Part shown: one piece after another, positions 1 to 64,000 of the stretch
Layout of the letters: every line of letters begins with the position of its first letter
How positions within the stretch are numbered: position 1 is the first letter of the stretch
DNA from: Sneathiella marina
GTDB lineage: Bacteria > Pseudomonadota > Alphaproteobacteria > Sneathiellales > Sneathiellaceae
Direction: 5' to 3'
NCBI RefSeq assembly: GCF_023746535.1
Contig: NZ_CP098747.1
Location: forward strand, 3,585,501-3,649,500
DNA length: 64,000 nucleotides
The notes under the pieces: generated by a model
The model's database searches: none
Told to the model about the DNA's origin: nothing
Seen by the model: only the letters and a program-made list of their open reading frames with translations
Position numbers and translations under genes: made by a program

Positions 1-620
1 ATAATTCCCGGATAGTCAACGGTTTTCTCGATATCTTCCGTCTGGTCTTTCGGCACAACGGACAAGGTGACCAGGATCGCGATAATCGCCACCGGTACAT
101 TGATATAGAATATCCAGCGCCAGCTCAGATACTCTGTAAAGACGCCGCCCAGCATCGGGCCCATGGCATTGCCGATGCCGGCAAATCCCAAAATCAGGCC
201 ACCGGCCAATGCGGCCTTGTCTTCGGGTACCAGAGAAAAGGTAATACCCAGCATCGCCGGCCAGACCATGGCCCCGCCAATCCCCATGACGCCGCGCGCG
301 ACGAGCAACACCCAGACATCCGTCGCCATGGCCCCGATCAGGGAGAACAGCGCGAATATGGTCATGCCGATAAAAAAGATCCGGCGGCGGCCGAACATAT
401 CCGCCAACCGGCCTGCGGTGACAACGGAAACGCCAAAAACCAGCACATATCCGGTGATCACCCATTGCGCCGTGGTCACATCAACATGAAAGGTTTTCTC
501 GATTGCCGGCAGGGCGACATTGAGCGCAGTGAAATCATTGCAGATGACCAGCGTCCCCAGCATCATGGCGGCAAGGCCGCTTATCTGGGCTGCTGTCATC
601 TTTTGCGGAACCTTGTCCAT
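1..620 (-). CDS. MFS drug-efflux-type transporter (DHA2/EmrB-like), C-terminus outside the window
   Basis: Inner-membrane proton-driven efflux transporter of the 14-helix DHA2 type. About 206 residues are visible and the gene runs off the left edge. The first helix begins near residue 14. The motif A-like loop GRLADMFGRRR follows the second helix, and WRWIFYINVP, typical of the EmrB/QacA group, lies near residue 165. The start at 620 is preceded by a GGGAG ribosome site five bases upstream. It lies 112 bases downstream of the MaoC-like gene on the same strand and may be read with that operon. The substrate cannot be told from sequence. Confidence 0.85.
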   Translation of the reverse strand, partial: MDKVPQKMTAAQISGLAAMMLGTLVICNDFTALNVALPAIEKTFHVDVTTAQWVITGYVLVFGVSVVTAGRLADMFGRRRIFFIGMTIFALFSLIGAMATDVWVLLVARGVMGIGGAMVWPAMLGITFSLVPEDKAALAGGLILGFAGIGNAMGPMLGGVFTEYLSWRWIFYINVPVAIIAILVTLSVVPKDQTEDIEKTVDYPGI

Positions 621-732
621 GTGATCTCCCTGCCTGGTTGGTGCCAGCCTTAGCTCGGTATCCGGCGACAGATTATCATTCTATTTTTTAATAGGAAAAT
701 CCAGAAACAATTTCGCGAGCGGGCAGCCGGGA

Positions 733-1194
733 TCAGGCATTTTCCCGGCAGGCGATCATGCGCAGCGGCGTATATTCCACAACAACCTCGCCCTTTTGAT
801 TGACGATCTTGTTGCGTGTTCTCACCAGTCCGCGGGTCTTTTTCGACGTCAGGCGGCTTTCGATCACTTCACATTCCACATGGATTGTATCGCCGGCAAA
901 AACCGGGCCCTTGATATCCAGCTCCATATTGAGAAAGGCGAGCCCCGTATGCTGCATGGTGGACTGGACCAGCAGCCCTTCGGCAAAGGTATAAGCCAGC
1001 GCGCCAGGCGCCACCCGACCCTTGATATCCGAATGATGCTTCACATATTCCTGATCCGTGAACAGCACTTCCGTCATGCCTGTGCAATTTATGAAATTGA
1101 CGATATCCGGTTCCGTAACTGTCCGGCCGATGGTCTGAAATTTCCGCCCCAACGGCAGGTCCTCAAAAAAGAACCCTAATCCGATCATTTCCAT
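733..1194 (-). CDS. MaoC-like hotdog protein lacking the hydratase dyad
   Basis: A 153-residue single-hotdog protein of the MaoC/(R)-specific enoyl-CoA hydratase family. In active members the hydratase motif carries Asp and His about five residues apart (SGDxNPxHxD). Here the aligned stretch, residues 38-47, reads TGMTEVLFTD, so Met40 and Phe45 replace Asp and His. The conserved glycine loop (KGRVAPGAL) is kept, so the fold should be intact. Start chosen at 1194 for the AAGGA site upstream. It is last in a tight operon with an MFS transporter and a SnoaL-like gene (13-base gaps). It may bind or thioesterify a CoA ester rather than hydrate it; function uncertain. Confidence 0.8.
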   Translation of the reverse strand: MEMIGLGFFFEDLPLGRKFQTIGRTVTEPDIVNFINCTGMTEVLFTDQEYVKHHSDIKGRVAPGALAYTFAEGLLVQSTMQHTGLAFLNMELDIKGPVFAGDTIHVECEVIESRLTSKKTRGLVRTRNKIVNQKGEVVVEYTPLRMIACRENA

Positions 1195-1207
1195 TTTTTT
1201 TCCTTTT

Positions 1208-2452
1208 TTATTTTTTTTCCATAATACCCGCAGCCGGTATTTTTGCCAACAAAAGCATTACGCCACTTAACGACGCGATGACGGCAAGAATACCATAGGA
1301 CAGCCAGTAGTGATCAAGATGGCCGACAAGCAGGCCAAAAACCGTCGGAAGGATAAGCACGCCGGAAAACATGGCGCTGGATCCCAGTGCCGTTGCTTCC
1401 GTTCGGTATTGTCCGCCATAAACAGCAAATGCCCCATAGGCAATTCCGGTGAACCCGCTGGCCGTGCCCCCTGCAACCGCACTGACAATCAGAATAGCCC
1501 AGATGGGCCAGCTGAGTGAAAACTGTCCCGCAGCCAGGGCGGCGCCTGCCATCAGAAAGCCGAGTATGGCCAGCAATTTGATAGCCGATATATATTTGTC
1601 GGCGAGCCAGCCCCAAAGAGGGCGGCTTGTCACACCGGCTATTTGATACAAAGCAAGCACCTGTCCGGCGGCAACCAGATCAAGTCCGGTTTCATCGGTT
1701 AGATGCAGCGCCATAAAGCCAATAAAACACAGCTGGATCCCGGCATAGCAAAAACAGGCGATGGCCAGCAGCCGAATAACAGGATTATCCCGCAACAGAA
1801 ACAGCGGTCTTAAGCCCTCCGCCTTGAGAAGTTTATGGGTCGGCGTGCGATCGGCATCCCAGGTGGTGCGATAGTACTGGTACCAGACTATCAGGATAAT
1901 TGACGGAATGACTTGCACATAGAACGCCATGCGCCAGCCAAATGAAACGGCGAGAACTGGGAGCAACAGCGCTCCCAGCACCCCGCCCAGCGGGACACCG
2001 ATTTGCCGAATGGAAAAGACCAGGTTCAACACACGCGGGTCCGTGCGCGGGATAAGAAGATGCGTGGAAACCGGTGCCGTCGCCCCGTAACCAGAGCCTA
2101 AGACAAACGCACAAAGAGCCAGAGCCGCCACACCGCCGGAACCCGCGATAAGAAGCATGGCAACCACACCCAGCATGACAAACTGCCCGACCCTCACCGC
2201 ACCGTATTTGACAATAAAATCAGGGGAGAGAACGGCAGAGAAAATACCAATGCCGTACACAGTAGAGACAAAAAAACCAATGAGATTTCCATCGACTTGC
2301 AAATCCCGGGCAATCTCAGGCGCCAGTGTCGGGGCGGAAAAGGCCGCCATCGTCGCCAATGTTTGCATCAGCAATGTCAGGATCAACGGTCCATAGGGAA
2401 TGCCGCTGGCGGGATGGCTTTTTTTCGATATCGGAGGATCTGGTAAGGGCAT
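1208..2452 (-). CDS. MFS transporter, 12-helix
   Basis: A 414-residue major facilitator permease with about 12 hydrophobic segments spread over its length. It has a cytosolic N-terminus, a central loop near residues 195-220 and a short charged C-terminus. It resembles prokaryotic organic-anion or sugar-type MFS_1 carriers and has no recognisable substrate signature. It lies between the SnoaL-like gene and the MaoC-like gene with 13-base gaps on either side, so all three are probably one transcript. The context, CoA-ester catabolism, suggests uptake of an organic acid; that is inference. Confidence 0.85.
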   Translation of the reverse strand: MPLPDPPISKKSHPASGIPYGPLILTLLMQTLATMAAFSAPTLAPEIARDLQVDGNLIGFFVSTVYGIGIFSAVLSPDFIVKYGAVRVGQFVMLGVVAMLLIAGSGGVAALALCAFVLGSGYGATAPVSTHLLIPRTDPRVLNLVFSIRQIGVPLGGVLGALLLPVLAVSFGWRMAFYVQVIPSIILIVWYQYYRTTWDADRTPTHKLLKAEGLRPLFLLRDNPVIRLLAIACFCYAGIQLCFIGFMALHLTDETGLDLVAAGQVLALYQIAGVTSRPLWGWLADKYISAIKLLAILGFLMAGAALAAGQFSLSWPIWAILIVSAVAGGTASGFTGIAYGAFAVYGGQYRTEATALGSSAMFSGVLILPTVFGLLVGHLDHYWLSYGILAVIASLSGVMLLLAKIPAAGIMEKK

Positions 2453-2465
2453 GAAAGAGGTTAAT

Positions 2466-2975
2466 CTATGTGGATTTCAGCCAGGCCCCTTTTTCTTGTG
2501 CCAGAAATTCAACGGTTTCAGGTTGCGCTTCCAGAAGGCGGCCCCATTTTGTGCAGACTTTCGCTAGCCGCTCCGGATGAACACCGAGCTGTGCCATGGC
2601 AACACCCCCATTTACACTTTCCCGGTAATCCTTAATCAGTCCATCTTCCAGTATAAACTTGCTCATTCCGTCAATAACCACCCGTTGACCGGCAAATTCG
2701 GGCACTGTTGAGGTAAAGGTGGACAGAGACCAGGCATAGGCCAGGTTGCCCTCGCACATGGGGTCAAACATTTCCCACCGATAGTCCTCGCCGGCATCAC
2801 GATGAAATTGATGTGACATCATATGCGAGATTTCGGCGCGCCCCTGATGATCGCCATAGACATAATCGTGATAAATACCATCCTCCGTAAAGCAGGCGGC
2901 AAATGCATCTCCGTCTCCCGCTTCGGCAGCACTGGAAAATTTTTCGAGAAATGCGGCAAAGTCGCGAGTATCCAT
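2466..2975 (-). CDS. SnoaL/NTF2-like domain protein
   Basis: A 169-residue protein with a SnoaL-like (nuclear transport factor 2 fold) domain over about residues 5-130. Signs are the opening helix DFAAFLEKFSSAAEAGDGDAF and the pattern FTEDGIYHDYVYGDHQGRAEI. Family members include small ketosteroid isomerase-like enzymes and polyketide cyclases, and many have no known substrate. Asp and His residues line the presumed pocket (His-Asp near residue 37). An AAGGA site eight bases before the start at 2975 supports it. It is first of a three-gene operon with the MFS and MaoC-like genes and divergent from the crotonase at 3098. Confidence 0.78.
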   Translation of the reverse strand: MDTRDFAAFLEKFSSAAEAGDGDAFAACFTEDGIYHDYVYGDHQGRAEISHMMSHQFHRDAGEDYRWEMFDPMCEGNLAYAWSLSTFTSTVPEFAGQRVVIDGMSKFILEDGLIKDYRESVNGGVAMAQLGVHPERLAKVCTKWGRLLEAQPETVEFLAQEKGAWLKST

Positions 2976-3097
2976 TTTTATGTCCTTTTTTATTTTGCTC
3001 GGCTTGCGTCAAATAAACAGATCTATCCTAATCAAACTGCGCTATGATTTCACAGCGAATGCACGCATATGTCAAAATAATAAAAGCGAACAAAAAA

Positions 3098-3886
3098 ATG
3101 ACCACATATAAATTCTCCCTTCTTCACTACCATGTCAAAGATGGTATCGCCGAAATCACCCTTGATAATCCGCCTGCCAATGTTATCAACCCGCAAATGA
3201 CCGATGAATATTTCCAGGCGCTCGACATCGCGAACAATGATTCAGAAGTACGCATTATTCTATTGTCAGGAAAGGGAAAGGGGCTTTCCGGCGGTGTCGA
3301 CCTCAAGCTTCTTGATACATATGGCCCATCCGAAATGAAAGCCTTCCTCGCCCGTTTCTATGTGGAGATGATTGATAAGGTCCGTTCCTTGAATAAACCG
3401 ATCATGGCGGCTGTCCATGGTTATGCCATGGAAGGCGCCTGCACACTTGCTTTTGCTTGCGATATGATCATCGCCTCTTCAGACGCCAAATTCGGGTATC
3501 CCGGGGTCCCCAATCTTGCAGCACCACCGGGCATGCATGTGTGGCATCTACAACGCCTGATCGGACGGATGAAAGCGGCGGAACTTATTTACACTGGAAA
3601 AACCATTTCCGCTGTGGACGCTGATCGACTTGGAATGATCACCCGTGTCGTACCGCCAGAGGATTTGATGTCCGCAAGCCGCGAGTTGGCCCAGGAAGTG
3701 GCGGCCATGTCTCCCGTGGGCTTGAAGGCCGCCCGTGAGCTTATCTACCGGATGGAAAATATGGATTTCAAAACTGTTCCGGGGACTGCTCTTGATGCGG
3801 TAGCGCTGGCTTTTGCCTCTGATGACAGTAAGGAAGCCCGCCGCGCATTTGTGGAAAAGCGAAAACCGGTCTGGACAGGAAAATAG
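3098..3886 (+). CDS. Crotonase-fold protein, both catalytic glutamates absent
   Basis: A 262-residue enoyl-CoA hydratase/isomerase superfamily protein. The oxyanion-hole pieces KGLSGGVDLK (residues 61-70) and HGYAMEGACTLAFACD (107-122) are present. The two glutamates of true enoyl-CoA hydratases (Glu144 and Glu164 of the rat enzyme) align with Thr116 and Gly136, so classic hydration is unlikely. The start at 3098 fits the family N-terminus (MTTYKF); an in-frame ATG at 3044 would add 18 lysine-rich residues and seems unlikely. It is divergent from the SnoaL operon and convergent with the nitronate monooxygenase through a shared terminator. It may catalyse another CoA-ester reaction. Confidence 0.85.
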   Translation: MTTYKFSLLHYHVKDGIAEITLDNPPANVINPQMTDEYFQALDIANNDSEVRIILLSGKGKGLSGGVDLKLLDTYGPSEMKAFLARFYVEMIDKVRSLNKPIMAAVHGYAMEGACTLAFACDMIIASSDAKFGYPGVPNLAAPPGMHVWHLQRLIGRMKAAELIYTGKTISAVDADRLGMITRVVPPEDLMSASRELAQEVAAMSPVGLKAARELIYRMENMDFKTVPGTALDAVALAFASDDSKEARRAFVEKRKPVWTGK

Positions 3887-3913
3887 GCCGGAAATGGTTT
3901 TTTTCCGGCCTAT
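3883..3913. terminator. Bidirectional intrinsic terminator
   Basis: A perfect 12-bp stem (3883-3894 with 3902-3913) and a seven-base loop. It begins inside the stop codon of the crotonase gene and lies 26 bases from the stop of the convergent nitronate monooxygenase. A/T-rich flanks give a T-tract in both directions. Confidence 0.75.
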
Positions 3914-3939
3914 CATCATTGAACATATTTTGAGGGTTG

Positions 3940-4917
3940 TTAGGAGGCGAGAAGCGTCTCCAAACGGCCTTTGATGATATCTTCAGCCTCTCCCATGATC
4001 CGGTCGATAAGTTCCTGACAGGTTGGATTGTCATCAATTAGACCTGCGACCATGCCACAGCTCCAGACACCGGCTTCCATATCACCTTCCGTCATTACTT
4101 TTGGATAGACACCACCGACGAGTTCCATAATATCCTCGATTTGAGTGTTCGCTCCTTTTTCCCTTTCGATCTCCAGTACTTTTTCAGTAGCACTGTTTTT
4201 CAACACCCGTTCCGTGTTGCGCAATGGGCGCATGACCAAGGCTGTGTCCAGCTCTGTTGCCGCAATGATCGCATCTTTTACATTTTGATGAACAGGTGCT
4301 TCTTTTGTCGCGATAAAACGGGTGCCCATATTAATGCCATCTGCACCAAGCGCCAAGGAAGCGACCAATTGCTGGGCATTTCCGATCCCGCCAGACGCCA
4401 CGAAGGGAACCTTTAGTTCCTGCGCCGCCCGCGGTAGCAAAATCATATTTGGAATATCATCTTCGCCGGGATGCCCGCCGCATTCAAATCCATCGACGCT
4501 TACAGCATCACAGCCAATCCTCTCGGCTTTTAAGGAATGCCGCACCGACGTGCATTTATGGATGATTTTGATACCTGCCTCTTTCATCTGCGGTAGGTAT
4601 TTTTCCGGGCTACGGCCCGCAGTCTCAACAATTTTGACGCCGCCCTGGATAATTGCGTCAATATATTCAGGATAAGGAGGTGACGTAAAGCTTGGCAGGA
4701 ATGTCAGATTCACCCCGAATGGCTTGTCTGTCATATCATTGCATTTCGCTATTTCCTTGGCGAGATCCTCCGGTGTTTTCTGTGTAAGACCCGTAATGAT
4801 GCCAAGTCCGCCCGCATTGGAGACTGCTGCTGCGAGCTCCGCGAACCCCACGTAATGCATACCGCCCTGGATAATGGGGTGCTGGATGCCAAATAATTTT
4901 GTTATTCTTGTTTGCAT
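3940..4917 (-). CDS. Nitronate monooxygenase (2-nitropropane dioxygenase family)
   Basis: A 325-residue FMN-dependent TIM-barrel enzyme that oxidises alkyl nitronates, or a close relative such as an enoyl reductase-like protein. Seen: the N-terminal GIQHPIIQGGM substrate/FMN segment, VSVDGFECGGHPGEDD (the conserved GxxxGGH region), PFVASGGIGN for phosphate binding, and GADGINMGTRFIAT. Start taken at 4917, preceded by GGAGG; a TTG at 4929 lies upstream of that ribosome site. It is divergent from an HxlR-type regulator 100 bp away with a palindrome between them, so it is probably that regulator's target. Confidence 0.88.
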   Translation of the reverse strand: MQTRITKLFGIQHPIIQGGMHYVGFAELAAAVSNAGGLGIITGLTQKTPEDLAKEIAKCNDMTDKPFGVNLTFLPSFTSPPYPEYIDAIIQGGVKIVETAGRSPEKYLPQMKEAGIKIIHKCTSVRHSLKAERIGCDAVSVDGFECGGHPGEDDIPNMILLPRAAQELKVPFVASGGIGNAQQLVASLALGADGINMGTRFIATKEAPVHQNVKDAIIAATELDTALVMRPLRNTERVLKNSATEKVLEIEREKGANTQIEDIMELVGGVYPKVMTEGDMEAGVWSCGMVAGLIDDNPTCQELIDRIMGEAEDIIKGRLETLLAS

Positions 4918-4931
4918 AGATGCCTCCAATT

Positions 4932-4950
4932 AGCTACAGTAACCGTAGTT
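4932..4950. promoter_or_regulatory. Candidate HxlR operator
   Basis: An imperfect palindrome with core CTACAGTAACCGTAG (seven of nine base pairs symmetric over 19 bases) between the divergent nitronate monooxygenase and HxlR genes. On the minus strand it lies just downstream of a TATAAC -10-like box, a good place for repression. Assignment to the adjacent HxlR protein is inferred from position and symmetry. Confidence 0.5.
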
Positions 4951-5021
4951 ATATGATGTGTTCGAGAGAGCCGCAACTGATATTTTAGAAATTCGCCCCA
5001 ACCTCAGTGTTTTGATCTGGA

Positions 5022-5513
5022 ATGAGTAGAACTGATTTAACAAAATTCGATTGCAGTGTTGCCCAGACTCTCGATCAGATCGGGGAATGGTGGACGTTGC
5101 TCATCCTGCGGGATGCCTTTCACGGGATTAAACGGTTTGATGATTTCCAGACACAGCTTGAAATTTCCCCGACTGTCCTGAGCGCACGCCTTCAATCCCT
5201 TACCAGGAATGGTATTCTGGAAAAACGGAAAAGCCGTACGGATGGACGCGCTTTTGAATATGTATTGACCAGGAAAGGATTGGATCTTTATCCCGTTTTA
5301 CTTTCCTTGATGGCCTGGGGAGATAAGTATGCGCCCAATGGCGATGGCCCGCGCATGGAGCTATTGGACAAGAAAAATATGCGCCCCATACTGCCCGTGG
5401 GCGTTCGGTCAGACGATGGCCGCGTTCTCACCGCAAAAGATGTCATTGTCAAACCTGCAAGCGGATCGGATGACCGGATGACCTCTTTAATCAATTATCG
5501 AAAGAAGGCCTGA
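5022..5513 (+). CDS. HxlR-family winged-helix transcriptional regulator
   Basis: A 163-residue DNA-binding protein. The HxlR domain occupies residues 8-100: the conserved Cys near residue 11 (CSVAQTLDQIGEWWTLLILRD), the recognition-helix region FDDFQTQLEISPTVLSARLQSL, and the wing EKRKSRTDGRAFEYVLTRKG. Some family members sense electrophiles or oxidants through the conserved Cys; others bind metabolites. About 60 further residues of unknown function follow. It is divergent from the nitronate monooxygenase with a palindromic operator candidate between them, and ends three bases from the convergent acyl-CoA dehydrogenase. Confidence 0.88.
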   Translation: MSRTDLTKFDCSVAQTLDQIGEWWTLLILRDAFHGIKRFDDFQTQLEISPTVLSARLQSLTRNGILEKRKSRTDGRAFEYVLTRKGLDLYPVLLSLMAWGDKYAPNGDGPRMELLDKKNMRPILPVGVRSDDGRVLTAKDVIVKPASGSDDRMTSLINYRKKA

Positions 5514-5516
5514 AAA

Positions 5517-7187
5517 TTAAGTGATCCCCTGAGCCCGATTAAGAATGGTTTCGAAATCTGTGTTCGTTGGCAATGAACCATAGGCTCCTGACCAATGATT
5601 TCCGAGCCGTGATTCACAAAAAGCGTTTGCCACGGCCGCCGGACTGAACTGAACCAAAAGGGCCGCTTGCCAGGCGAGTGCCATCATTTCAGTCACCCGT
5701 CGGGTACGGATTTCCATATGCTCCAGATCCTCAAATTCTGATTTCAAATCCAGGACAAAGGCATCGAGAATTGAATTGCGGCCCAAAGCCTGTTCAATTT
5801 CCCCCATAAATGCCGGCATCGCGCGTGGATCCCGATGCATGGCACGCAGGACATCCAGGCAGATTACGTTGCCGGAGCCTTCCCAGATGCTGTTGAGCGG
5901 CGCTTCACGATAGAGACGCGGGAGTATGCTTTCCTCCACATAGCCGGGGCCGCCCAGACATTCCAATGCTTCACCAACCAATCCCGGTGCGCGTTTGCAA
6001 ATCCAGTATTTTCCGATCGCCGTGCCAATACGGGCGAGGGCTTCTTCCGTCTCGTTATTCTCACCCTCACCGATGGCACGCCCCAATCGCAAGAACAGGG
6101 CCGTCGCAGCCTCGGATTCGATCGCCAGGTCCGATAACACATTGCGCATTAAGGGCTGCTGGATCAGTTTCTTCTGAAATGCTGTCCGGTGGTTGGCATG
6201 ATGCAAAGCCTGAACCAGTGCTTGGCGCATCAATCCAGCAGATCCGACGGCGCAGTAATACCGGTTGCCATTGACCATTTCGATTATTGTCCGGACGCCT
6301 CGACCCTCCTCTCCCAGCATAACGCCATGGGCTTCCACCAGTTCCATTTCAGTCGAGGCATTTGACTTGTTGCCCATTTTATCTTTGAGCCGCTGGATAA
6401 AAAGTCCGTTTCGCGTGCCGTCCGGCCGCCATCTCGGCATGACAAAACAACTTAATCCGTTATCGGTATAGGCCAGCGTCAGAAAGGCATCTGACATGGG
6501 CGCAGAGCAGAAAAACTTGTGGCCGGAGAGTATATAGGGTGCCCCGGCTCCTTCTTGCGTTCCCTCCGGACGGGCGCGGGTGGAATTGGCCCGGACATCG
6601 GACCCGCCTTGCTTTTCCGTCATGAACATTCCCATGGTCACACTGGTTTTCTCATCCGCCGGAATGTCCCGTTTGTCATATTCCGTGCCCAGCACTCTTG
6701 GAAGCCATTCAGCCTCGATGCCCGGTGTCGCCTTCAAGGCCGGAATAACCGAATAGGTCATGGCCATGGGACACAGCACGCCCCCCTCCACCTGATTCAA
6801 CAGATAATTGAAAGCACCATGGGCAACATGGTTGCCCTCGCGGTTGTTATTCCAGGCAAAGGTTGGCACATCATTACGGATGGCAAGATCCATAAGATCA
6901 TGATAGGCCGGGTGGAATTCCACCTGGTTTATGCGCATGCCGTTGCGGTCGAATGCGCGCAGGACGGGAGGATTTTGATTGGCCTGGTTTGCCAGCTCAA
7001 CTGTTGCCTCCAGCCCGGCTTCCCGGCCAAATTCCGACAGCTTTTGCTCTGCCCAAGCGGCACCGTTGCGAGCAATGCCTTCGCGTAACGCCAGATCCGT
7101 TACAAATAAATCCTGATCGCCTATTGCCGGCGGCATATTTGTGACTTCATGGGTCGGAAGGCTTGAAATTGGGCTGCGCGCACTCAT
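5517..7187 (-). CDS. Acyl-CoA dehydrogenase, AidB-like
   Basis: A 556-residue FAD-dependent acyl-CoA dehydrogenase of the long AidB subgroup. Seen: the unusual N-terminal extension (residues 1-190), MTEKQGGSDVRAN for flavin binding near residue 210, the SGHKFFCSAPMSDAFL strand, and LGGPGYVEESILPRLYREAPLNSIWEGSGNVICLDVLRAM near 415-455. That last segment contains the conserved EG and arginine positions. E. coli AidB binds DNA and flavin and is linked to alkylation response, but catabolic relatives exist. Start 7187 has GGAG six bases upstream. Neighbouring CoA enzymes favour a catabolic role. Confidence 0.85.
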   Translation of the reverse strand: MSARSPISSLPTHEVTNMPPAIGDQDLFVTDLALREGIARNGAAWAEQKLSEFGREAGLEATVELANQANQNPPVLRAFDRNGMRINQVEFHPAYHDLMDLAIRNDVPTFAWNNNREGNHVAHGAFNYLLNQVEGGVLCPMAMTYSVIPALKATPGIEAEWLPRVLGTEYDKRDIPADEKTSVTMGMFMTEKQGGSDVRANSTRARPEGTQEGAGAPYILSGHKFFCSAPMSDAFLTLAYTDNGLSCFVMPRWRPDGTRNGLFIQRLKDKMGNKSNASTEMELVEAHGVMLGEEGRGVRTIIEMVNGNRYYCAVGSAGLMRQALVQALHHANHRTAFQKKLIQQPLMRNVLSDLAIESEAATALFLRLGRAIGEGENNETEEALARIGTAIGKYWICKRAPGLVGEALECLGGPGYVEESILPRLYREAPLNSIWEGSGNVICLDVLRAMHRDPRAMPAFMGEIEQALGRNSILDAFVLDLKSEFEDLEHMEIRTRRVTEMMALAWQAALLVQFSPAAVANAFCESRLGNHWSGAYGSLPTNTDFETILNRAQGIT

Positions 7188-7349
7188 GGCAAACTCCTTT
7201 TATTAAGAGTGTTTTCCCTGCATTATATATTCCTGATAATATGGAGGACAAGCAACAACTATAGCACCCACCCTAGATTACTATTATGATGGATGTTGAC
7301 CTCCATCCCACTTATTCACTGTTTTTCAGAGTCAGAGAAATCGAAGCAA

Positions 7350-8246
7350 ATGAACGAGACCATAATTGAAGGCGTGATCGCCGCAGTTCCCACCCCTTTT
7401 CTCGACGACGGTACGCCGGATCTTGAAAGATTTATCGACCATTGTCGCTGGGCCTTTGCCAATGGTGCAGACGGCCTGAATGTTCTCGGCACTACGGGCG
7501 AAGCCAACTCTCAAAACACAAAGGCCCGCAAACAAATTATGAAGGCGGCCGCGGAAAATCTGGACCCGGCAAAACTTATGGTCGGTACAGCTACGCCTGA
7601 TCTGGAAACCACGGTCGAGCTTACAAGATATGCTAGTGATCTCGGGTACCCCGTCGCACTCGTCCTCCCGCCCTATTACTACAAACCGGTCACCGATAAC
7701 GGCTTGTTCGGCTGGTTTGAGGATCTGGACCGCAGATTGGGCTCATCCTCCATAGAATTGTATCTTTATAATTTTCCGGCATTGACCGGCATTGGCTTTC
7801 CCCTCGATCTAATTGCCCGACTGGCGAAGGAACTAAAAGGCCGCGTAACGGGAATAAAGGATTCAAGTGCAGACCTCCCTTATTGCCGTGACATCGTTGA
7901 AAAAATTCCCGGCTTCAAGGTTTTTCCCAGCAGCGAGACTTGTTTGGGCGCGGCGCGAAGTGACGGATTTGCCGGATGCATCTCGGCGTCCGTCAATGTT
8001 ACCGCCCCCCTCGCGCAAAAGCTTTGGCAGGCCAGCGCCGGGACGGCGGATGCCGAGACTTTACAGAGCATTGTTTCACTCCGCACTCAAATCGCCAGTG
8101 TCCCGCTTATCGCCGCTGTGAAGTATTTGATTTCCCAACGCGAAAAATCTCCGCAGTGGGAAGCTGTGCGGCTGCCTCAGGAAACATTAAACAACAACCA
8201 GAAAGACGCCCTCTCTGAAGCCGCGTCCCGTCTTGGATATGTTTAG
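7350..8246 (+). CDS. DapA-family aldolase/lyase
   Basis: A 298-residue class I aldolase of the dihydrodipicolinate synthase/N-acetylneuraminate lyase family. Seen: the pyruvate-carboxylate motif GTTGE (near residue 46), the tyrosine motif YLYNFPALTG (near 140), and the Schiff-base lysine in GIKDSSAD (near 165). Start placed at 7350; an in-frame ATG at 7293 would add 19 poorly matching residues. Family members cleave or condense pyruvate with aldehydes. It is convergent with an acyl-CoA synthetase (one base apart) and outside any lysine-biosynthesis context, so it is more likely a catabolic lyase than true DapA. Confidence 0.85.
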   Translation: MNETIIEGVIAAVPTPFLDDGTPDLERFIDHCRWAFANGADGLNVLGTTGEANSQNTKARKQIMKAAAENLDPAKLMVGTATPDLETTVELTRYASDLGYPVALVLPPYYYKPVTDNGLFGWFEDLDRRLGSSSIELYLYNFPALTGIGFPLDLIARLAKELKGRVTGIKDSSADLPYCRDIVEKIPGFKVFPSSETCLGAARSDGFAGCISASVNVTAPLAQKLWQASAGTADAETLQSIVSLRTQIASVPLIAAVKYLISQREKSPQWEAVRLPQETLNNNQKDALSEAASRLGYV

Positions 8247-8247
8247 T

Positions 8248-10131
8248 TCAAGCGCTCCAGACAACCTCATGCTTGACCGTATAAGGGCCCAGTTTATCCT
8301 TGATTTCTGCCCGAAGTGACGCTTCATCGCCACCTTTGACGGCAACAGTTGCCAATGTTCCATGAAGATTACTGTTCGAGACTGACACAGAAATGTCCGC
8401 CTCGGATCGTAACGGTTCCATTTCCGCGCTAAAGACGGCTTCAACTGCTTGCTGGCGAAGCGCCGGCTTGAATATTTTACCAACACCGGTCAAGGGCATC
8501 ACATCGATGATATGAAGATCGGCAGGGTTGGCGGCCCGTTCCGGAATACGCTCCCGCGCAAAATCCTGCAGTTCTTCCGCCGTCGCTGACATATCAGGCT
8601 TGAGCTGCACGAAGGCAATGGGCATCTCGCCGGTGTAGTTATCAGGGCGGCCGATGGCTGCAGCCAGTTCAACTGCTGGATGCTCATGCAAGGCTTCTTC
8701 AATGATGGAGGGATCAATATTATGGCCGCTTCGAATGATCAGGTCTTTCGCCCGTCCGGTCAGCCATAAATATCCATCGGCATCAATCCGCCCCAAGTCC
8801 CCGGAAATCAACCAGCCTTCATTGGTAAAAGCATTGGCATTATATTCCTCCTGGACATAACCCGGCATGACGCAGATGCCTTTCATGACAATGATTCCGA
8901 TTTCATCTACGCCAGCGTCTCGCGTCACGTTATTGTTTTCGTCCAGCATAACCGCTTTGATATCAACAAACGGCAATCGCGTGCCAACGGATCCGAAGCG
9001 CGGTTCGCCATGTGGCGGCTGCATGGTGGTAAAGGATGTTACTTCCGTCATGCCGTAGCCTTCGAGCATATTGACACCGGATAGATCCGAAATCGCCTTC
9101 AAGACTTCTACAGGCGCCGCCGAGCCACCTGTGAGGCCAACACGTAGGGTACTGATATTCGCGTCACCTACGGGGATATTGAGCAACGCAGAAAGCATTG
9201 TGGGAACTGCTCCCAAAATGGTAATCCCGTATTTTTCTACAAGCCGCCAATAATTGCCAATGACAAGCGGATCCCGAAAACCCATCGGGCTCGCGATCAC
9301 AAGTTTCCCGCCATTCAACAGAGGCACCAAACCGGCCACTATGGATCCGCTGATGTGAAACAACGGCAAACCAGCCAGCAAACTGTCTTCTGTTGAATAT
9401 GTCATGCCGAAGCCCGTCGAGGCAATTTGCGAAAGCTGCATTCTATTCGTATGCGGCGCAAGTTTTGGGACGCCCGTTGTGCCGCCTGTATGATAATAAC
9501 CAACGACTTCATCCATGCCCCGGTCAAGCGCACCCTCCGGTGTTGTCGCCTCCTGTACGGCCATAGATTGATCAAAGGGCTTGATCTTTTCGCCATCACA
9601 TTCATCGCCACCGCCAAGGACAAACACAGCCTTCAGGCTTGGCATATGCTCGATAACATAAGCTGCTTTTTCCCACAGCTCTGGACTTAATGCACGCCCC
9701 GTAGCAACCAAGACAGTAGCATTCGCCGCCTTGGCAATGCCCAGGATATGTTCCGGCTCCAGCATGGGGTTCACAGCATTTACAATCCCGACTGCTTCCG
9801 CCCCCAACATCGTGAAAATTGCCTGCGGGCAAAGCGGCAATAAATAGGTGACTGTCTCGTCAGGCTGAAGTCCCGCAGATTTGAACAAATGCGCAGTTTG
9901 ATTGACGCGTCCCAACAGCTGGCTGTATGAAATTGTTACGCCATCTGCCATCGGATCACCCGGAGGAGCCGCAACAAGTGCGGGTTTGTCTGGCACAGCG
10001 GCAACAGTGTCGCAAAATGCCTGATAAATATTTTGATAAGGCACCCAGTCTTCAATGGCCGTTGCTTCAAATTTTTCAACATCGGACAAGCCGGCAAAAG
10101 ACGCGGTAAATTTATTGAGCGTTGCAGTCAT
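8248..10131 (-). CDS. AMP-forming acyl-CoA synthetase
   Basis: A 627-residue ANL-superfamily ligase that activates a carboxylic acid as acyl-AMP and then acyl-CoA. Seen: the P-loop-like YYHTGGTTGVPKLAPHT near residue 205, GYGMTEVTSF (A5 motif) near 355, WLISGDLGRIDADGYLWLTGRAKDLIIRSGHNI with the ATP-binding Asp and hinge (about 445-480), and a C-terminal GVGKIFKPALR lysine region. Start at 10131 is preceded by GGGAGG; a further ATG at 10152 lies upstream of that ribosome site. The long N-terminus and C-terminal tail are typical of fatty or aryl acid members. Substrate unknown. Confidence 0.87.
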   Translation of the reverse strand: MTATLNKFTASFAGLSDVEKFEATAIEDWVPYQNIYQAFCDTVAAVPDKPALVAAPPGDPMADGVTISYSQLLGRVNQTAHLFKSAGLQPDETVTYLLPLCPQAIFTMLGAEAVGIVNAVNPMLEPEHILGIAKAANATVLVATGRALSPELWEKAAYVIEHMPSLKAVFVLGGGDECDGEKIKPFDQSMAVQEATTPEGALDRGMDEVVGYYHTGGTTGVPKLAPHTNRMQLSQIASTGFGMTYSTEDSLLAGLPLFHISGSIVAGLVPLLNGGKLVIASPMGFRDPLVIGNYWRLVEKYGITILGAVPTMLSALLNIPVGDANISTLRVGLTGGSAAPVEVLKAISDLSGVNMLEGYGMTEVTSFTTMQPPHGEPRFGSVGTRLPFVDIKAVMLDENNNVTRDAGVDEIGIIVMKGICVMPGYVQEEYNANAFTNEGWLISGDLGRIDADGYLWLTGRAKDLIIRSGHNIDPSIIEEALHEHPAVELAAAIGRPDNYTGEMPIAFVQLKPDMSATAEELQDFARERIPERAANPADLHIIDVMPLTGVGKIFKPALRQQAVEAVFSAEMEPLRSEADISVSVSNSNLHGTLATVAVKGGDEASLRAEIKDKLGPYTVKHEVVWSA

Positions 10132-10241
10132 GAATTCCTCCCAAAGACGCATAATTCTTTTTGATTATGTCTGCCTATATTTTTTCCCTGAAAGGCATGA
10201 TGTCAGAATAAATTCGACGCACAACCAAAAACTTGAAATAT

Positions 10242-10853
10242 TTATCGTGCCAAAAGAGTACGGTACCACTCTTCATGGTTTCCTGCATGGTTGGCCATAC
10301 CGGGTTTAGTCAGGCATCCGCGGGGTTTGATGTAACTATCTATTCGGCGTTGCGGCTTTTCGTGCCAGCCGATATTAAAAGCGGACATTTTCGGATGAAA
10401 ATACAGGCTACCATATGGAAGATGGTCATGTATCCACCAAGCGAGCGAACGCCAGTCTTCCCCCTTGGCATATCGATCTGCAAACCATGGAATGACAATG
10501 CAAGCCATTGCACCGTAGTGACCATTTTTGTCGAGACGATCCCAAACATGCCGTGACCCCGCACGCCTGTTATGGGCGCAATTAAGATCATTCTTATTCC
10601 CAAACGCATTCAATTTTGCGCAACGATAAGCACCGCGAATGCGAACAGGACCGAAAGCATCCTGTAACGGCTCCAGCAACTGGGTCGCCAGTTGCTCACC
10701 GGCCTTTATGGCGAGATCCGGATCGTCCGGGATATTCGGAATACGGTAGAAACTCCCAATTTCGGAATGCAGAAAGTCACGCATAAAAAAAGATTTGGAC
10801 AGACGGACTCTGCCTAAATTCTCCAGGCCGGTCATGGACTTAGGTGATTTCAT
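10242..10853 (-). CDS. Conserved protein with M15-peptidase-like segment
   Basis: A 203-residue protein of a conserved but poorly characterised family. The segment LLEPLQDAFGPVRIRGAYRCAKLNAFG (near residues 60-86) resembles the core of peptidase M15-type D,D-carboxypeptidases. Later blocks, SRHVWDRLDKNGHYGAMACIV and LAWWIHDHLPYGSLYFHPK, carry conserved His and Asp residues, and the tail RRIDSYIKPRGCLTKPGM is rich in invariant-looking residues. AAAGGA lies six bases before the start. It follows a polysaccharide deacetylase by 18 bases on the same strand, so a cell-wall or glycan role is possible. No signal peptide is seen. Function not established. Confidence 0.7.
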   Translation of the reverse strand: MKSPKSMTGLENLGRVRLSKSFFMRDFLHSEIGSFYRIPNIPDDPDLAIKAGEQLATQLLEPLQDAFGPVRIRGAYRCAKLNAFGNKNDLNCAHNRRAGSRHVWDRLDKNGHYGAMACIVIPWFADRYAKGEDWRSLAWWIHDHLPYGSLYFHPKMSAFNIGWHEKPQRRIDSYIKPRGCLTKPGMANHAGNHEEWYRTLLAR

Positions 10854-10871
10854 CGGCGTTCCTTTGAAAAC

Positions 10872-11705
10872 TTATTCACTAATACGATTGGTAAATTCCG
10901 TCGCTGCATCAGCCATCGTCATAAAAACGGCCCCGCCGGCGATCAAGGAACGGATCAATTCTTCAAGCATCAGCATGCGGTGCCCGCGTCCAATACAAAA
11001 GGGATGACAAGTATATGTCAAAACACCCCAATCCATCTTGCGCCTTAGATATTCAAAATCACCCAGCCAATTATTGAGAACATCCTCCGTTGACCGCAAA
11101 CCGGGCAGCACAGACGTTTTTGATCGAACATATTCGAAATGCGGAAAATCATCTGTTGACCAGCTGATGGGCATTTCGATCAATTGGGAAGGAGGCCCGA
11201 AATCCACACGGGCGTCAGGATGAATGACATCGCCTGTTCGCGCAAAATACGGCGTATAGTCGTTCCCCATCATACTACTGTCATATTTAAACCCCTGCTC
11301 AAGCAAAAGATCCACGCTATGCGCACTCAAATCCCAGGAGGGTGATCTGTATCCAATTGCTTTGCGGCCACAGAGGCGCTCAATGGCTTCATTTCCCAGA
11401 GCCAATTGATCCTGTTCTTCTGCAAATGACAAACTTGCGGGTGGTATGTGTGACCAACCGTGATGCCCAATTTCATGCCCAGCCTCGGCGATCATCCCGG
11501 ATGTCCGAGGATAGCTTTCGATGGTAACACCAGGAACGAACCATGTAGCTGGGATGTCATACTCTTTAAGTAAATCTAGAACACGTTCCGTACCGACTTC
11601 ACCAAATTCCCCTCGGGACATTAATGTCGGTGTCGTTCGGCCATTGACAATCCAGCTCGAGACAGCATCATAGTCAAAACTCAGACAAACAATATGGCGG
11701 CGCAT
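10872..11705 (-). CDS. Polysaccharide deacetylase (NodB-domain) family protein
   Basis: A 277-residue carbohydrate esterase family 4-like protein, cytosolic by lack of a signal. Seen: motif 1 SFDYD (residues 9-13), the metal-binding HHGWSH (motif 2, near residue 82), RSPSW (motif 3, near 122), and a late histidine in TCHPFCIGRGHR. The shape (no secretion signal, 277 residues) resembles HpPgdA/PuuE-like members, which act on peptidoglycan precursors or amides such as allantoin. It is probably co-transcribed with the M15-like protein 18 bases downstream. Substrate uncertain. Confidence 0.85.
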   Translation of the reverse strand: MRRHIVCLSFDYDAVSSWIVNGRTTPTLMSRGEFGEVGTERVLDLLKEYDIPATWFVPGVTIESYPRTSGMIAEAGHEIGHHGWSHIPPASLSFAEEQDQLALGNEAIERLCGRKAIGYRSPSWDLSAHSVDLLLEQGFKYDSSMMGNDYTPYFARTGDVIHPDARVDFGPPSQLIEMPISWSTDDFPHFEYVRSKTSVLPGLRSTEDVLNNWLGDFEYLRRKMDWGVLTYTCHPFCIGRGHRMLMLEELIRSLIAGGAVFMTMADAATEFTNRISE

Positions 11706-11833
11706 TATAGTCTCCTATCACGGGCATTTTCTCTATTCATGATGCTCCAATAACAAGAACAGGCTACTCTTCATCGGGCAAGGCTGCAACAAGCGTGCAC
11801 TACTGCAAATAACGACAGATTATGGAGCAAAAA

Positions 11834-12955
11834 ATGTCCTTTTCGAAGATTGCTGTTCTGGGCTTGGGAAATGTCGGTTCTCTTGCCGCTACTTTATTGT
11901 ATGAAGCTGGCTTCGAGGTCGTTGGAATTGATAGCCGCAAGCTACGGACAAAAATTTCCTTTGAAACCCAAGCCCATGACATTGCGGATGTTTCGCTGTT
12001 GCCGGAAATTCTTCGGCCATTTGAAGCTGTCTTATCCTGCCTGCCCTATTTTTTGAATATTGATGTGGCGCGAACCGCGCACCAGCTTGGAATTCACTAT
12101 TTTGACCTGACAGAAGATGTTGCAACAACCCAGGCCGTTCTCGATCTCAGTAAAACGGCAACCACCGTAATGGCACCACAATGTGGACTAGCGCCTGGGT
12201 TTGTCGGCATTGTCGGTGCGAACCTTGCTGAACAATTCGACACGGTTCGCACCATTCGCCTGCGTATCGGTGCGCTCCCTCAAAACCCGACGGGATTGCT
12301 GGGCTATGCTTTTAACTGGTCTCCTGAAGGGGTGGTCAATGAATATTTAAATGACTGTGAAGTCATCGAAGAAGGGCAACGAAAATGGGTATCCCCCATG
12401 GAGTGGGTGGAAACCATCTTGATTGATGGAAAAAAACTCGAAGCATTTACCACCTCCGGAGGGCTTGGCACCATGTGTGAAACCTATGACGGCAAAGTGG
12501 AAAACCTGGATTACAAGACCATGCGCTATCCAGGTCACGTGAAGCTGATGAATTTCTTTTTTCACGAGTTGTTGATGCGCGAGAACCGTGAACAGGCCGG
12601 AACGATCCTGACCCACGCAAAACCGAGGGTCGACGATGATGTGGTCTATGCTCATATTTCGGCAGAAGGTGAAATACAGGGCCGTCTGCAGCGTAAGGAG
12701 TATGTCCGTAGCTATTACCCCATAAAAATGGCCGGTCAAAGCTGGACCGCCATCGCCTGGACAACGGCGGCATCAGTATGCGGTGTCATTGAAATGGTCC
12801 GTAAGGGTTCGTTGCCTGCTCAGGGGTTTATCAAGCAGGAAAAGATCCCTCTTCCCGCCTTTTTGGAAACAACAACAGGAAGCCTGTTTGAAACAGCTGC
12901 TAAGGAAAGCCGACAAATACTGGTCGGACATGACCTCCAACCAAAGAAAGCCTGA
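11834..12955 (+). CDS. Saccharopine dehydrogenase-like NAD(P)-dependent oxidoreductase
   Basis: A 373-residue dehydrogenase with an N-terminal Rossmann fold (AVLGLGNVGSLAATLLYEAG, residues 6-25) and a C-terminal catalytic region with MAPQCGLAPGFVGIVGANL (near 115-133). The saccharopine dehydrogenase/lysine 6-dehydrogenase family acts on amino acids or ketoacid adducts. Start at 11834 has GGAG six bases upstream; an in-frame ATG at 11822 lies before that site. It is followed two bases after its stop by a PfkB kinase, so the two are probably translated together, but no known pathway joins them. Confidence 0.82.
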   Translation: MSFSKIAVLGLGNVGSLAATLLYEAGFEVVGIDSRKLRTKISFETQAHDIADVSLLPEILRPFEAVLSCLPYFLNIDVARTAHQLGIHYFDLTEDVATTQAVLDLSKTATTVMAPQCGLAPGFVGIVGANLAEQFDTVRTIRLRIGALPQNPTGLLGYAFNWSPEGVVNEYLNDCEVIEEGQRKWVSPMEWVETILIDGKKLEAFTTSGGLGTMCETYDGKVENLDYKTMRYPGHVKLMNFFFHELLMRENREQAGTILTHAKPRVDDDVVYAHISAEGEIQGRLQRKEYVRSYYPIKMAGQSWTAIAWTTAASVCGVIEMVRKGSLPAQGFIKQEKIPLPAFLETTTGSLFETAAKESRQILVGHDLQPKKA

Positions 12956-12957
12956 GA

Positions 12958-14010
12958 ATGAGTTTTACCGGATTAAATGCGCTGACTTTTGGGTCTGCGA
13001 CCATTGATGTGATCGCGATCGTCCCCGATGAAGACATCGAGCGCATCACAATGACCAATGCCACTTCGTCCTTTCTTTTACTTGAGGAAGGTCGAAAAAT
13101 AGATGTTAGTTCAATTAAGTCTTCAGTCGGTGGAGGCGGCACCAACGCAGGCGTGGCGCTGGCGCGCCTTGGTTTCTCCACCAGTACCTTTGTGCGGACC
13201 GGTGATGATCTTGAAGGCAAGGAAATCGTCGAAAGACTGAGTGTCGAGGGGATAAAGACTGACCTCATCATTCAGGATGCCGAAATGCCGACAGGCAAGG
13301 CGATCATGGTCACGTCCCATGTCTGTAATCCGACAATTTTTACGAACAGGGGCGCCAACACAACATTGATAGAAAGTGAAATCGACCCGGCAATATTTGC
13401 TGATCGCCATCTCGTTTACATTGCCAGTCTATCCGGTAATTCGGCGGCCTGCCTTACGCATATCGTTCAAGCCGCTAAAGAATCCGGCGCCTTCGTTGCC
13501 ACTAATCCCGGGATTAGACAGCTCACCTATTGGGCGGGTGACATGATCGAAGCCTTGCCCTTTGTAGATTTGATTTCAGTTAATGCGGTGGAAGCCGAAC
13601 AATTGGCGCTAACCCTACTCCCCAAAGGCAATCGCGTACATGCTATCCCGGATCATGCCGGGGGTCCTGTTCTGCTGCATAAAGGACTGGCGGGCCGCTC
13701 GCTTGAAGTGTTTGTGGCGGAAGTTTGTAAATTGGGACCGAAAATAGTCTTGATTACAAATGGCGCAGAAGGTGCCTATGCCGGGACAAAAGATGGCATT
13801 GAATTCTATCCTGCCGGTAAGGCGGAAGTTGGGAATACAGCAGGTGCAGGAGATTCTTTTGCGACAACATTCTCCGCGTTCGCATCCGTTGGTTCAGATA
13901 TCGTCACTTGCCTCAAGGCGGCATCTGCAAATGCGTTATCCGTCATCGCTGCACCTGATACCCACTCCGGCCTATTGACCGGGGACGCTGTAAAACGGGC
14001 CATTGAATAA
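12958..14010 (+). CDS. PfkB-family carbohydrate/nucleoside kinase
   Basis: A 350-residue ribokinase-like sugar kinase. Seen: the N-terminal glycine motif SVGGGGTNAGVALARLG (near residues 56-72) and the PfkB signature EVGNTAGAGDSFATTF (near 288-303), which carries the catalytic Asp. The usual DTxGAGD reads NTAGAGD, so the first Asp is Asn while the catalytic one is kept. It phosphorylates a sugar, nucleoside or polyol hydroxyl using ATP. It begins two bases after the saccharopine dehydrogenase-like stop. Substrate unknown. Confidence 0.85.
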   Translation: MSFTGLNALTFGSATIDVIAIVPDEDIERITMTNATSSFLLLEEGRKIDVSSIKSSVGGGGTNAGVALARLGFSTSTFVRTGDDLEGKEIVERLSVEGIKTDLIIQDAEMPTGKAIMVTSHVCNPTIFTNRGANTTLIESEIDPAIFADRHLVYIASLSGNSAACLTHIVQAAKESGAFVATNPGIRQLTYWAGDMIEALPFVDLISVNAVEAEQLALTLLPKGNRVHAIPDHAGGPVLLHKGLAGRSLEVFVAEVCKLGPKIVLITNGAEGAYAGTKDGIEFYPAGKAEVGNTAGAGDSFATTFSAFASVGSDIVTCLKAASANALSVIAAPDTHSGLLTGDAVKRAIE

Positions 14011-14078
14011 AAAATACACGAAATAGCGACGAGACCGTTTATATTGAGTAAATTGCTGCACGAATGAAGGATGATAAT

Positions 14079-14255
14079 ATGGAGTTTGGAGGAATATTTG
14101 GGCTGATTATTCTAGCCTTGGATATCTATGCCATCGTGAAAATATTCCAAAGTAGCGCTTCTACGGGCGCAAAAGTACTTTGGATATTGTTGGTTCTTAT
14201 CTTACCGGTGCTTGGACTTATCATCTGGTTTTTCGCCGGACCAAAAGACGGCTAA
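14079..14255 (+). CDS. Small membrane protein, PLDc_N type
   Basis: A 58-residue protein with two hydrophobic helices (about residues 5-23 and 32-52) separated by a short polar loop. The family pattern (LDIYAIVKIFQSSASTGAKVLWILLVLILPVLG) is that of the phospholipase D nuclease N-terminal-like domain, often found as a stand-alone small protein. Start at 14079 follows AAGGA; an in-frame ATG at 14064 precedes that site. Inner membrane; role unknown. It stands alone between the PfkB kinase and the GST-like gene. Confidence 0.75.
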   Translation: MEFGGIFGLIILALDIYAIVKIFQSSASTGAKVLWILLVLILPVLGLIIWFFAGPKDG

Positions 14256-14367
14256 CCGACCTCAAATTTTGAACCATAATTCCTGATGCAGCTATCGGTA
14301 TTGTCGACTGGACCGTCCCGCGCAATTGCAATAGACTTCTCCTTCGCTTGCAAAAAGGAGAAAAATA

Positions 14368-15390
14368 ATGAGCGGACAACAGTCTGGGCCATATACCTTA
14401 ATCGGATCAAACGGCTCCCCCTATTCGCTAAAGATGAGAGCATTGATGCGATATCGACGGTTGCCCTTCAATTGGGTATTGCGGACGACACGCAATCGGG
14501 CTGAATTTGAGGCCGTCAAGCCGGCTCTGGTACCCGTTTTGAAACTCCCTGAAGATGGCAGTCTGCATATTGACAGCACGCCTCTTATCTATCGGCTAGA
14601 AGACCGTCACCCGGACGCCCGCTCCGTGATCCCAAAGAACAAAGCACATGCTTTCTTGTCTCACCTGATTGAAGATATGGCGGACGAATGGTGCACAAAA
14701 ATGATGTTTCATTATCGATGGACATATGATGCGGATATTCATTACGCGAGCTACTGGATCGCGGACGACAGCTTCCCTGATGATGTGGGAGAAAAACGCG
14801 ACTCAATGGCTAAAAGCTTCGCCGAACGCCAGATCGGGCGTATGCCTCTCGTAGGTTGCACACCGGAAAATGCACCGGTTATCGAAACAGGATATCAACG
14901 TATCCTCTCGCTCCTTGAAACCCATGTCGGACAATATGAGTTCCTGTTTGGCACCCGTCCCTCTATTGGTGACTTCGGGCTTTACGGTCAGTTGAGAGTA
15001 TTGGCCACAGATCCAACGCCGTTATCCATTATCAGGGCTATTGCCCAACGGACCGAGAGCTGGTTGCGACAAATGGATGATGCTTCTGGTATTGAAGGTG
15101 ATTGGGCTGCAAAAGATACTCTGCCCGCTGCCACACAGGGCCTGTTGGAGTTTGCGGGCTATGTCTACCTTCCTTTTCTCGCAGCAAATGCACAAGCCAT
15201 ATCCAAGGGCCAGGATAGTTTCAGCCTGACTTTGTTGGATCATCCCTACAGTCAAGGCGTATTCCCGTATCAGGTGAAATGCTTGCAGGATCTTAAAAGA
15301 CGTTATAATGAATTGTCAGAAGAAAATAGAGCCACCGTCGATCATTATTTAGGCGGAACCGGTGCTCTTGAAATTCTAGCATCGAACTAA
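14368..15390 (+). CDS. Glutathione S-transferase-like protein
   Basis: A 340-residue GST-superfamily protein, longer than the usual 200-230. The N-terminal thioredoxin-like domain (residues 8-85) has YTLIGSNGSPYSLKMRALMRY and a VLKLPEDGSLHIDSTPLIYRLE segment equivalent to the cis-Pro and Glu/Ser glutathione site. A helical C-terminal domain follows with SIGDFGLYGQL, matching the N-capping box. A poorly matched tail of about 100 residues is added. AAGGAG precedes the start. Likely cytosolic; substrate unknown. Confidence 0.83.
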   Translation: MSGQQSGPYTLIGSNGSPYSLKMRALMRYRRLPFNWVLRTTRNRAEFEAVKPALVPVLKLPEDGSLHIDSTPLIYRLEDRHPDARSVIPKNKAHAFLSHLIEDMADEWCTKMMFHYRWTYDADIHYASYWIADDSFPDDVGEKRDSMAKSFAERQIGRMPLVGCTPENAPVIETGYQRILSLLETHVGQYEFLFGTRPSIGDFGLYGQLRVLATDPTPLSIIRAIAQRTESWLRQMDDASGIEGDWAAKDTLPAATQGLLEFAGYVYLPFLAANAQAISKGQDSFSLTLLDHPYSQGVFPYQVKCLQDLKRRYNELSEENRATVDHYLGGTGALEILASN

Positions 15391-15413
15391 GCCTTTGAAA
15401 CCAGGAACCTATT

Positions 15414-15914
15414 ATGTTTCGTAAGATATTGAAGCCTCTTATCGCGATTTTCGGTATAGCTCTAGTCGGTCTCGCCATCTTGAGATTTACACCTCTATGG
15501 GAAAATGTCTTACCCGCTGGCGACACCACGAAAACGGATTTCGCAACAGTGACGCCGGCAGATAGCCCAAATTGGTTTTTAGTCTGCCCGCCCGATTATT
15601 GCCTAAAATCAAAACCCAGCCTTGTCGCTCCTGATTTCCCATTCAGTCCCAAAAAACTACATGCGGCCCTACAAAGCCTTATCAAAGAGCAATCCGACAT
15701 CAAGATATTGTCGGAAACAAGCACAACCTTTGAACTTGTAGTCAGGACAAAGTGGGTGGGCTGGCCTGATCATGTCTCTATCCAGATTTTACCCGCAAGC
15801 GTTAGTGGCAGTACGCTTGCCATTTACAGCCGTTCAAATTACGGGCGATCGGATTTTGATGTCAATCGCGATCGGATCGAAGGCTGGCTTTTACGTTTAA
15901 CTGAAATGAACTAA
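15414..15914 (+). CDS. DUF1499 domain protein
   Basis: A 166-residue protein with one N-terminal membrane helix (residues 9-26) and a DUF1499 domain after it. The domain is recognised by the stretch from SPNWFLVCPPDYC to the C-terminal GRSDFDVNRDRIEGWLLRL. DUF1499 proteins are common in alphaproteobacteria and lack an assigned function. AGGA lies eight bases before the start. It is 23 bases after the GST-like gene and 18 before arfB, so the three may share a transcript. Confidence 0.85.
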   Translation: MFRKILKPLIAIFGIALVGLAILRFTPLWENVLPAGDTTKTDFATVTPADSPNWFLVCPPDYCLKSKPSLVAPDFPFSPKKLHAALQSLIKEQSDIKILSETSTTFELVVRTKWVGWPDHVSIQILPASVSGSTLAIYSRSNYGRSDFDVNRDRIEGWLLRLTEMN

Positions 15915-15932
15915 TTTTCTGCGGCTTGAAAA

Positions 15933-16352
15933 ATGATACCAATTACCGCTAGCATTTCCCTTGATGAAGATGAAATTCAGGAAAGTTTCATTCGCTCTTC
16001 CGGACCAGGCGGTCAAAATGTTAACAAAGTAGAAACGGCCGTACAAATCCGATTTGACGCGCGGCATAGCCCAAACCTGTCGGCAGCGGTTATCCATCGA
16101 TTGACGAAAATCGCCGGTCAAAAAATGACCAAGGAGGGTGTCCTGATATTGACGGCCAGCGAACATCGTAGCCAGGACCGCAACCGAAAAGCAGCTGTTG
16201 AAAGGTTGGCGGAAATGATCCGAGAAGCTTGCATAGTGCCTAAATATCGTCGACCGACCAAACCGACTTATTCTTCAAAACTAAAACGCCTGGAGAAAAA
16301 GCAGCGACGGGGGAATGTAAAAAAGACACGCGGCAAAGTGCAGTTTGATTAA
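15933..16352 (+). CDS. arfB: ArfB, peptidyl-tRNA hydrolase for ribosome rescue
   Basis: A 139-residue release factor-like hydrolase that frees ribosomes stalled on non-stop mRNA by cleaving peptidyl-tRNA. The catalytic GGQ loop lies at SSGPGGQNVNKVETAVQIRFD (near residues 20-40). The C-terminal tail from about residue 105 is basic (KLKRLEKKQRRGNVKKTRGKV), as needed to enter the empty mRNA channel. Length fits the family. It ends in a 4-base overlap with the convergent rhlE. Confidence 0.93.
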   Translation: MIPITASISLDEDEIQESFIRSSGPGGQNVNKVETAVQIRFDARHSPNLSAAVIHRLTKIAGQKMTKEGVLILTASEHRSQDRNRKAAVERLAEMIREACIVPKYRRPTKPTYSSKLKRLEKKQRRGNVKKTRGKVQFD

Positions 16353-17698
16353 CCCTGCGCCCCTGACTTGGCGGGCCGCGACCGACGATTTGAAGGCCGG
16401 CCTTTGCGTTGCGCGCCACTTCCCGGTTTGGCACTATTGGATTTGGGTTGATTGATACGCCGGTTCGGTTTGTGTTTACCCGAATTTGAGCGCCGGTTTC
16501 GGTTATTGGGCCGGTCCGTGGTTCCGCTGTCATCTTTTTCCGCCAATGGCGCGATCCCTTCGCTGTGAAAAGGATGGTCTTCCATAAGCGGTAACTGCTT
16601 TCGGATGGTCTTTTCGATATCTCGCAAATAACTGCGCTCGTCATGATCCACAAAGGAGAGAGAGACGCCCGCCGCTCCCGCACGAGCCGTTCGACCGATG
16701 CGATGCACATAGCTTTCAGGCTCGTTCGGGATTTCGTAATTGATCACATGGCTAACGTCATTTACATCTATGCCCCGGGCCGCGACGTCTGTGGCAACCA
16801 GCGCCCGAATATCGCCGGTTCGAAATTCGTTCAAGGCTTTCTGACGGGCATTCTGGGATTTATTGCCATGGATTGCGCCGGACGAAATACCTAATTGCTC
16901 AAGCTGCCGGGAAACACGGTTCGCACCATGCTTGGTCCGGGTAAAGATCAAAACGCGTTTCAACGCCTCATCTTTAAGTAAATGTGCCAACAATTGACGC
17001 TTGCGGCCTTTTGGAACCATCAGGACATGCTGGTCCACTTTTTCCGCAGTCGTCGCGGTTGGCGCAACTTGTATTCGCACCGGGTCTTTTAAAATACTGG
17101 CGGCAAGACCTTCAACGGATTTCGGCATTGTTGCCGAGAAAAGAACTGTCTGCCGATCTTTAGGCAAGCGATCGATGATTTTCCGTATATCGCGGATAAA
17201 ACCCATATCAAGCATCCGGTCGGCTTCATCCAATACCAAAAATTCAACAGACTGTAAGTTGATATGCTTTTGGTTCATTAAATCGAGCAGTCGGCCCGGC
17301 GTTGCGACAAGAATATCAGCGCCGGAAAGCATGGCTTTTACTTGCGACTTGGGAGATGCGCCCCCGTAAACCAGCGCCATGCGCAAATGCAGATATTTGG
17401 TATAACCCTTGATGTTCTCCGCTATCTGGACTGCCAATTCCCTGGTCGGGGCAAGGATGAGAGACCGTGCTTCCTTCGGGTTACGCTTGCCTTCATCTTT
17501 CAATAGCTTCTGGATGATAGGAAGTGAAAAGGCGGCAGTCTTACCGGTTCCGGTCTGTGCCAACCCGACCAGATCTTTCCCTTCGAGAATATTCGGGATA
17601 GCCTGGCTCTGGATTGGGGTCATCTCTTCATAACCACCCTCCTGCACAGCACGCAGGACGGATTGGTTAAGTCCGGAATCCGAAAATTTACTCATCAT
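16349..17698 (-). CDS. rhlE: DEAD-box RNA helicase, RhlE type
   Basis: A 449-residue ATP-dependent RNA helicase. Motifs in order: GYEEMTPIQSQAIP (Q motif), AQTGTGKT (I), PTRELA (Ia), TPGR (Ib), DEAD (II), SAT (III), FTRTKHGANR (IV), ATDVAARGIDV (V), HRIGRTARAG (VI). The C-terminal 80 residues are disordered and rich in Arg, Asn, Ser and Pro, as in RhlE proteins, and probably bind RNA. The start carries two consecutive Met codons at 17698. It sits alone, overlapping arfB tail to tail. Confidence 0.92.
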   Translation of the reverse strand: MMSKFSDSGLNQSVLRAVQEGGYEEMTPIQSQAIPNILEGKDLVGLAQTGTGKTAAFSLPIIQKLLKDEGKRNPKEARSLILAPTRELAVQIAENIKGYTKYLHLRMALVYGGASPKSQVKAMLSGADILVATPGRLLDLMNQKHINLQSVEFLVLDEADRMLDMGFIRDIRKIIDRLPKDRQTVLFSATMPKSVEGLAASILKDPVRIQVAPTATTAEKVDQHVLMVPKGRKRQLLAHLLKDEALKRVLIFTRTKHGANRVSRQLEQLGISSGAIHGNKSQNARQKALNEFRTGDIRALVATDVAARGIDVNDVSHVINYEIPNEPESYVHRIGRTARAGAAGVSLSFVDHDERSYLRDIEKTIRKQLPLMEDHPFHSEGIAPLAEKDDSGTTDRPNNRNRRSNSGKHKPNRRINQPKSNSAKPGSGAQRKGRPSNRRSRPAKSGAQG

Positions 17699-17884
17699 GT
17701 TTACTTTCTAGCTCTTCATCAGCGCTGCCAATGGAAATGGAATGGCTGCCGGCACCCTTGGCTACCTGTTTCGCACGCCTGTTCCTATATGAGCTGGACT
17801 TGTATCGTAATCGAGCCGCATGTCAACATGCGACCCGAAATGTTAACGCAGAATGAGATTAGTCACACACTATTTTCAGGGGTC

Positions 17885-19426
17885 TCAGCCCGTGCGCATT
17901 TTCTGTACGAAGCCGATTATCTCAGATTTCAAGCTAGACGTATCACTCGCCAGGGCATCTGATTGTTGAACGAAATCAGCTGCCGCACTGTCACTTCGGA
18001 TTGTCACATTCTTAATGTCGGAGACATCGGATTTCACTTGTTGGGTACTTTCATAGGCCCGTTTGATACTTCCGGAAATATCTCCGGTTACCGCTGTCTG
18101 TTCTTCGATAGCTGAGGCGATGGAGGTTGTTGCCTCACTAATTTGATTTACCGTTTCATGAATTGTTTGAATCTCAGATGCGGCTTGATTACTGACTTGT
18201 TGGATACTGCCAACTTTACCCGTTATTTCTTCGGTTGCTCGTGCCGTCTGTGTCGCCAAATTTTTAACTTCGGATGCAACAACCGCAAAACCCTTGCCGG
18301 CTTCACCGGCGCGCGCAGCCTCAATCGTAGCATTCAGCGCAAGGAGATTGGTCTGTTCAGCAATGTCATTGATCAGATTGACAACTTCCGAGATTTCCTC
18401 TGCCGCCACGGTAAGATCGCCCATGGTTGCGGTCGTGGATTTGGCCCTGTTTGCCGCATCCTTGGCCACAGTGCTGGATTGCCCGATCTGTTGAGAAATT
18501 TCGCGAATTGAGTTCCCCATCTCTTCGGTGGCGGAATTCACAGATTGTACGCTTTCTGACATCTGCTCGGTTGCCTGAGTTGTTGTCTCCGTTTTATCAC
18601 CTACTTCATGGGACAATACCTTCATCTGGTCAGCCAATGCCGCCAAGGCACTGGATTTTTCAGATACAAGGTCTACGATGCCTGAAATTGAAGTTTCAAA
18701 TTCCTGCGCCATTTCATCCCGCTGCTGTTTGACTTGCAATTCGTTCACGGATTCCAGCTCGGATTTCTCTGCTGCCATTTTATCAGCCTCAGATTTTGCC
18801 ATAACGGCTTCTTCTTGGGCAGCGGCGGCCACACGGCTTGCTTCTAGCGCCTTCTCTTTTTCTTCTTCAGCATTCCGTACCGCATTTTCAGCTGTTTCCA
18901 CCGCCAGTTCGGAGGAGGCAAATGCTTCAGACAAACGGTAGGTAAGCCAAATCAGGGTTCCTGTTTCCAAGATCACTACCGTTGCATGGAGGACTACTCG
19001 CCAGAAATCTGCCCCGCTTGGAAATACTGCGGCTGGATAGACAAAATTCAAAACCAAATGGTGTGTTGCGACGGTTGCGGCTGCTATTAAAATGGCTTTC
19101 CAGTCACATAGCGCCGCAATAATTGCAAGCGCTGCGAAAAAATACATATGAACATCGATTTGCCATGGATGGCCGGCGAAGGCATAAACCAGCAACGAAA
19201 CCTGAACCATATATGAGACAGCAGCCAGATAACGGAAAAGGGCTTCTCGTTTTGCCATGAGCCATGCTGCCGTCGGCAATGCTGCAAATATGGCACTTCC
19301 GGCCAATAGTGTAATCCAATCAGCCCCCAGCAAATAGGCACTGACAGATATCACCACAACATGGATCCATAGGAGAAAAAGAATGATCTTGGAGATCGTT
19401 GATCTCAGGGTATCCAGCGTTCTCAT
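17885..19426 (-). CDS. Methyl-accepting chemotaxis protein with membrane-embedded sensor
   Basis: A 513-residue chemoreceptor. The first 165 residues form about five or six membrane helices with no sizeable periplasmic domain; His residues lie at helix ends ([21 protein letters not shown]) and may bind a cofactor or ligand. A long coiled coil rich in Ala/Glu follows. The signalling hairpin [32 protein letters not shown] lies near residues 340-370. No HAMP domain is obvious. Start 19426 overlaps the stop of the upstream gene as TAATG and has GGAAA upstream, so the two are translationally coupled. Confidence 0.9.
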
Positions 19427-19788
19427 TACGTATTTCCAATCATTGTTGTATTGTTTTTCCGCGTAGATGTAAGGCATCCACCTGCAAATATGGCGTCCAG
19501 AACCAGCCAGGCACCGACGTCATATATTTTCTCAATTTGATTTGAGTGCGTGAGGTTAAGAACCATAATGCTCTCAATCGCCCCAATTCGTTGAAACTTG
19601 ATTTCTAAGGGTGCCAGTTGCCGGACAATGTCACCAGCGGACAAGGTGGGGTTAAAGACGACAGCTACTTCTCGGCTGTCCTTACCGGGCGCAAAATGAA
19701 GGGAAAAAAGAAAAGCGAAACTACAGGCCATCAATAGAATGGCCAAGAAAACGGCATATCTTTCATCTTGTGTATTGTTGCTGCGCAC
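19426..19788 (-). CDS. Small single-helix membrane protein coupled to chemoreceptor
   Basis: A 120-residue protein with one N-terminal helix (about residues 13-31) and a soluble remainder. Its pattern [20 protein letters not shown]... [14 protein letters not shown] recurs in alphaproteobacterial proteins of unknown function. GTG is the likely start; the exact start is uncertain. Its stop and the chemoreceptor start share one base, so it is probably made together with the receptor, perhaps as an accessory or periplasmic sensing partner. Not recognised beyond that. Confidence 0.7.
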
Positions 19789-19980
19789 ACTTGCTCACTA
19801 ATCAAGAATTTAAACTTTCTCAATTTTAGGCCATATTTTATTTATTTTACGTTAAACCAGCGTGCGAAAAATCGATGTCAATTTTATACTGAAATACAAG
19901 TCAATAACTTGCTCTCGCCAAAGGTGCCGGTATAGTGATCCTGAAAGCCACAATAAAAATAAAAATCAGGAATTTTACAT

Positions 19981-21000
19981 ATGCGCGCGATCATCGTACG
20001 AAATTACGGTCCCTATCAAGAGGAAGCCAAATTAGAGACTGTCCCTAAACCTGAAGCGCCGGGCACCGGTGAAGTACTGATCCGCAACAAGACTGCAGGT
20101 GTAAGTTTCGCAACCTCCCTGAATATTGCCGGGAAATATCAACGAAAACCGCCCCTTCCCTTTGTTCCCGGCACTGAAGTCGGTGGCATTGTTGAAGCTG
20201 TTGGTCCTAACGTCAGCCGTGTTGCCGTTGGAGATCACGTGATGTGCAGTGTGGACAGTGGCGGCATGTCCGGCTTCAACGTCACCTCCGAGTTTTCGTG
20301 TCACAAAATTCCCATCGAAATGAGTTTTGCTGCCGGATCAATGCTCATAACCTCTTACACAACTTCCTATGGCGCATTGGTCCGACGCGCCAACCTGAAA
20401 GCCGGGGAAATACTTCTGGTTCACGGTGCCGCTGGAGCGGTCGGGCTCGCTGCAGTTGAGATCGGAAAGGCGGTTGGCGCGATTGTAATTGCTGTTGCCG
20501 GCGGGGAAAAGCATTGCCAGGCCGCCCAGCGCCACGGAGCCGATCATATCATCGATCATCGACAATCGAATTTTCGCGATGTTGTTATGGAAATCACGAA
20601 TGGACGCGGAGTTGATGTTGTTTACGACAGTATTGGCGGAGAGGTCACACATCAATCAATACGGGCAATGGCCTGGGAAGGTCGCTTGCTAACCATTGGA
20701 TATGCTTGCGGCGAAATTCCCCAAATTCCTGCGAATATGCTGTTACTTAAAAATATTTCCGCCATGGGGTTTAATCTGGGCCATTTCTTTGGCTGGTCGC
20801 CAGGAGGCAGTCGCGAACAGCATATCGACGTTCTGGACGAAATGGTTGCAGGCGTTTTAAAGCTTCACGCCGACGGTAAAATCAATCCAGAAATCGGAGC
20901 AGAATTCTCACTTTCGGATTTCAGGCAAGCCATGGATGCCGTCATCGACCGAAAAGTCGACGGTAAATGTGTCATCATGATTGAGAGTGAAGACTACTGA
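19981..21000 (+). CDS. NADPH:quinone oxidoreductase (zinc-free MDR family)
   Basis: A 339-residue medium-chain reductase. Seen: the N-terminal GroES-like domain with FVPGTEVGGIVEAVG (near residues 60-75), the nucleotide site LLVHGAAGAVGLAAVEIGKAVGA (near 140-163), and VVYDSIGG. The zinc-binding cysteines of alcohol dehydrogenases are absent, which fits quinone oxidoreductase or enoyl reductase activity using NADPH. AGGA lies upstream of the start. It is first of a cluster with DUF2164 and crotonase genes. Confidence 0.88.
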   Translation: MRAIIVRNYGPYQEEAKLETVPKPEAPGTGEVLIRNKTAGVSFATSLNIAGKYQRKPPLPFVPGTEVGGIVEAVGPNVSRVAVGDHVMCSVDSGGMSGFNVTSEFSCHKIPIEMSFAAGSMLITSYTTSYGALVRRANLKAGEILLVHGAAGAVGLAAVEIGKAVGAIVIAVAGGEKHCQAAQRHGADHIIDHRQSNFRDVVMEITNGRGVDVVYDSIGGEVTHQSIRAMAWEGRLLTIGYACGEIPQIPANMLLLKNISAMGFNLGHFFGWSPGGSREQHIDVLDEMVAGVLKLHADGKINPEIGAEFSLSDFRQAMDAVIDRKVDGKCVIMIESEDY

Positions 21001-21026
21001 CCGCAAACCTTATTCGCGGAGGAAAC

Positions 21027-21263
21027 ATGCGTATAAATTTGTCTATGGATAGAAAAGAAGAGATAGCGGGTGCATTATCGGGATTTTACCGGGAACAATT
21101 CGACGAGGAACTTAGTGAATATCGGGCAATGACGATTGTTGAGTTTATGCTGCAACGTATTGGACCATCGCAATATAATCAGGCCGTCACGGACGTCCGT
21201 AAATTTCTGGCTGAAAAGGTTGAGGAACTGGATACTGAATTCTACGAACCGGAAAATCCGTAG
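21027..21263 (+). CDS. DUF2164 family protein
   Basis: A 78-residue protein matching the DUF2164 pattern: LSMDRKEEIAGALSGFYREQFDEELSEYRAMTIVEFML and YNQAVTDVRKFL. It has no membrane segment or cysteines and is strongly acidic at the C-terminus. Function unknown for the whole family. GGAGG precedes the start by five bases. It is 26 bases after the oxidoreductase and probably in the same transcript. Confidence 0.85.
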   Translation: MRINLSMDRKEEIAGALSGFYREQFDEELSEYRAMTIVEFMLQRIGPSQYNQAVTDVRKFLAEKVEELDTEFYEPENP

Positions 21264-21354
21264 GTAATAAAGCTTTGGAATTGGCGGAAGATATTTTTTT
21301 GAATTGCTTCTCGTCTTCCAACCCCCATAACAACAAAAAATGAAAGGGATCAAA

Positions 21355-22179
21355 ATGACATACGAGCATATAGCATTCGAAATACACGAGGGTGTCGCAA
21401 CAGTGACACTCAACCGGCCGGACAAGCTAAATGCCTGGACGCGGCTAATGGAACGGGAAGTTCGCGATGCCATGGAACAGTCGGAACAGGATGATGCGGT
21501 CCGTGTCATTATTTTGACAGGCTCAGGCCGGGGGTTTTGCGCCGGAGCGGACATGGATTTGCTGAGCGGTATTGAAGACGGGTCTGAAAAACGAGAGCCT
21601 GGCGCTGTTTATGGAACCCGTCCTTACAATGTGGCTGTTCCTGCGGACTATCAAACCCAATATTCTTATTTTCCATCTCTCAGCAAACCTGTAATTGCTG
21701 CAATTAACGGTCCTGCGGCTGGTCTTGGCATGGTCGTGTCGCTGTATTGTGACATGCGGTTCGCCAGCCGGGATGCCATTTTTATGACGGCCTTCGCAAA
21801 GCGCGGATTAATCGCCGAACACGGAATTTCCTGGATGCTTCCGCGTTTAATCGGCCATTCGGCCGCTCTCGATCTTCTACTTTCGTCCCGTAAAGTAACC
21901 GCGGAAGAAGCATTACAGCTTGGCTTGGTTAATCAGGTCCATGAAGCCGATTCCCTGTTACCCGCCGTGCAAGCCTATGCGAAAGATCTCGCGACAAACG
22001 TGTCTCCTCGCTCCATGGCCGTGATGAAGCGGCAGGTCTACAATGCGCAGTTCCAATCTTTAAATGAAGCAGTAGCCATTGGAAATGAGGAAATGCTCAA
22101 GAGTTTTTCGAGTGAGGATTTCAAAGAAGGTGTCGCTCATTTCGTTGAAAAACGGGCCCCAAATTTTTCCGGTCGATAA
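21355..22179 (+). CDS. Enoyl-CoA hydratase/isomerase family protein
   Basis: A 274-residue crotonase. Oxyanion hole: GRGFCAGADMDLL (near residues 58-70) and GPAAGLGMVVSLYCDMRFAS (near 117-136). The Glu of the GGGCEL motif is Val here, but an acidic residue is kept in KRGLIAEHGISWMLPRLIG, as in PaaG- or isomerase-like members. Start at 21355 has AAGGG upstream; an earlier ATG at 21340 precedes that site. It converges on the chemoreceptor gene. It may isomerise or hydrate an unsaturated CoA ester. Confidence 0.87.
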   Translation: MTYEHIAFEIHEGVATVTLNRPDKLNAWTRLMEREVRDAMEQSEQDDAVRVIILTGSGRGFCAGADMDLLSGIEDGSEKREPGAVYGTRPYNVAVPADYQTQYSYFPSLSKPVIAAINGPAAGLGMVVSLYCDMRFASRDAIFMTAFAKRGLIAEHGISWMLPRLIGHSAALDLLLSSRKVTAEEALQLGLVNQVHEADSLLPAVQAYAKDLATNVSPRSMAVMKRQVYNAQFQSLNEAVAIGNEEMLKSFSSEDFKEGVAHFVEKRAPNFSGR

Positions 22180-22213
22180 CCGCCAGATCCGAAGGAGTCC
22201 GATTTTTTTTCAA

Positions 22214-24676
22214 TCAGCCGTGACGACGCTGTATGCCGGACAGAAATCCTTTGATTTGTTTTTGCATCTCGTGAAAATCTTCAACCATACTATTGGCTGC
22301 CGATTGTTGATTAGCCGCGGCCCCGCCGGTCTGCGTTGCATCTTCTCCGATTTCTATGACAGTTTCCGTCACGTGCAAGGTAGATCGGGCTGCCGACTGC
22401 GCATTCACAGTAATATCATTAATTGCGGCTAATTGAGTATCCACAGCTGCCGCAATACTGGACGTTGCATCATCCATTTGTGAAATCGTCTTCGTTATTT
22501 CGTCAGTTCGATCGACGGTAGTAGATGTGGCTTGTTGAATTGCCGAGACCTGGGAGGATATTTCCTCTGTCGCCTTTTCCGTCTGACTGGCAAGGCTTTT
22601 TACTTCGCTTGCGACGACGGCAAACCCCTTCCCGGCATCTCCGGCACGAGCGGCTTCAATTGTTGCGTTCAATGCCAAAAGATTTGTCTGGCTGGCTATG
22701 TTTTCAATCAGTGAAACCACTTCACCAATCTTGTTCGCTGTCTCCACCAAGCCCCGGATTGTTTCAGATGTCGAGGCTGCGTGATCCACAGCCGTCGCGC
22801 TGATTGATGAAGAATTTTCTACTTGTATCTTAATCTCATCCACGGACTTAACGAGGGTTTCGGCGCCTTCGGCAACTATCTGAACATTTTGGGTTGTCTC
22901 TTTTGATGTCGCATCCATTTCCCGCGTCTTGACAAGAGTTTGCTCAATCATCTGGGCCATTTCACCCGCGCTGCTTTTCACCTGGTCTGAAGCAGTTTCG
23001 ACTGCCGACATTTTGCCGGCGATATTAGTATCAAAGCCGTCAATCAATGTTTCTATGCGTCTTACTTCTTCTTCGTCAGATTTTTTCTGCGCAACTATTT
23101 CATTCGCCCTGGTTTCCGCTTGTTGACGCTGCAAGTCAATTTCTTCCGCCATGGTTTCCCGCGCGGTTACATCTTCCCACGTCACCATGGTTTTGATGTG
23201 GTCACCGTTCGCGTTTAGAACAGCCGCGATCACCAGTTCCAGCTTCTTGTTGCCGATAGTAATAATCTCAGTAGCTGGAAGTTGTTTTTCGTCACTTATA
23301 TTGACCAGTTTTTCCGGCTCGGTACCTATAACATCCCAGATTTTGACGGGCTTATCACCCTGATCAGCGGTATTTTCCAAGTCTGGATTCTGGCCGGCTT
23401 TATTAACGAAATAGGTACTCCCTTTCAGTCCGACCAAAGCCGTCGGCACGGGGCTGCTTTCAATCATATTTCTGAGCTGGAAGCTATCTTCCACGCTTTT
23501 TCTGAGCGTTGCAAGTGCGTTCACCATATCCAGGAATTCATCCTTACCGACTTTGGGAAGGTCAATATCCGTATGCCCTTTACTTATTTCCGTGAGCTTT
23601 TTGGAGAAATCGCGAATTTTACCGAAAAGGGAAAAATTCAGTAGAACCCAGCCAACAACCCATGCCAGAACAATTCCAGCTGCGATGAGGAGCATGGAAA
23701 AATTACGGATTTCTTTGGTCAGGGCAAGAAATTCACTCACATCTCTGGTCAGATAGCCGACCACCCAAACACCTCCGGTACTGTCTGGAATACTGACTTC
23801 CAGTTCATCCAGGATAAAAACAGGAGAGGGAGATACTTCTGCAACTTCTGCAATTTCTGCAGCTTCTGCAACCTCTGTAACTTCCTCATTAGATTGTTCA
23901 TTCGCAATGTCCGGCGACGTTATCTCAGGGGGAGCGGCAAAATTTCGAAAATTATCTTCCAGAAGAATATTTCCCTTTTTATCCTTGAAAACAAGATCAC
24001 CGTTAAGATATTCCCCTAGCCCCGTGAGATGCGGGAAAGGATTTGTGACAACTTCAATGAAACCGGCAAGCCGAAAGCCTCCAATCGGGGCAATCACACT
24101 GTGCACCGGTCGCCCGTCCTTCGTCCGCCAATAATACGCAACAGCTGTCCTGCTGGTTTTTTTATCCCGAGCTAGAAGTTTTTCATTCAAACTGGGAACC
24201 GAGGTGACAGTTTCCTTGTTTCCCTTTGACGATGTTGCCAAAAGCTTCATGTTCTTATCGAAAATGTTGGTGGTAACCAAAAAGAATTCCTGCCGTGTAA
24301 TCACCGCGTCGTTATGAAAAGCAGTCGCTTGGATTTCAATATTTTCGGGCTTTTGCCCCTTGACCGATTTTACCAGTGGCTCATGCCGAGACCAGTTTTT
24401 TACTTGCGGAATAATCTTGTCCGCATACTGCAGCCTTACGCGGTCGTTGACCAGAAAAGTCAGAGTGTCAGACGCGTTGTCCTTGAAGCTTTGCAACGAA
24501 AACTCGGTAAATTTGTCGGCAATCAACGTCTGTCCTGCCAACAGGCCGGCTGAGATTACAACTGCCAACGCCACAAGTATGCGACGCGGCGTCCAAAACA
24601 GTTCAGCCTTTATGCTGTATGATTGTATTTTAGAGGACTTAGATTTGCCTTTTGTAAACTTCATTTTCATGTACAT
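22214..24676 (-). CDS. Methyl-accepting chemotaxis protein with large periplasmic domain
   Basis: An 820-residue chemoreceptor. Basic N-terminus, helix 1 (about residues 33-52), a periplasmic sensor of roughly 280 residues that may be dCache-like, helix 2 (about 330-355), a HAMP region, and a PAS-like segment ([24 protein letters not shown]). A coiled coil and the signalling hairpin [32 protein letters not shown] follow near residue 690. The periplasmic part holds a Glu-Val-Ala-Glu repeat encoded by 9-bp units. Several ATG codons lie within the first five, so the exact start is uncertain. Confidence 0.9.
23835..23888. repeat. 9-bp tandem repeat inside chemoreceptor gene
   Basis: Six adjoining 9-base units on the plus strand: ACTTCTGCA twice, then ATTTCTGCA, GCTTCTGCA, ACCTCTGTA and ACTTCCTCA. 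They encode an acidic Glu-Val/Ala-Ala linker in the periplasmic part of the receptor. Because units are multiples of three, copy change would alter linker length without a frameshift. Confidence 0.85.
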
Positions 24677-24834
24677 GTGCCACTTTGCTTGGAAAACATG
24701 TCCATAAAATGCGCGTTAAAACTTTAGATTGTGTTACTTTTTAGAAAATTTATTTCTATCTATAATTGAAATATTAGAAAAATCTACTGTAGAAAATTCG
24801 ATATCTACTTGTGGTGACCCTATGTACGAAATGT

Positions 24835-26112
24835 TCAATTTCTCAGAAAATCAACCTGACAGGCTTCTTCGCCAAGGTTTAAGGAAGACCGAACTTCAGG
24901 CGTTTCGGCTATCACCAATCCGCGTCTAATTACTGCCAGCCTGGCTGGTCGCAATCTCAACGCCTCAATGTCCGAGCCCGCTTGCAGGACAACCATATCT
25001 GCATTGCAGCCAACATTCAGGCCGTAATTCTCTAGTCCCAGTGCCTTAGCCCCGTTTTCGGTAACGGCCCGATACATAGCTTTCATCTCTTTTTGCCCGG
25101 TCATCTGCGCCACATGAAGACCCATTGCGGCAACCTCCAACATATCGTGACTTCCGAGGGAGTACCAGGGATCCATGACACAGTCATGGCCGAAAGCGAC
25201 ATTGATCCCCGCCGCGTTCAACTCCTTAACACGGGTCATGCCCCGGCGCTTTGGATAGGTATCGTGGCGGCCCTGGATCGTTATATTGATGAGTGGGTTA
25301 GCAATCGCGTGGATGTCCGCTTCCTGCATAAGCGGAATTAGCTTCGACACATAGTAATTGTCCATTGAATGCATGGATGTCAGATGTGATCCTGATACAC
25401 GTCCTGTCAGACCCAATCTTGTTGTTTCGCGCGCCAGTGTCTCGATGTGACGTGAATTGGGGTCATCCGATTCATCACAATGCATATCAACTCGAAGACC
25501 TCGATCCGCGGCTATTTCACACAGGCGGGTAACAGAAGCACCGCCGTCCGCCATAGTTCGCTCAAAATGTGGAATTCCGCCGACCACATGAACACCCTTA
25601 TCAAGAGCTCGTAACAAGAGAGATTCCGCCTCGGGATCTCTATAAAATCCATCCTGCGGAAAAGCCACCAACTGCAAATCGAGATAAGGCTTGATTTCCT
25701 CAACGACTTCCAAGAGAGCATCGACGGCAAGAAGCGAGGGATCGCAAATATCCACATGTGACCGGATCGCGAGGTTGCCCTTAGCGATTGCCCAACGACA
25801 CAGAGCGTGAGCGCGTGACTTTAAATCTTCCGCGGTCAGGAGTGGTTTAACTTCGCTCCAGAGTTCAATACCTTCCAGCAGAGTACCCGATTCATTTATC
25901 CGCGGGCGGCCGTAAGACAATGTCGCATCCATATGGAAATGGCTGTCGACAAATGGTGCCGATACAAAATATCCTTTTGCGTCATACTCCGTCAACGCTT
26001 CAGCTGCAATCTGCGGACTTATATCAACAATCAGGCCACCCTGACAGCCAATATCAACAAGATTATCGCCCCCGGCCAAGGTGCGCGCGTTTCGAACAAT
26101 TAAATCTAGCAT
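24835..26112 (-). CDS. Cytosine deaminase-type amidohydrolase
   Basis: A 425-residue metal-dependent amidohydrolase close to E. coli CodA, which deaminates cytosine to uracil. Seen: the metal motif DSHFHMD (His58, His60), HVD near 120, HCDESDD (His211 and catalytic-type Glu214), SGSHLTSM, and GHDCVMDPWYSLG with metal Asp310. CodA has a second Asp directly after that Asp; here it is Cys311, a position known to tune substrate choice, so isocytosine or another amino-azine is possible. GGAG precedes the start. It ends the BMP transporter operon (24-base gap), linking uptake to deamination. Confidence 0.85.
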   Translation of the reverse strand: MLDLIVRNARTLAGGDNLVDIGCQGGLIVDISPQIAAEALTEYDAKGYFVSAPFVDSHFHMDATLSYGRPRINESGTLLEGIELWSEVKPLLTAEDLKSRAHALCRWAIAKGNLAIRSHVDICDPSLLAVDALLEVVEEIKPYLDLQLVAFPQDGFYRDPEAESLLLRALDKGVHVVGGIPHFERTMADGGASVTRLCEIAADRGLRVDMHCDESDDPNSRHIETLARETTRLGLTGRVSGSHLTSMHSMDNYYVSKLIPLMQEADIHAIANPLINITIQGRHDTYPKRRGMTRVKELNAAGINVAFGHDCVMDPWYSLGSHDMLEVAAMGLHVAQMTGQKEMKAMYRAVTENGAKALGLENYGLNVGCNADMVVLQAGSDIEALRLRPARLAVIRRGLVIAETPEVRSSLNLGEEACQVDFLRN

Positions 26113-26136
26113 CCATTAGCTCCTTCGACGAACCTT

Positions 26137-27078
26137 CTATCGCTGCCCGCGTCTAAACGGTACAAGCAATGCCTTGGGGTACGCAGCTTTTCTCGACATG
26201 ATAATAAGGGCAATGATACTGAAGACATAAGGCATCATCAGGTAAAACTGGTAGGGGATAAATGAACTAGATGCTTGCTGCACCCGAATTTGTAACGCGT
26301 CAAATGCTGCAAACAGAACGGCACCTAGAAGGGCTTTTCCAGGTCGCCAAGACGCGAAGATAACCAGTGCAACGCATATCCACCCACGTCCGTTGACCAT
26401 ATCAAAATAGAAGGCGTCGAAGACGGATATGGTTAAAAAAGCACCGCCCACGGCCATGAAAGCGCTGCCAACCATCACTGCGCCCATTCTTACACGATAG
26501 ACGTCAATACCTTGAACCTCAACGGCCATTGGATTTTCGCCGACCATGCGCACAGCCAGACCAACGGGCGTTCTATAAAGTACGTATGCGACAACACCAA
26601 CCATGATAAAAGCAACATATGTCAGTGGAGACTGGGTAAATAAAGCCTCCCCAATCAACGGAATATCTGCCAAAAACGGAATGGGGAACTCGTCAAAAGG
26701 TACTATTTTTGGCGGTGTAGTGACCCCCGGCAGCAACATCCGGAATGAAAAATAGCTCAAGCTGGTGGACAGCAGCGTAATCCCGATACCAGTAACATGC
26801 TGTGACAAGCCCATATATACTGAAAAAATGCTGTGCAGATAGCCGAACAGCATACCGAAAAAAGCGGCGACAAAGACGGCACTCCACAAGTCGCCGCCCT
26901 GGTAAACCCACATCCAGGCAACCATCGCCCCGGTTGTCATAATGCCCTCGATGCCAAGGTTGAGAACGCCCGCCCGCTCGCAGATAAGCTCTCCCAATGT
27001 GCCGAAGATTAACGGAGTGGCCATACGCACTGTAGCTGCCCAAAAGCCGACTGTGAGAAACATATCAAAAAATTCCAT
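26137..27078 (-). CDS. ABC transporter permease (BMP/nucleoside family), second subunit
   Basis: A 313-residue inner-membrane permease with 8-9 hydrophobic segments. Family signs are GELICERAGVLNLGIEGIMTTGAM near residues 29-52 and VGENPMAVEVQGIDVYRVR near 178-196, the cytosolic loop that meets the ATPase. It resembles YufQ/NupQ-type subunits of purine/pyrimidine nucleoside importers. It lies 13 bases after the other permease and 24 before the deaminase, in one operon. Confidence 0.9.
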   Translation of the reverse strand: MEFFDMFLTVGFWAATVRMATPLIFGTLGELICERAGVLNLGIEGIMTTGAMVAWMWVYQGGDLWSAVFVAAFFGMLFGYLHSIFSVYMGLSQHVTGIGITLLSTSLSYFSFRMLLPGVTTPPKIVPFDEFPIPFLADIPLIGEALFTQSPLTYVAFIMVGVVAYVLYRTPVGLAVRMVGENPMAVEVQGIDVYRVRMGAVMVGSAFMAVGGAFLTISVFDAFYFDMVNGRGWICVALVIFASWRPGKALLGAVLFAAFDALQIRVQQASSSFIPYQFYLMMPYVFSIIALIIMSRKAAYPKALLVPFRRGQR

Positions 27079-27091
27079 ATGCGTTCCCCCC

Positions 27092-28144
27092 CTATCGCCA
27101 GCGAATGCGCATGCGTGTGAGCATCACGGCAAGCAACACTAAAAGAAGTGAGGCGGCTGTAATCACATCCGCAATATAATTGGACACATCCATGGCCCGG
27201 CTCATGGAATCTGCGCCATTATAAATCCCCGCTATAAATAAAGCCGAAATAACCACACCCAGCGGGTTCAAACCAGCCAACATTGCAACGGCGATCCCCG
27301 TATAACCGAAACCAGGAGATATATCGAGGGTCAGGTATCCTTTGGTCCCGGCAACTTCGGTGACGCCCGCACAAGCTGCCAGGCCGCCTGAAATCAACGC
27401 TGTCCTGATTACAGTTTTACTGATGGGTATCCCGGCGAAGCGAGAGGCTTCCGGACTAAACCCAACAGCCCGAACTTCCAAACCCCAACTACTGTATTTC
27501 ATAAAGGCCCACATGCCGATTGACGCCACAACCGCGAAGATCAGTCCCCCATGCAGTCGCGTCTTAGCGACAAGGTTCGGCAGAATACCGTCATCAATTA
27601 TGGGCGCACCTTGCGGCCAGCCCATCGCCAGCGGATCTTTCCAGGGTCCAAAAAGCAGGTAGTTTACCAGAAGCAACGCGACGAAGTTCAAAAGCAAGGT
27701 TGTAACAACCTCATCTACCTTTAACTGGGTCTTTAGGAGTGTGGGCAACAAAAGCCAAAGGCCGCCTGCCAGTATCCCGACAATGAATAAAAAAGGGATC
27801 ATCAAAAGCGGCGGCAGTTCAATAAAACCAGTCCCAAAATACGTTGCAGCCAGGGCGCCCATGTAAAGCTGCCCTTCCCCGCCAATATTCCATAGCTTCG
27901 CACGAAATGCCACTGCCGCCGCGAGACCTGTAAAAATGAGAGGTGTGGCGCGAACCAGTGTTTCACTTAAGGCAAATTTTGATCCAAAAGCTCCTTTAAA
28001 CAAGGCAACATAAGCCTCGAATAAGGGGGCTCCGGCCCAAACTATTAACCCCCCGCATAAAATTAGCACGACGAAAACAGCAAATATTGGCGCTGAAATT
28101 GTCATCCATAAAGGCGTGTTTACCCGCGGTTCAAGCAACATCAC
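27092..28144 (-). CDS. ABC transporter permease (BMP/nucleoside family), first subunit
   Basis: A 350-residue permease partner of the next gene, with about nine membrane helices. The coupling region is LWNIGGEGQLYMGALAATYFG near residues 84-104 and AVGFSPEASRFAGIPISKT near 228. It resembles YufP/NupP-type subunits. The start (GTG 28144 or ATG 28141) lies inside the end of the ATPase gene, an overlap of about 11-14 bases that implies coupled translation. Confidence 0.9.
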   Translation of the reverse strand: MMLLEPRVNTPLWMTISAPIFAVFVVLILCGGLIVWAGAPLFEAYVALFKGAFGSKFALSETLVRATPLIFTGLAAAVAFRAKLWNIGGEGQLYMGALAATYFGTGFIELPPLLMIPFLFIVGILAGGLWLLLPTLLKTQLKVDEVVTTLLLNFVALLLVNYLLFGPWKDPLAMGWPQGAPIIDDGILPNLVAKTRLHGGLIFAVVASIGMWAFMKYSSWGLEVRAVGFSPEASRFAGIPISKTVIRTALISGGLAACAGVTEVAGTKGYLTLDISPGFGYTGIAVAMLAGLNPLGVVISALFIAGIYNGADSMSRAMDVSNYIADVITAASLLLVLLAVMLTRMRIRWR

Positions 28145-29678
28145 GTGCCCCCTTGCTATCGGACACGAAGCCTTCCCCGCTCATTAATAGACCGAGTTCC
28201 TGCAAAGTGACGTCAGCAACAGATATCGGCTTACTGACCTGCCCATGATACATCACAACAATAACATCCGAGACTGCAAGTAATTCTTCCAAATCTTCAG
28301 AGATGACAATAATTCCTGCACCATTTTCTCTCGCGTTAAAAAGTTGTTCATGAACAAAAGTAGCGGCCCCTACATCCAATCCACGTGTCGGTTGGTTGGC
28401 GATAATGATTTCCGGCTTGCCTTCTAAAACCCGGGATAAAATGACCTTCTGCATATTACCGCCAGACAGGCCGCGAACTATGGTATTCGGGTCTGCCCCG
28501 CGAATATCAAACGCTTTAATCAATGCTGCCGCATGTTTAAAAATGGTTTCTAATTTCAACAGGCCGAATTTGGAGAAGCTCGAAGTTTGATAATTTTCAA
28601 GAACCATATTCTCGGCAACCGTAAAATCTCCAATCACTCCTTGTTCGTGCCGATCTTCCGGAACACGTCCGACTTTTTTTTGAACCATAGCACGCGGAGA
28701 GAATTCCGTGACTTGCTCCCCTCTTATCATGATTGATCCGCTAGCAGGAGGTGCTAATCCGGCAATGGCTTCGGATAGGGGCTTTTGGCCGTTACCGGAC
28801 ACACCTGCGATACCAACAATTTCATTTTGCCGGACAGTCAGATTGACATTCTCGAGGACAGGTCGTTTTTCATCGTTCAAAACCCGAACGGACATCATTT
28901 CCAGGAGGCTGGGACCGGGCGAAAATCTGGTTCGCTTCGGCTGCGGGATTGTCTGGCCAACCATTTTTTCTGCTATCAGCTCGCGGGAGGCAGTAGCGGC
29001 CGGGAAAGAGGCAACCAGTTTTCCGTGCCGCAACACAACGATATCATCCGCGATGGCCAATACTTCATTAAGTTTGTGAGAGATAAATATAATGGACAGG
29101 CCCTTCGCCACCATGTCTCTCAATGTCGCGAAGAGCTGGTCGGTTTCTTGCGGTGTTAGCACGGCCGTCGGCTCATCCAATATCAATATTTGCGCATCTC
29201 GATATAGAGCTTTCAAAATTTCAACTCGCTGCCGTTCTCCGACGGAAAGTGAGGAAATCATGGCGTCGGGATCGACTTTCAACCCGAACTCGACAGAAAG
29301 ATTATTCAGACGCTCTCTCGCTTCAGTTTTCGCCTGGGTCAAATGCCATAATTTCTCTGTACCCAGAATGATATTGTCCAGCACAGTGAGATTCTCAGCC
29401 AATGTAAAATGCTGATGGACCATTCCGATTCCGAGTCCGATTGCTTCCGCTGGGCTATTGGCATTCAGCTCCTTGCCAAAGGCCTCAATGCGCCCTTCAT
29501 CAGCCGTATAATGGCCGAAAATAATATTCATCAATGTGGTTTTGCCTGCTCCATTTTCTCCGAGCAGAGACAAAACCTTGCCTTTTTCCAACTTGAAGGT
29601 AACGCTGTCGTTAGCCGCCAAATTTCCGAATCTCTTGGTTATTTGGTCGACTTTCAGGACGATTTCAGTTTGTGCCAC
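28131..29678 (-). CDS. ABC transporter ATPase, double-domain (BMP/nucleoside family)
   Basis: A 515-residue protein with two nucleotide-binding domains. Domain 1: Walker A GENGAGKTTL (near residue 37), signature LSVGERQRVEILK, Walker B ILILDEPTAVLTP. Domain 2: a degenerate Walker A GVSGNGQKPL, signature LSGGNMQKVILSRVL, and IIIANQPTRGLDV. The defective second site is normal for RbsA/YufO-type ATPases. GTG start with GGGGG upstream. It powers import of the nucleobase or nucleoside caught by the BMP protein. A terminator-like hairpin lies just upstream. Confidence 0.92.
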   Translation of the reverse strand: MAQTEIVLKVDQITKRFGNLAANDSVTFKLEKGKVLSLLGENGAGKTTLMNIIFGHYTADEGRIEAFGKELNANSPAEAIGLGIGMVHQHFTLAENLTVLDNIILGTEKLWHLTQAKTEARERLNNLSVEFGLKVDPDAMISSLSVGERQRVEILKALYRDAQILILDEPTAVLTPQETDQLFATLRDMVAKGLSIIFISHKLNEVLAIADDIVVLRHGKLVASFPAATASRELIAEKMVGQTIPQPKRTRFSPGPSLLEMMSVRVLNDEKRPVLENVNLTVRQNEIVGIAGVSGNGQKPLSEAIAGLAPPASGSIMIRGEQVTEFSPRAMVQKKVGRVPEDRHEQGVIGDFTVAENMVLENYQTSSFSKFGLLKLETIFKHAAALIKAFDIRGADPNTIVRGLSGGNMQKVILSRVLEGKPEIIIANQPTRGLDVGAATFVHEQLFNARENGAGIIVISEDLEELLAVSDVIVVMYHGQVSKPISVADVTLQELGLLMSGEGFVSDSKGARDVA

Positions 29679-29707
29679 TTAACCCCCGCAGCCGTTATAA
29701 ATGAAAA

Positions 29708-29728
29708 GGTGCGGAATAAATCCGCACC
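29708..29728 (-). terminator. Hairpin between binding-protein and ATPase genes
   Basis: An 8-bp stem (29708-29715 with 29721-29728), five-base loop, followed on the minus strand by TTTTC. It lies 12 bases after the stop of the binding-protein gene and probably stops part of the transcription, giving more binding protein than ATPase and permease, as in many ABC operons. Confidence 0.6.
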
Positions 29729-29739
29729 CGTTCTCATTT

Positions 29740-30732
29740 TTAAAAAGTGGATTTCGGTTGCTCGTCGATAATCTCAACCTCGAAACTTCCGTCCATTATC
29801 TGCGCGGTCAGTTCCTCAACCTTGGCCTTTGCTGCAGCCGGAACCTTTGCATCAAATTCATAGAAGGGAGACAAAGAAGCGCCGCCCTTTTGCATCATCG
29901 TCCATTCCTTGTAGTTTTCAGCTTCAAACTTTCCGGCCTTAACATCCGCAATGGCGTTATTGATGGCTGCTTCCATATGCCACAAAGCAGAGGCAACCAC
30001 GACATCCGTGCCATTTTCTTCCTTGTTCATGTCATTGACATTGCCAAATGCAATTATTCCTTTTTCCCGCGCGGCGTCAACGACTCCGGCACGTTCCGCA
30101 TATAAAACATCAACACCGGACTCCATCTGGGCAAACGCGAATTCCTTGGCTTTCGGCGGATCATACCAGGAACCAATGAAGGAGACCTTGAATTCCACGT
30201 CCGGATTGACAGATCGAGCTCCTGCCATAAACGCATTGAAAAGACGATTTACCTCACCAATTGGATAGCCCCCGATCATGCCTATTTTGTTCGTTTTCGT
30301 CATCGAACCGGCGAGAACACCCATCAGGTAGCAAGGTTCATGAATATAGTTATCGAAAACGGAAAAATTATCACCATGCTCTTCTCCGGGATCACCCATC
30401 AGAAAGGCGATCTGAGGGTAATCATCTGCGACTTTTCGCGCTTCACGGCTGATGCCAAACGCTTCGCCAACAATGAGCTGCGCGCCACCTTCGGCATATT
30501 CCCTCATCACCCTTACATAGTCGGTATTTGCAGTCTTTTCGGAAAAAACGTAATCGATTTGTCCGGCTTTCTCGGCTTCAACAAGGGCACGGTGCAATGT
30601 ACCGGCCCATTTTTGCTGGACTGGTACCGTATAAATACCAGCAACTTTAATTTTCTCCGCCTGTGCGGCAAATGCCGTTATCATCATCGTAAATGCTACG
30701 ACAATGATCGACACGATCTTCCTTAATTGCAT
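29740..30732 (-). CDS. BMP-family substrate-binding lipoprotein-like protein (PnrA-like)
   Basis: A 330-residue periplasmic binding protein of the BMP/PnrA family, which carries purine or pyrimidine nucleosides and related compounds. The N-terminal signal peptide (residues 1-25, cleavage near AQA) lacks a lipobox Cys, so it should be soluble. Family segments are KVAGIYTVPVQQKWAGTLHRAL, IVGEAFGISREARKVADDYPQIAFLMGD and GMIGGYPIGEVNRLFNAFMAGAR. It is first in the operon, with a good promoter 28 bases upstream and GGGGAG before the start. Confidence 0.9.
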   Translation of the reverse strand: MQLRKIVSIIVVAFTMMITAFAAQAEKIKVAGIYTVPVQQKWAGTLHRALVEAEKAGQIDYVFSEKTANTDYVRVMREYAEGGAQLIVGEAFGISREARKVADDYPQIAFLMGDPGEEHGDNFSVFDNYIHEPCYLMGVLAGSMTKTNKIGMIGGYPIGEVNRLFNAFMAGARSVNPDVEFKVSFIGSWYDPPKAKEFAFAQMESGVDVLYAERAGVVDAAREKGIIAFGNVNDMNKEENGTDVVVASALWHMEAAINNAIADVKAGKFEAENYKEWTMMQKGGASLSPFYEFDAKVPAAAKAKVEELTAQIMDGSFEVEIIDEQPKSTF

Positions 30733-30759
30733 TTCAATTCTCCCCGTTCTTACAAAATA

Positions 30760-30788
30760 ATTACAACTTCTTGTTGTCAGTATTTCAA
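30760..30788 (-). promoter_or_regulatory. Sigma-70-type promoter of the BMP transporter operon
   Basis: Minus-strand -35 TTGAAA (30788-30783), 17-base spacer, -10 TGTAAT (30765-30760). The expected start point is near 30753, giving a short leader before the ATG at 30732. Confidence 0.55.
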
Positions 30789-30934
30789 GAATTATGCCAA
30801 CGTTCGATGGTCAAAAGCGACGCGATACTATGCACGAAAAGTCGTCATTATTATTGATTATTTCTATGCTATTTGCGCCAACCCCCCTCGCAGTCGCCTA
30901 AAGCTTAGGCAACTGTATAGATGTTAGGCAAAAA

Positions 30935-30950
30935 CTGACCATGTGGTCAA
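30935..30950. promoter_or_regulatory. RutR-like operator
   Basis: CTGACCATGTGGTCAA matches 15 of 16 positions of the E. coli RutR site TTGACCA-N2-TGGTCAA. RutR is the uracil/thymine-sensing regulator of pyrimidine breakdown. The site lies about 150 bases above the -35 box of an operon for nucleobase uptake and deamination, which suits that control. The flanking AAAAC and GTTTTT extend the symmetry, so it could instead be a terminator for the sulfotransferase gene. Confidence 0.5.
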
Positions 30951-31098
30951 GTTTTTATCACGGAAGATTTTATGAGATGAAATCGGTGACTGATTATCAA
31001 TCGACGCCGGAATACAATTATGCGCCGTGACTTTCAAAGTTTTGCGATATTGTATATGGACAAATCTGTTTCAGGCCGGCTTTGAACTAGCCCGCGAT

Positions 31099-31956
31099 TT
31101 ATCCGGCTCGGCTTATCCCGATTTTTGAATTTTGAAGATACCCGTGTTCCTCCATTACATCGAAATTAGCATCAATAACTCGGCTGATTTGATCGTCATT
31201 CAATATATTTTTCCACTGCCCGGCTTTACCAACCCGAAAAAACCGGTCCGTTTTATCCGATTGTTCTATAAAGCCCTTTTCCTGTTCTTGCTTGCGCGAT
31301 GTATCAAATGAAGAGAAGTTTATTGCTTTTTTAAGTCGAAATTTTGGAGGCGATAAGCCAAGGAATTTAGCCAGCCCGCCAAACGCTTTTTCAGGCTTGT
31401 ACAGCATATCTTCGTATCTCAAAATATGCAGCGCTGACTTGTTAACAGCCCTCCAGGACATGACGTGGTTCGACCAGGAGCCGAGATGCTCGGCTGTTTG
31501 CGTAGTGTCAGAAGATATTACAGAATGTTTATCATTCAGCATATCTATGCCGTCATCCAGCGAAATTCCGAAATGTTCTGCTAACGATATAACCGTATCA
31601 AGCGGATTTCTAAGAACATAGATGGCACCCGCGGTATATTCTGGCGTAATTAACGGAACTCCATGTACTTTACTCATGCTATTGTGAGTTTTGACAAATA
31701 CCGAATCTGACCTTAACCGGGTAAAAGCTCTATGTATTTTGGGAGTCAGAGCAACAACTTCTTTTTCCGTAAAACTATCAACAGGTCGACCGGTAACCTT
31801 TTCGAGCCAGTATTCGTTGCTGCTGCCGATTGTGAGACTATTAAGGTTGTTGATACTCGCCGGCTCGTTTGTATTGAGAAGCAGGTTATGCAGAAAGACA
31901 CGAAGCCAGGTATTCCCGGATTTCGGATATGATGCCAACCAGATTATCCCGCCCAT
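31099..31956 (-). CDS. PAPS-dependent sulfotransferase domain protein
   Basis: A 285-residue sulfotransferase that moves sulfate from PAPS to an acceptor. Seen: the 5'-phosphosulfate loop LASYPKSGNTWLRVFLHNLL (residues 6-25) and the 3'-phosphate region YVLRNPLDTVISLAEHFG (near 113-130). The C-terminal KAGQWKN fits the conserved RKGxxGDWKN element. Cytosolic type; the acceptor (carbohydrate, lipid or small molecule) is unknown. Monocistronic, with the BMP operon promoter region downstream. Confidence 0.87.
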   Translation of the reverse strand: MGGIIWLASYPKSGNTWLRVFLHNLLLNTNEPASINNLNSLTIGSSNEYWLEKVTGRPVDSFTEKEVVALTPKIHRAFTRLRSDSVFVKTHNSMSKVHGVPLITPEYTAGAIYVLRNPLDTVISLAEHFGISLDDGIDMLNDKHSVISSDTTQTAEHLGSWSNHVMSWRAVNKSALHILRYEDMLYKPEKAFGGLAKFLGLSPPKFRLKKAINFSSFDTSRKQEQEKGFIEQSDKTDRFFRVGKAGQWKNILNDDQISRVIDANFDVMEEHGYLQNSKIGISRAG

Positions 31957-32262
31957 AGCATAGATCCTGCTTCAATTTATCTTGATTTTTTGCAATGCAT
32001 CAAAATTTTCGCGCCGCAGCATTACGTTTGGGGAAGCCTACGTAAAGTAGATTCACAAATCAATTTACATCTGCCTGTTTGCGCCGTCATTCACTTGATA
32101 TGTGACAGTTGTTACACTTCGAAATGCGGAAATTTCGTAACAATTAATCCAGACATAAAAACAAATTTCGGGACTAACCATTTACGTTCGCCTATTATAT
32201 GAAAAAGTAAATGCAGGGAAATGTTGGTCGCAGGACTGACAGCATAGTTAAGGGGAACGCCG
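31957..32262. other. Divergent intergenic region
   Basis: 306 bases between the divergent sulfotransferase and Sel1 genes. The only recognisable element is TGTGACAGTTGTTACA at 32101-32116, which matches nine of ten CRP-type half-site bases (TGTGA-N6-TCACA). It may be a CRP/FNR-family site; no convincing -10/-35 pair was found by eye. Confidence 0.35.
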
Positions 32263-33042
32263 GTGCCTTTTTTGGCAGCTCAACAGGGAAATGCGGACGC
32301 GCAATTTAAAGTGGGTCTGAAATACCTCCTTGGAAAAGATATACAGCAAGACGATAAAATTGCCGCCAAATGGTTCACCTTTTCCGCTGAACAGGGAAAT
32401 GCCGATGCGCAATTTAACCTTGGCTTGATGTATGCCCGTGGCCGAGGCGTGCAGAAATGCCTGGCAACTGCAGCGTTGTGGTACTCAAAATCAGCCGAGC
32501 AGCATAATATCCATGCTTGCCATAATCTGGCTGTCCAATATGAAAATGGTCGCGGGGTTAATCAAAATTACGAAACGGCGGCCCGGTGGTATAGAATTGC
32601 CGCAGAACGAGGCGACGCTGACGCCCAAACCAATTTGGGTTTCTTGTACGATAATGGACGGGGAGTTGCCCAAAATTATGGAGAAGCCGTGAAATGGTAT
32701 TCTCTTGCTGCCGAACAGGGAAAATCCCGGGCACAATATAATCTTGGCATGATGTATCGTCTGGGTCTTGGTGTCCCACAGGACTACAAGGCGGCTATGA
32801 GCTGGTTTCTGACGTCGGCGGAGCTTGGAGACCCGGAGGCACAATTCGCCGCAGGGCTGCATTACGCCAAGGGGTTCGGCGTTCATGCGGATATGGTACT
32901 GGCCCTCAAATGGTGGAAAATATCGACAGCGTCGGGAAATGACGACGCGGAAAAGCAACAATCAATCCTGATACAGGCAATGTCCGACGCACAAATCAGC
33001 GCCGCTCAGGCAAGCGCTGACGACTGGATGATGTCGCGCTAA
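32263..33042 (+). CDS. Sel1-like repeat protein
   Basis: A 259-residue solenoid of about six 36-residue Sel1 repeats (pattern AQxNLGxMYxxGxGVxQDYxxAxxWYxxAAEQGxxx) filling nearly the whole chain. Such repeats form right-handed helical scaffolds for protein binding. No signal peptide or membrane segment is seen, so it is probably cytosolic, unless a longer N-terminus was missed. GTG start with AAGGGG upstream. The partner is unknown. Confidence 0.85.
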   Translation: MPFLAAQQGNADAQFKVGLKYLLGKDIQQDDKIAAKWFTFSAEQGNADAQFNLGLMYARGRGVQKCLATAALWYSKSAEQHNIHACHNLAVQYENGRGVNQNYETAARWYRIAAERGDADAQTNLGFLYDNGRGVAQNYGEAVKWYSLAAEQGKSRAQYNLGMMYRLGLGVPQDYKAAMSWFLTSAELGDPEAQFAAGLHYAKGFGVHADMVLALKWWKISTASGNDDAEKQQSILIQAMSDAQISAAQASADDWMMSR

Positions 33043-33088
33043 GCAATCTCTAAATCCCTAACTATCTAGCATATTGCTGGCTTGAAAT

Positions 33089-33122
33089 TGTTGAGCTCCC
33101 CTACATACAAGAGAGCTCAACA
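33089..33122. terminator. Stem-loop between convergent genes
   Basis: A perfect 10-bp stem (33089-33098 with 33113-33122) around TTGAGCTC/GAGCTCAA with a 14-base loop, between the ends of the Sel1 and aldehyde dehydrogenase genes. No clear T-tract on either strand, so it is only a possible terminator. Confidence 0.4.
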
Positions 33123-33187
33123 GTATTCATATTCAGATCAGGCCGGTGCGAAAGGGTAACAACTGACCGGTTCGACCGGCTGTCTAC

Positions 33188-34624
33188 CTACTCTGCCCAG
33201 CCGCTAACGGATTTGACTTCCAGAAAATCTTCCAGTCCCCAAACACCGCCTTCGCGACCATTGCCGGATGCTTTCATGCCGCCGAACGGACTACCGGCAC
33301 CGCGAGACTGGCCATTCATTTCAACCATGCCCGAGCGAAGACGGTTTGCAACGCGGCTGCGTTTCTCGCCATCCTGGCTTTGAACATAGTTGGTAAGACC
33401 ATAGGGCGTATCATTGGCAATCTGGATAGCTTCTTCTTCCGTATCAAACGGGATGATGGAAAGCACAGGGCCAAAAATCTCTTCCCGGGCAATTGTCATG
33501 CTATTTGACACATCCGCAAAGACTGTCGGACGAACGAAATAACCGCGATTGAGGCCATCGGGACGTCCCGGTCCACCTGCGACAAGATTGGCGCCTTCTT
33601 CAATCCCTTTGTCAATCAGCCCCTGAATCTTGTTATATTGTAGTTCAGAGACAACAGGACCAATATGGCGTCCTTCCTTGGATGCGATATCGACCGCAAC
33701 ACTATCGGCAGCAGACGCAGCGGCTTTGACGGCATCATCATAGATTTCACGCTGTACCAGCATGCGTGTCGGGGCATTACAGGATTGGCCTGTGTTATTG
33801 AAGCAATGCATGGCGCCCCGCTTCGCGGCTTTCTCATCGGCATCAGCGAAAATGATATTCGCGCCCTTGCCACCCAGTTCCAGATGAACCCGTTTAAGCG
33901 TTTCCGCCGCGTTCTTCGAAATCGCAATTCCGGCGCGGGTCGATCCCGTAAAGGAAATCATGTCCACATCAGGGTGCGAGGATAGTTGCGAGCCAACACC
34001 AACGCCATCTCCATTTACCAGATTGAACACACCGGCGGGAGCGCCTGCCTTATCAATGATTTCAGCAAAGACATAAGAAGACAGCGGCGAGATTTCAGAC
34101 GGTTTCAAAATCATTGTGCACCCGGCAAGCAAGGCCGGGATGACTTTCAAGGTCACCTGGTTCATCGGCCAGTTCCAGGGTGTAATCAAACCGCAGACCC
34201 CTGCCGCTTCATAGATAATCCGGTCGTTCGGTGCATGTTCCCCGAGTTTGCGCTCAAATTCAAAACCCTTGGCTGTACGCAGGAAATTCTTGATATGGGC
34301 TCCGCCGGCACCCACTTGCTGTGTGGAGGACATATCAATGGGAGCGCCCATTTCCATGCTGATAGCCGCCGCCATATCCGCGGAACGCGCCATATATTCT
34401 TCAAGAATTCGCTCAACCAAAGCAATACGTTCTTCTTTCGAAGTAACAGACCAGGTTTCGAAAGCCGCTTTGGCTGCGGCTACAGCAGCATCCGTATCGG
34501 CCTGATCCCCGAGGGAGATGACGGCACATGGCTCTTCATTGGAGGGGTTAATGACATCAAAATCGTTCGCTTTGGCTGGCGATACCCACTGCCCATTGAT
34601 ATAAAATTCGCGTTTTTCAAGCAT
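33188..34624 (-). CDS. Aldehyde dehydrogenase, NAD(P)-dependent
   Basis: A 478-residue aldehyde dehydrogenase of the broad ALDH superfamily, oxidising an aldehyde to an acid. Seen: PWNWPMNQVTLKVIPALLAGCTMILKPSE (cofactor, near residues 145-173), SFTGSTRAG, the general base in LELGGKGANIIFAD, and the nucleophile in FNNTGQSCNAPTRM (near 280). Substrate not predictable; dimethyl-type and vanillin-type relatives share these features. It is divergent from the CoA ligase at 35040. It could feed the acid to that ligase, which is inference. Confidence 0.9.
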   Translation of the reverse strand: MLEKREFYINGQWVSPAKANDFDVINPSNEEPCAVISLGDQADTDAAVAAAKAAFETWSVTSKEERIALVERILEEYMARSADMAAAISMEMGAPIDMSSTQQVGAGGAHIKNFLRTAKGFEFERKLGEHAPNDRIIYEAAGVCGLITPWNWPMNQVTLKVIPALLAGCTMILKPSEISPLSSYVFAEIIDKAGAPAGVFNLVNGDGVGVGSQLSSHPDVDMISFTGSTRAGIAISKNAAETLKRVHLELGGKGANIIFADADEKAAKRGAMHCFNNTGQSCNAPTRMLVQREIYDDAVKAAASAADSVAVDIASKEGRHIGPVVSELQYNKIQGLIDKGIEEGANLVAGGPGRPDGLNRGYFVRPTVFADVSNSMTIAREEIFGPVLSIIPFDTEEEAIQIANDTPYGLTNYVQSQDGEKRSRVANRLRSGMVEMNGQSRGAGSPFGGMKASGNGREGGVWGLEDFLEVKSVSGWAE

Positions 34625-35039
34625 TCTTCAGACCTTGTATTATTTATGGCTGCCCGAACATGTCCAGGCAAAGGAATATTGTTATTAGTCGTCGAAAAGA
34701 CGCCTGCCCCGATGTTACTGCTATTTGCAGCCTGCGTCCACATCGCCGACAAGTCTGTGACTAGCTTATAATATCAAGCTAAAAAGTAAAAATTCAAGTC
34801 GCAAAATGACATGTAAACGCAATGCTTGCAAAAACGGAAAGCGCTCGCGTACTATTGAGGCATCAATAGTTGAAAATTCTTGTATAAACGACCTTCATTT
34901 TTCGTCATGCCGCCGCCGACGAACAGTCATTGTTTGGAAATATAATATTGCCCTGACAAGACTGCTGCCAGTAATAAACCATCCATATGCGTCTATTTCC
35001 AGCGCATGTGACGCCTGATTACGAGGAGAAAAGAAACCG
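34625..35039. other. Divergent intergenic region
   Basis: 415 bases between the aldehyde dehydrogenase and CoA ligase genes. A possible plus-strand promoter is TTGCAA (34826-34831), 18-base spacer, TACTAT (34850-34855). The ligase has a GAGGAG ribosome site upstream of its ATG. A 70-codon plus-strand frame here has unusual composition and no ribosome site; I do not call it. Nothing else was recognised. Confidence 0.4.
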
Positions 35040-36560
35040 ATGCCTGCAACCAGATCTCTCACAGAATTACTCGAGCAGGGCCGAGTTGACGCGCCTGCCA
35101 TTAGCGCACCGGATCGATCAGACTTAACCTATGGCGACCTTCAGAAGCTGGCCCGGAACACGGTCACGCGCCTGAATGAATTGGGTATAGGCCGGCAAGA
35201 CAGAGTAGCGATTGTGCTGCCGAACGGGCCGGAAATGGCAAGTGCTTTTATTACCATTGCTTGCGGCGCAACAACTGCGCCGTTAAATCCCGATTATAAA
35301 GCGGATGAATTTGAATTTTACCTGAAGGATTTATCCGCAAAGGCACTCGTTGTCCTCGACGGCAGTGATAGTGCCGCTGTTGCGGTTGCCAAAAAAATTG
35401 GGGTATCGATACTGGAACTTCATGTCCCGGAAGGAGCGGCTGCCGGAGAATTCGAGCTAAAGGGTTCGACGAGAGGAAGCACAAGAAATCCAGGTACGGC
35501 GGAACCAGAGGATATTGCGTTGATCCTTCACACGTCCGGGACAACGTCCAGACCAAAGATTGTCCCGCTCAGCCATATCAATGTCTGTGCCTCAGCCCGC
35601 AACATTGCAGAATCTCTCGATCTCGGCGCGGCAGACAAATGCCTGAACGTCATGCCCTTATTTCATATTCATGGGCTGATTGCTGCCGTTCTGTCTTCGC
35701 TCCATGCCGGTGCCAGTGTCAATTGCACCCCCGGTTTCAATGCGCTGAAATTCTTTGCACATATGGATGAGGCGGCCCCCAGCTGGTACACCGCAGTCCC
35801 GACCATGCATCAGGCTATCCTTGCCCGGGGTCCGCGCAACGCAGACTCTATCAAAAATGCTCATCTGCGGTTTACAAGATCGTCGTCCGCCTCTCTCCCG
35901 CCGCAAGTCATGAAATCCCTTGAGGAAATGTGGGGCTGCCCCGTGGTCGAAGCCTATGGCATGACGGAAGCCGCCCATCAAATGGCCGCCAATCCATTGC
36001 CGCCGGCGAAACGGGTACCGGGAAGTGTTGGCATCGCCTCCGGTCCTGAAGTCGGCATTATGTCGGAGGATGGCACTCTCCTCAATGCAGGTGAAACCGG
36101 CGAAATCGTCATTCGCGGTGACAATGTCACCAATGGGTATGAAAATAATCCATCGGCAAATGCGGAAGCCTATACAAATGGCTGGTTTCGAACAGGCGAT
36201 CAGGGGATTGTTACGGAAGAAGGATATATCTCCATCACCGGCCGCCTGAAAGAGATCATCAATCGCGGGGGAGAAAAAATCTCGCCCCGGGAAGTGGATG
36301 AAATATTGATGAACCACCCCGCCGTTGAGCAGGTGGTCACCTTCGCCATACCCCATGATAAACTGGGCGAGGACGTGGGGGCTGCTGTCGTTCTTCGGGA
36401 CGGTCAAGGGTCGACTGAAGCCGAGTTGAGGGACTTCGCGGCAAAAAGCCTCGCGGCCTTCAAGGTTCCACGGAAAATCAAATTGCTGGACGAAATCCCC
36501 AAAGGTGCAACGGGTAAATTACAGCGCATCGGCATGGCGGAAAAGCTGGGAATGATATAA
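35040..36560 (+). CDS. AMP-forming CoA ligase, oxalate-CoA ligase (Pcs60/AAE3)-like
   Basis: A 506-residue acyl-activating enzyme. Motifs: LHTSGTTSRPKIVPLSHIN (near residues 165-183), MPLFHIHGLIAAVLSSL, WYTAVPTMHQAIL, FTRSSSASLPPQV, EAYGMTEAAHQMAANPLPP, GWFRTGDQG, GRLKEIINRGGEKISPREVD, and AAFKVPRKIK with the late catalytic Lys in GATGKLQR. The FHIHG and AYGMTEAAHQM segments closely resemble oxalate-CoA ligases of yeast and plants. Its stop overlaps the start of the next gene (TAATG), so the two are coupled. Oxalate is the best guess, not proven. Confidence 0.85.
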   Translation: MPATRSLTELLEQGRVDAPAISAPDRSDLTYGDLQKLARNTVTRLNELGIGRQDRVAIVLPNGPEMASAFITIACGATTAPLNPDYKADEFEFYLKDLSAKALVVLDGSDSAAVAVAKKIGVSILELHVPEGAAAGEFELKGSTRGSTRNPGTAEPEDIALILHTSGTTSRPKIVPLSHINVCASARNIAESLDLGAADKCLNVMPLFHIHGLIAAVLSSLHAGASVNCTPGFNALKFFAHMDEAAPSWYTAVPTMHQAILARGPRNADSIKNAHLRFTRSSSASLPPQVMKSLEEMWGCPVVEAYGMTEAAHQMAANPLPPAKRVPGSVGIASGPEVGIMSEDGTLLNAGETGEIVIRGDNVTNGYENNPSANAEAYTNGWFRTGDQGIVTEEGYISITGRLKEIINRGGEKISPREVDEILMNHPAVEQVVTFAIPHDKLGEDVGAAVVLRDGQGSTEAELRDFAAKSLAAFKVPRKIKLLDEIPKGATGKLQRIGMAEKLGMI

Positions 36561-37543
36561 TGAAAATATGTATTTTTGGCGCCGGGGCAATCGGCGGACT
36601 TGTTGGCGGGTTGCTGGCACGGCAAGGGGACGCGGAAATTTCCCTCATCGCCCGCGGACCGCATCTGGACGCCATAAAGCAAAATGGCCTGACCATAGAA
36701 GCCGATGACGGGACATTTGTTCAAAAGAACGTCCTTGCAACGGACAATCCGGACGACCTTGGCGTGCAGGATTATGTCATTATCGCCCTCAAAGCGCATT
36801 CCGTTCCGGCGGTCGTTCAATCCATGCAGCCGTTATTGGGGCCTGATACCGCGATCGTGACAGCCCAGAACGGATTACCCTGGTGGTATTTTTACGGGGT
36901 ATCCGGGGAACATGCGGACAAACGGGTAAAGGCAACGGATCGGGACGGCAGTATCTGGGATAAAATCGGGCCCGAACGGGCCATCGGTTGCGTCGTATAT
37001 CCGGCGGCAGAGGTTATCAGGCCCGGCGTTATTCTACATCGGGCCGGGGATAGGTTTCCCGTGGGAGAACCCTCAGGCGAGCGGACGGAGCGGGTAAAGA
37101 AAATCTCTGATCTGTTGATTTCTGCCGGTTTGAAGGCGCCGGTGCGCAAGGGGATCCGCAATGATATCTGGGTCAAGCTGTGGGGTAATCTCAGCTTCAA
37201 CCCGATTTCCGCCATAACCGGCGCCACATTGGATGTGATTTGCGGTGACGACGGCACACGATCGCTGGTTCGGAGCATGATGCTCGAAGCCCAAGCAATC
37301 GGTGAAGCGCTCGATGTCAATTTCCCGATCGACGTTGACAAGCGAATTGCCGGGGCCGCCGGTGTCGGCGCCCACAAAACATCCATGCTCGTCGATCTGG
37401 AATCCGGCCGGCCCATGGAAATCGACGCGCTCGTCTCCTCGGTGCAGGAACTCGGCGTCATCACCGGACATGCAACCCCCACAATCGACGCCGTCGCTGC
37501 ACTCGTAAAACAAAAAGCAATGTTGGCCGGATGCTATGGATAG
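36560..37543 (+). CDS. 2-dehydropantoate 2-reductase (PanE/ApbA) family protein
   Basis: A 327-residue NADP-dependent ketoacid reductase. The N-terminal Rossmann motif is CIFGAGAIGGLVGGLLARQG (residues 3-22). VKLWGNLSFNPISAITGATLDVI (near 210-232) holds the conserved Lys and Asn, and HKTSMLVDLESGRPMEIDAL (near 274-293) the Ser/Glu region. True PanE makes pantoate; many paralogues reduce other 2-ketoacids. It starts in the stop of the CoA ligase (TAATG), so it probably belongs to that catabolic unit, not to pantothenate synthesis. Convergent with the soe genes. Confidence 0.85.
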   Translation: MKICIFGAGAIGGLVGGLLARQGDAEISLIARGPHLDAIKQNGLTIEADDGTFVQKNVLATDNPDDLGVQDYVIIALKAHSVPAVVQSMQPLLGPDTAIVTAQNGLPWWYFYGVSGEHADKRVKATDRDGSIWDKIGPERAIGCVVYPAAEVIRPGVILHRAGDRFPVGEPSGERTERVKKISDLLISAGLKAPVRKGIRNDIWVKLWGNLSFNPISAITGATLDVICGDDGTRSLVRSMMLEAQAIGEALDVNFPIDVDKRIAGAAGVGAHKTSMLVDLESGRPMEIDALVSSVQELGVITGHATPTIDAVAALVKQKAMLAGCYG

Positions 37544-37567
37544 ATGATGGATACGGACGTCAAAATC

Positions 37568-38512
37568 TTACGACTGATCATGCCCGTAGAATAATCCGAC
37601 CACATGCTGGGCTTCCGCAAAAAACAACCAGCGCTCAGTAACAATACCGGCGGAGGCGGAAATCGCGGCGATCCAGGTGATTATCGGCATAGGTGCCACA
37701 TTCATCAGGCCCGCCAGCAGGCAAAGAAACGGCACAAGGAAAGCCAGCAGCCCGGCGATTTTTCGCAATTTCAGCGCATGCCTTCTGGCGATTTGAAAGC
37801 CCATTTCCTTCATCACCCAGTTATCCTCGGTATGGGGGACTTCAAATTGTTTGACGGCACCCAAATGCCCAAGACCCGTTGCCGTGCCCGCATTGCTTGG
37901 CGATGTGGTTTGATCGATGGACGACCAATAAAAAAACTTGATCAGGGCGCTTATCAAAATCAGGATCAGGGCGGCGGTGACAACAAATTCATTGGCAATA
38001 CCAAAGCTCGACGTGAGGGCCGCCAGCCAAATCGCCCCGCTTGTCAGCCCAAGGGTGAGATATACCAGAGGGACGAGACGGTGATGCCATTGCCGAATTG
38101 TTCGTAAAGAGGCGTAAATCATCGCTGTCGAATAAATCGTGACAAGCGCCATAATTGCCGCGACAGCCCCCCAAAATGCCCAGCCGCCAATGGCATTGCC
38201 ATAGCTTACCCAGCCAAAGGCGAAGAGCAGCACCGGAGCATAGGTCAAAATTGCCGCAACACCCTCCCGCGACAGCCAGGAACTTCGCCATTGAGACAGG
38301 GCGCGCCACGCCCGTTCCGGATGATGAAGATGAAAGGTCGAGGACAGTAACCCGCCACTCACCAGGCCGAGAGCCAGAAGCAGCGTCACAGCGCCGAACC
38401 AGGGATCCGTCGGCAAATAACCAAGGGGAACCATAATGCCCAGCAGGACAAGGATACCGTAGCCGGCACCGGAGGCCGTTGTAAAAAAAATGACGGAGGC
38501 GGCGGGATGCAT
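37568..38512 (-). CDS. soeC: SoeC, membrane anchor of sulfite-oxidising molybdoenzyme
   Basis: A 314-residue integral membrane protein of the DmsC/NrfD-like anchor family with about eight helices. FHLHHPERAWRALSQWRSSWLSREG near residues 60-84 is characteristic. It passes electrons from sulfite to the quinone pool in the SoeABC complex, whose catalytic face is cytosolic. It begins four bases after soeB and ends the xsc-pta-soeABC operon. Its name rests on company with xsc; alone it could be the anchor of a DMSO- or polysulfide-reductase-type enzyme. Confidence 0.85.
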   Translation of the reverse strand: MHPAASVIFFTTASGAGYGILVLLGIMVPLGYLPTDPWFGAVTLLLALGLVSGGLLSSTFHLHHPERAWRALSQWRSSWLSREGVAAILTYAPVLLFAFGWVSYGNAIGGWAFWGAVAAIMALVTIYSTAMIYASLRTIRQWHHRLVPLVYLTLGLTSGAIWLAALTSSFGIANEFVVTAALILILISALIKFFYWSSIDQTTSPSNAGTATGLGHLGAVKQFEVPHTEDNWVMKEMGFQIARRHALKLRKIAGLLAFLVPFLCLLAGLMNVAPMPIITWIAAISASAGIVTERWLFFAEAQHVVGLFYGHDQS

Positions 38513-38516
38513 GGCG

Positions 38517-39251
38517 TTATCCTAATTTTTCGAGGGCGGCGTCGAGCCATCCGAGAAGGCTGCCCGCTTTCGGTGCTTTCCGGGTTGAACAGGGAGCATC
38601 CGGTTTTTGCTTGGGCCGCGGCGGCAGGTATTTATTGACCGGCTTTGTGCCCTGTTCGGGCATGAGATCCATACCACCACGGGCCAATACCAGAAGGCTG
38701 ACCTCCGAGTCCGGATCACTGAAATCGCCAAAATGCCGGGCTTTGGACGGGCAGCTGCGAACGCAGGCCGGTTCCCGGTCGATTTCGGGCAGGTTCTCGT
38801 TATAGATCCGGTCAACACAGAGCGTGCATTTCTTCATCACACCGGCATCGGCGTCCATTTCACGGGCGCCATAGGGGCAGCTCCAGGCACAGAGACCACA
38901 GCCGATACACCAGTCCTCATTGACCAGAACAATGCCATCTTCGGTGCGCTTGTAACTGGCACCGGTCGGGCAGACCGTGACACAGGGCGCGTCTTCACAA
39001 TGCAGGCAGGAGCGTGGGAAATGGACGATTTGCGCCGGTGCATCCGGCGGCGTTACCTCATAGGAATGCACCCGGTTGAGCCAGCTTCCCGTGGGCGATG
39101 CTCCGTAAGCGTCCTGATCAGACAACGGTGCGCCGTAGCCGCCGGTATTCCATTCCTTGCAATTGACAACGCAGGCCTGACAGCCGACACAGGTGTCCAG
39201 ATCGATGACGAGGCCCAATTTACGGTCGGTATGTTTAGGTAAGGTGGTCAT
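38517..39251 (-). CDS. soeB: SoeB, iron-sulfur subunit of sulfite-oxidising enzyme
   Basis: A 244-residue ferredoxin-type subunit with four cysteine clusters: CVGCQACVVNCKEWN (near residues 18-32), CLHCEDAPCVTVCPTGASY (82-100), CIGCGLCAWSCPYGARE (near 115-131) and CTLCVDRIYN...CVRSCPSKAR (near 139-172). They should hold four [4Fe-4S] centres linking SoeA to SoeC. The start overlaps the stop of soeA (ATGA). Cytosolic, no Tat signal, in keeping with SoeABC. Confidence 0.9.
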   Translation of the reverse strand: MTTLPKHTDRKLGLVIDLDTCVGCQACVVNCKEWNTGGYGAPLSDQDAYGASPTGSWLNRVHSYEVTPPDAPAQIVHFPRSCLHCEDAPCVTVCPTGASYKRTEDGIVLVNEDWCIGCGLCAWSCPYGAREMDADAGVMKKCTLCVDRIYNENLPEIDREPACVRSCPSKARHFGDFSDPDSEVSLLVLARGGMDLMPEQGTKPVNKYLPPRPKQKPDAPCSTRKAPKAGSLLGWLDAALEKLG

Positions 39252-42106
39252 TTAGTCCATTCCTTTCCATAAGCAACAGTATCCGGTCCAACACCCACGG
39301 GGGAGTCCTGCGGTTCGAACTCCGGTTCAGATTGCATCGTCCCGTCATCCTCCGCTTTTTCGATGCGAACCCGCAAATCGTACCAGGCGCCCTGCCCGGT
39401 GATCGGGTCGGAGTTGGACCAGCGCATGCCGTCGCCTTTGGCGGGCAGCAAATCGCTGATCAGATGGTTCAACAGAAAGCCTTTTGTCGTCTCCGGCGCA
39501 CCCGGCTTCAGCGCCCAGGCGCCTTTGCGTTTGCCGATGGCATTCCAGGTCCACAGGGTTTTCGAATTGACCGCATTCATCCGCTGCACCGGTACTTTTA
39601 TGCGTCCGTGATGGGAAATCACCCAGGCCCAGTCGCCGTCTTCAAGCCCTGCGTCATCGCAGACATTTCCCGGGACATAGAGCGGGTTGCGCCCATGGAT
39701 CTGACGGAGCCACGCATTCTGTGTTCCCCAGGAATGATACATGGCGGCAGGACGCTGCGTGATGGCGTGCAGCGGGAAATCGGCCAAGTCCCCCGATTGC
39801 TCCAGCCGGCTTCCTTCGCCGGGCGCATACCAGATCGGCAACGGATCGAAGGCCTCCAAAATCTGCTGCTGCAGATAGTCCGGCGGCACGCAAGCGCCAT
39901 GGCCTTCCGCCGCGCGCTGGAATTTTGACAAGGTCTCCAGATATAGCTGAAATGTCACGGGCTGCGGGGAATCATAGAACCCCATGGACACGGCCCACTC
40001 CTGATACCCGGCATTGGCATGTTTAAAAAACTGTGCGTCCTCGGGGATATGTTCGAGGAAAAATCCGCCATTTTCGATATAATCATCAAGCTGGTCAGGA
40101 TTGACATCACCGCGCCCGCGCGCCGATTTATCTTCGCCGCGAAAGCCGGCCAGCGGCCCGATACCGGGCTTGCGCTGATGATTGACAATATAGTCGGCAT
40201 AATCCGCATATTTGGCGCTGCCGTCGTCATTGACCATGCCGTCAAGACCGAGACGCGCGCCCAGCTCCAGTATGACGCTTTGAAAACCGCGCACATCCCG
40301 ATCCGGCTCGATCACCGGCCAGCGAATGGAGTCCGCCGCCGCTGTCGGCTCGCTGATGGGGCGGTCCAGCATGGAGATGCAATCATGCCGTTCCAGATAT
40401 GTCGTATCGGGCAGGATCAAGTCCGCAAAGGCGACCATTTCCGACGAATAGGCATCGGAATAAATGATCTTGGGAATAACATAGGATCCGTCCTCCTTCT
40501 TCTCGGACAGCATCTGCATCATGCCCTTGCTGTTCATGGAGGAATTCCAGGCCATATTGGCCATATACATAAACAAGACATCGATGGGGTATGGATCACC
40601 ATGATAGGCATTGGCGATCACCGTATGCATCAGGCCATGCACCGACATGGGATTTTCCCAGGAAAACGCCTTGTCGATCCGCTTCGGTGAACCATCCTCC
40701 TCGATCAGAAGATCTTCCGGCCCGCGCGGATAACCCAGATGCGGCCCGGCAAGGGGCTGGTTGGGGGCGAATTCCGCATTTGGCACTGGATGTGCCTCCA
40801 TCGGTTTTGGATAAGGCGGTTTAAACCTGAACCCGCCGGGGCATTCGATGGAGCCCAGCAGGATCTGCAACAGATGCAGCGCCCGGCATGTCTGAAAACC
40901 GTTGGAATGTGCGGATATTCCGCGCATGGCATGGAAGCTGACCGGCCGCCCGATCATTTTCTCATGACGCTCCCCGGTCATGTCCGTCCAGGGCTGATCG
41001 ATGGTGATCTCTTCTTCAAACGCGACACGTGCCAGCTCAGCCGCCAGACGCTCTGTTTGTTCCGCCGGAATGCCGGTCTGGGCAGCGGTCGCCGCCGGTG
41101 CATAGGACGGATCGGCGTATTTCGTCGCCAGCAGCTCAAAAACCGGGCGCGCCGTGCGGCCATCCTCAAGTGTCACCTCGCCTTTCAGCGCCGCATTGCG
41201 CCGTACCGTTTTCGCCGGCCCGAGTTTGTTGGTCTTGCGGTCCAGTGCCAGCGGATTTCCGTCGGCATCCCGGGCGAAAAGCCCGTGGTCGGCCGCGCCC
41301 TCATCGTCGATGACAAGCCACCCGGCATTGGTATAGCGCAGCAGGTAATCCAGATCCACCTGACTGGCGTTTAGCAATTCATGGATGATCGACAGAATGA
41401 ACAGACCATCCGTTCCCGGCGTCACCGGCACCCATTCATCGGCAATGGCATTATATCCCGTGCGTACCGGATTGACGCCGACGATTTTGGCGCCGCGTTC
41501 CTTCAATTTTGACATGCCCAGCTTTATGGGATTGGAATCATGATCTTCCGCCACCCCGAAAATCATGAACATTTTGGTCCGTTCCCAATCGGGCTGGCCA
41601 AATTCCCAAAAGGCGCCGCCCATGGTATAAATACCCGCCGCCGCCATATTGACCGAGCAGAAGCCGCCATGGGCCGCATAATTCGGTGTGCCAAACTGTT
41701 GCGCCCACCAGCTGGTCAGGGACTGGCTTTGATCCCGTCCGGTAAAAAACGCCAGCTTTTTTGGGTCATCCGCCCGCACGGGCGCCAACCATGAAACGGC
41801 CTTTTCAAAGGCTTCTTCCCAGGAAATCTCCTTGAACTTCCCCTCGCCCCGCTCCCCGACCCGCAACAAGGGCGCGCGCAGCCGCGAGGGCGCGTAATGC
41901 TGCATGATGCCGGCGGACCCCTTGGCACATAGCACGCCCCTATTCACCGGATGATCCCGGTTCCCCTCGATATACCGGACCTTGCCATCGCGCAAATGGA
42001 CATTTATCCCGCAGCGGCAGGCACACATATAACAAGTGGTCTTGCGAATTTCATCGGATACTTTCGGGGAGGTATCCACATTCGGTTGAGACGGTCCTGC
42101 GCTCAT
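39248..42106 (-). CDS. soeA: SoeA, molybdopterin subunit oxidising sulfite to sulfate
   Basis: A 952-residue molybdopterin-guanine-dinucleotide oxidoreductase of the DMSO reductase family. The N-terminal [4Fe-4S] motif CYMCACRCGINVH...GVLCAKG lies at residues 25-65. Cofactor segments follow (GGFCSVNMAAAG, WTDMTGERHEKMIGRPVSFHAM) and a C-terminal cofactor domain (LHAITQRPAAMYHSWGTQNAWLRQIHGRNPLYV near 805). No Tat signal, so cytosolic, as for SoeA of purple sulfur bacteria and roseobacters. It sits after xsc and pta, where it removes the sulfite they release. Confidence 0.88.
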   Translation of the reverse strand: MSAGPSQPNVDTSPKVSDEIRKTTCYMCACRCGINVHLRDGKVRYIEGNRDHPVNRGVLCAKGSAGIMQHYAPSRLRAPLLRVGERGEGKFKEISWEEAFEKAVSWLAPVRADDPKKLAFFTGRDQSQSLTSWWAQQFGTPNYAAHGGFCSVNMAAAGIYTMGGAFWEFGQPDWERTKMFMIFGVAEDHDSNPIKLGMSKLKERGAKIVGVNPVRTGYNAIADEWVPVTPGTDGLFILSIIHELLNASQVDLDYLLRYTNAGWLVIDDEGAADHGLFARDADGNPLALDRKTNKLGPAKTVRRNAALKGEVTLEDGRTARPVFELLATKYADPSYAPAATAAQTGIPAEQTERLAAELARVAFEEEITIDQPWTDMTGERHEKMIGRPVSFHAMRGISAHSNGFQTCRALHLLQILLGSIECPGGFRFKPPYPKPMEAHPVPNAEFAPNQPLAGPHLGYPRGPEDLLIEEDGSPKRIDKAFSWENPMSVHGLMHTVIANAYHGDPYPIDVLFMYMANMAWNSSMNSKGMMQMLSEKKEDGSYVIPKIIYSDAYSSEMVAFADLILPDTTYLERHDCISMLDRPISEPTAAADSIRWPVIEPDRDVRGFQSVILELGARLGLDGMVNDDGSAKYADYADYIVNHQRKPGIGPLAGFRGEDKSARGRGDVNPDQLDDYIENGGFFLEHIPEDAQFFKHANAGYQEWAVSMGFYDSPQPVTFQLYLETLSKFQRAAEGHGACVPPDYLQQQILEAFDPLPIWYAPGEGSRLEQSGDLADFPLHAITQRPAAMYHSWGTQNAWLRQIHGRNPLYVPGNVCDDAGLEDGDWAWVISHHGRIKVPVQRMNAVNSKTLWTWNAIGKRKGAWALKPGAPETTKGFLLNHLISDLLPAKGDGMRWSNSDPITGQGAWYDLRVRIEKAEDDGTMQSEPEFEPQDSPVGVGPDTVAYGKEWTK

Positions 42107-42140
42107 CGAGCAATCCTTTTCATTGGCGGGTACATATTAT

Positions 42141-43169
42141 TCATACTGCGTTTTGGGCCTGTAATACGGTTACGGCAATTATGCCGTAAACGGCATCGGC
42201 GTCACAGCCGCGGGACAGATCATTCGCCGGCTTGGCAAGCCCCTGCAAAACCGGGCCGATTGTTTTCGCCCGGCCAATGCGTTCGGCAATCTTGTAGCCG
42301 ATATTCCCGGAATTAAGGTCGGGAAACACAAACACATTTGCCGCCCCGGCAACATCTGATCCGGGCGCTTTCAGGGTGGCAATTTCAGGGACAAATGCCG
42401 CGTCAAACTGTATGGCAGGCTCGACGGATACTCCGGGGCGGCGCTGCTGCAAAAGAGCTGCGGCATTCTCGACTTTCGTCACATCCGGATGAACGGCGCT
42501 TCCCCGGGTCGAGAAGGACAGCATGGCTATTTTCGGATCATCCTGCAGAAGCGACTGGAGACTGTCGGCAGCCGCGGCGGCGATTTGCGCCAGTTCGTCC
42601 TCGTCAGGCGAAACGACAAGGCCGCAATCGGTAAATAAAACGGCTGTCTTAACGGGATGGAATTCCTCGCCCATGATCATCAGCGTAAAACTTGAAACCA
42701 TCGAATACCGCTGATCGACGCCAATGACCTGCAAGGCGGATCGAACCACATCTGCGGTCATGTGGCGCGCGCCGGCAACAGATCCATCAGCATCGCCAGA
42801 TCGCACCATCATGTTTGCAAAGTTCAGGCAATCGCGTACCGCTATTTCTGCGTCCGCGAGATTTAGCCCCTTATGCCGGCGCAAGTGAAGAAATTCCTCA
42901 GAATAGGAGGCGTGATGCGCCGATTGCGCCGGGTCGATAATGGTGATCTGATCATTGCTGTCCCCGGCTGCGCGGGCAAGGCCACGCACTTCATCGACGG
43001 GGCCAAGCAAGGTAATGGTGGCTATTTTTTCCTGCAGGGCCCGGACAGCGCCTGCCACAATTCTCGGATCCTGTCCCTCCGCCAGTACAATATGCTTCGG
43101 TGCCGATTTCGCACGGGCAATCAAATCGTCAAATTGTTTCACGGTTGAAGACGCCCCCCTTTCCATCAC
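42141..43169 (-). CDS. pta: Phosphate acetyltransferase
   Basis: A 342-residue phosphotransacetylase (PTA_PTB family) that converts the acetyl phosphate made by Xsc into acetyl-CoA. Typical segments are RSGDADGSVAGARHMTADVVRSALQVIG (near residues 118-145), MLSFSTRGSA, and FVFPDLNSGNIGYKIAERIG (near 282-301). The single-domain form lacks the DRTGG extension of E. coli Pta. Start uncertain: ATG 43166/GTG 43169, or a GTG about 11 codons later. It lies 86 bases after xsc, past a terminator-like hairpin, and 34 before soeA. Confidence 0.9.
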   Translation of the reverse strand: MMERGASSTVKQFDDLIARAKSAPKHIVLAEGQDPRIVAGAVRALQEKIATITLLGPVDEVRGLARAAGDSNDQITIIDPAQSAHHASYSEEFLHLRRHKGLNLADAEIAVRDCLNFANMMVRSGDADGSVAGARHMTADVVRSALQVIGVDQRYSMVSSFTLMIMGEEFHPVKTAVLFTDCGLVVSPDEDELAQIAAAAADSLQSLLQDDPKIAMLSFSTRGSAVHPDVTKVENAAALLQQRRPGVSVEPAIQFDAAFVPEIATLKAPGSDVAGAANVFVFPDLNSGNIGYKIAERIGRAKTIGPVLQGLAKPANDLSRGCDADAVYGIIAVTVLQAQNAV

Positions 43170-43215
43170 CGAACCTTAGACCCGTTGCCAGCAGACTGGC
43201 AAACGATAGATGCAA

Positions 43216-43247
43216 AATAAAGGGGCAGTCTTTGCCGCCCCTTTATT
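43216..43247 (-). terminator. Hairpin between xsc and pta
   Basis: An 11-bp perfect stem (43216-43226 with 43237-43247), ten-base loop, followed on the minus strand by TTTTGC. It follows the xsc stop by nine bases and probably ends part of the transcripts, so xsc would be made in excess over pta-soeABC. Confidence 0.6.
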
Positions 43248-43255
43248 CCCGTTGG

Positions 43256-45034
43256 TTATGCGCCTTTTTGAGGGCGCATGTCTTTGGCGTCAACACCCGC
43301 GACAGAAACAGGCGCCTTCATCGCATCGCGACGGAAAGGCTCTCCGAGTTCCTGATTGAGGATGACCTCGATAAAGGTTGTTACACCATCGTCTTGCGCT
43401 TTACACGCCGTCTGCAATGCCGAGGTCAGCTCGTCTTGCGTATGAACCGTGACCCCTTTTAATCCGCAGCCTTCTGCAACTTTGGCATAGCTTAAATGCG
43501 GGTCCAGCTCCGTGCCGACGAAATTGTCGTCATACCAGAGAATGGAATTTCGCTTCTCGGCGCCCCATTGGTAATTGCGGAAAATAACCATGGTAATCGC
43601 CGGCCATTCTTCACGGCCGATCGAGCTCATTTCATTCATTGAGATGCCAAAGGCGCCATCTCCGGCAAAGCCCACAACCGGCGTATCCGGACAGCCGATC
43701 TTGGCGCCGATGATGGATGGGAACCCGTATCCACAAGGTCCGAACAATCCAGGCGCCAGGTATTTGCGTCCCTTTTCGAAGGTTGGATAGGCATTTCCGA
43801 TGGCACAGTTATTTCCAATATCACTGGAGATAATGGCCTCTTTCGGCAAACCAGCCTGAATAGCACGCCAGGCTTGCCGCGGGGCCATTCTGTCCGCATC
43901 CCGGGCGCGGGAATCCGCGTTCCAGGTTGTGCCCGGATCATCATCTTCATGATCCATGCTCGACAATGTCTGCAGCCAGGCTGATTTTGTCTGGTGAATG
44001 ATCGATTTGCGCTGTTCCCGGTCTGCATCGCCCGCCGTATCGGACAGGCTGGCCAGCAACTGCTCGGCAACCATTTTGGCGTCACCGCAAATACCAACCG
44101 TGACTTTTTTTGTCAGGCCAATACGGTCTGAATTCATGTCCACCTGGATAATATCGGCATTTTCCGGCCAGTAATCGATACCGTAACCGGGAAGCGTCGA
44201 AAATGGATTAAGCCGGGTGCCCAATGCCAGAACCACGTCTGCCTGCTTGATCAGCTCCATGCCGGCTTTTGATCCGTTATAGCCCAGCGGACCCGCCGCC
44301 AGTGGATGGGAACCCGGAAAACTGTCATTATGCTGATAGCCACTGCAAACCGGTGCGTCCAGCCGTTCCGCCAATGCCTGGCATTCGGGGATGGCGCCGC
44401 CGATAACCACACCCGCACCGGAAAGAATAACCGGGAATTTAGCGTTGGAGAGCAACTCTGCCGCTTTTGCAATGGCATCGGCGCCGCCCGCTGGCCGCTC
44501 AAGGCGAACGATTTGCGGCAGCTCAATATCAATGACCTGCGTCCAGAAATCGCGCGGCACATTGATTTGTGCGGGCGCCGAGCCGCGAATGGCTTTCTCG
44601 ATAACCCGGTTGAGAACTTCCGCCATACGGGACGGATCCCGAACCTCTTCCTGATAGCAGACCATGTCCTTGAACAAGGCCATTTGCTCGACTTCCTGAA
44701 AGCCGCCCTGGCCGATTGTCTTGTTCGCCGCCTGCGGGGTGACCAGCAACATCGGTGTATGGTTCCAATAGGCGGTTTTGACCGGCGTCACAAAGCCGGT
44801 GATGCCGGGGCCATTTTGTGCAATGGCCATGGCCATTTTACCGGTTGACCGCGTGTAGCCGTCGCAGATCATGCCGGCATTGGTTTCATGGGCGCAATCC
44901 CAGAAGGTGATACCGGCCTGACCGAACAAGTCGGATATGGGCATCATGGCGGACCCGATAATACCGAAACCATGCTCGATGCCATGAAGTTGCAAAACCT
45001 TGATAAAGGCTTCTTCCGTTGTCATTTTCGTCAT
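43256..45034 (-). CDS. xsc: Xsc, sulfoacetaldehyde acetyltransferase
   Basis: A 592-residue thiamine diphosphate enzyme that turns sulfoacetaldehyde plus phosphate into acetyl phosphate and sulfite, the central desulfonation step for taurine, sulfopyruvate and related C2/C3 sulfonates. The N-terminus TTEEAFIKVLQLHGIEHGFG, then IIGSAMMPISDLFGQAG and ITFWDCAHETNAGMICDGYTR, matches Xsc rather than oxalyl-CoA decarboxylase or acetolactate synthase. Glu near residue 52 is the ThDP activator; VVGFAGDGAFGISMNEMSSIGREEWPAITMVIFRNYQWG near 457-495 is the ThDP/Mg site. First of the operon, ahead of pta and soeABC. Confidence 0.95.
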   Translation of the reverse strand: MTKMTTEEAFIKVLQLHGIEHGFGIIGSAMMPISDLFGQAGITFWDCAHETNAGMICDGYTRSTGKMAMAIAQNGPGITGFVTPVKTAYWNHTPMLLVTPQAANKTIGQGGFQEVEQMALFKDMVCYQEEVRDPSRMAEVLNRVIEKAIRGSAPAQINVPRDFWTQVIDIELPQIVRLERPAGGADAIAKAAELLSNAKFPVILSGAGVVIGGAIPECQALAERLDAPVCSGYQHNDSFPGSHPLAAGPLGYNGSKAGMELIKQADVVLALGTRLNPFSTLPGYGIDYWPENADIIQVDMNSDRIGLTKKVTVGICGDAKMVAEQLLASLSDTAGDADREQRKSIIHQTKSAWLQTLSSMDHEDDDPGTTWNADSRARDADRMAPRQAWRAIQAGLPKEAIISSDIGNNCAIGNAYPTFEKGRKYLAPGLFGPCGYGFPSIIGAKIGCPDTPVVGFAGDGAFGISMNEMSSIGREEWPAITMVIFRNYQWGAEKRNSILWYDDNFVGTELDPHLSYAKVAEGCGLKGVTVHTQDELTSALQTACKAQDDGVTTFIEVILNQELGEPFRRDAMKAPVSVAGVDAKDMRPQKGA

Positions 45035-45402
45035 TATACGTTCCTATCTATATTCCTGTGAAACGCCGAATTTTCCGCATCTCAACTCTAACCCAAAGCC
45101 TGCAACAGGCGCAATTTCCGACCGCCTGCATTTTCCTAACAAATGAAATATTGCGATAGGTCCAGAAACAAAGAAAGGCTAATACCACATTGCAGAATAA
45201 GGGACCGGGACAACAGCGGTCTACAGGGGCTTCGAAAGACAGGTATAGTCAATCCTGATCAATGCGATAGCTACAATCAATTTGTATAGCTGCAAGGAGA
45301 TCAACTAGATATGTGACGGTATCGTCATGGGAAGGTATCGCCTTCGCGGACATCCATCAAAATGGGGAAGGACTGACAGATGAGAGAGAGAAAGAGCAGT
45401 AA
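45035..45402. other. Divergent intergenic region upstream of xsc
   Basis: 368 bases between the divergent xsc operon and the small membrane protein at 45403; both promoters should lie here. It contains one copy of a degenerate direct repeat (45170-45202) and an imperfect palindrome AGCTACAA/TTGTATAGCT (45269-45291) that could be an operator. No convincing -10/-35 pair was found by eye. Confidence 0.4.
45170..45202. repeat. Degenerate direct repeat, copy 1
   Basis: 33 bases beginning AAAGAAAGGCTAA that match a second stretch 848 bases downstream at 27 of 33 positions by hand count, without gaps. It lies upstream of the gene at 45403, while copy 2 lies after that gene, so the pair brackets it. 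Confidence 0.6.
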
Positions 45403-45939
45403 ATGAAACCTGAACCCTCACTTCCCCAACGCGGAGCCCGGAACGGGACCGGCTATAAGCTCCTCTTTACTGGCGCTATTTGCACCCTCCTCATTTTGAT
45501 TACGCTGTTGATCGCCCCTCGATTGGCTGAGTATCGCTGGTATCGCGATATGACGGCATTGACCCCCTTCTATGATGTTGAGGTCACCTATGTCAACGTA
45601 ACAGAGAACGCCGTTACGCTGGGCGGAAACCTGACAAAACGGCGTTGCGTGTTCAATGAGCTTGTTGGCTACGTTTATGGTGATGACGGGATTCGCCACA
45701 GGGTTATGGTCGATTTTTCACCTGAGACCGAGCTGACGGGTGTATCGGGTAATCGCCCGCCTTCTGACACAGCGGAAGCCTGGGGTCCCTGGAGACTCAC
45801 GATTGATGAGGATCGTAATGTAACCCCGGTAGGTTGGGAGATCCTTGCCGGGCATGTTAATTGCCCCTCTTCGCCCACCGAGCAGACCAACCTGTTCGCA
45901 AAAGGCGACTTATTGGCAGAAGACGGCCGAAAATCATGA
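45403..45939 (+). CDS. Hypothetical single-helix membrane protein
   Basis: A 178-residue protein that I do not recognise. It has a basic N-terminus, one strong membrane helix (about residues 18-39), then a soluble domain with two cysteines (Cys86 and another near the C-terminus) that could form a disulfide if the domain is periplasmic. It is bracketed by degenerate repeats and directly followed, in frame, by a monooxygenase relic. No functional link with xsc on the other strand can be shown. Confidence 0.6.
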   Translation: MKPEPSLPQRGARNGTGYKLLFTGAICTLLILITLLIAPRLAEYRWYRDMTALTPFYDVEVTYVNVTENAVTLGGNLTKRRCVFNELVGYVYGDDGIRHRVMVDFSPETELTGVSGNRPPSDTAEAWGPWRLTIDEDRNVTPVGWEILAGHVNCPSSPTEQTNLFAKGDLLAEDGRKS

Positions 45940-46062
45940 TCTTCACCCGTGCATATGATGGCCGGGCCGGACCATAAAGACGGCAGTATCCGATATTTTG
46001 TTGATAAGGGCGGCACTAAAGAAAGGCTAACACCACTTTACGAAATGAGGAAAGGCGGATAA
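45940..46062 (+). pseudogene. Relic of a Baeyer-Villiger monooxygenase C-terminus
   Basis: A short open stretch without its own start reads DHKDGSIRYFVDKGGT before ending at TAA (46060-46062). The intact monooxygenase 1.6 kb downstream has GHEEGSIRYFVYNGGT near its C-terminus: 11 of 16 residues are identical, including seven in a row. It is too short to be a gene and looks like the remaining tail of a lost paralogue, or of a tandem duplication, left when the rest was deleted or replaced by the gene at 45403. Confidence 0.7.
46018..46050. repeat. Degenerate direct repeat, copy 2
   Basis: Second copy of the 33-base repeat, lying inside the monooxygenase relic. Copy 1 at 45170-45202 may therefore be another scrap of the same lost gene. 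Confidence 0.6.
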
Positions 46063-46171
46063 TCGCGGGTCTCCAACAGTTGCATTGTCGCAGGTTATGG
46101 TTTTTAATATCCCTAAGATGAGGTTCAGCCTCAGATTTTCCGGCGAGTAGAAGTCACTTAAGGAGCAATCC

Positions 46172-47851
46172 ATGACCATCGCAACTGAGACGCATTTCGA
46201 GGTTATCGTAATTGGTGCCGGTGTAGCCGGCATCTACCAGATGAAACGCCTGAAGGATATGGGCGTTAAGGCGACCGTTCTGGAAGCCTGCGGTGATCTT
46301 GGCGGCACCTGGTACAATAACCGCTATCCCGGAGCCCGGTTCGATTCTGAAAGCTATACTTATGGCTACTCCTTCTCGCAGGAGGTGTTGGACGAATGGC
46401 ACTGGAAAGAAAAATTCTCCCCCCAGTCGGAAAACCTGGACTATCTGAATTTTGTCGCGGACAAATTTGATCTTCGCCCCTACATGCAATTCAATTGCAA
46501 GGTGACAGCGGCCCATTTCGACGAAACGGACGATCTTTGGAAACTGACCCTGAACGATGGCCGTGCTCTTACATGCCGGTTTGTCATCATGGCGCTGGGC
46601 TTGCTGTCGACGCCGACCTTGCCGCGGATCGAGGGCATGAAGGACTTTAAAGGCCCGTCCTTTCACACCTTCCACTGGCCCCATGAACCCGTCGAGTTGA
46701 AGGATAAAAAAGTCGCGGTGATCGGGACCGGCGCGACGGCCATCCAGCTGATTGCGGAAATTGCCGATAAAGTCGGCGAGCTTAATGTCTTTCAGCGGCG
46801 TCCCAACTGGAGCGCCCCGCTCAATAACAGCCCGATCTCAGCGGCGGAAATGGACGATATTCGCGCCCGCTATGACGAAATTTTTGCCACCTGCGCCCGG
46901 ACACCCGGCAGTTTCGAGCATGAGCCGGACCGCCGCGGCTTCTATGAACTGTCCCGCGAAGAGCGGGTCAAGCTGTGGGACCGGCTGTATGACGAGCCCG
47001 GCTTTGGCATCTGGCTGGCAAATTTTCGCGAGATCTTTACCGACGAAAAGGCCAATGAGGAATTTTCCGAGTATATTGCCGATCGCATCCGCGGCCGCGT
47101 CAATGATCCGGTGACGGCGGAAAAGCTTATTCCCCGCGATCATGGATTTGGCATCCAGCGGGTGCCGTTGGAAACCCAGTATTTCGAGGCTTATAATCGC
47201 GATAACGTCCGTCTGATTGATATCAGTGAAACCCCCATTGACCGGGTGACGGAAACCGGTATCCGCACCAGTGCAGAGGATTTTGACGCCGATATCATTG
47301 TCTATGCAACCGGCTTCGATGCCATCACCGGGGCCTTTGATCATATCGATATCCGCGGCCTCGGCGGCGAAACGTTACGGGATAAATGGCGTGACGGCCC
47401 GTCGACATTCCTCGGGATCCTGATCCATGGCTTTCCCAATCTGCTGATGCCCACGGGTCCGCAAAGCGGCTCCGCCTCGACCAACTATCCGCGCGGGATC
47501 GAGAACGGCGTCAATTGGAGCACGGATCTGCTCGATTATAGCTGGCAACGGGGTTTTACCCGGCTTGAAGCAACCCAGGAGGCTGAAACCTCCTGGACCG
47601 AGACGGTGACGAAAATGTATGCGATTATGCTGATGCGAAAGGCGAAATCCTGGTTCACCGGATATAATTCAAATGTGGAAGGCCATGAAGAAGGCAGTAT
47701 CCGCTATTTCGTCTATAATGGCGGCACCCCCCGATATGTGGCCTCGATCAATGAAGTGGCGGGGAATGATTATGAGGGTATTAATTTCTCTGTGGCGGGG
47801 CACCCCGGACAGGACGGGGCTGCGGAACCGGACAGACATCTCGCCGGTTGA
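46172..47851 (+). CDS. Flavin-dependent monooxygenase, Baeyer-Villiger type
   Basis: A 559-residue class B flavoprotein monooxygenase that inserts oxygen next to a ketone, or oxidises a heteroatom, with FAD and NADPH. Seen: the FAD Rossmann VIVIGAGVAGIYQMKRL (residues 11-27), the Baeyer-Villiger fingerprint FKGPSFHTFHWP (near 158-169), the NADPH Rossmann VAVIGTGATAIQLI (near 180-193) and the late ATG motif IVYATGFDAITGAF. AAGGAG precedes the start. It stands alone and its substrate is unknown. A relic of a paralogue lies just upstream. Confidence 0.92.
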   Translation: MTIATETHFEVIVIGAGVAGIYQMKRLKDMGVKATVLEACGDLGGTWYNNRYPGARFDSESYTYGYSFSQEVLDEWHWKEKFSPQSENLDYLNFVADKFDLRPYMQFNCKVTAAHFDETDDLWKLTLNDGRALTCRFVIMALGLLSTPTLPRIEGMKDFKGPSFHTFHWPHEPVELKDKKVAVIGTGATAIQLIAEIADKVGELNVFQRRPNWSAPLNNSPISAAEMDDIRARYDEIFATCARTPGSFEHEPDRRGFYELSREERVKLWDRLYDEPGFGIWLANFREIFTDEKANEEFSEYIADRIRGRVNDPVTAEKLIPRDHGFGIQRVPLETQYFEAYNRDNVRLIDISETPIDRVTETGIRTSAEDFDADIIVYATGFDAITGAFDHIDIRGLGGETLRDKWRDGPSTFLGILIHGFPNLLMPTGPQSGSASTNYPRGIENGVNWSTDLLDYSWQRGFTRLEATQEAETSWTETVTKMYAIMLMRKAKSWFTGYNSNVEGHEEGSIRYFVYNGGTPRYVASINEVAGNDYEGINFSVAGHPGQDGAAEPDRHLAG

Positions 47852-47985
47852 TGGTCTGAAGGGCTCTCGGCAAACACATGAAATATTTGAATGGGTTTGG
47901 CCTGAAGCATGAAAACTATTCATGCTTTTAATCCGCGCCCATTGCCCCTATAACCAGCCCTAGCAAAGCTGATCAGAAAAGGCCG

Positions 47986-49224
47986 TTGACATTGGCGCCA
48001 CGCGAGAAAATAGTTGCCATCATCGGCGCCGGGCCCGCTGGCCTCATTGCCGCGCAGAAATTGAGCGGGATTGAAAATCTTCAACTTCATGTTTTTGACC
48101 AGAAGCCGTCCGTGGCGCGAAAATTCCTGATTGCCGGTCGTGGCGGCCTCAACCTGACCCATTCGGAACCACTGACGCACTTCACTGAAAAATATGCGGA
48201 GAATGCAGAACGGTTTTCTGCCTTCCTCAAACGGTTTTCGCCAGAGGATATGATGAATTGGGCTGCCGCCCTCGGTATCTCCGTGTTCAAAGGATCCAGT
48301 GGCCGGATATTTCCCGACGGCCTGAAAGCGACCCCCTTGCTCAGGGCCTGGTTAAAAGAGCTGGAGCGCGCGCAAGTGCAGTTTCATCTCAGACATCGCT
48401 GGTTGAAAACCGGGGACGACCAGACGCTTGTTTTCAGCACGCAGGACAATCCGGCCCTCGCATTCAAGGCTGATGCCATATTATACGCAATGGGCGGCGC
48501 CAGTTATCCGCATCTGGGGGCCATAGGTGACTGGATCGATCCGCTGCGATCCGCCGGCATAAACATCGCCCCGCTCAGCCCCAGCAATTGCGGCTTTCAA
48601 ACCGGCTGGAGTGATCATTTTATCAGCCGCTTCGAAGGAGCCCCGCTCAAGAATATCCGCCTGTCTCACGAGAATCGCCGCATCGCCGGGGATCTTGTGA
48701 TCACGAAAAGCGGGCTTGAAGGCGGCGCCCTCTACGCGTTGAGCAAACCGTTGCGCGAACAGTTGAGCCGCGGGTCCGTGCCGATCATCCTGCTGGATTT
48801 GAAACCTGAAATGGCTGCGCCCCAACTCGCAGGAGCCTTGTCGGCACCTCGGGGGAAAATATCCCTGTCCAACTTCCTCCGCAAGAAACTGAAATTCTCG
48901 CCAATTCAAACCGCACTGCTCCATGAATTCGCGGCGAAGGAAAAGATGACGGACCCTGAAAAACTGGGCAAAACCGTAAAGGCCCTACCCATACCACTGC
49001 AGGCCATCAACGGCATTGAGCGCGCCATTTCATCGGCCGGCGGGGTCAAGTTCAAGAACCTGAACAATCAGCTGATGATCAAAAACCTGCCGGGTCAGTT
49101 TGTCGCCGGGGAAATGCTCGATTGGGAGGCCCCGACCGGCGGCTACCTGTTGCAAGGATGCTTTGCCACGGGCGTTGTCGCCGCCGAGGGCATTGCCAGA
49201 TATCTGGATCCGGCCGGGCGGTAA
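47986..49224 (+). CDS. TIGR03862-type flavoprotein (HI0933/YhiN-like)
   Basis: A 412-residue NAD(P)/FAD-dependent flavoprotein. FAD site: IIGAGPAGLIAAQKLSG (residues 10-26) and KFLIAGRGGLNLTHSEPL (near 45-62). A later region LYAMGGASYPHLGAIGDWI and the C-terminal GEMLDWEAPTGGYLLQGCFATGVVAA close the FAD pocket. The HI0933/BaiN-like family includes reductases with few known substrates. TTG start (47986 or 47992) with AAAAGG upstream. It is convergent with comE. Confidence 0.85.
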   Translation: MTLAPREKIVAIIGAGPAGLIAAQKLSGIENLQLHVFDQKPSVARKFLIAGRGGLNLTHSEPLTHFTEKYAENAERFSAFLKRFSPEDMMNWAAALGISVFKGSSGRIFPDGLKATPLLRAWLKELERAQVQFHLRHRWLKTGDDQTLVFSTQDNPALAFKADAILYAMGGASYPHLGAIGDWIDPLRSAGINIAPLSPSNCGFQTGWSDHFISRFEGAPLKNIRLSHENRRIAGDLVITKSGLEGGALYALSKPLREQLSRGSVPIILLDLKPEMAAPQLAGALSAPRGKISLSNFLRKKLKFSPIQTALLHEFAAKEKMTDPEKLGKTVKALPIPLQAINGIERAISSAGGVKFKNLNNQLMIKNLPGQFVAGEMLDWEAPTGGYLLQGCFATGVVAAEGIARYLDPAGR

Positions 49225-49250
49225 CAGCAGGTGCCAGGCCGGGTCCGCCC

Positions 49251-49814
49251 TCAGCCGTTGCGTTTCTCGATTTCCGTCATGAACCGGGCGCGAATAACCA
49301 CCGGGTCCATGGTAATGACCGGCACCTTGATATTGCCGGACTCGCATTTACAGACGATGATCGTCATCTTGTCGCCTTCAATTGCGCGGCGCAATGCCTC
49401 CGCCGTGTCCTCAGCCGCACATTCAATGACATTTTCGCAGCCACAAGCCGTCGCCACCGCTGCCAGGGACGTTTTCTTGCCGGCATAGGTTGGCTGATCC
49501 CCGGTTGAGCCATAACTGCCATTATCAATGATCAGCAGAATGAAATTATCTGCCACATTATTGGCGATGGTCGGCAAGGTGCCGAAATTGGTGAGCACCG
49601 AGCCATCCCCATCGATGGAAATGACCTTCTTATTCTGCGCCAGCGCCACACCGAGACCGATGGAGGACGACAACCCCATGGTCCCGAGCATATAGAAGGT
49701 GCTCGGCTGGTCATCAATCATATGCAGTTCCTGGCTTGGCAGGCCAATATTACAGACCACCAGCTGATCGGCAATAATCGGCGCGATCTCCCGTAAAACA
49801 TCTGAGCGGATCAT
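49251..49814 (-). CDS. comE: ComE, sulfopyruvate decarboxylase beta subunit
   Basis: A 187-residue subunit carrying the thiamine diphosphate/Mg2+ half of the two-part enzyme that decarboxylates 3-sulfopyruvate to sulfoacetaldehyde. Seen: YMLGTMGLSSSIGLGVALAQ (near residues 42-61), the ThDP motif VISIDGDGSVLTNFGTL (GDG...N, near 64-80), and IIDNGSYGSTGDQPTYAGK (near 95-113). The start at 49814 lies two bases after the comD stop (TGAGAATG). It supplies the substrate of Xsc encoded 4 kb away. Confidence 0.9.
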   Translation of the reverse strand: MIRSDVLREIAPIIADQLVVCNIGLPSQELHMIDDQPSTFYMLGTMGLSSSIGLGVALAQNKKVISIDGDGSVLTNFGTLPTIANNVADNFILLIIDNGSYGSTGDQPTYAGKKTSLAAVATACGCENVIECAAEDTAEALRRAIEGDKMTIIVCKCESGNIKVPVITMDPVVIRARFMTEIEKRNG

Positions 49815-49816
49815 TC

Positions 49817-50314
49817 TCAATACCCCTTCCAAAAAGACGCGTCGGTCAGCACCGCGACGGGTTTGTTGCACATATATGTATGTTTCAAGATGGCATCCAG
49901 TTCCGTCACATCCTCTTCCTTGTGAAAATGATAAGTCGGGATATGAAGCTGCGCGAGCAGGGCCTTTGTATGAACCGCCATTTCCACCTGACAGGCCACG
50001 GGCTCCCCCAGTTCCCCGCGGTAACTGATGATCATCGGCAAGGGCAAACGATAGAATTGCGTCAAGGTCACCAGGGTATTGATGGTTACGCCGATGGCCG
50101 TATTCTGCATGATGATGGCCGACCGCTTGCCGCCCATATAAGCCCCGGCGCAAAGGCCAATCCCCTCATCTTCCTTATTCGACGGCACATGGTGAATATC
50201 CGGGCTGTTCTCGATTTTATCAATGACGCCGGCCAATTGCTTGCACGGAACCGTGGTCACGAATTCAACGTTATTCGCTACAAGATCACTGAGTATTTTA
50301 TCATCTACGGACAC
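49817..50314 (-). CDS. comD: ComD, sulfopyruvate decarboxylase alpha subunit
   Basis: A 165-residue partner of ComE carrying the substrate/pyrimidine-binding half of the ThDP fold. Seen: VTTVPCKQLAGVIDKIENS (near residues 18-36), VPSNKEDEGIGLCAGAYMGGKRSAIIMQNTAIGVTIN (near 42-78, containing the activating Glu) and PMIISYRGELGEP. A GTG start at 50314 is chosen because AGGAGG lies five bases upstream and the length then matches archaeal ComD. It is probably co-transcribed with comE. Confidence 0.9.
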   Translation of the reverse strand: MSVDDKILSDLVANNVEFVTTVPCKQLAGVIDKIENSPDIHHVPSNKEDEGIGLCAGAYMGGKRSAIIMQNTAIGVTINTLVTLTQFYRLPLPMIISYRGELGEPVACQVEMAVHTKALLAQLHIPTYHFHKEEDVTELDAILKHTYMCNKPVAVLTDASFWKGY

Positions 50315-50513
50315 ATGGCCCTCCTTCAAGAGATTGGTCAGTTGCTCCCTCGCCAACTTAGTCCAAGTGGCGATCAGAATAAATACCTCGAATCCGGCAT
50401 CCAAATTCCTGCGCATGACAATAGCGTCAAATCGGACAAACAGCTATGGTTCGCCGATGTATATTCTTCGCACGCAAAATTGCCGGAAAAAGGATCTTGA
50501 GAAGAGATGGGCC

Positions 50514-50915
50514 TTGCCCGACCGGGTATTTTTCGCCTGTGGCGCCTGTCAGGTCCTGGCCCATGTATTTATGGAAAAAAACGCGCCTGCGGACGCCCAG
50601 GCCATATGGATCAAGCCGAGCGCGGGCCATACCGGAAACCACATCATCGTCTCCTTTGCAGATCGGGTCTTCGACTATCACGGCTACACGGAGAAAAATC
50701 GGTTTCTCGCCCATTACTGGAAAAGGGCAAGACAGGTTTATCCCGGCTGGGATGCGGAGCTGGTTGACATAACACAGGACGCCCTTACGACCGAAGGCCC
50801 GTCGGCTATATATGACGGCCTGTGGCTGCGCGCACCGCATCAGTTCTTCAAAAACCCCCTTCCCCGCGCCGAAGCATTTCTTGCAAAAGTCCCGAAGCAT
50901 ATGAAAATAGTCTAA
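50514..50915 (+). CDS. Small protein with papain-like Cys-His-Asp pattern
   Basis: A protein of about 133 residues that I do not recognise. Near its N-terminus lie CGACQVLA (Cys9, Cys12), then WIKPSAGHTGNHIIVSFADRVFDYHG with His43 and Asp54. Cys, His and Asp in this order and spacing recall NlpC/P60 or transglutaminase-like folds. TTG at 50514 is the most likely start, as no in-frame ATG fits; the start is uncertain. It is divergent from comDE with about 200 bases between them. Confidence 0.55.
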   Translation: MPDRVFFACGACQVLAHVFMEKNAPADAQAIWIKPSAGHTGNHIIVSFADRVFDYHGYTEKNRFLAHYWKRARQVYPGWDAELVDITQDALTTEGPSAIYDGLWLRAPHQFFKNPLPRAEAFLAKVPKHMKIV

Positions 50916-51099
50916 TTCCGGCACCCGGTTCCAAGCCGACTCCAGCACAACCAGAAAGCGCTTGCATTGTAGAAACACTACACCTAGCATCAAGGTGGAG
51001 CAGTAGTATTAAAATAAATTAAATCTAATATAAGAAGAAAAATACTCCTACTACAAATAAATAAATCCATTCTATCGTTCTCGAAGAAAGTGAAGAGAA

Positions 51100-51687
51100 A
51101 TGAAATTTTTATCATTGGCCCTAACCGCTCTAGTGCTGGTTGCTTGTGCCGCCGGAGCCGACTTCAGCAGGGTCGATTACAAACAGGAAGTGTTGGGTCA
51201 GACGAAAGCCACCGACATTGTTCAGAAGCTTGGCTCGCCTTTTAAAACGGCAAATCAAACAAAGAATGGTGAGAATGTTCAGATTTTCATATACAGCTAC
51301 GCGAAAGCCGGAGGCAACGCGGATGCCGAAGGCGTGACACCGAGTCGATCTCAAATATTCTATTTTCACGATGATCTTTTAGTTGGCAGCGAGTTCACAA
51401 GTTCCTGGGCCGGTGACTCCACCAATTTTGACGCAACGAAAATCACCTCTATTGAAGAAAAGAAAACAACGGTTGACGGAGTAGTAAAACTCTTTGGTCA
51501 GCCGACCGGGGAATATATGTTTCCAGTTCTGGAAAATAAAGGCGAAAGGGCCTTGATCTATCGTTACAGTCAAACGAAGGTTTTTGGACTGGATATTCAG
51601 GTCCTGGATAAAAAGCTTGTCGTTAGCTATGACCCATCTACAAAAATTGTTACGGCAATTGATTATGTCAAAAGTGGGATTGAATGA
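51100..51687 (+). CDS. Lipoprotein with two BamE-like halves
   Basis: A 195-residue lipoprotein. Signal peptide with lipobox LVAC, lipidated Cys16, then Ala, so sorting to the outer membrane is possible. Two similar halves are visible: GQTKATDIVQKLGSPFK...YSYAK...IFYFHDDLLV and KKTTVDGVVKLFGQPTG...YRYSQ...LDKKLVVSYD. Each follows the SmpA/OmlA (BamE) pattern of a helix, G-x-P turn and strands ending in a V/I-rich hairpin. Role unknown; a second lipoprotein gene follows after a stem-loop. Confidence 0.75.
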   Translation: MKFLSLALTALVLVACAAGADFSRVDYKQEVLGQTKATDIVQKLGSPFKTANQTKNGENVQIFIYSYAKAGGNADAEGVTPSRSQIFYFHDDLLVGSEFTSSWAGDSTNFDATKITSIEEKKTTVDGVVKLFGQPTGEYMFPVLENKGERALIYRYSQTKVFGLDIQVLDKKLVVSYDPSTKIVTAIDYVKSGIE

Positions 51688-51738
51688 AATTTGACGCCCA
51701 AAATGCGGCACGGTAATACGCCGGCGATTGAAGGCTTG

Positions 51739-51767
51739 ATCAGGCGAAATGAACCGTTTCGCCTGAT
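51739..51767. terminator. Stem-loop between two lipoprotein genes
   Basis: An 11-bp perfect stem (51739-51749 with 51757-51767) with a seven-base loop. A T-tract is poor on the plus strand, so it may weaken transcription or protect the upstream message rather than fully terminate. Confidence 0.45.
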
Positions 51768-51801
51768 GTCGTCCTTAGAATAAAAGGCTGGAAAATTTTA
51801 A

Positions 51802-52428
51802 ATGAAATCAACTTTGGTATCGTTGTTTTTTCTGTTCGTTTTGACTGCCTGTGCGACGCCCAAGCTGGACGGAAATTTTAAATATGCCGCCGACAATCCG
51901 AAGGGCATGATTGCAGTCCTAGATTATCGAGTAACACAAAAAGCACAGGTCACTATTCGTCGGATAGAGATAAATAAAAGCCGAATTCTCGGCAAGGCGT
52001 ATGTGCTCGGCAGAAGAGGTACCGTAAGTACGCCAGCCTATCATTTAATGGAAATCCCTGCAGGTACCTATGTCGTTGTGGCCATTACAACGAGTTCAAG
52101 GATAGGGTACACAAGATATGTCAAAAATAGATGTTATACACCCGCTCTGGAAATATTCGAGGTACAGCCTGGAACCGTTAATTCTGTTGAAATCGGTAAG
52201 CTTGCGGCCGGAAAAAATGTCAAATCACCTGATCTGGAAAAAATCCTGAGGCCCTACCCCGGCATTACAGCTCCCATCAGGCAGGCCAAGCTAAGGGGAT
52301 ATGCAAGTGTAAAGGGGATATCCTGCAAATCCCTTATGAGAGATGATGTTGATGTGAAAATATTAGTCAATCAGCCAAAAAAACTGACAATTGCGGATAT
52401 GGGAAATCAACAACGAACTCACAATTGA
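51802..52428 (+). CDS. Lipoprotein of unknown function
   Basis: A 208-residue protein with signal peptide and lipobox LTAC (lipidated Cys17). The mature part has a compact beta-rich look (YRVTQKAQVTIRRIEINK, MEIPAGTYVVVAITTSS) resembling DUF-type carbohydrate- or pilus-like folds, but no family is recognised. Two further cysteines (RNRCYTP region and GISCKSL) could pair in the periplasm. It stands 114 bases after another lipoprotein gene. Confidence 0.7.
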   Translation: MKSTLVSLFFLFVLTACATPKLDGNFKYAADNPKGMIAVLDYRVTQKAQVTIRRIEINKSRILGKAYVLGRRGTVSTPAYHLMEIPAGTYVVVAITTSSRIGYTRYVKNRCYTPALEIFEVQPGTVNSVEIGKLAAGKNVKSPDLEKILRPYPGITAPIRQAKLRGYASVKGISCKSLMRDDVDVKILVNQPKKLTIADMGNQQRTHN

Positions 52429-52489
52429 TATTAAAATTGAGCTGTCCCGCATATCGACTTATTTTGATTAACATTGAAGGCAAGGTAAT

Positions 52490-52579
52490 AGGCGGATGAA
52501 GGGGGTTTCAAACCCTCGACACGGTTGCCCGTATAGATAAATTCAATAGATCTGTCTTCAGCCTCTCGCTTCTCCCGGC
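52490..52579 (-). pseudogene. Decayed tRNA-Ser (UGA-type) pseudogene
   Basis: 90 bases that align without gaps to the intact tRNA-Ser at 55193-55282 on the same strand. The T-arm and variable-arm part matches 38 of 45 bases by hand count, and the D-arm CGAG-GGCTGAAG block is recognisable. The anticodon loop reads ATTGAAT, giving UGA (serine UCA). The acceptor arms no longer pair, the anticodon stem has two mismatches, and the 3' end is CCT rather than CCA, so it is not functional. It lies seven bases after the stop of the acyltransferase gene. Confidence 0.75.
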
Positions 52580-52585
52580 CCAAGG

Positions 52586-53617
52586 CTATCGCAGCTTTTT
52601 AGCGAAGGAAAGCGACGGGCGCTCAATCAGGCGCCAGGAAAACACGGCACAGGTCAGGGCCAGAGGCAGCGAGATCATGATATTCACCAGGGGCTCGGTC
52701 ACGCCCTGCTGCGCGGTAATCTGCTGAATGGGGAAGGCATAGATATAAATACCATAAGAATAGTCCCCAAGCTGGTTATAGTGCCGGATCAACCCGTCCG
52801 GCAAATAGGCAAGTAAAAAAACCCCATAGGCAAGGGCGATAACAAACGCTTCGCGAAAAATGGGCGTGGGATAGCAAATCACCGCCGCTGCCGCCAGACC
52901 GAGACCGATGGACAGCCTGAGCCTGATCTTCTCGCGCCAGACAAAGAAAACAACGCCGGTCATAAAAGGCAATGCCAGCCCGGCCAGCTTGACCAGACGC
53001 TGATGCGGCTCGAAATACATCACAATACTGTAGGCAACGAGAAAGGCGATTGTAGCAAGTATCGTCAGCGGACGGTTATTAAGGACACCGGCCAGCCCCA
53101 GCAGGCAGACTGAAATATAGCATATTAGCTCGTAATTCAGGGTCCAGAGGGGAATGTTGATAGTGTTGCGCACCGGATTATCCATAAACACACCGGGCAA
53201 ATTATGCTGCAGGAAAAACAGCGTGAAATTTCTTGCGATATACGCGGGAATAGCCTCCAAAAGCGTATACAATGGCGCCGACGTCAACAGGGGCGCAAGG
53301 ATAAAGGCCGTGAGAAGAAGGACCACCAGCAACGCCGGAAAGATCCGGAATATCCGGGCCGACCAGAAAGATCTGAGGTTGTTTGCACGCACAAAACTCT
53401 GGGCAATCAGAAATCCGGAAATGGCGAAAAAGACATAAACGGAGACCGTCCCCAGGTCGATCCCCTTCAGAAGGCTGGAAAAGGGCTGCTCATTGACCAG
53501 CCCGTCAGACACGGCCCAGGCATGGGAGACAAGAACACCAATCGCCGCAACCATTCGGATCAGATTTAGATTGTTGTCACGACCCTTGGCAAAATCGCTA
53601 ATGTATTTCGGTTCCAC
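52586..53617 (-). CDS. Membrane O-acyltransferase (acyltransferase-3 family)
   Basis: A 343-residue integral membrane acyltransferase of the OafA/NodX type, with about ten helices. The N-terminal signature NNLNLIRMVAAIGVLVSHAW (residues 15-34) contains the conserved Arg and His, and a second motif SVYVFFAISGFLIAQSFVRANNLRSFWSARIFRIFPAL lies near 56-95. Such enzymes acetylate or acylate surface polysaccharides. It stands alone; the target is unknown. The tRNA pseudogene lies just past its stop. Confidence 0.88.
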   Translation of the reverse strand: MEPKYISDFAKGRDNNLNLIRMVAAIGVLVSHAWAVSDGLVNEQPFSSLLKGIDLGTVSVYVFFAISGFLIAQSFVRANNLRSFWSARIFRIFPALLVVLLLTAFILAPLLTSAPLYTLLEAIPAYIARNFTLFFLQHNLPGVFMDNPVRNTINIPLWTLNYELICYISVCLLGLAGVLNNRPLTILATIAFLVAYSIVMYFEPHQRLVKLAGLALPFMTGVVFFVWREKIRLRLSIGLGLAAAAVICYPTPIFREAFVIALAYGVFLLAYLPDGLIRHYNQLGDYSYGIYIYAFPIQQITAQQGVTEPLVNIMISLPLALTCAVFSWRLIERPSLSFAKKLR

Positions 53618-53851
53618 GGGCGATGTCTCATCCCTGCTCCACTATCTTTATATTATCGGTAAGGACAGTAAAACATTCAGTTGTTACAAGGACATACTCA
53701 TGATTACTTTGGAATTATTTTAGTATAGTTTAGCAATAATTGAAAGAACTTCCTGTTTCTGCGAATTCGGCGGCCGAATTCGAACCTGTTTCACCCGAAG
53801 ACTCCACAGCGCCACGGACTGGAGGAATGACCCCGTTAAGTCGTTTGATTT

Positions 53852-54967
53852 CTATTCTCCGAGCATTCCATCCAGGCGTTCTTTTGAGTCCAACAACTCA
53901 TTAATGAAGTCATAAACGACTTCCTTGACGCTGGTTTCCTCTGTCATGTCGCCGACAATTTGACCAACGGGATAGGTTAGAAACTCTTTCGCCCGCACGC
54001 GCTCCACTCTCGATCGGCCTTCCTGCCACCAAAGATAGTTCTGAAGAGGGGCCGGCAGCATCGCCGGCGCATCCTCGGCATTCCAGGCTTTCGAAAACGT
54101 GTTATTGAGTGTCCTGCAGGGCTTGCCGGTAACAGATCTGGTCAAGATGGCATCATCGGCTGCAGCTTCAAACATCTTTGACTTGATCTCCGGCGGGACC
54201 TCGCTTTGAACGGTTTTCAACCAGATGGATCCGCACCAAACCCCTTCACAGCCAAGGGCCAGCGCCGCGGCAAACTGCCTGCCACGGCCAACGCCACCGC
54301 CGCCCAGCACCGGCATGGGATCGACGGCATCAACAATATTCGGCCATAAAACCAGAGAGGAAATGTCGCCGGTATGGCCCCCGGCCTCTGTCCCAACAGC
54401 AATGACGAAATCACACCCGGCTTCTTTATGTTTGATCGCATGCCGGGCCTTACCGGCCAGGGCAGCAATTTTTATGCCTTTGGAATGAGCCCTTTCAATC
54501 AACTGGGCCGGGGGCGTTCCCAGCGCATTGACAATCAGTTTAATCGGATGGCTCATGGCCCGCTCCACCATCTCAAGGCTTTCGCGCGGGGTGAAGTTCA
54601 TGCCCTTCACCATATCCCGCATAATTTGCTGCTCCTCGGCCTCGGGGAGGGGCGGCACACCCGCTTTATCCAGCATATCGCGGACAAACCGGACATGTTC
54701 CTGCGGCAACAGTTTTTCCGGATCATATTTCAAATCACCTGAATCCTCGACATTTCCCGACATCAGAACATCGATGCCATAGGGCCGCCCCTCTATATGC
54801 GCATCAATCCAGTTGAGTTCTTCTTCCACCCGGTCCGGATCCATTCGCGCCATACCCAGAACCCCCATGCCGCCGGCTTTGGAGACTTCAACAACAACAT
54901 CCCGGCAATGAGAAAAAGCAAATATCGGCACATCGATACCAAACATTTCGCAGAGTTTGTTCTTCAT
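53852..54967 (-). CDS. Nitronate monooxygenase-family protein, second copy
   Basis: A 371-residue FMN-binding TIM-barrel of the nitronate monooxygenase/enoyl reductase family, longer than the copy at 3940. Seen: MFGIDVPIFAFSHCRDVVVEVSKAGGMGVLGMARM (near residues 8-42), DFVIAVGTEAGGHTGDISSLVL (near 190-211), PVLGGGGVGRGRQFAAALALGCEGVWCGSIWL (near 222-253) and a long C-terminal extension (from about 310). The N-terminal QGGM of the first copy is replaced by FSHC, so the substrate likely differs. Monocistronic. Confidence 0.85.
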   Translation of the reverse strand: MKNKLCEMFGIDVPIFAFSHCRDVVVEVSKAGGMGVLGMARMDPDRVEEELNWIDAHIEGRPYGIDVLMSGNVEDSGDLKYDPEKLLPQEHVRFVRDMLDKAGVPPLPEAEEQQIMRDMVKGMNFTPRESLEMVERAMSHPIKLIVNALGTPPAQLIERAHSKGIKIAALAGKARHAIKHKEAGCDFVIAVGTEAGGHTGDISSLVLWPNIVDAVDPMPVLGGGGVGRGRQFAAALALGCEGVWCGSIWLKTVQSEVPPEIKSKMFEAAADDAILTRSVTGKPCRTLNNTFSKAWNAEDAPAMLPAPLQNYLWWQEGRSRVERVRAKEFLTYPVGQIVGDMTEETSVKEVVYDFINELLDSKERLDGMLGE

Positions 54968-55192
54968 TTTTTTTCCTTTTTACGACAAACAAGTAACAAT
55001 TTGATCCGAATTTTTGACAAGCGTAATCATTTCATTATTTAAGCGAATGATTCCGAAATTGGCAATAATATTGTAAATTCTGTGGTTAGCATTTCGGAGC
55101 AGGGATTTTTAGAACATATCGGAACACCCGATCCGAAAGTCTTCGGCAGGTTTAGGAAAAACTCAGTTTGCGATGTTTGAAAAACAGATTGG

Positions 55193-55282
55193 TGGCGGAG
55201 GGAGAGGGATTCGAACCCTCGATACGGTTACCCGTATACACACTTTCCAGGCGTGCGCCTTCAGCCACTCGGCCACCCCTCC
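55193..55282 (-). tRNA. tRNA-Ser (anticodon GGA)
   Basis: A 90-base class II tRNA with CCA encoded. Minus-strand sequence starts GGAGGGGTGGCCGAGTGG. The anticodon loop CTGGAAA sits in the stem CACGC/GTGTG, the variable arm is long, and the T-loop is GGTTCGAATCC. The acceptor stem pairs with one G-U. It reads serine UCC/UCU codons. A promoter with GC-rich discriminator lies upstream and a short T-tract follows. Confidence 0.97.
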
Positions 55283-55317
55283 GCAAATCGTCTGCATGGA
55301 TCTGCAGACGAGCGGGG

Positions 55318-55345
55318 AATATACTTCAGAAGCCAGAGATTGCAA
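55318..55345 (-). promoter_or_regulatory. Promoter of tRNA-Ser
   Basis: Minus-strand -35 TTGCAA (55345-55340), 16-base spacer, -10 TATATT (55323-55318), followed by CCCCGC, a GC-rich discriminator typical of stable RNA genes under stringent control. A 7-bp leader hairpin (55289-55295 with 55304-55310) lies between it and the tRNA. Confidence 0.6.
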
Positions 55346-55477
55346 GGGGTCAAAAGCCGTTTGCCGGAATAAATAACCGGCGGGCCGATATTATGGGAAA
55401 ATAACCTCAAACGGGCTTTGAGTTCCTGGGCAATTCGCGATACCATGCCGCCATTCAATTGCAGAAAGATATGACAC

Positions 55478-55783
55478 GTGATTATAGGCCGTCTTATTGG
55501 TTGGGTATGTATCGCCATCGCCTTTATGGTACTGGGGCGGGATCTTCTGCAATTCCTCAATACCGGCGAGCTGCACTTCATTCTTCTGGGGGAGCTTTGG
55601 TACAACCTGTTTCCCGAGGGGCTGAACCTGGCGCAGGCCGTCGTTCAGCGCTATCTGTTCCCAAGCCTTTGGGATCCGGTTATTCTCACAGTATTATTAT
55701 GGCCGGCCTGGCTTGATTTCTTCGTGCCCGGATTGGTTTTGATAATCCTGTTCCGGAAAAGAAAGAACCGCAAAAAGAGGTAA
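55478..55783 (+). CDS. Small hypothetical membrane protein
   Basis: A 101-residue protein with two hydrophobic helices (about residues 3-20 and 70-92) and a basic tail RKRKNRKKR. A central amphipathic stretch LWYNLFPEGLNLAQAVVQRYLFPSLWDPVI is conserved-looking. GTG start with AGAAAG upstream. Family not recognised; related unnamed proteins occur in alphaproteobacteria. Convergent with lepA, ends 17 bases from its stop. Confidence 0.7.
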   Translation: MIIGRLIGWVCIAIAFMVLGRDLLQFLNTGELHFILLGELWYNLFPEGLNLAQAVVQRYLFPSLWDPVILTVLLWPAWLDFFVPGLVLIILFRKRKNRKKR

Positions 55784-55799
55784 CCAGTCAGAAATCCAA

Positions 55800-57602
55800 C
55801 TAGTCATCTCCCATTTTGAGGGCGGCCAGAAACGCCTCTTGCGGGATATCCACATTGCCCACAGAGCGCATCCGTTTCTTACCCTTCTTTTGCTTTTCCA
55901 GCAGTTTCTTTTTCCGGGTTATATCGCCGCCATAGCATTTCGCGGTCACGTCTTTGCGCAGCGCGCTGATGGTTTCCCGCGCCACAACCTTGCCGCCAAT
56001 AGCTGCCTGCAGGGCGATCTTGAAAAGCTGACGGGGGATAAGATCTTTCAGGCGTTCACATAACTGCCGTCCGCGGCCTTCTGCCTGATCGCGGTGGGCA
56101 ATCATCGCCAACGCATCCACGGGTTCGGAATTGACCAGAATGGACAGCTTGACCAGATCGCTTTCGATGTAGCTGTCCAGCTCATAGTCAAAACTGGCAT
56201 AGCCCCGGGTAACCGATTTCAGACGATCATAAAAATCAAAGACAACTTCATTCAGCGGCAGCTTGTAAACAACCATCGCCCGGTTGCCCGCATATGTCAG
56301 GTCGGTCTGCACACCACGCTTGTCTTCACATAGCTTCAGCACCTGACCCAGATATTCATCGGGCACCAGAATGGTCGCCTTGATCCACGGCTCTTCAATA
56401 TGGTCAATTTGCATGACATCTGGCATATCCGCCGGGTTATGCATCTCCACCATATCGCCATTGCGCATATATAAATGATAGACAACCGACGGGGCCGTGG
56501 TGATCAGATCAAGATCAAACTCGCGCTCCAGCCGCTCCTGTATTATCTCCAGATGCAACAGCCCTAGAAAACCGCAACGAAAACCGAAGCCAAGGGCGGC
56601 CGATGTTTCCGCTTCAAAGGAGAAACTGGCATCATTGAGGCGCAGCTTTCCAAGACTGGATTTCAGTTCGGAGAAATCCGCGGCATCAACGGGAAACAAT
56701 CCGCAGAATACCACCGGCTGGTTCGGCTTGAACCCGGGCAAGGGCTCCAGCGCCGGCTTGCGGTCATCGGTGATGGTGTCCCCGACTTTCGTATCGGCCA
56801 CCTGTTTGATGGCAGCCGTCATAAAACCGATTTCTCCGGGACCCAGCTCATCTACCATCAGTCCTTTGGGTGTAAACACACCAACCCGGTCCACCAGGTA
56901 GCTAGCGCCGGTTTCCATCATCCTGATTTTCTGGCCCTTTTTAATGGATCCGGCCCGCACCCGGAACAGTACCACAACGCCAAGATAGGCGTCATACCAG
57001 CTATCGATCAGCAGCGCCTGGAGCGGCGCATCCCGATCTCCTTGCGGCGATGGGATATGGGCGATAACGGCTTCCAGAACTTCATCCACGCCAACTCCGG
57101 TTTTCGCCGAGACAGGCAAGGCACCGCTGGCGTCAATGCCGATGACTTCCTCGATCTGTTCCACCACCCGGTCCACATCGGCGGCAGGAAGGTCAACCTT
57201 GTTGAGCACCGGCAGGATTTCATGGTCAACTTCAATGGCCTGATAGACATTGGCCAGCGTTTGCGCCTCAACGCCCTGACTGGCATCGACAACCAGGAGA
57301 GAACCTTCACAGGCAGACAGGGACCGGTTTACCTCATAGGCGAAATCAACATGGCCCGGCGTATCAATCAGGTTCAATGTATAGGTCTCGCCATCCTGCG
57401 CCTTGTACAAAAGCCGCACTGTCTGCGCTTTAATGGTGATACCGCGCTCACGCTCGATATCCATGCTATCGAGAACCTGCTGCTGCATCTCCCGTGCATC
57501 CAGCCCGCCGCACATCTGGATAAGGCGGTCGGCCAGCGTCGATTTTCCATGATCAATATGAGCAATGATCGAAAAATTGCGTATTTTACTTAGGTCCGTC
57601 AT
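55800..57602 (-). CDS. lepA: LepA (elongation factor 4), ribosome-associated GTPase
   Basis: A 600-residue translational GTPase. G1 [10 protein letters not shown] (residues 13-22), G2-region [13 protein letters not shown]3 DTPGHVDF, G4 NKVDLPAAD, then domains II-III. The LepA C-terminal domain is identified by [18 protein letters not shown] at the end. Length and order match EF-4, which acts in initiation and ribosome assembly under stress. It is on its own, not with lepB here. Confidence 0.96.
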
Positions 57603-57674
57603 GAGCGTCTTTTTCTCTAATCTCTATCGCTTATCCAAGTAACAGGTTTCAGGGCAATTACAACAGGCGTGTGT

Positions 57675-58124
57675 CTAATCTTGCCCCGGCAGTGATATAT
57701 CCGCATAGGTTCCCTGGTCGGACGGGATTTTCATGATGCCCGAAGAACTGAAAACGGTTTTTTCGTTAGCGGTTAATATACAAGTGGCGAAAAGCAACGT
57801 TCGTGTCTGTTTTATAACTTGTGTCCGGCCTTCAAGCCAGGTGCCATTGGGTACCGGAGAGACAAAATCGCAGGACATCTGAATGGTTGGTAGAAACTTG
57901 CGGATACCCGTGATCGCCTGACCACCGACACCCAGTTGCATATCGGCGAACGTCATCAACATGCCGCCATGACAAATATTGGCGATGTTGCAATGCTTGT
58001 CTTCTATGCGAAGTCCCAGATACGCATCCATCTCTACCGGTTTAATCATCAGGGTGCCGGTCAATCCGACAAAACCGACATTGCCTTCAAAGATCTTAAA
58101 ACCGTCTGGAACATTATTTGTCAT
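57675..58124 (-). CDS. PaaI-type hotdog thioesterase
   Basis: A 149-residue acyl-CoA thioesterase of the hotdog superfamily. The HGG motif (NICHGGMLMTFADMQLGVGGQAI, near residues 50-72) with the following Asp is the catalytic signature. The chain suits a tetrameric PaaI- or DUF4442-type enzyme that hydrolyses short or aryl acyl-CoA. GGAGG precedes the start. It lies between lepA and pheT on the same strand with its own ribosome site. Confidence 0.87.
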   Translation of the reverse strand: MTNNVPDGFKIFEGNVGFVGLTGTLMIKPVEMDAYLGLRIEDKHCNIANICHGGMLMTFADMQLGVGGQAITGIRKFLPTIQMSCDFVSPVPNGTWLEGRTQVIKQTRTLLFATCILTANEKTVFSSSGIMKIPSDQGTYADISLPGQD

Positions 58125-58148
58125 TTATTATCCTCCACAAACAGAACA

Positions 58149-58170
58149 AGGGGAGCTCCAAAGCTCCCCT
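58149..58170 (-). terminator. Stem-loop after pheT
   Basis: A 9-bp perfect stem AGGGGAGCT (58149-58157 with 58162-58170), four-base loop, 21 bases past the pheT stop. Minus-strand continuation TGTTCTGTTTG is only partly T-rich, so a modest terminator. Confidence 0.5.
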
Positions 58171-58191
58171 CAATTAATAGGCTCCGTAACC

Positions 58192-60603
58192 CTAGTGCCG
58201 CAGATGACCACCGCTCGCCTTTTCAACATTGGCGATCACTTTCGCGGCGACGGCATCGATTTCCTCTTCCGTCAGGGTTTTGTCTGTTGGTTGCAACCGG
58301 ACAGACAAGGCCACGGATTTTTTGCCCATGGCCACATGCTCCCCCTGATACACATCAAAAATCGACACATCGGAAATCAGTTTCTTATCGCTGCCCCGCG
58401 CCGCCCGGATAATCTTGTCTGCGGATATGTCAACATCCATTTCAAAGGCAAAGTCCCGTTCCACGGATTGGAAATCGGAAATGGACAATGGCGGACGGGC
58501 TGTCGCACTTTTTCCGCGCGGTAGCGGCACGTTATCAAGATAGACTTCAAATCCAACCAGCGGCCCCTTGACTTTCATTGCCTCCAGGACAGCGGGATGG
58601 ATTTCCCCAAACGCCGCCAACCGGTTTTTTGGACCCAGCTGCAGAACGCCGGAGCGACCGGGATGATACCAATCCGGGGCGCCGGTAACGACCTGTGCAT
58701 TGGCCGCGGGGCCGCCGACAGCTTCCAGAACCGCCACGGCATCCGCTTTTGCATCATAGGCATCAAAATACTTGCCGTTACCGGCCCAGTGCCGCTCTGA
58801 AGTCTGACCGGACCGGATACCGCCGGCCACCATTGCCTGGCCATCCGGCTGGTCCGAATGATATTCGGATCCGACCTCGAACAGCGACACGTCGTTGAAA
58901 CCACGGGCATGGTTCCGTCCGGCGGCGGCAATGAGATTTGGCAGCAATGAGGGTCGCATGGCATCCAGATCCGCGCTAATCGGATTGACCAAAACAATTT
59001 CGTCAGGAACACCGCCGAAAAGATCCGCATGGGACCGCGGCAGAAACGACCAGGTGACCGCCTCCATCATACCGCGATTGGCCAAGCCGCGCTTCGCCAT
59101 TCGAACACGGCGCTGCGGAAGATCCACGGACGGTTTGGCGACCACATTCGCCTTTGGCAAAGCGGCTGTAGGAATATTGTCATAGCCATGAACCCGGAGA
59201 ATTTCCTCCACGAGATCCGCTTCCCCGTCCACATCCATTCGCCATGACGGGACGGAAACCTGAATGAGATCACCGCTGTCTTTTGGTGAAAACCCGAGCT
59301 TGTCGAGAATTTCCATCATTTCGGTGACCGGGACGTCAACACCGCCAAGATCCTGCACCCGGCTTTTGCGCAAATCGACATCCTTCTGCCACTCTGGACC
59401 GGTTCCGGCAACCACAACATTCGAGGGTTCCCCGCCGCATAAATCCATTATCAGCCGCGTGGCGATTTCCATGCCGCTTTCAACGAACGCCGGGTCCACA
59501 CCCCGTTCAAACCGGTAACGGGCGTCGGATTCGATACCAAGCTTGCGACCGCTTGTGGCGATACGGATGGGATCAAACAGGGCCGCTTCAACAAAGACAT
59601 TGGTCGTTGCTTCCGTGCAACCGGTTTCCTCACCGCCCATGATACCACCCAGGCCAACCGCGCGACTATTATCGGCGATAACGCAGGTCTCTGCACCAAT
59701 GGCATATTCCTCGCCATCCAGAGCCAGTAATTTTTCTCCAGGCTCGCCAAGACGCACCTGAATATCACCGTCAACCTTATCCGCATCAAAAACATGGAGC
59801 GGGCGTCCCAGGTCATATGTGACATAGTTGGTCATATCCACAAGCGCCGAGATGGGACGCAATCCGATCGCCAGCAATTTATCCTGCAGCCATTTCGGGC
59901 TTGGCCCGTTTTTGACACCTCGTATATAACGGCCGACAAATTTCGAACAGGGTAAGGGACCCTGAACATCCGCGTCAAAATTGAGATGAACTGAGATAGG
60001 ACTGTCGAACTGGCCCGGAACGGCGCTTAGATCAAGATCCTTCAGCGTCCCAAAGCCTCCGGCGGCCAAATCACGGGCGATACCGTAAACACCGAGCGCA
60101 TCCTGATGGTTCGGCGTGATGGCAATTTCTACGATGGGATCATCCAGACCGGCGAGAACCGCGAAGGACGCACCTATTTCCGTATCTTCTGGCAGTTCGA
60201 TGATGCCGTCATGTTCATCGGAAATTCCCATTTCCCGCTCGGACACCAGCATCCCGTTGCTTTCCACGCCCCGAATTTTAGACGGTTTCAGCAATAGATC
60301 CGTTCCCGGCACGTAAACACCGGATGGGGCAAAAACCCCCTTCATACCGGTTCGGGCATTGGGCGCACCGCAGACGACCTGAACAATTTCCGTGCCGGTA
60401 TCCACTTTACAGACGCGCAAGCGGTCGGCATCCGGATGCTGGACAGCCTCCACAACATAGGCAACCCGAAAAGCTTCAAGCTCCTTGGCACGATCGGTTA
60501 TTTCTTCCACTTCCAGTCCGAGCGCCGTCAGTTTTTCCGACAGCTCGTCGAGGGAAGCCGTATAGTCGAGATGCTCTTTCAGCCAGGATATTGTGAATTT
60601 CAT
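58192..60603 (-). CDS. pheT: PheT, phenylalanyl-tRNA synthetase beta subunit
   Basis: An 803-residue subunit. Start at 60603 overlaps the pheS stop (ATGA); longer readings upstream do not fit. N-terminal tRNA-binding domain ([20 protein letters not shown], residues 38-57), B3/4 editing region, B5 domain and C-terminal ferredoxin-fold anticodon domain ([21 protein letters not shown] to the end). Cytosolic heterotetramer with PheS charges tRNA-Phe. Normal length for bacteria. Confidence 0.97.
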
Positions 60604-61676
60604 CGGGACAGCCCTCCCCCAAGTGTGGGGACATCCAATGGCACAAAACCGTAATGTTTCAACCAACGAAGATCCGCGTCGAAGAAAGCGCGCAAATCCG
60701 GTATGCCATATTTTAGCATGGCGATCCGGTCAATGCCCATGCCCCAGGCAAAGCCTTGATACTCATCCGGATCCAGCCCGCAATGCGCCAGAACCCGCGG
60801 ATTGACCATGCCGCAGCCCAATATCTCCAGCCAGTCATCGCCTTCACCAACTTTCACATGATCGCCGGCAAACGTGCATTTTATATCCATTTCTGCAGAC
60901 GGCTCCGTGAACGGGAAATAGGACGGGCGAAACCGCATGGTGATTTCATCCAGTTCAAAAAACGCCTTGCAGAATTCAGCCAGGACCCCTTTTAAATGTC
61001 CCATATGACTGGTCTTGTCGATCACCAATCCTTCGATCTGATGAAACATGGGCGTATGTGTCTGGTCGGAGTCACACCGGAAAGTCCGTCCGGGGACAAC
61101 AATACGGTGCGGGGGCTCTTTCGATTGCATGGTCCTGATCTGTACGGTCGAGGTATGGGTCCTCAATAGCTGACGCGAGCCATCCTCTTTTTCCGGCAGG
61201 TAAAAGGTGTCATGCATTTGCCGTGCGGGATGCTCGGGTGGAATATTCAAGGCGGTGAAATTATGAAAATCGTCTTCAATATCCGGACCTTCGGCAATAT
61301 CAAATCCCATGTCGGCGAAAATTTCCGTGATTTCATCCATCACCTGACTGATAGGGTGAATACGCCCAACGCTTTCCGGGCGAACGGGCAAGGTCACGTC
61401 GATACTCTCGGATGCCAGTTTCTTCGCCAGTTCCGCCGCGTGAAGCGACGATTTCGCCCCGTCAATGGCCTCACCAATGGTCGATTTCAACTTATTCAGC
61501 TTCGGCGCAACCGTCTGGCGTTCCGTTGGGTCCATTTGACCGAGACCGCGCATCATCAGACTGACACTTCCCTTTTTACCAAGGGCCGAAATTCGGAGGG
61601 CTTCCAGCCCATCCAGGTCCGTTATGGTGCCGATCTGGTCCAGCAATTCTGATTCAAGCTTTTCAATATCCTGCAT
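60600..61676 (-). CDS. pheS: PheS, phenylalanyl-tRNA synthetase alpha subunit
   Basis: A 358-residue catalytic subunit. Start at 61676 gives MQDIEKLE, matching the family. Coiled N-terminus (1-95), class II motif 2 [11 protein letters not shown]...[24 protein letters not shown] (near 172-214) and motif 3 [22 protein letters not shown] (near 310-331). The phenylalanine pocket Ala294 of E. coli PheS corresponds to the region around the GxG at motif 3. A terminator-like hairpin lies 15 bases upstream. Confidence 0.97.
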
Positions 61677-61691
61677 AACTACTCGCAAATA

Positions 61692-61721
61692 AAAAGGGGG
61701 CCACTAGAAGGGCCCCCTTTT
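61692..61721 (-). terminator. Intrinsic terminator or attenuator between rplT and pheS
   Basis: A perfect 11-bp GC-rich stem (61692-61702 with 61711-61721), eight-base loop, then TTTTT on the minus strand. It ends only 15 bases before the pheS ATG, so it must be read through or controlled for pheST to be made. CCACT just upstream can pair with AGTGG in the loop, giving a rival structure. No leader peptide was found. Confidence 0.7.
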
Positions 61722-61768
61722 AATAAAGTGGTCTACGAAAAAGTCTAGGTTTTCGAGGGCCCGGTGTA

Positions 61769-62131
61769 TCAGGCTTTGTTAGATGCTTGGCTTGCAGCGT
61801 CTACCAATGCCTTGAAGGCCTCAGGCTCACGTACGGCGATATCAGCAAGAACCTTGCGGTCTACTTCAATGCCGGCCAGCTTGAGGCCGTGCATAAAGTT
61901 TCCGTAAGTCATGCCAAGCTCACGTGAAGCCGCATTGATACGTTGGATCCACAGCGCACGGAAGTTCCGCTTTTTTGTGCGCCGATCGCGATAGGCATAT
62001 TGGCCGGCTTTTTCGACGGCCTGGATTGCTACGCGGAAGGTATTTTTACGGCGGCCATAATAACCTTTGGCTGCCTTGATAACTTTTCTATGACGGGCAT
62101 GCGTGGTGACGCCCCGTTTGACACGTGCCAT
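61769..62131 (-). CDS. rplT: Ribosomal protein L20
   Basis: A 120-residue basic large-subunit protein, [33 protein letters not shown] at the N-terminus and [28 protein letters not shown] near 75-102. It binds 23S rRNA early in assembly and in many bacteria represses its own operon. AAGGAG precedes the start. It follows rpmI by 12 bases. Confidence 0.98.
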
Positions 62132-62143
62132 GGTTTTCTCTCC

Positions 62144-62341
62144 TTAACCGTACGGTAAAAACTTTTTGACGATCCGTGCATCCTGATCGGCGAGAATTGT
62201 GGTTCCCCGAAGATTACGAATCTGTTTGTTGGTCCGCTTGATCATTCCATGCTGTTTTCCAGCCTGGTTTGCACGTACCTTACCGTTGGCGGTAAGAGAG
62301 AAACGCTTTTTCACGCCGCTCTTCGTTTTTAGCTTGGGCAT
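62144..62341 (-). CDS. rpmI: Ribosomal protein L35
   Basis: A 65-residue basic protein, [36 protein letters not shown], with the usual length and N-terminus. AGGA lies nine bases before the start. First gene of the rpmI-rplT pair; a strong terminator separates it from infC, so it likely has its own promoter in the 285-base gap. Confidence 0.98.
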
Positions 62342-62575
62342 TTTAAGGCTTCCTGTAAATCACAAGTTGAAGCGAAAGAGCAAACTCGGCAGCACCAATT
62401 GGCCGGAATGCTCGACGAAGCGAGGGTTATAACCGCGGGACGGTTCAAATACAAGCCCTCTAACTGCTTTTTTTCATTCCCGTCCCCTGGATGACAATGA
62501 TCATGTCTTCGCGGATCAATAAATTCTCAAACCCACGCAGTACATGTGGTGAGAACAGGGATAAATATCCACAAA

Positions 62576-62611
62576 AAAACCTGCGAATTCCCCCAAGGAG
62601 CCGCAGGTTTT
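62576..62611 (-). terminator. Intrinsic terminator after infC
   Basis: A perfect 10-bp stem (62576-62585 with 62602-62611), 16-base loop, followed on the minus strand by a run of T. It starts 16 bases past the infC stop and should end the thrS-infC transcript. Confidence 0.8.
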
Positions 62612-62626
62612 CAGAAATTCAGCTAC

Positions 62627-63163
62627 TTACTTTATGGGCGCAATCACCATGGTCATTTGCCGGCCTTCCATTTTCGGATGCTGTTCGACTTTTGCCACTT
62701 CTTCCGTCTCGTCACGCACTTTGTGAAGGAGTTTCATGCCCAGTTCCTGATGCGCCATTTCTCGCCCACGGAATCGCATGGTCACTTTCACTTTGTCGCC
62801 TGTTCCCAAAAACTTGCTGACAGCCCGCATTTTGACATCATAGTCATGCTGATCAATGTTTGGCCGCATCTTGATTTCTTTGATCTCGAATGTTTTCTGC
62901 TTCTTTCGAGCTTTTGATGCCTTTTTCTGTGCTTCAAAGCGCGCACGGCCATAATCCATGAGTTTGCAAACGGGTGATTCTCCCGGGGAAACCTCCACGA
63001 GATCAAGCCCGGCTTCATCCGCCAGCCCCATGGCTGCCTCAATGATCACCAATCCAATGTTATCACCATCATCATTTATCAATCGAACGCTGGAAGCCTG
63101 GATGTCTTCGTTCGTGCGTGGTCCGCTTTTTGTCGGAACCGTATTTCTTTGTGGGCGAGCTAT
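62627..63163 (-). CDS. infC: Translation initiation factor IF-3, AUA start
   Basis: A 178-residue IF-3. The conserved N-terminus [20 protein letters not shown] is present only if translation starts at 63163, where the codon is ATA. A TAG stop lies directly before it in frame (63166-63164), so no longer reading is possible. AAAGGAG lies seven bases upstream. No ATG or GTG starts this frame near the N-terminus; a TTG at 63082 would remove the conserved first 27 residues. Rare AUU/AUA-type starts let IF-3 repress its own synthesis. C-terminal domain [22 protein letters not shown] is normal. It follows thrS. Confidence 0.9.
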
Positions 63164-63278
63164 CTACTTTCTCCTTTAATCATTAATCATCGTTATCCCG
63201 TCCGTATAAGGCGGAATGCTGATATATTCTATATTTTTTAACGATTTATTTCCACCGCTTCTTTTTTTGAGTACAAAA

Positions 63279-64000
63279 TTAACTTCCCGGTACTTGCGCC
63301 TCTTCCACAAGCTGTGCAATTGCCTCGTCCAGATCCAGCACCTTTTGATGCTTTTCACCAAGACGGCGCACAGAAATCGTTTTCTCCTCTGCTTCTCGTT
63401 TACCGGCGACAAACATGGCCGGCACCTTGGCAAGACTATGCTCGCGTACTTTGTAATTGATCTTCTCATTTCGAAGATCAAGGGTCGCCCGCAAGCCTTT
63501 CGCTTTCAGTGCAGCAAGAACCTCCTCGGCATAACTGTCCGCTTCGTCAGTGATGGTCGCGACAACAACCTGAACCGGCGACAGCCAAAGTGGGAATCGC
63601 CCGGCATATTCCTCGATCAGAATACCGATAAACCGTTCCATGGATCCAAAGATCGCCCGATGCAACATGACAGGGCGATGCTTTGCACCGTCTTCGCCAA
63701 TGTAGGATGCCCCCAGTCGTTCCGGCAAGACAAAGTCAACCTGCAAGGTTCCGCATTGCCAATCGCGGCCAATCGCGTCGGTCAATACAAATTCCAGTTT
63801 TGGTCCGTAAAATGCCCCCTCGCCCGGGTTCATGGAATAGCTGAGACCTGTTGCATCGATCGCATCCCGTAAGGAACCCTCGGATTTGTCCCAAATCTCG
63901 TCTTCCCCAGCGCGCACTTCGGGGCGATCGGAGAATTTGACTGTCACGTCTGTAAATCCAAAATCCTTATAGATATCGAGCAGTAACGCGCAAAAAATTT
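63279..64000 (-). CDS. thrS: ThrS, threonyl-tRNA synthetase, C-terminal part
   Basis: The last 240 residues of threonyl-tRNA synthetase; the rest lies beyond the right edge. Motif 2-region tail [27 protein letters not shown], class II motif 3 [31 protein letters not shown], and the anticodon domain [59 protein letters not shown] are seen. Stop at 63279 lies 115 bases before the infC start, so both are likely on one message, as in many bacteria. Confidence 0.96.

Follow-up and report, generated by a model that had tools for sequence, protein, structure and literature searches.

The stretch of DNA analysed here, 64,000 nucleotides long and referred to as the window (G000:C1:3585501-3649500, in a genome that is a single contig of 4.07 Mb), carries two loci that together would take sulfopyruvate to acetyl-CoA and sulfate, the lower part of a C3-sulfonate route. 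In our overall account, which we regard as likely, both loci were acquired, the acquired soeABC genes took the place of the native ones, and the route is entered through cysteate or sulfolactate. Specifically, ComDE is predicted to decarboxylate sulfopyruvate to sulfoacetaldehyde, Xsc to convert sulfoacetaldehyde and phosphate to acetyl phosphate and sulfite, Pta to convert acetyl phosphate to acetyl-CoA, and SoeABC to oxidize sulfite on the cytoplasmic side of the membrane, passing electrons to the respiratory chain. The genes of the two loci, and those lying between them, are the following.

37568..38512, minus strand: soeC, membrane anchor, 314 aa (Pfam DmsC; 8 hydrophobic segments by hydropathy)
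38517..39251, minus strand: soeB, iron-sulfur subunit, 244 aa (Pfam Fer4_11 and others; three Cys clusters by a pattern of our own)
39248..42106, minus strand: soeA, molybdopterin/4Fe-4S subunit of sulfite dehydrogenase, 952 aa (Pfam Molybdopterin and Molybdop_Fe4S4)
42141..43169, minus strand: pta, phosphate acetyltransferase, 342 aa (TIGR00651, 318.3 against a cut-off of 311.2; PRK09653, 353 against 310)
43256..45034, minus strand: xsc, sulfoacetaldehyde acetyltransferase, 592 aa (TIGR03457, 961 bits against a cut-off of 676; GDG-x-N thiamine diphosphate motif)
45403..45939, plus strand: 178-aa ORF between the loci (no NCBIfam or Pfam match)
46172..47851, plus strand: flavin-dependent monooxygenase, a bystander (Pfam FMO-like and Pyr_redox_3)
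47986..49224, plus strand: TIGR03862 flavoprotein, a bystander convergent with comE across a 26-bp gap (474.5 against 242.65 bits)
49251..49814, minus strand: comE, sulfopyruvate decarboxylase beta subunit (TIGR03846, 236.2 against 221.5; GDG-x-N motif)
49817..50314, minus strand: comD, sulfopyruvate decarboxylase alpha subunit (TIGR03845, 152.4 against 147.95, a narrow pass)

All seven pathway genes are open frames on the minus strand, with xsc-pta-soeABC (37568-45034) tightly spaced and comDE (49251-50314) standing apart. The family models agree with the initial annotation, which had named these genes correctly and had read them as a route from sulfopyruvate to sulfate. For comD, a longer ORF reaches upstream to 50416, and the family match fits a GTG start at 50314. 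Xsc is 85% identical to its counterpart in genome G024, 82% to that of Azospirillum, and 81% to that of G021, a relative of the same genus. The Mo/Fe-S, Fe-S and DmsC-type subunits of SoeABC, recognized by their Pfam domains, are encoded together; the complex passes no NCBIfam cut-off, and its identity comes from these domains, the gene order and the tree described below. SoeA carries no twin-arginine signal, there being no RR among its first 45 residues.

The distance from xsc to comE is 4,216 bp, in line with the description of two loci about 4 kb apart with unrelated oxidases between them: the interval holds the two flavoproteins, which have no evident tie to sulfonates, and the 178-aa ORF, which on present evidence lies outside the pathway. 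The GC3 of the module is high: soeA and comE rank 111/115 among own ORFs and slightly exceed the 95th percentile, with the other five genes below it. This is not a clear sign of transfer, and it does not clearly refute transfer either. A promoter scan yielded, as its best match on the xsc strand, a site that overlaps the xsc start codon and is hence unusable.

comDE and xsc as separate modules

Among 451 confirmed ComE relatives, the best 80 loci were fetched and searched with proteins of the upper and lower pathway, with minimum identities of 40% for upper genes and 60% for Xsc. The 47 of these 80 loci with full flanks (at least 9.5 kb on either side of comE) all contain hpsN, a TctC transporter gene or a flavin oxidase gene, and none contains Xsc. 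The 33 shorter loci give a similar picture, 26 of them having one of these three genes and none having Xsc. The Xsc match at locus L067, at 31%, falls below the counting threshold, and on one plasmid outside the 80-locus set some 10 kb separate xsc from comDE. Furthermore, in 24 comDE-bearing genomes chosen from the 80 loci, SoeA is found in 23, and 10/24 SoeA genes, that of Roseovarius nubinhibens among them, have xsc or pta no more than 1.5 kb upstream. The partners of comDE at the loci surveyed are hps, slc or flavin-oxidase genes, and those of xsc are often pta and soeA. With upper genes accompanying comDE at 47/47 full-flank loci and Xsc at 0/47, the two behave as modules of their own.

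The initial annotation had drawn attention to the split over two loci; in this survey separation is the norm. What is odd in the window is that comDE is unusually alone and, at 4.2 kb, unusually close to xsc. A search of the window at E 0.001 left HpsN, TctA/TctC, the DHPS TRAP subunits, the SlcD candidates and the comDE-linked LysR references unmatched, in line with the remark that the window has no gene making sulfopyruvate and no importer. On reading the ORFs, no tauR was found beside the operon.

A phylogenetic profile of 40 genomes, 24 of them from the genus (own genome included; several of the 24 are incomplete), places ComE in two and Xsc in four; within the genus, both occur in the same 2/24 genomes, the present one and G021. 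In G021, comDE (locus L002) sits inside an hps (DHPS) operon, and xsc, which is on a different contig, has pta and a GMC dehydrogenase gene as neighbours; the surroundings include, as named by eye, a TauE-type exporter and a TRAP transporter. The latter locus looks like an isethionate-type operon.

The ComDE tree comprises 81 rows, all picked as close ComE relatives with no outgroup (the stop in L050 is read as X), and in it the window comDE is sister to the G021 comDE with support of 97/82, the bootstrap being flagged as rough. The two are 86% identical. Together with two Sedimentitalea loci they form a four-row set, and all three of the other rows have hpsN nearby. The window pair groups with ComDE of sulfolactate and DHPS loci. 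Since the sister loci are all hpsN-linked, the window comDE is most simply the remnant of a DHPS-type operon, probably gained by horizontal transfer, whose upper genes were probably lost. A second ComDE-like pair (L001 7833-8967), near an MttB-like methyltransferase gene, was set aside as it falls below both cut-offs (109 against 148; 127 against 221.5).

Candidate sources of sulfopyruvate

The initial annotation had left sulfolactate, cysteate or dihydroxypropanesulfonate (DHPS) as the entry substrate and had proposed genome searches for the genes concerned. Genome-wide, HpsN has a single match, 34% identical and most simply an ordinary HisD, so DHPS entry through HpsN is unlikely. An HpsN-free DHPS route, through HpsO/HpsP with GabD-2, is named in PMC11131964. 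A genome search at E 0.001 for the flavin oxidase linked to comE came back empty; it had no built-in positive control. This query or its R. nubinhibens homologue matches 52 of the best 80 of 451 comE loci, one of which matched both. With no match in the genome, sulfolactate entry through the oxidase that usually follows comE is unlikely. From its operon position, this oxidase is the likelier SlcD, and is now preferred to a GlcD-type FAD protein near the R. nubinhibens comDE (L047 6925-8349) that was first taken as SlcD. The best match of the GlcD-type protein in the present genome is 41% identical and lies at a locus (L086) with no sulfonate genes; a neighbour there resembles, judged by eye, a gene for threonylcarbamoyl-AMP synthase.

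Two of the proposed entries thus lose ground, DHPS through HpsN and sulfolactate through the comE-linked oxidase, while cysteate, or sulfolactate through a ComC-family enzyme, still stands. Cysteate can be converted by a general transaminase, with no need for a dedicated gene. We consider these two, cysteate through such a transaminase or sulfolactate through a ComC-family dehydrogenase, to be the most likely sources of sulfopyruvate. Flux through ComDE is unproven, because no sulfopyruvate-making gene is established; the entry step is thus a specific gap that experiments could address.

That sulfolactate is the entry substrate and is oxidized by one particular ComC-family (Ldh_2) enzyme, encoded at G000:C1:3301569-3302573, about 0.32 Mb from soeC, is a tentative and somewhat doubtful reading. 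In its favour, this gene is the best ComC-family match in the genome, 58% identical to a gene near comDE in G021 (the second match is 28%), which makes it a candidate, though an unproven one. Its neighbours encode a DUF3726 protein, a 544-aa protein without an assigned family and an M19 dipeptidase, and homologues of this M19-x544-DUF3726 set occur within 10 kb of comE at 2/80 loci (best 80 of 451), L002 and L029, the latter from Geminicoccaceae. However, no Ldh_2 match is seen at L029, and G019, a genome in which neither ComE nor Xsc was found, has an orthologue (73%) of the enzyme. The protein also scores 171.4 bits against the cut-off of 500 for sulfolactate dehydrogenase NF040650. Among relatives of solved structure, a piperideine-carboxylate reductase scores best (162 bits), and sulfolactate dehydrogenase 2x06 reaches 120 bits.

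Alternatively, the two loci may not form one pathway, xsc-pta-soeABC serving C2 sulfonates (taurine, isethionate or sulfoacetate) and comDE being a non-functional leftover or acting on another 2-oxoacid. In favour of this reading are the failure to find HpsN or the comE-linked oxidase in the genome; the survey, in which no full-flank comE locus lacks upper genes; the xsc of G021 in its apparent isethionate operon; and an Azospirillum locus that combines soeABC and xsc with apparent sulfoacetate genes, their function being inferred. Against it, comDE is open, retains an intact ComE cofactor motif and keeps its 86% identity to the G021 genes. Furthermore, the best genome match to TauA is 24% identical, and the best to IseJ is 51%, a GMC-type protein with the G021 TRAP subunits unmatched around it. 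Nothing in the window matches the Azospirillum aldehyde dehydrogenase, and a sulfoacetate route through the acyl-CoA ligase and aldehyde dehydrogenase genes at 33188-36560 was rejected, neither protein reaching the cut-off of a specific family among the best 25 models listed for each. By a simple estimate, the chance that two independent insertions into 4.07 Mb end up within 4.2 kb is about 0.2%. We judge separate pathways unlikely and prefer a single lower route fed by cysteate or sulfolactate.

Lineage of the sulfite dehydrogenase

Within the genus, SoeA is present in 11/24 genomes and not detected in 13/24, several of which are incomplete, and it is not tied to Xsc. The window SoeA is 60-64% identical to the genus type and 66-70% identical to SoeA of roseobacters and Paracoccaceae. 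In a SoeA tree of 38 rows (genus matches G001 and G013, without a locus, were left out, and Ruegeria pomeroyi is absent), the window SoeA groups with roseobacter SoeA, xsc-linked ones included: it falls in a 19-row set (support 100/100) whose remaining rows are 17 from Roseobacteraceae/Paracoccaceae and one from a different alphaproteobacterium, and the eight genus rows form a separate set (100/100). Holding the window and genus SoeA together costs 152 log units, with a p-AU of 8e-52, in a test devised after the tree was seen.

In all four genus relatives read (G022, G003, G016 and G021), the native soeABC has the order sigma-soeA-soeB-soeC-DEAD, flanked by a sigma-factor-like gene on one side and a DEAD-box gene on the other, with RebB-like genes nearby and no xsc. 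Rfam models gave nothing over the gathering score at two native soe loci. In the present genome the same flanks are kept, and the sigma-like gene is followed by an open soeC (1839575-1840543, 63% identical to that of G021); soeA and soeB are absent from this site, where no remnants were found. A genome search at E 1e-100 returns one SoeA, that of the window. Given the tree placement and the absence of native soeAB from its usual flanks, the window soeABC is taken to be foreign in lineage, and its SoeA is the sole one recovered from the genome. Neither the gap at the native site nor the other lineage of SoeA could be seen from the window alone.

The acquired operon, which probably arrived by horizontal transfer, has thus probably replaced the native sulfite dehydrogenase, of which soeC alone is left. 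Native loss may have followed the gain of the operon. Native soeAB loss may be common, because SoeA is undetected in 13/24 genus genomes, and it may be unrelated to the arrival of the operon. A stronger version, in which the sulfonate operon took over as sole sulfite dehydrogenase, its arrival led to the later loss of native soeA and soeB, and the intact orphan SoeC serves as a second anchor for the foreign SoeAB, seems improbable to us; if true, general sulfite oxidation would now be tied to the sulfonate operon. That the window soeABC is instead the native set moved next to xsc would fit a genome with a single SoeA, but is highly improbable given the tree, the AU test and the native-type soeC still at its usual place, whose product is 48% identical to the window SoeC.

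The xsc-pta-soeABC operon may itself be a mosaic, as SoeA is of the roseobacter type while Xsc is nearest to non-roseobacter proteins (79-85%), roseobacter Xsc fragments being 67-71% identical.

Comparison with known systems

C3 sulfonates are described as important marine sulfur currencies (PMC11382572, PMC11131964), and the route through SlcC/ComC/SlcD, ComDE and Xsc has already been described (PMC11382572). Within the Roseobacter RCA cluster, hpsN, comDE and soeABC are listed for many species (PMC10675870), and SoeABC, a sulfite-oxidizing complex acting in the cytoplasm, was first reported in R. pomeroyi according to PMC6335251. The chemistry and the pathway are therefore already known, and the new details are the solitary comDE and the probable replacement of the sulfite dehydrogenase. 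Among the titles and abstracts listed by literature searches of open-licence PMC, none reports such a replacement, although this says little about whether one has been described. From the locus it seems that transfer has joined comDE and xsc as separate modules, that a lower pathway can exist without a recognized upper gene, and that a sulfonate operon of this type may replace a core sulfite-oxidizing enzyme.

The native soeABC of the genus encodes the same enzyme type as the window genes but belongs to a distinct clade, and the present genome lacks soeA and soeB at that site. The DHPS operons, arranged hpsKLM-hpsN-hpsOP-(usp)-comDE-(flavin oxidase), share with the window a closely related comDE, grouped with those of the G021 and Sedimentitalea operons; in the window, comDE stands alone, and their upper genes and transporter are unmatched near it. 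The sulfolactate locus of R. nubinhibens ISM (L047: comDE, TctC, TctA and flavin oxidase) encodes a ComE 82% and a ComD 78% identical to those of the window, whereas its TctC, TctA, flavin oxidase and LysR are unmatched there.

The closest parallel in organization is R. pomeroyi DSS-3, whose SPO3561 we take to be xsc. In that strain, soeC, soeB, soeA and pta are SPO3557-3560 and tauR is SPO3562 (PMC4334477). Its xsc-pta-soeABC genes have the same order and content as those of the window, and the window SoeA groups with roseobacter SoeA, although R. pomeroyi itself is outside the tree. The two differ in that the R. pomeroyi operon has a tauR, and in that the window Xsc lies nearer to non-roseobacter than to roseobacter proteins.

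Native soe loci

At the native soe locus of the S. marina genome (L115), soeA and soeB are missing, while synteny is otherwise kept. The native-type soeC of this locus is an orphan (L115 1576-2544; G000:C1:1839575-1840543). Adjoining the sigma-factor-like gene, small RebB-like (killing trait) genes lie in a row (L133/L115; G000:C1:1835728-1838442); homologues of the row occupy the same position in four relatives, and PF11747 was confirmed for the one member tested. Upstream of native soeA in L129, L130, L131 and L132, the gap separating it from the sigma-like gene contains, as judged by eye, a short inverted repeat within conserved sequence. An Rfam search of L129 and L132 returned no match.

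Genes linked to comDE

Among the loci of the best 80 of 451 confirmed ComE relatives, comE is followed by a flavin alpha-hydroxy-acid oxidase gene in 52 of 80, including L010 and L047 (Roseovarius nubinhibens). This enzyme is probably a sulfolactate oxidase. A further ComDE-like pair, under the cut-offs, is present elsewhere in the S. marina genome (L001 7833-8967), near an MttB-like methyltransferase gene.

Beta-hydroxyaspartate cycle genes and a gene set including Ldh_2

Genes of the beta-hydroxyaspartate cycle are located at L108 2068-6385, of which BhcA, BhcB and BhcD reach the curated cut-offs and BhcC is slightly under (647 versus 690). The same locus holds:

L108 9694-11169, carnitine 3-dehydrogenase gene

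Genes for an M19 dipeptidase, an uncharacterised 544-aa protein, a DUF3726 protein and Ldh_2, a candidate sulfolactate dehydrogenase, are grouped at L107 16567-19853 and L108 15-1004. Homologues of the M19/544-aa/DUF3726 set are found, without an Ldh_2 match, near comE in a Geminicoccaceae locus (L029), and homologues of the set including Ldh_2 lie near hps-comDE in the genus relative G021.
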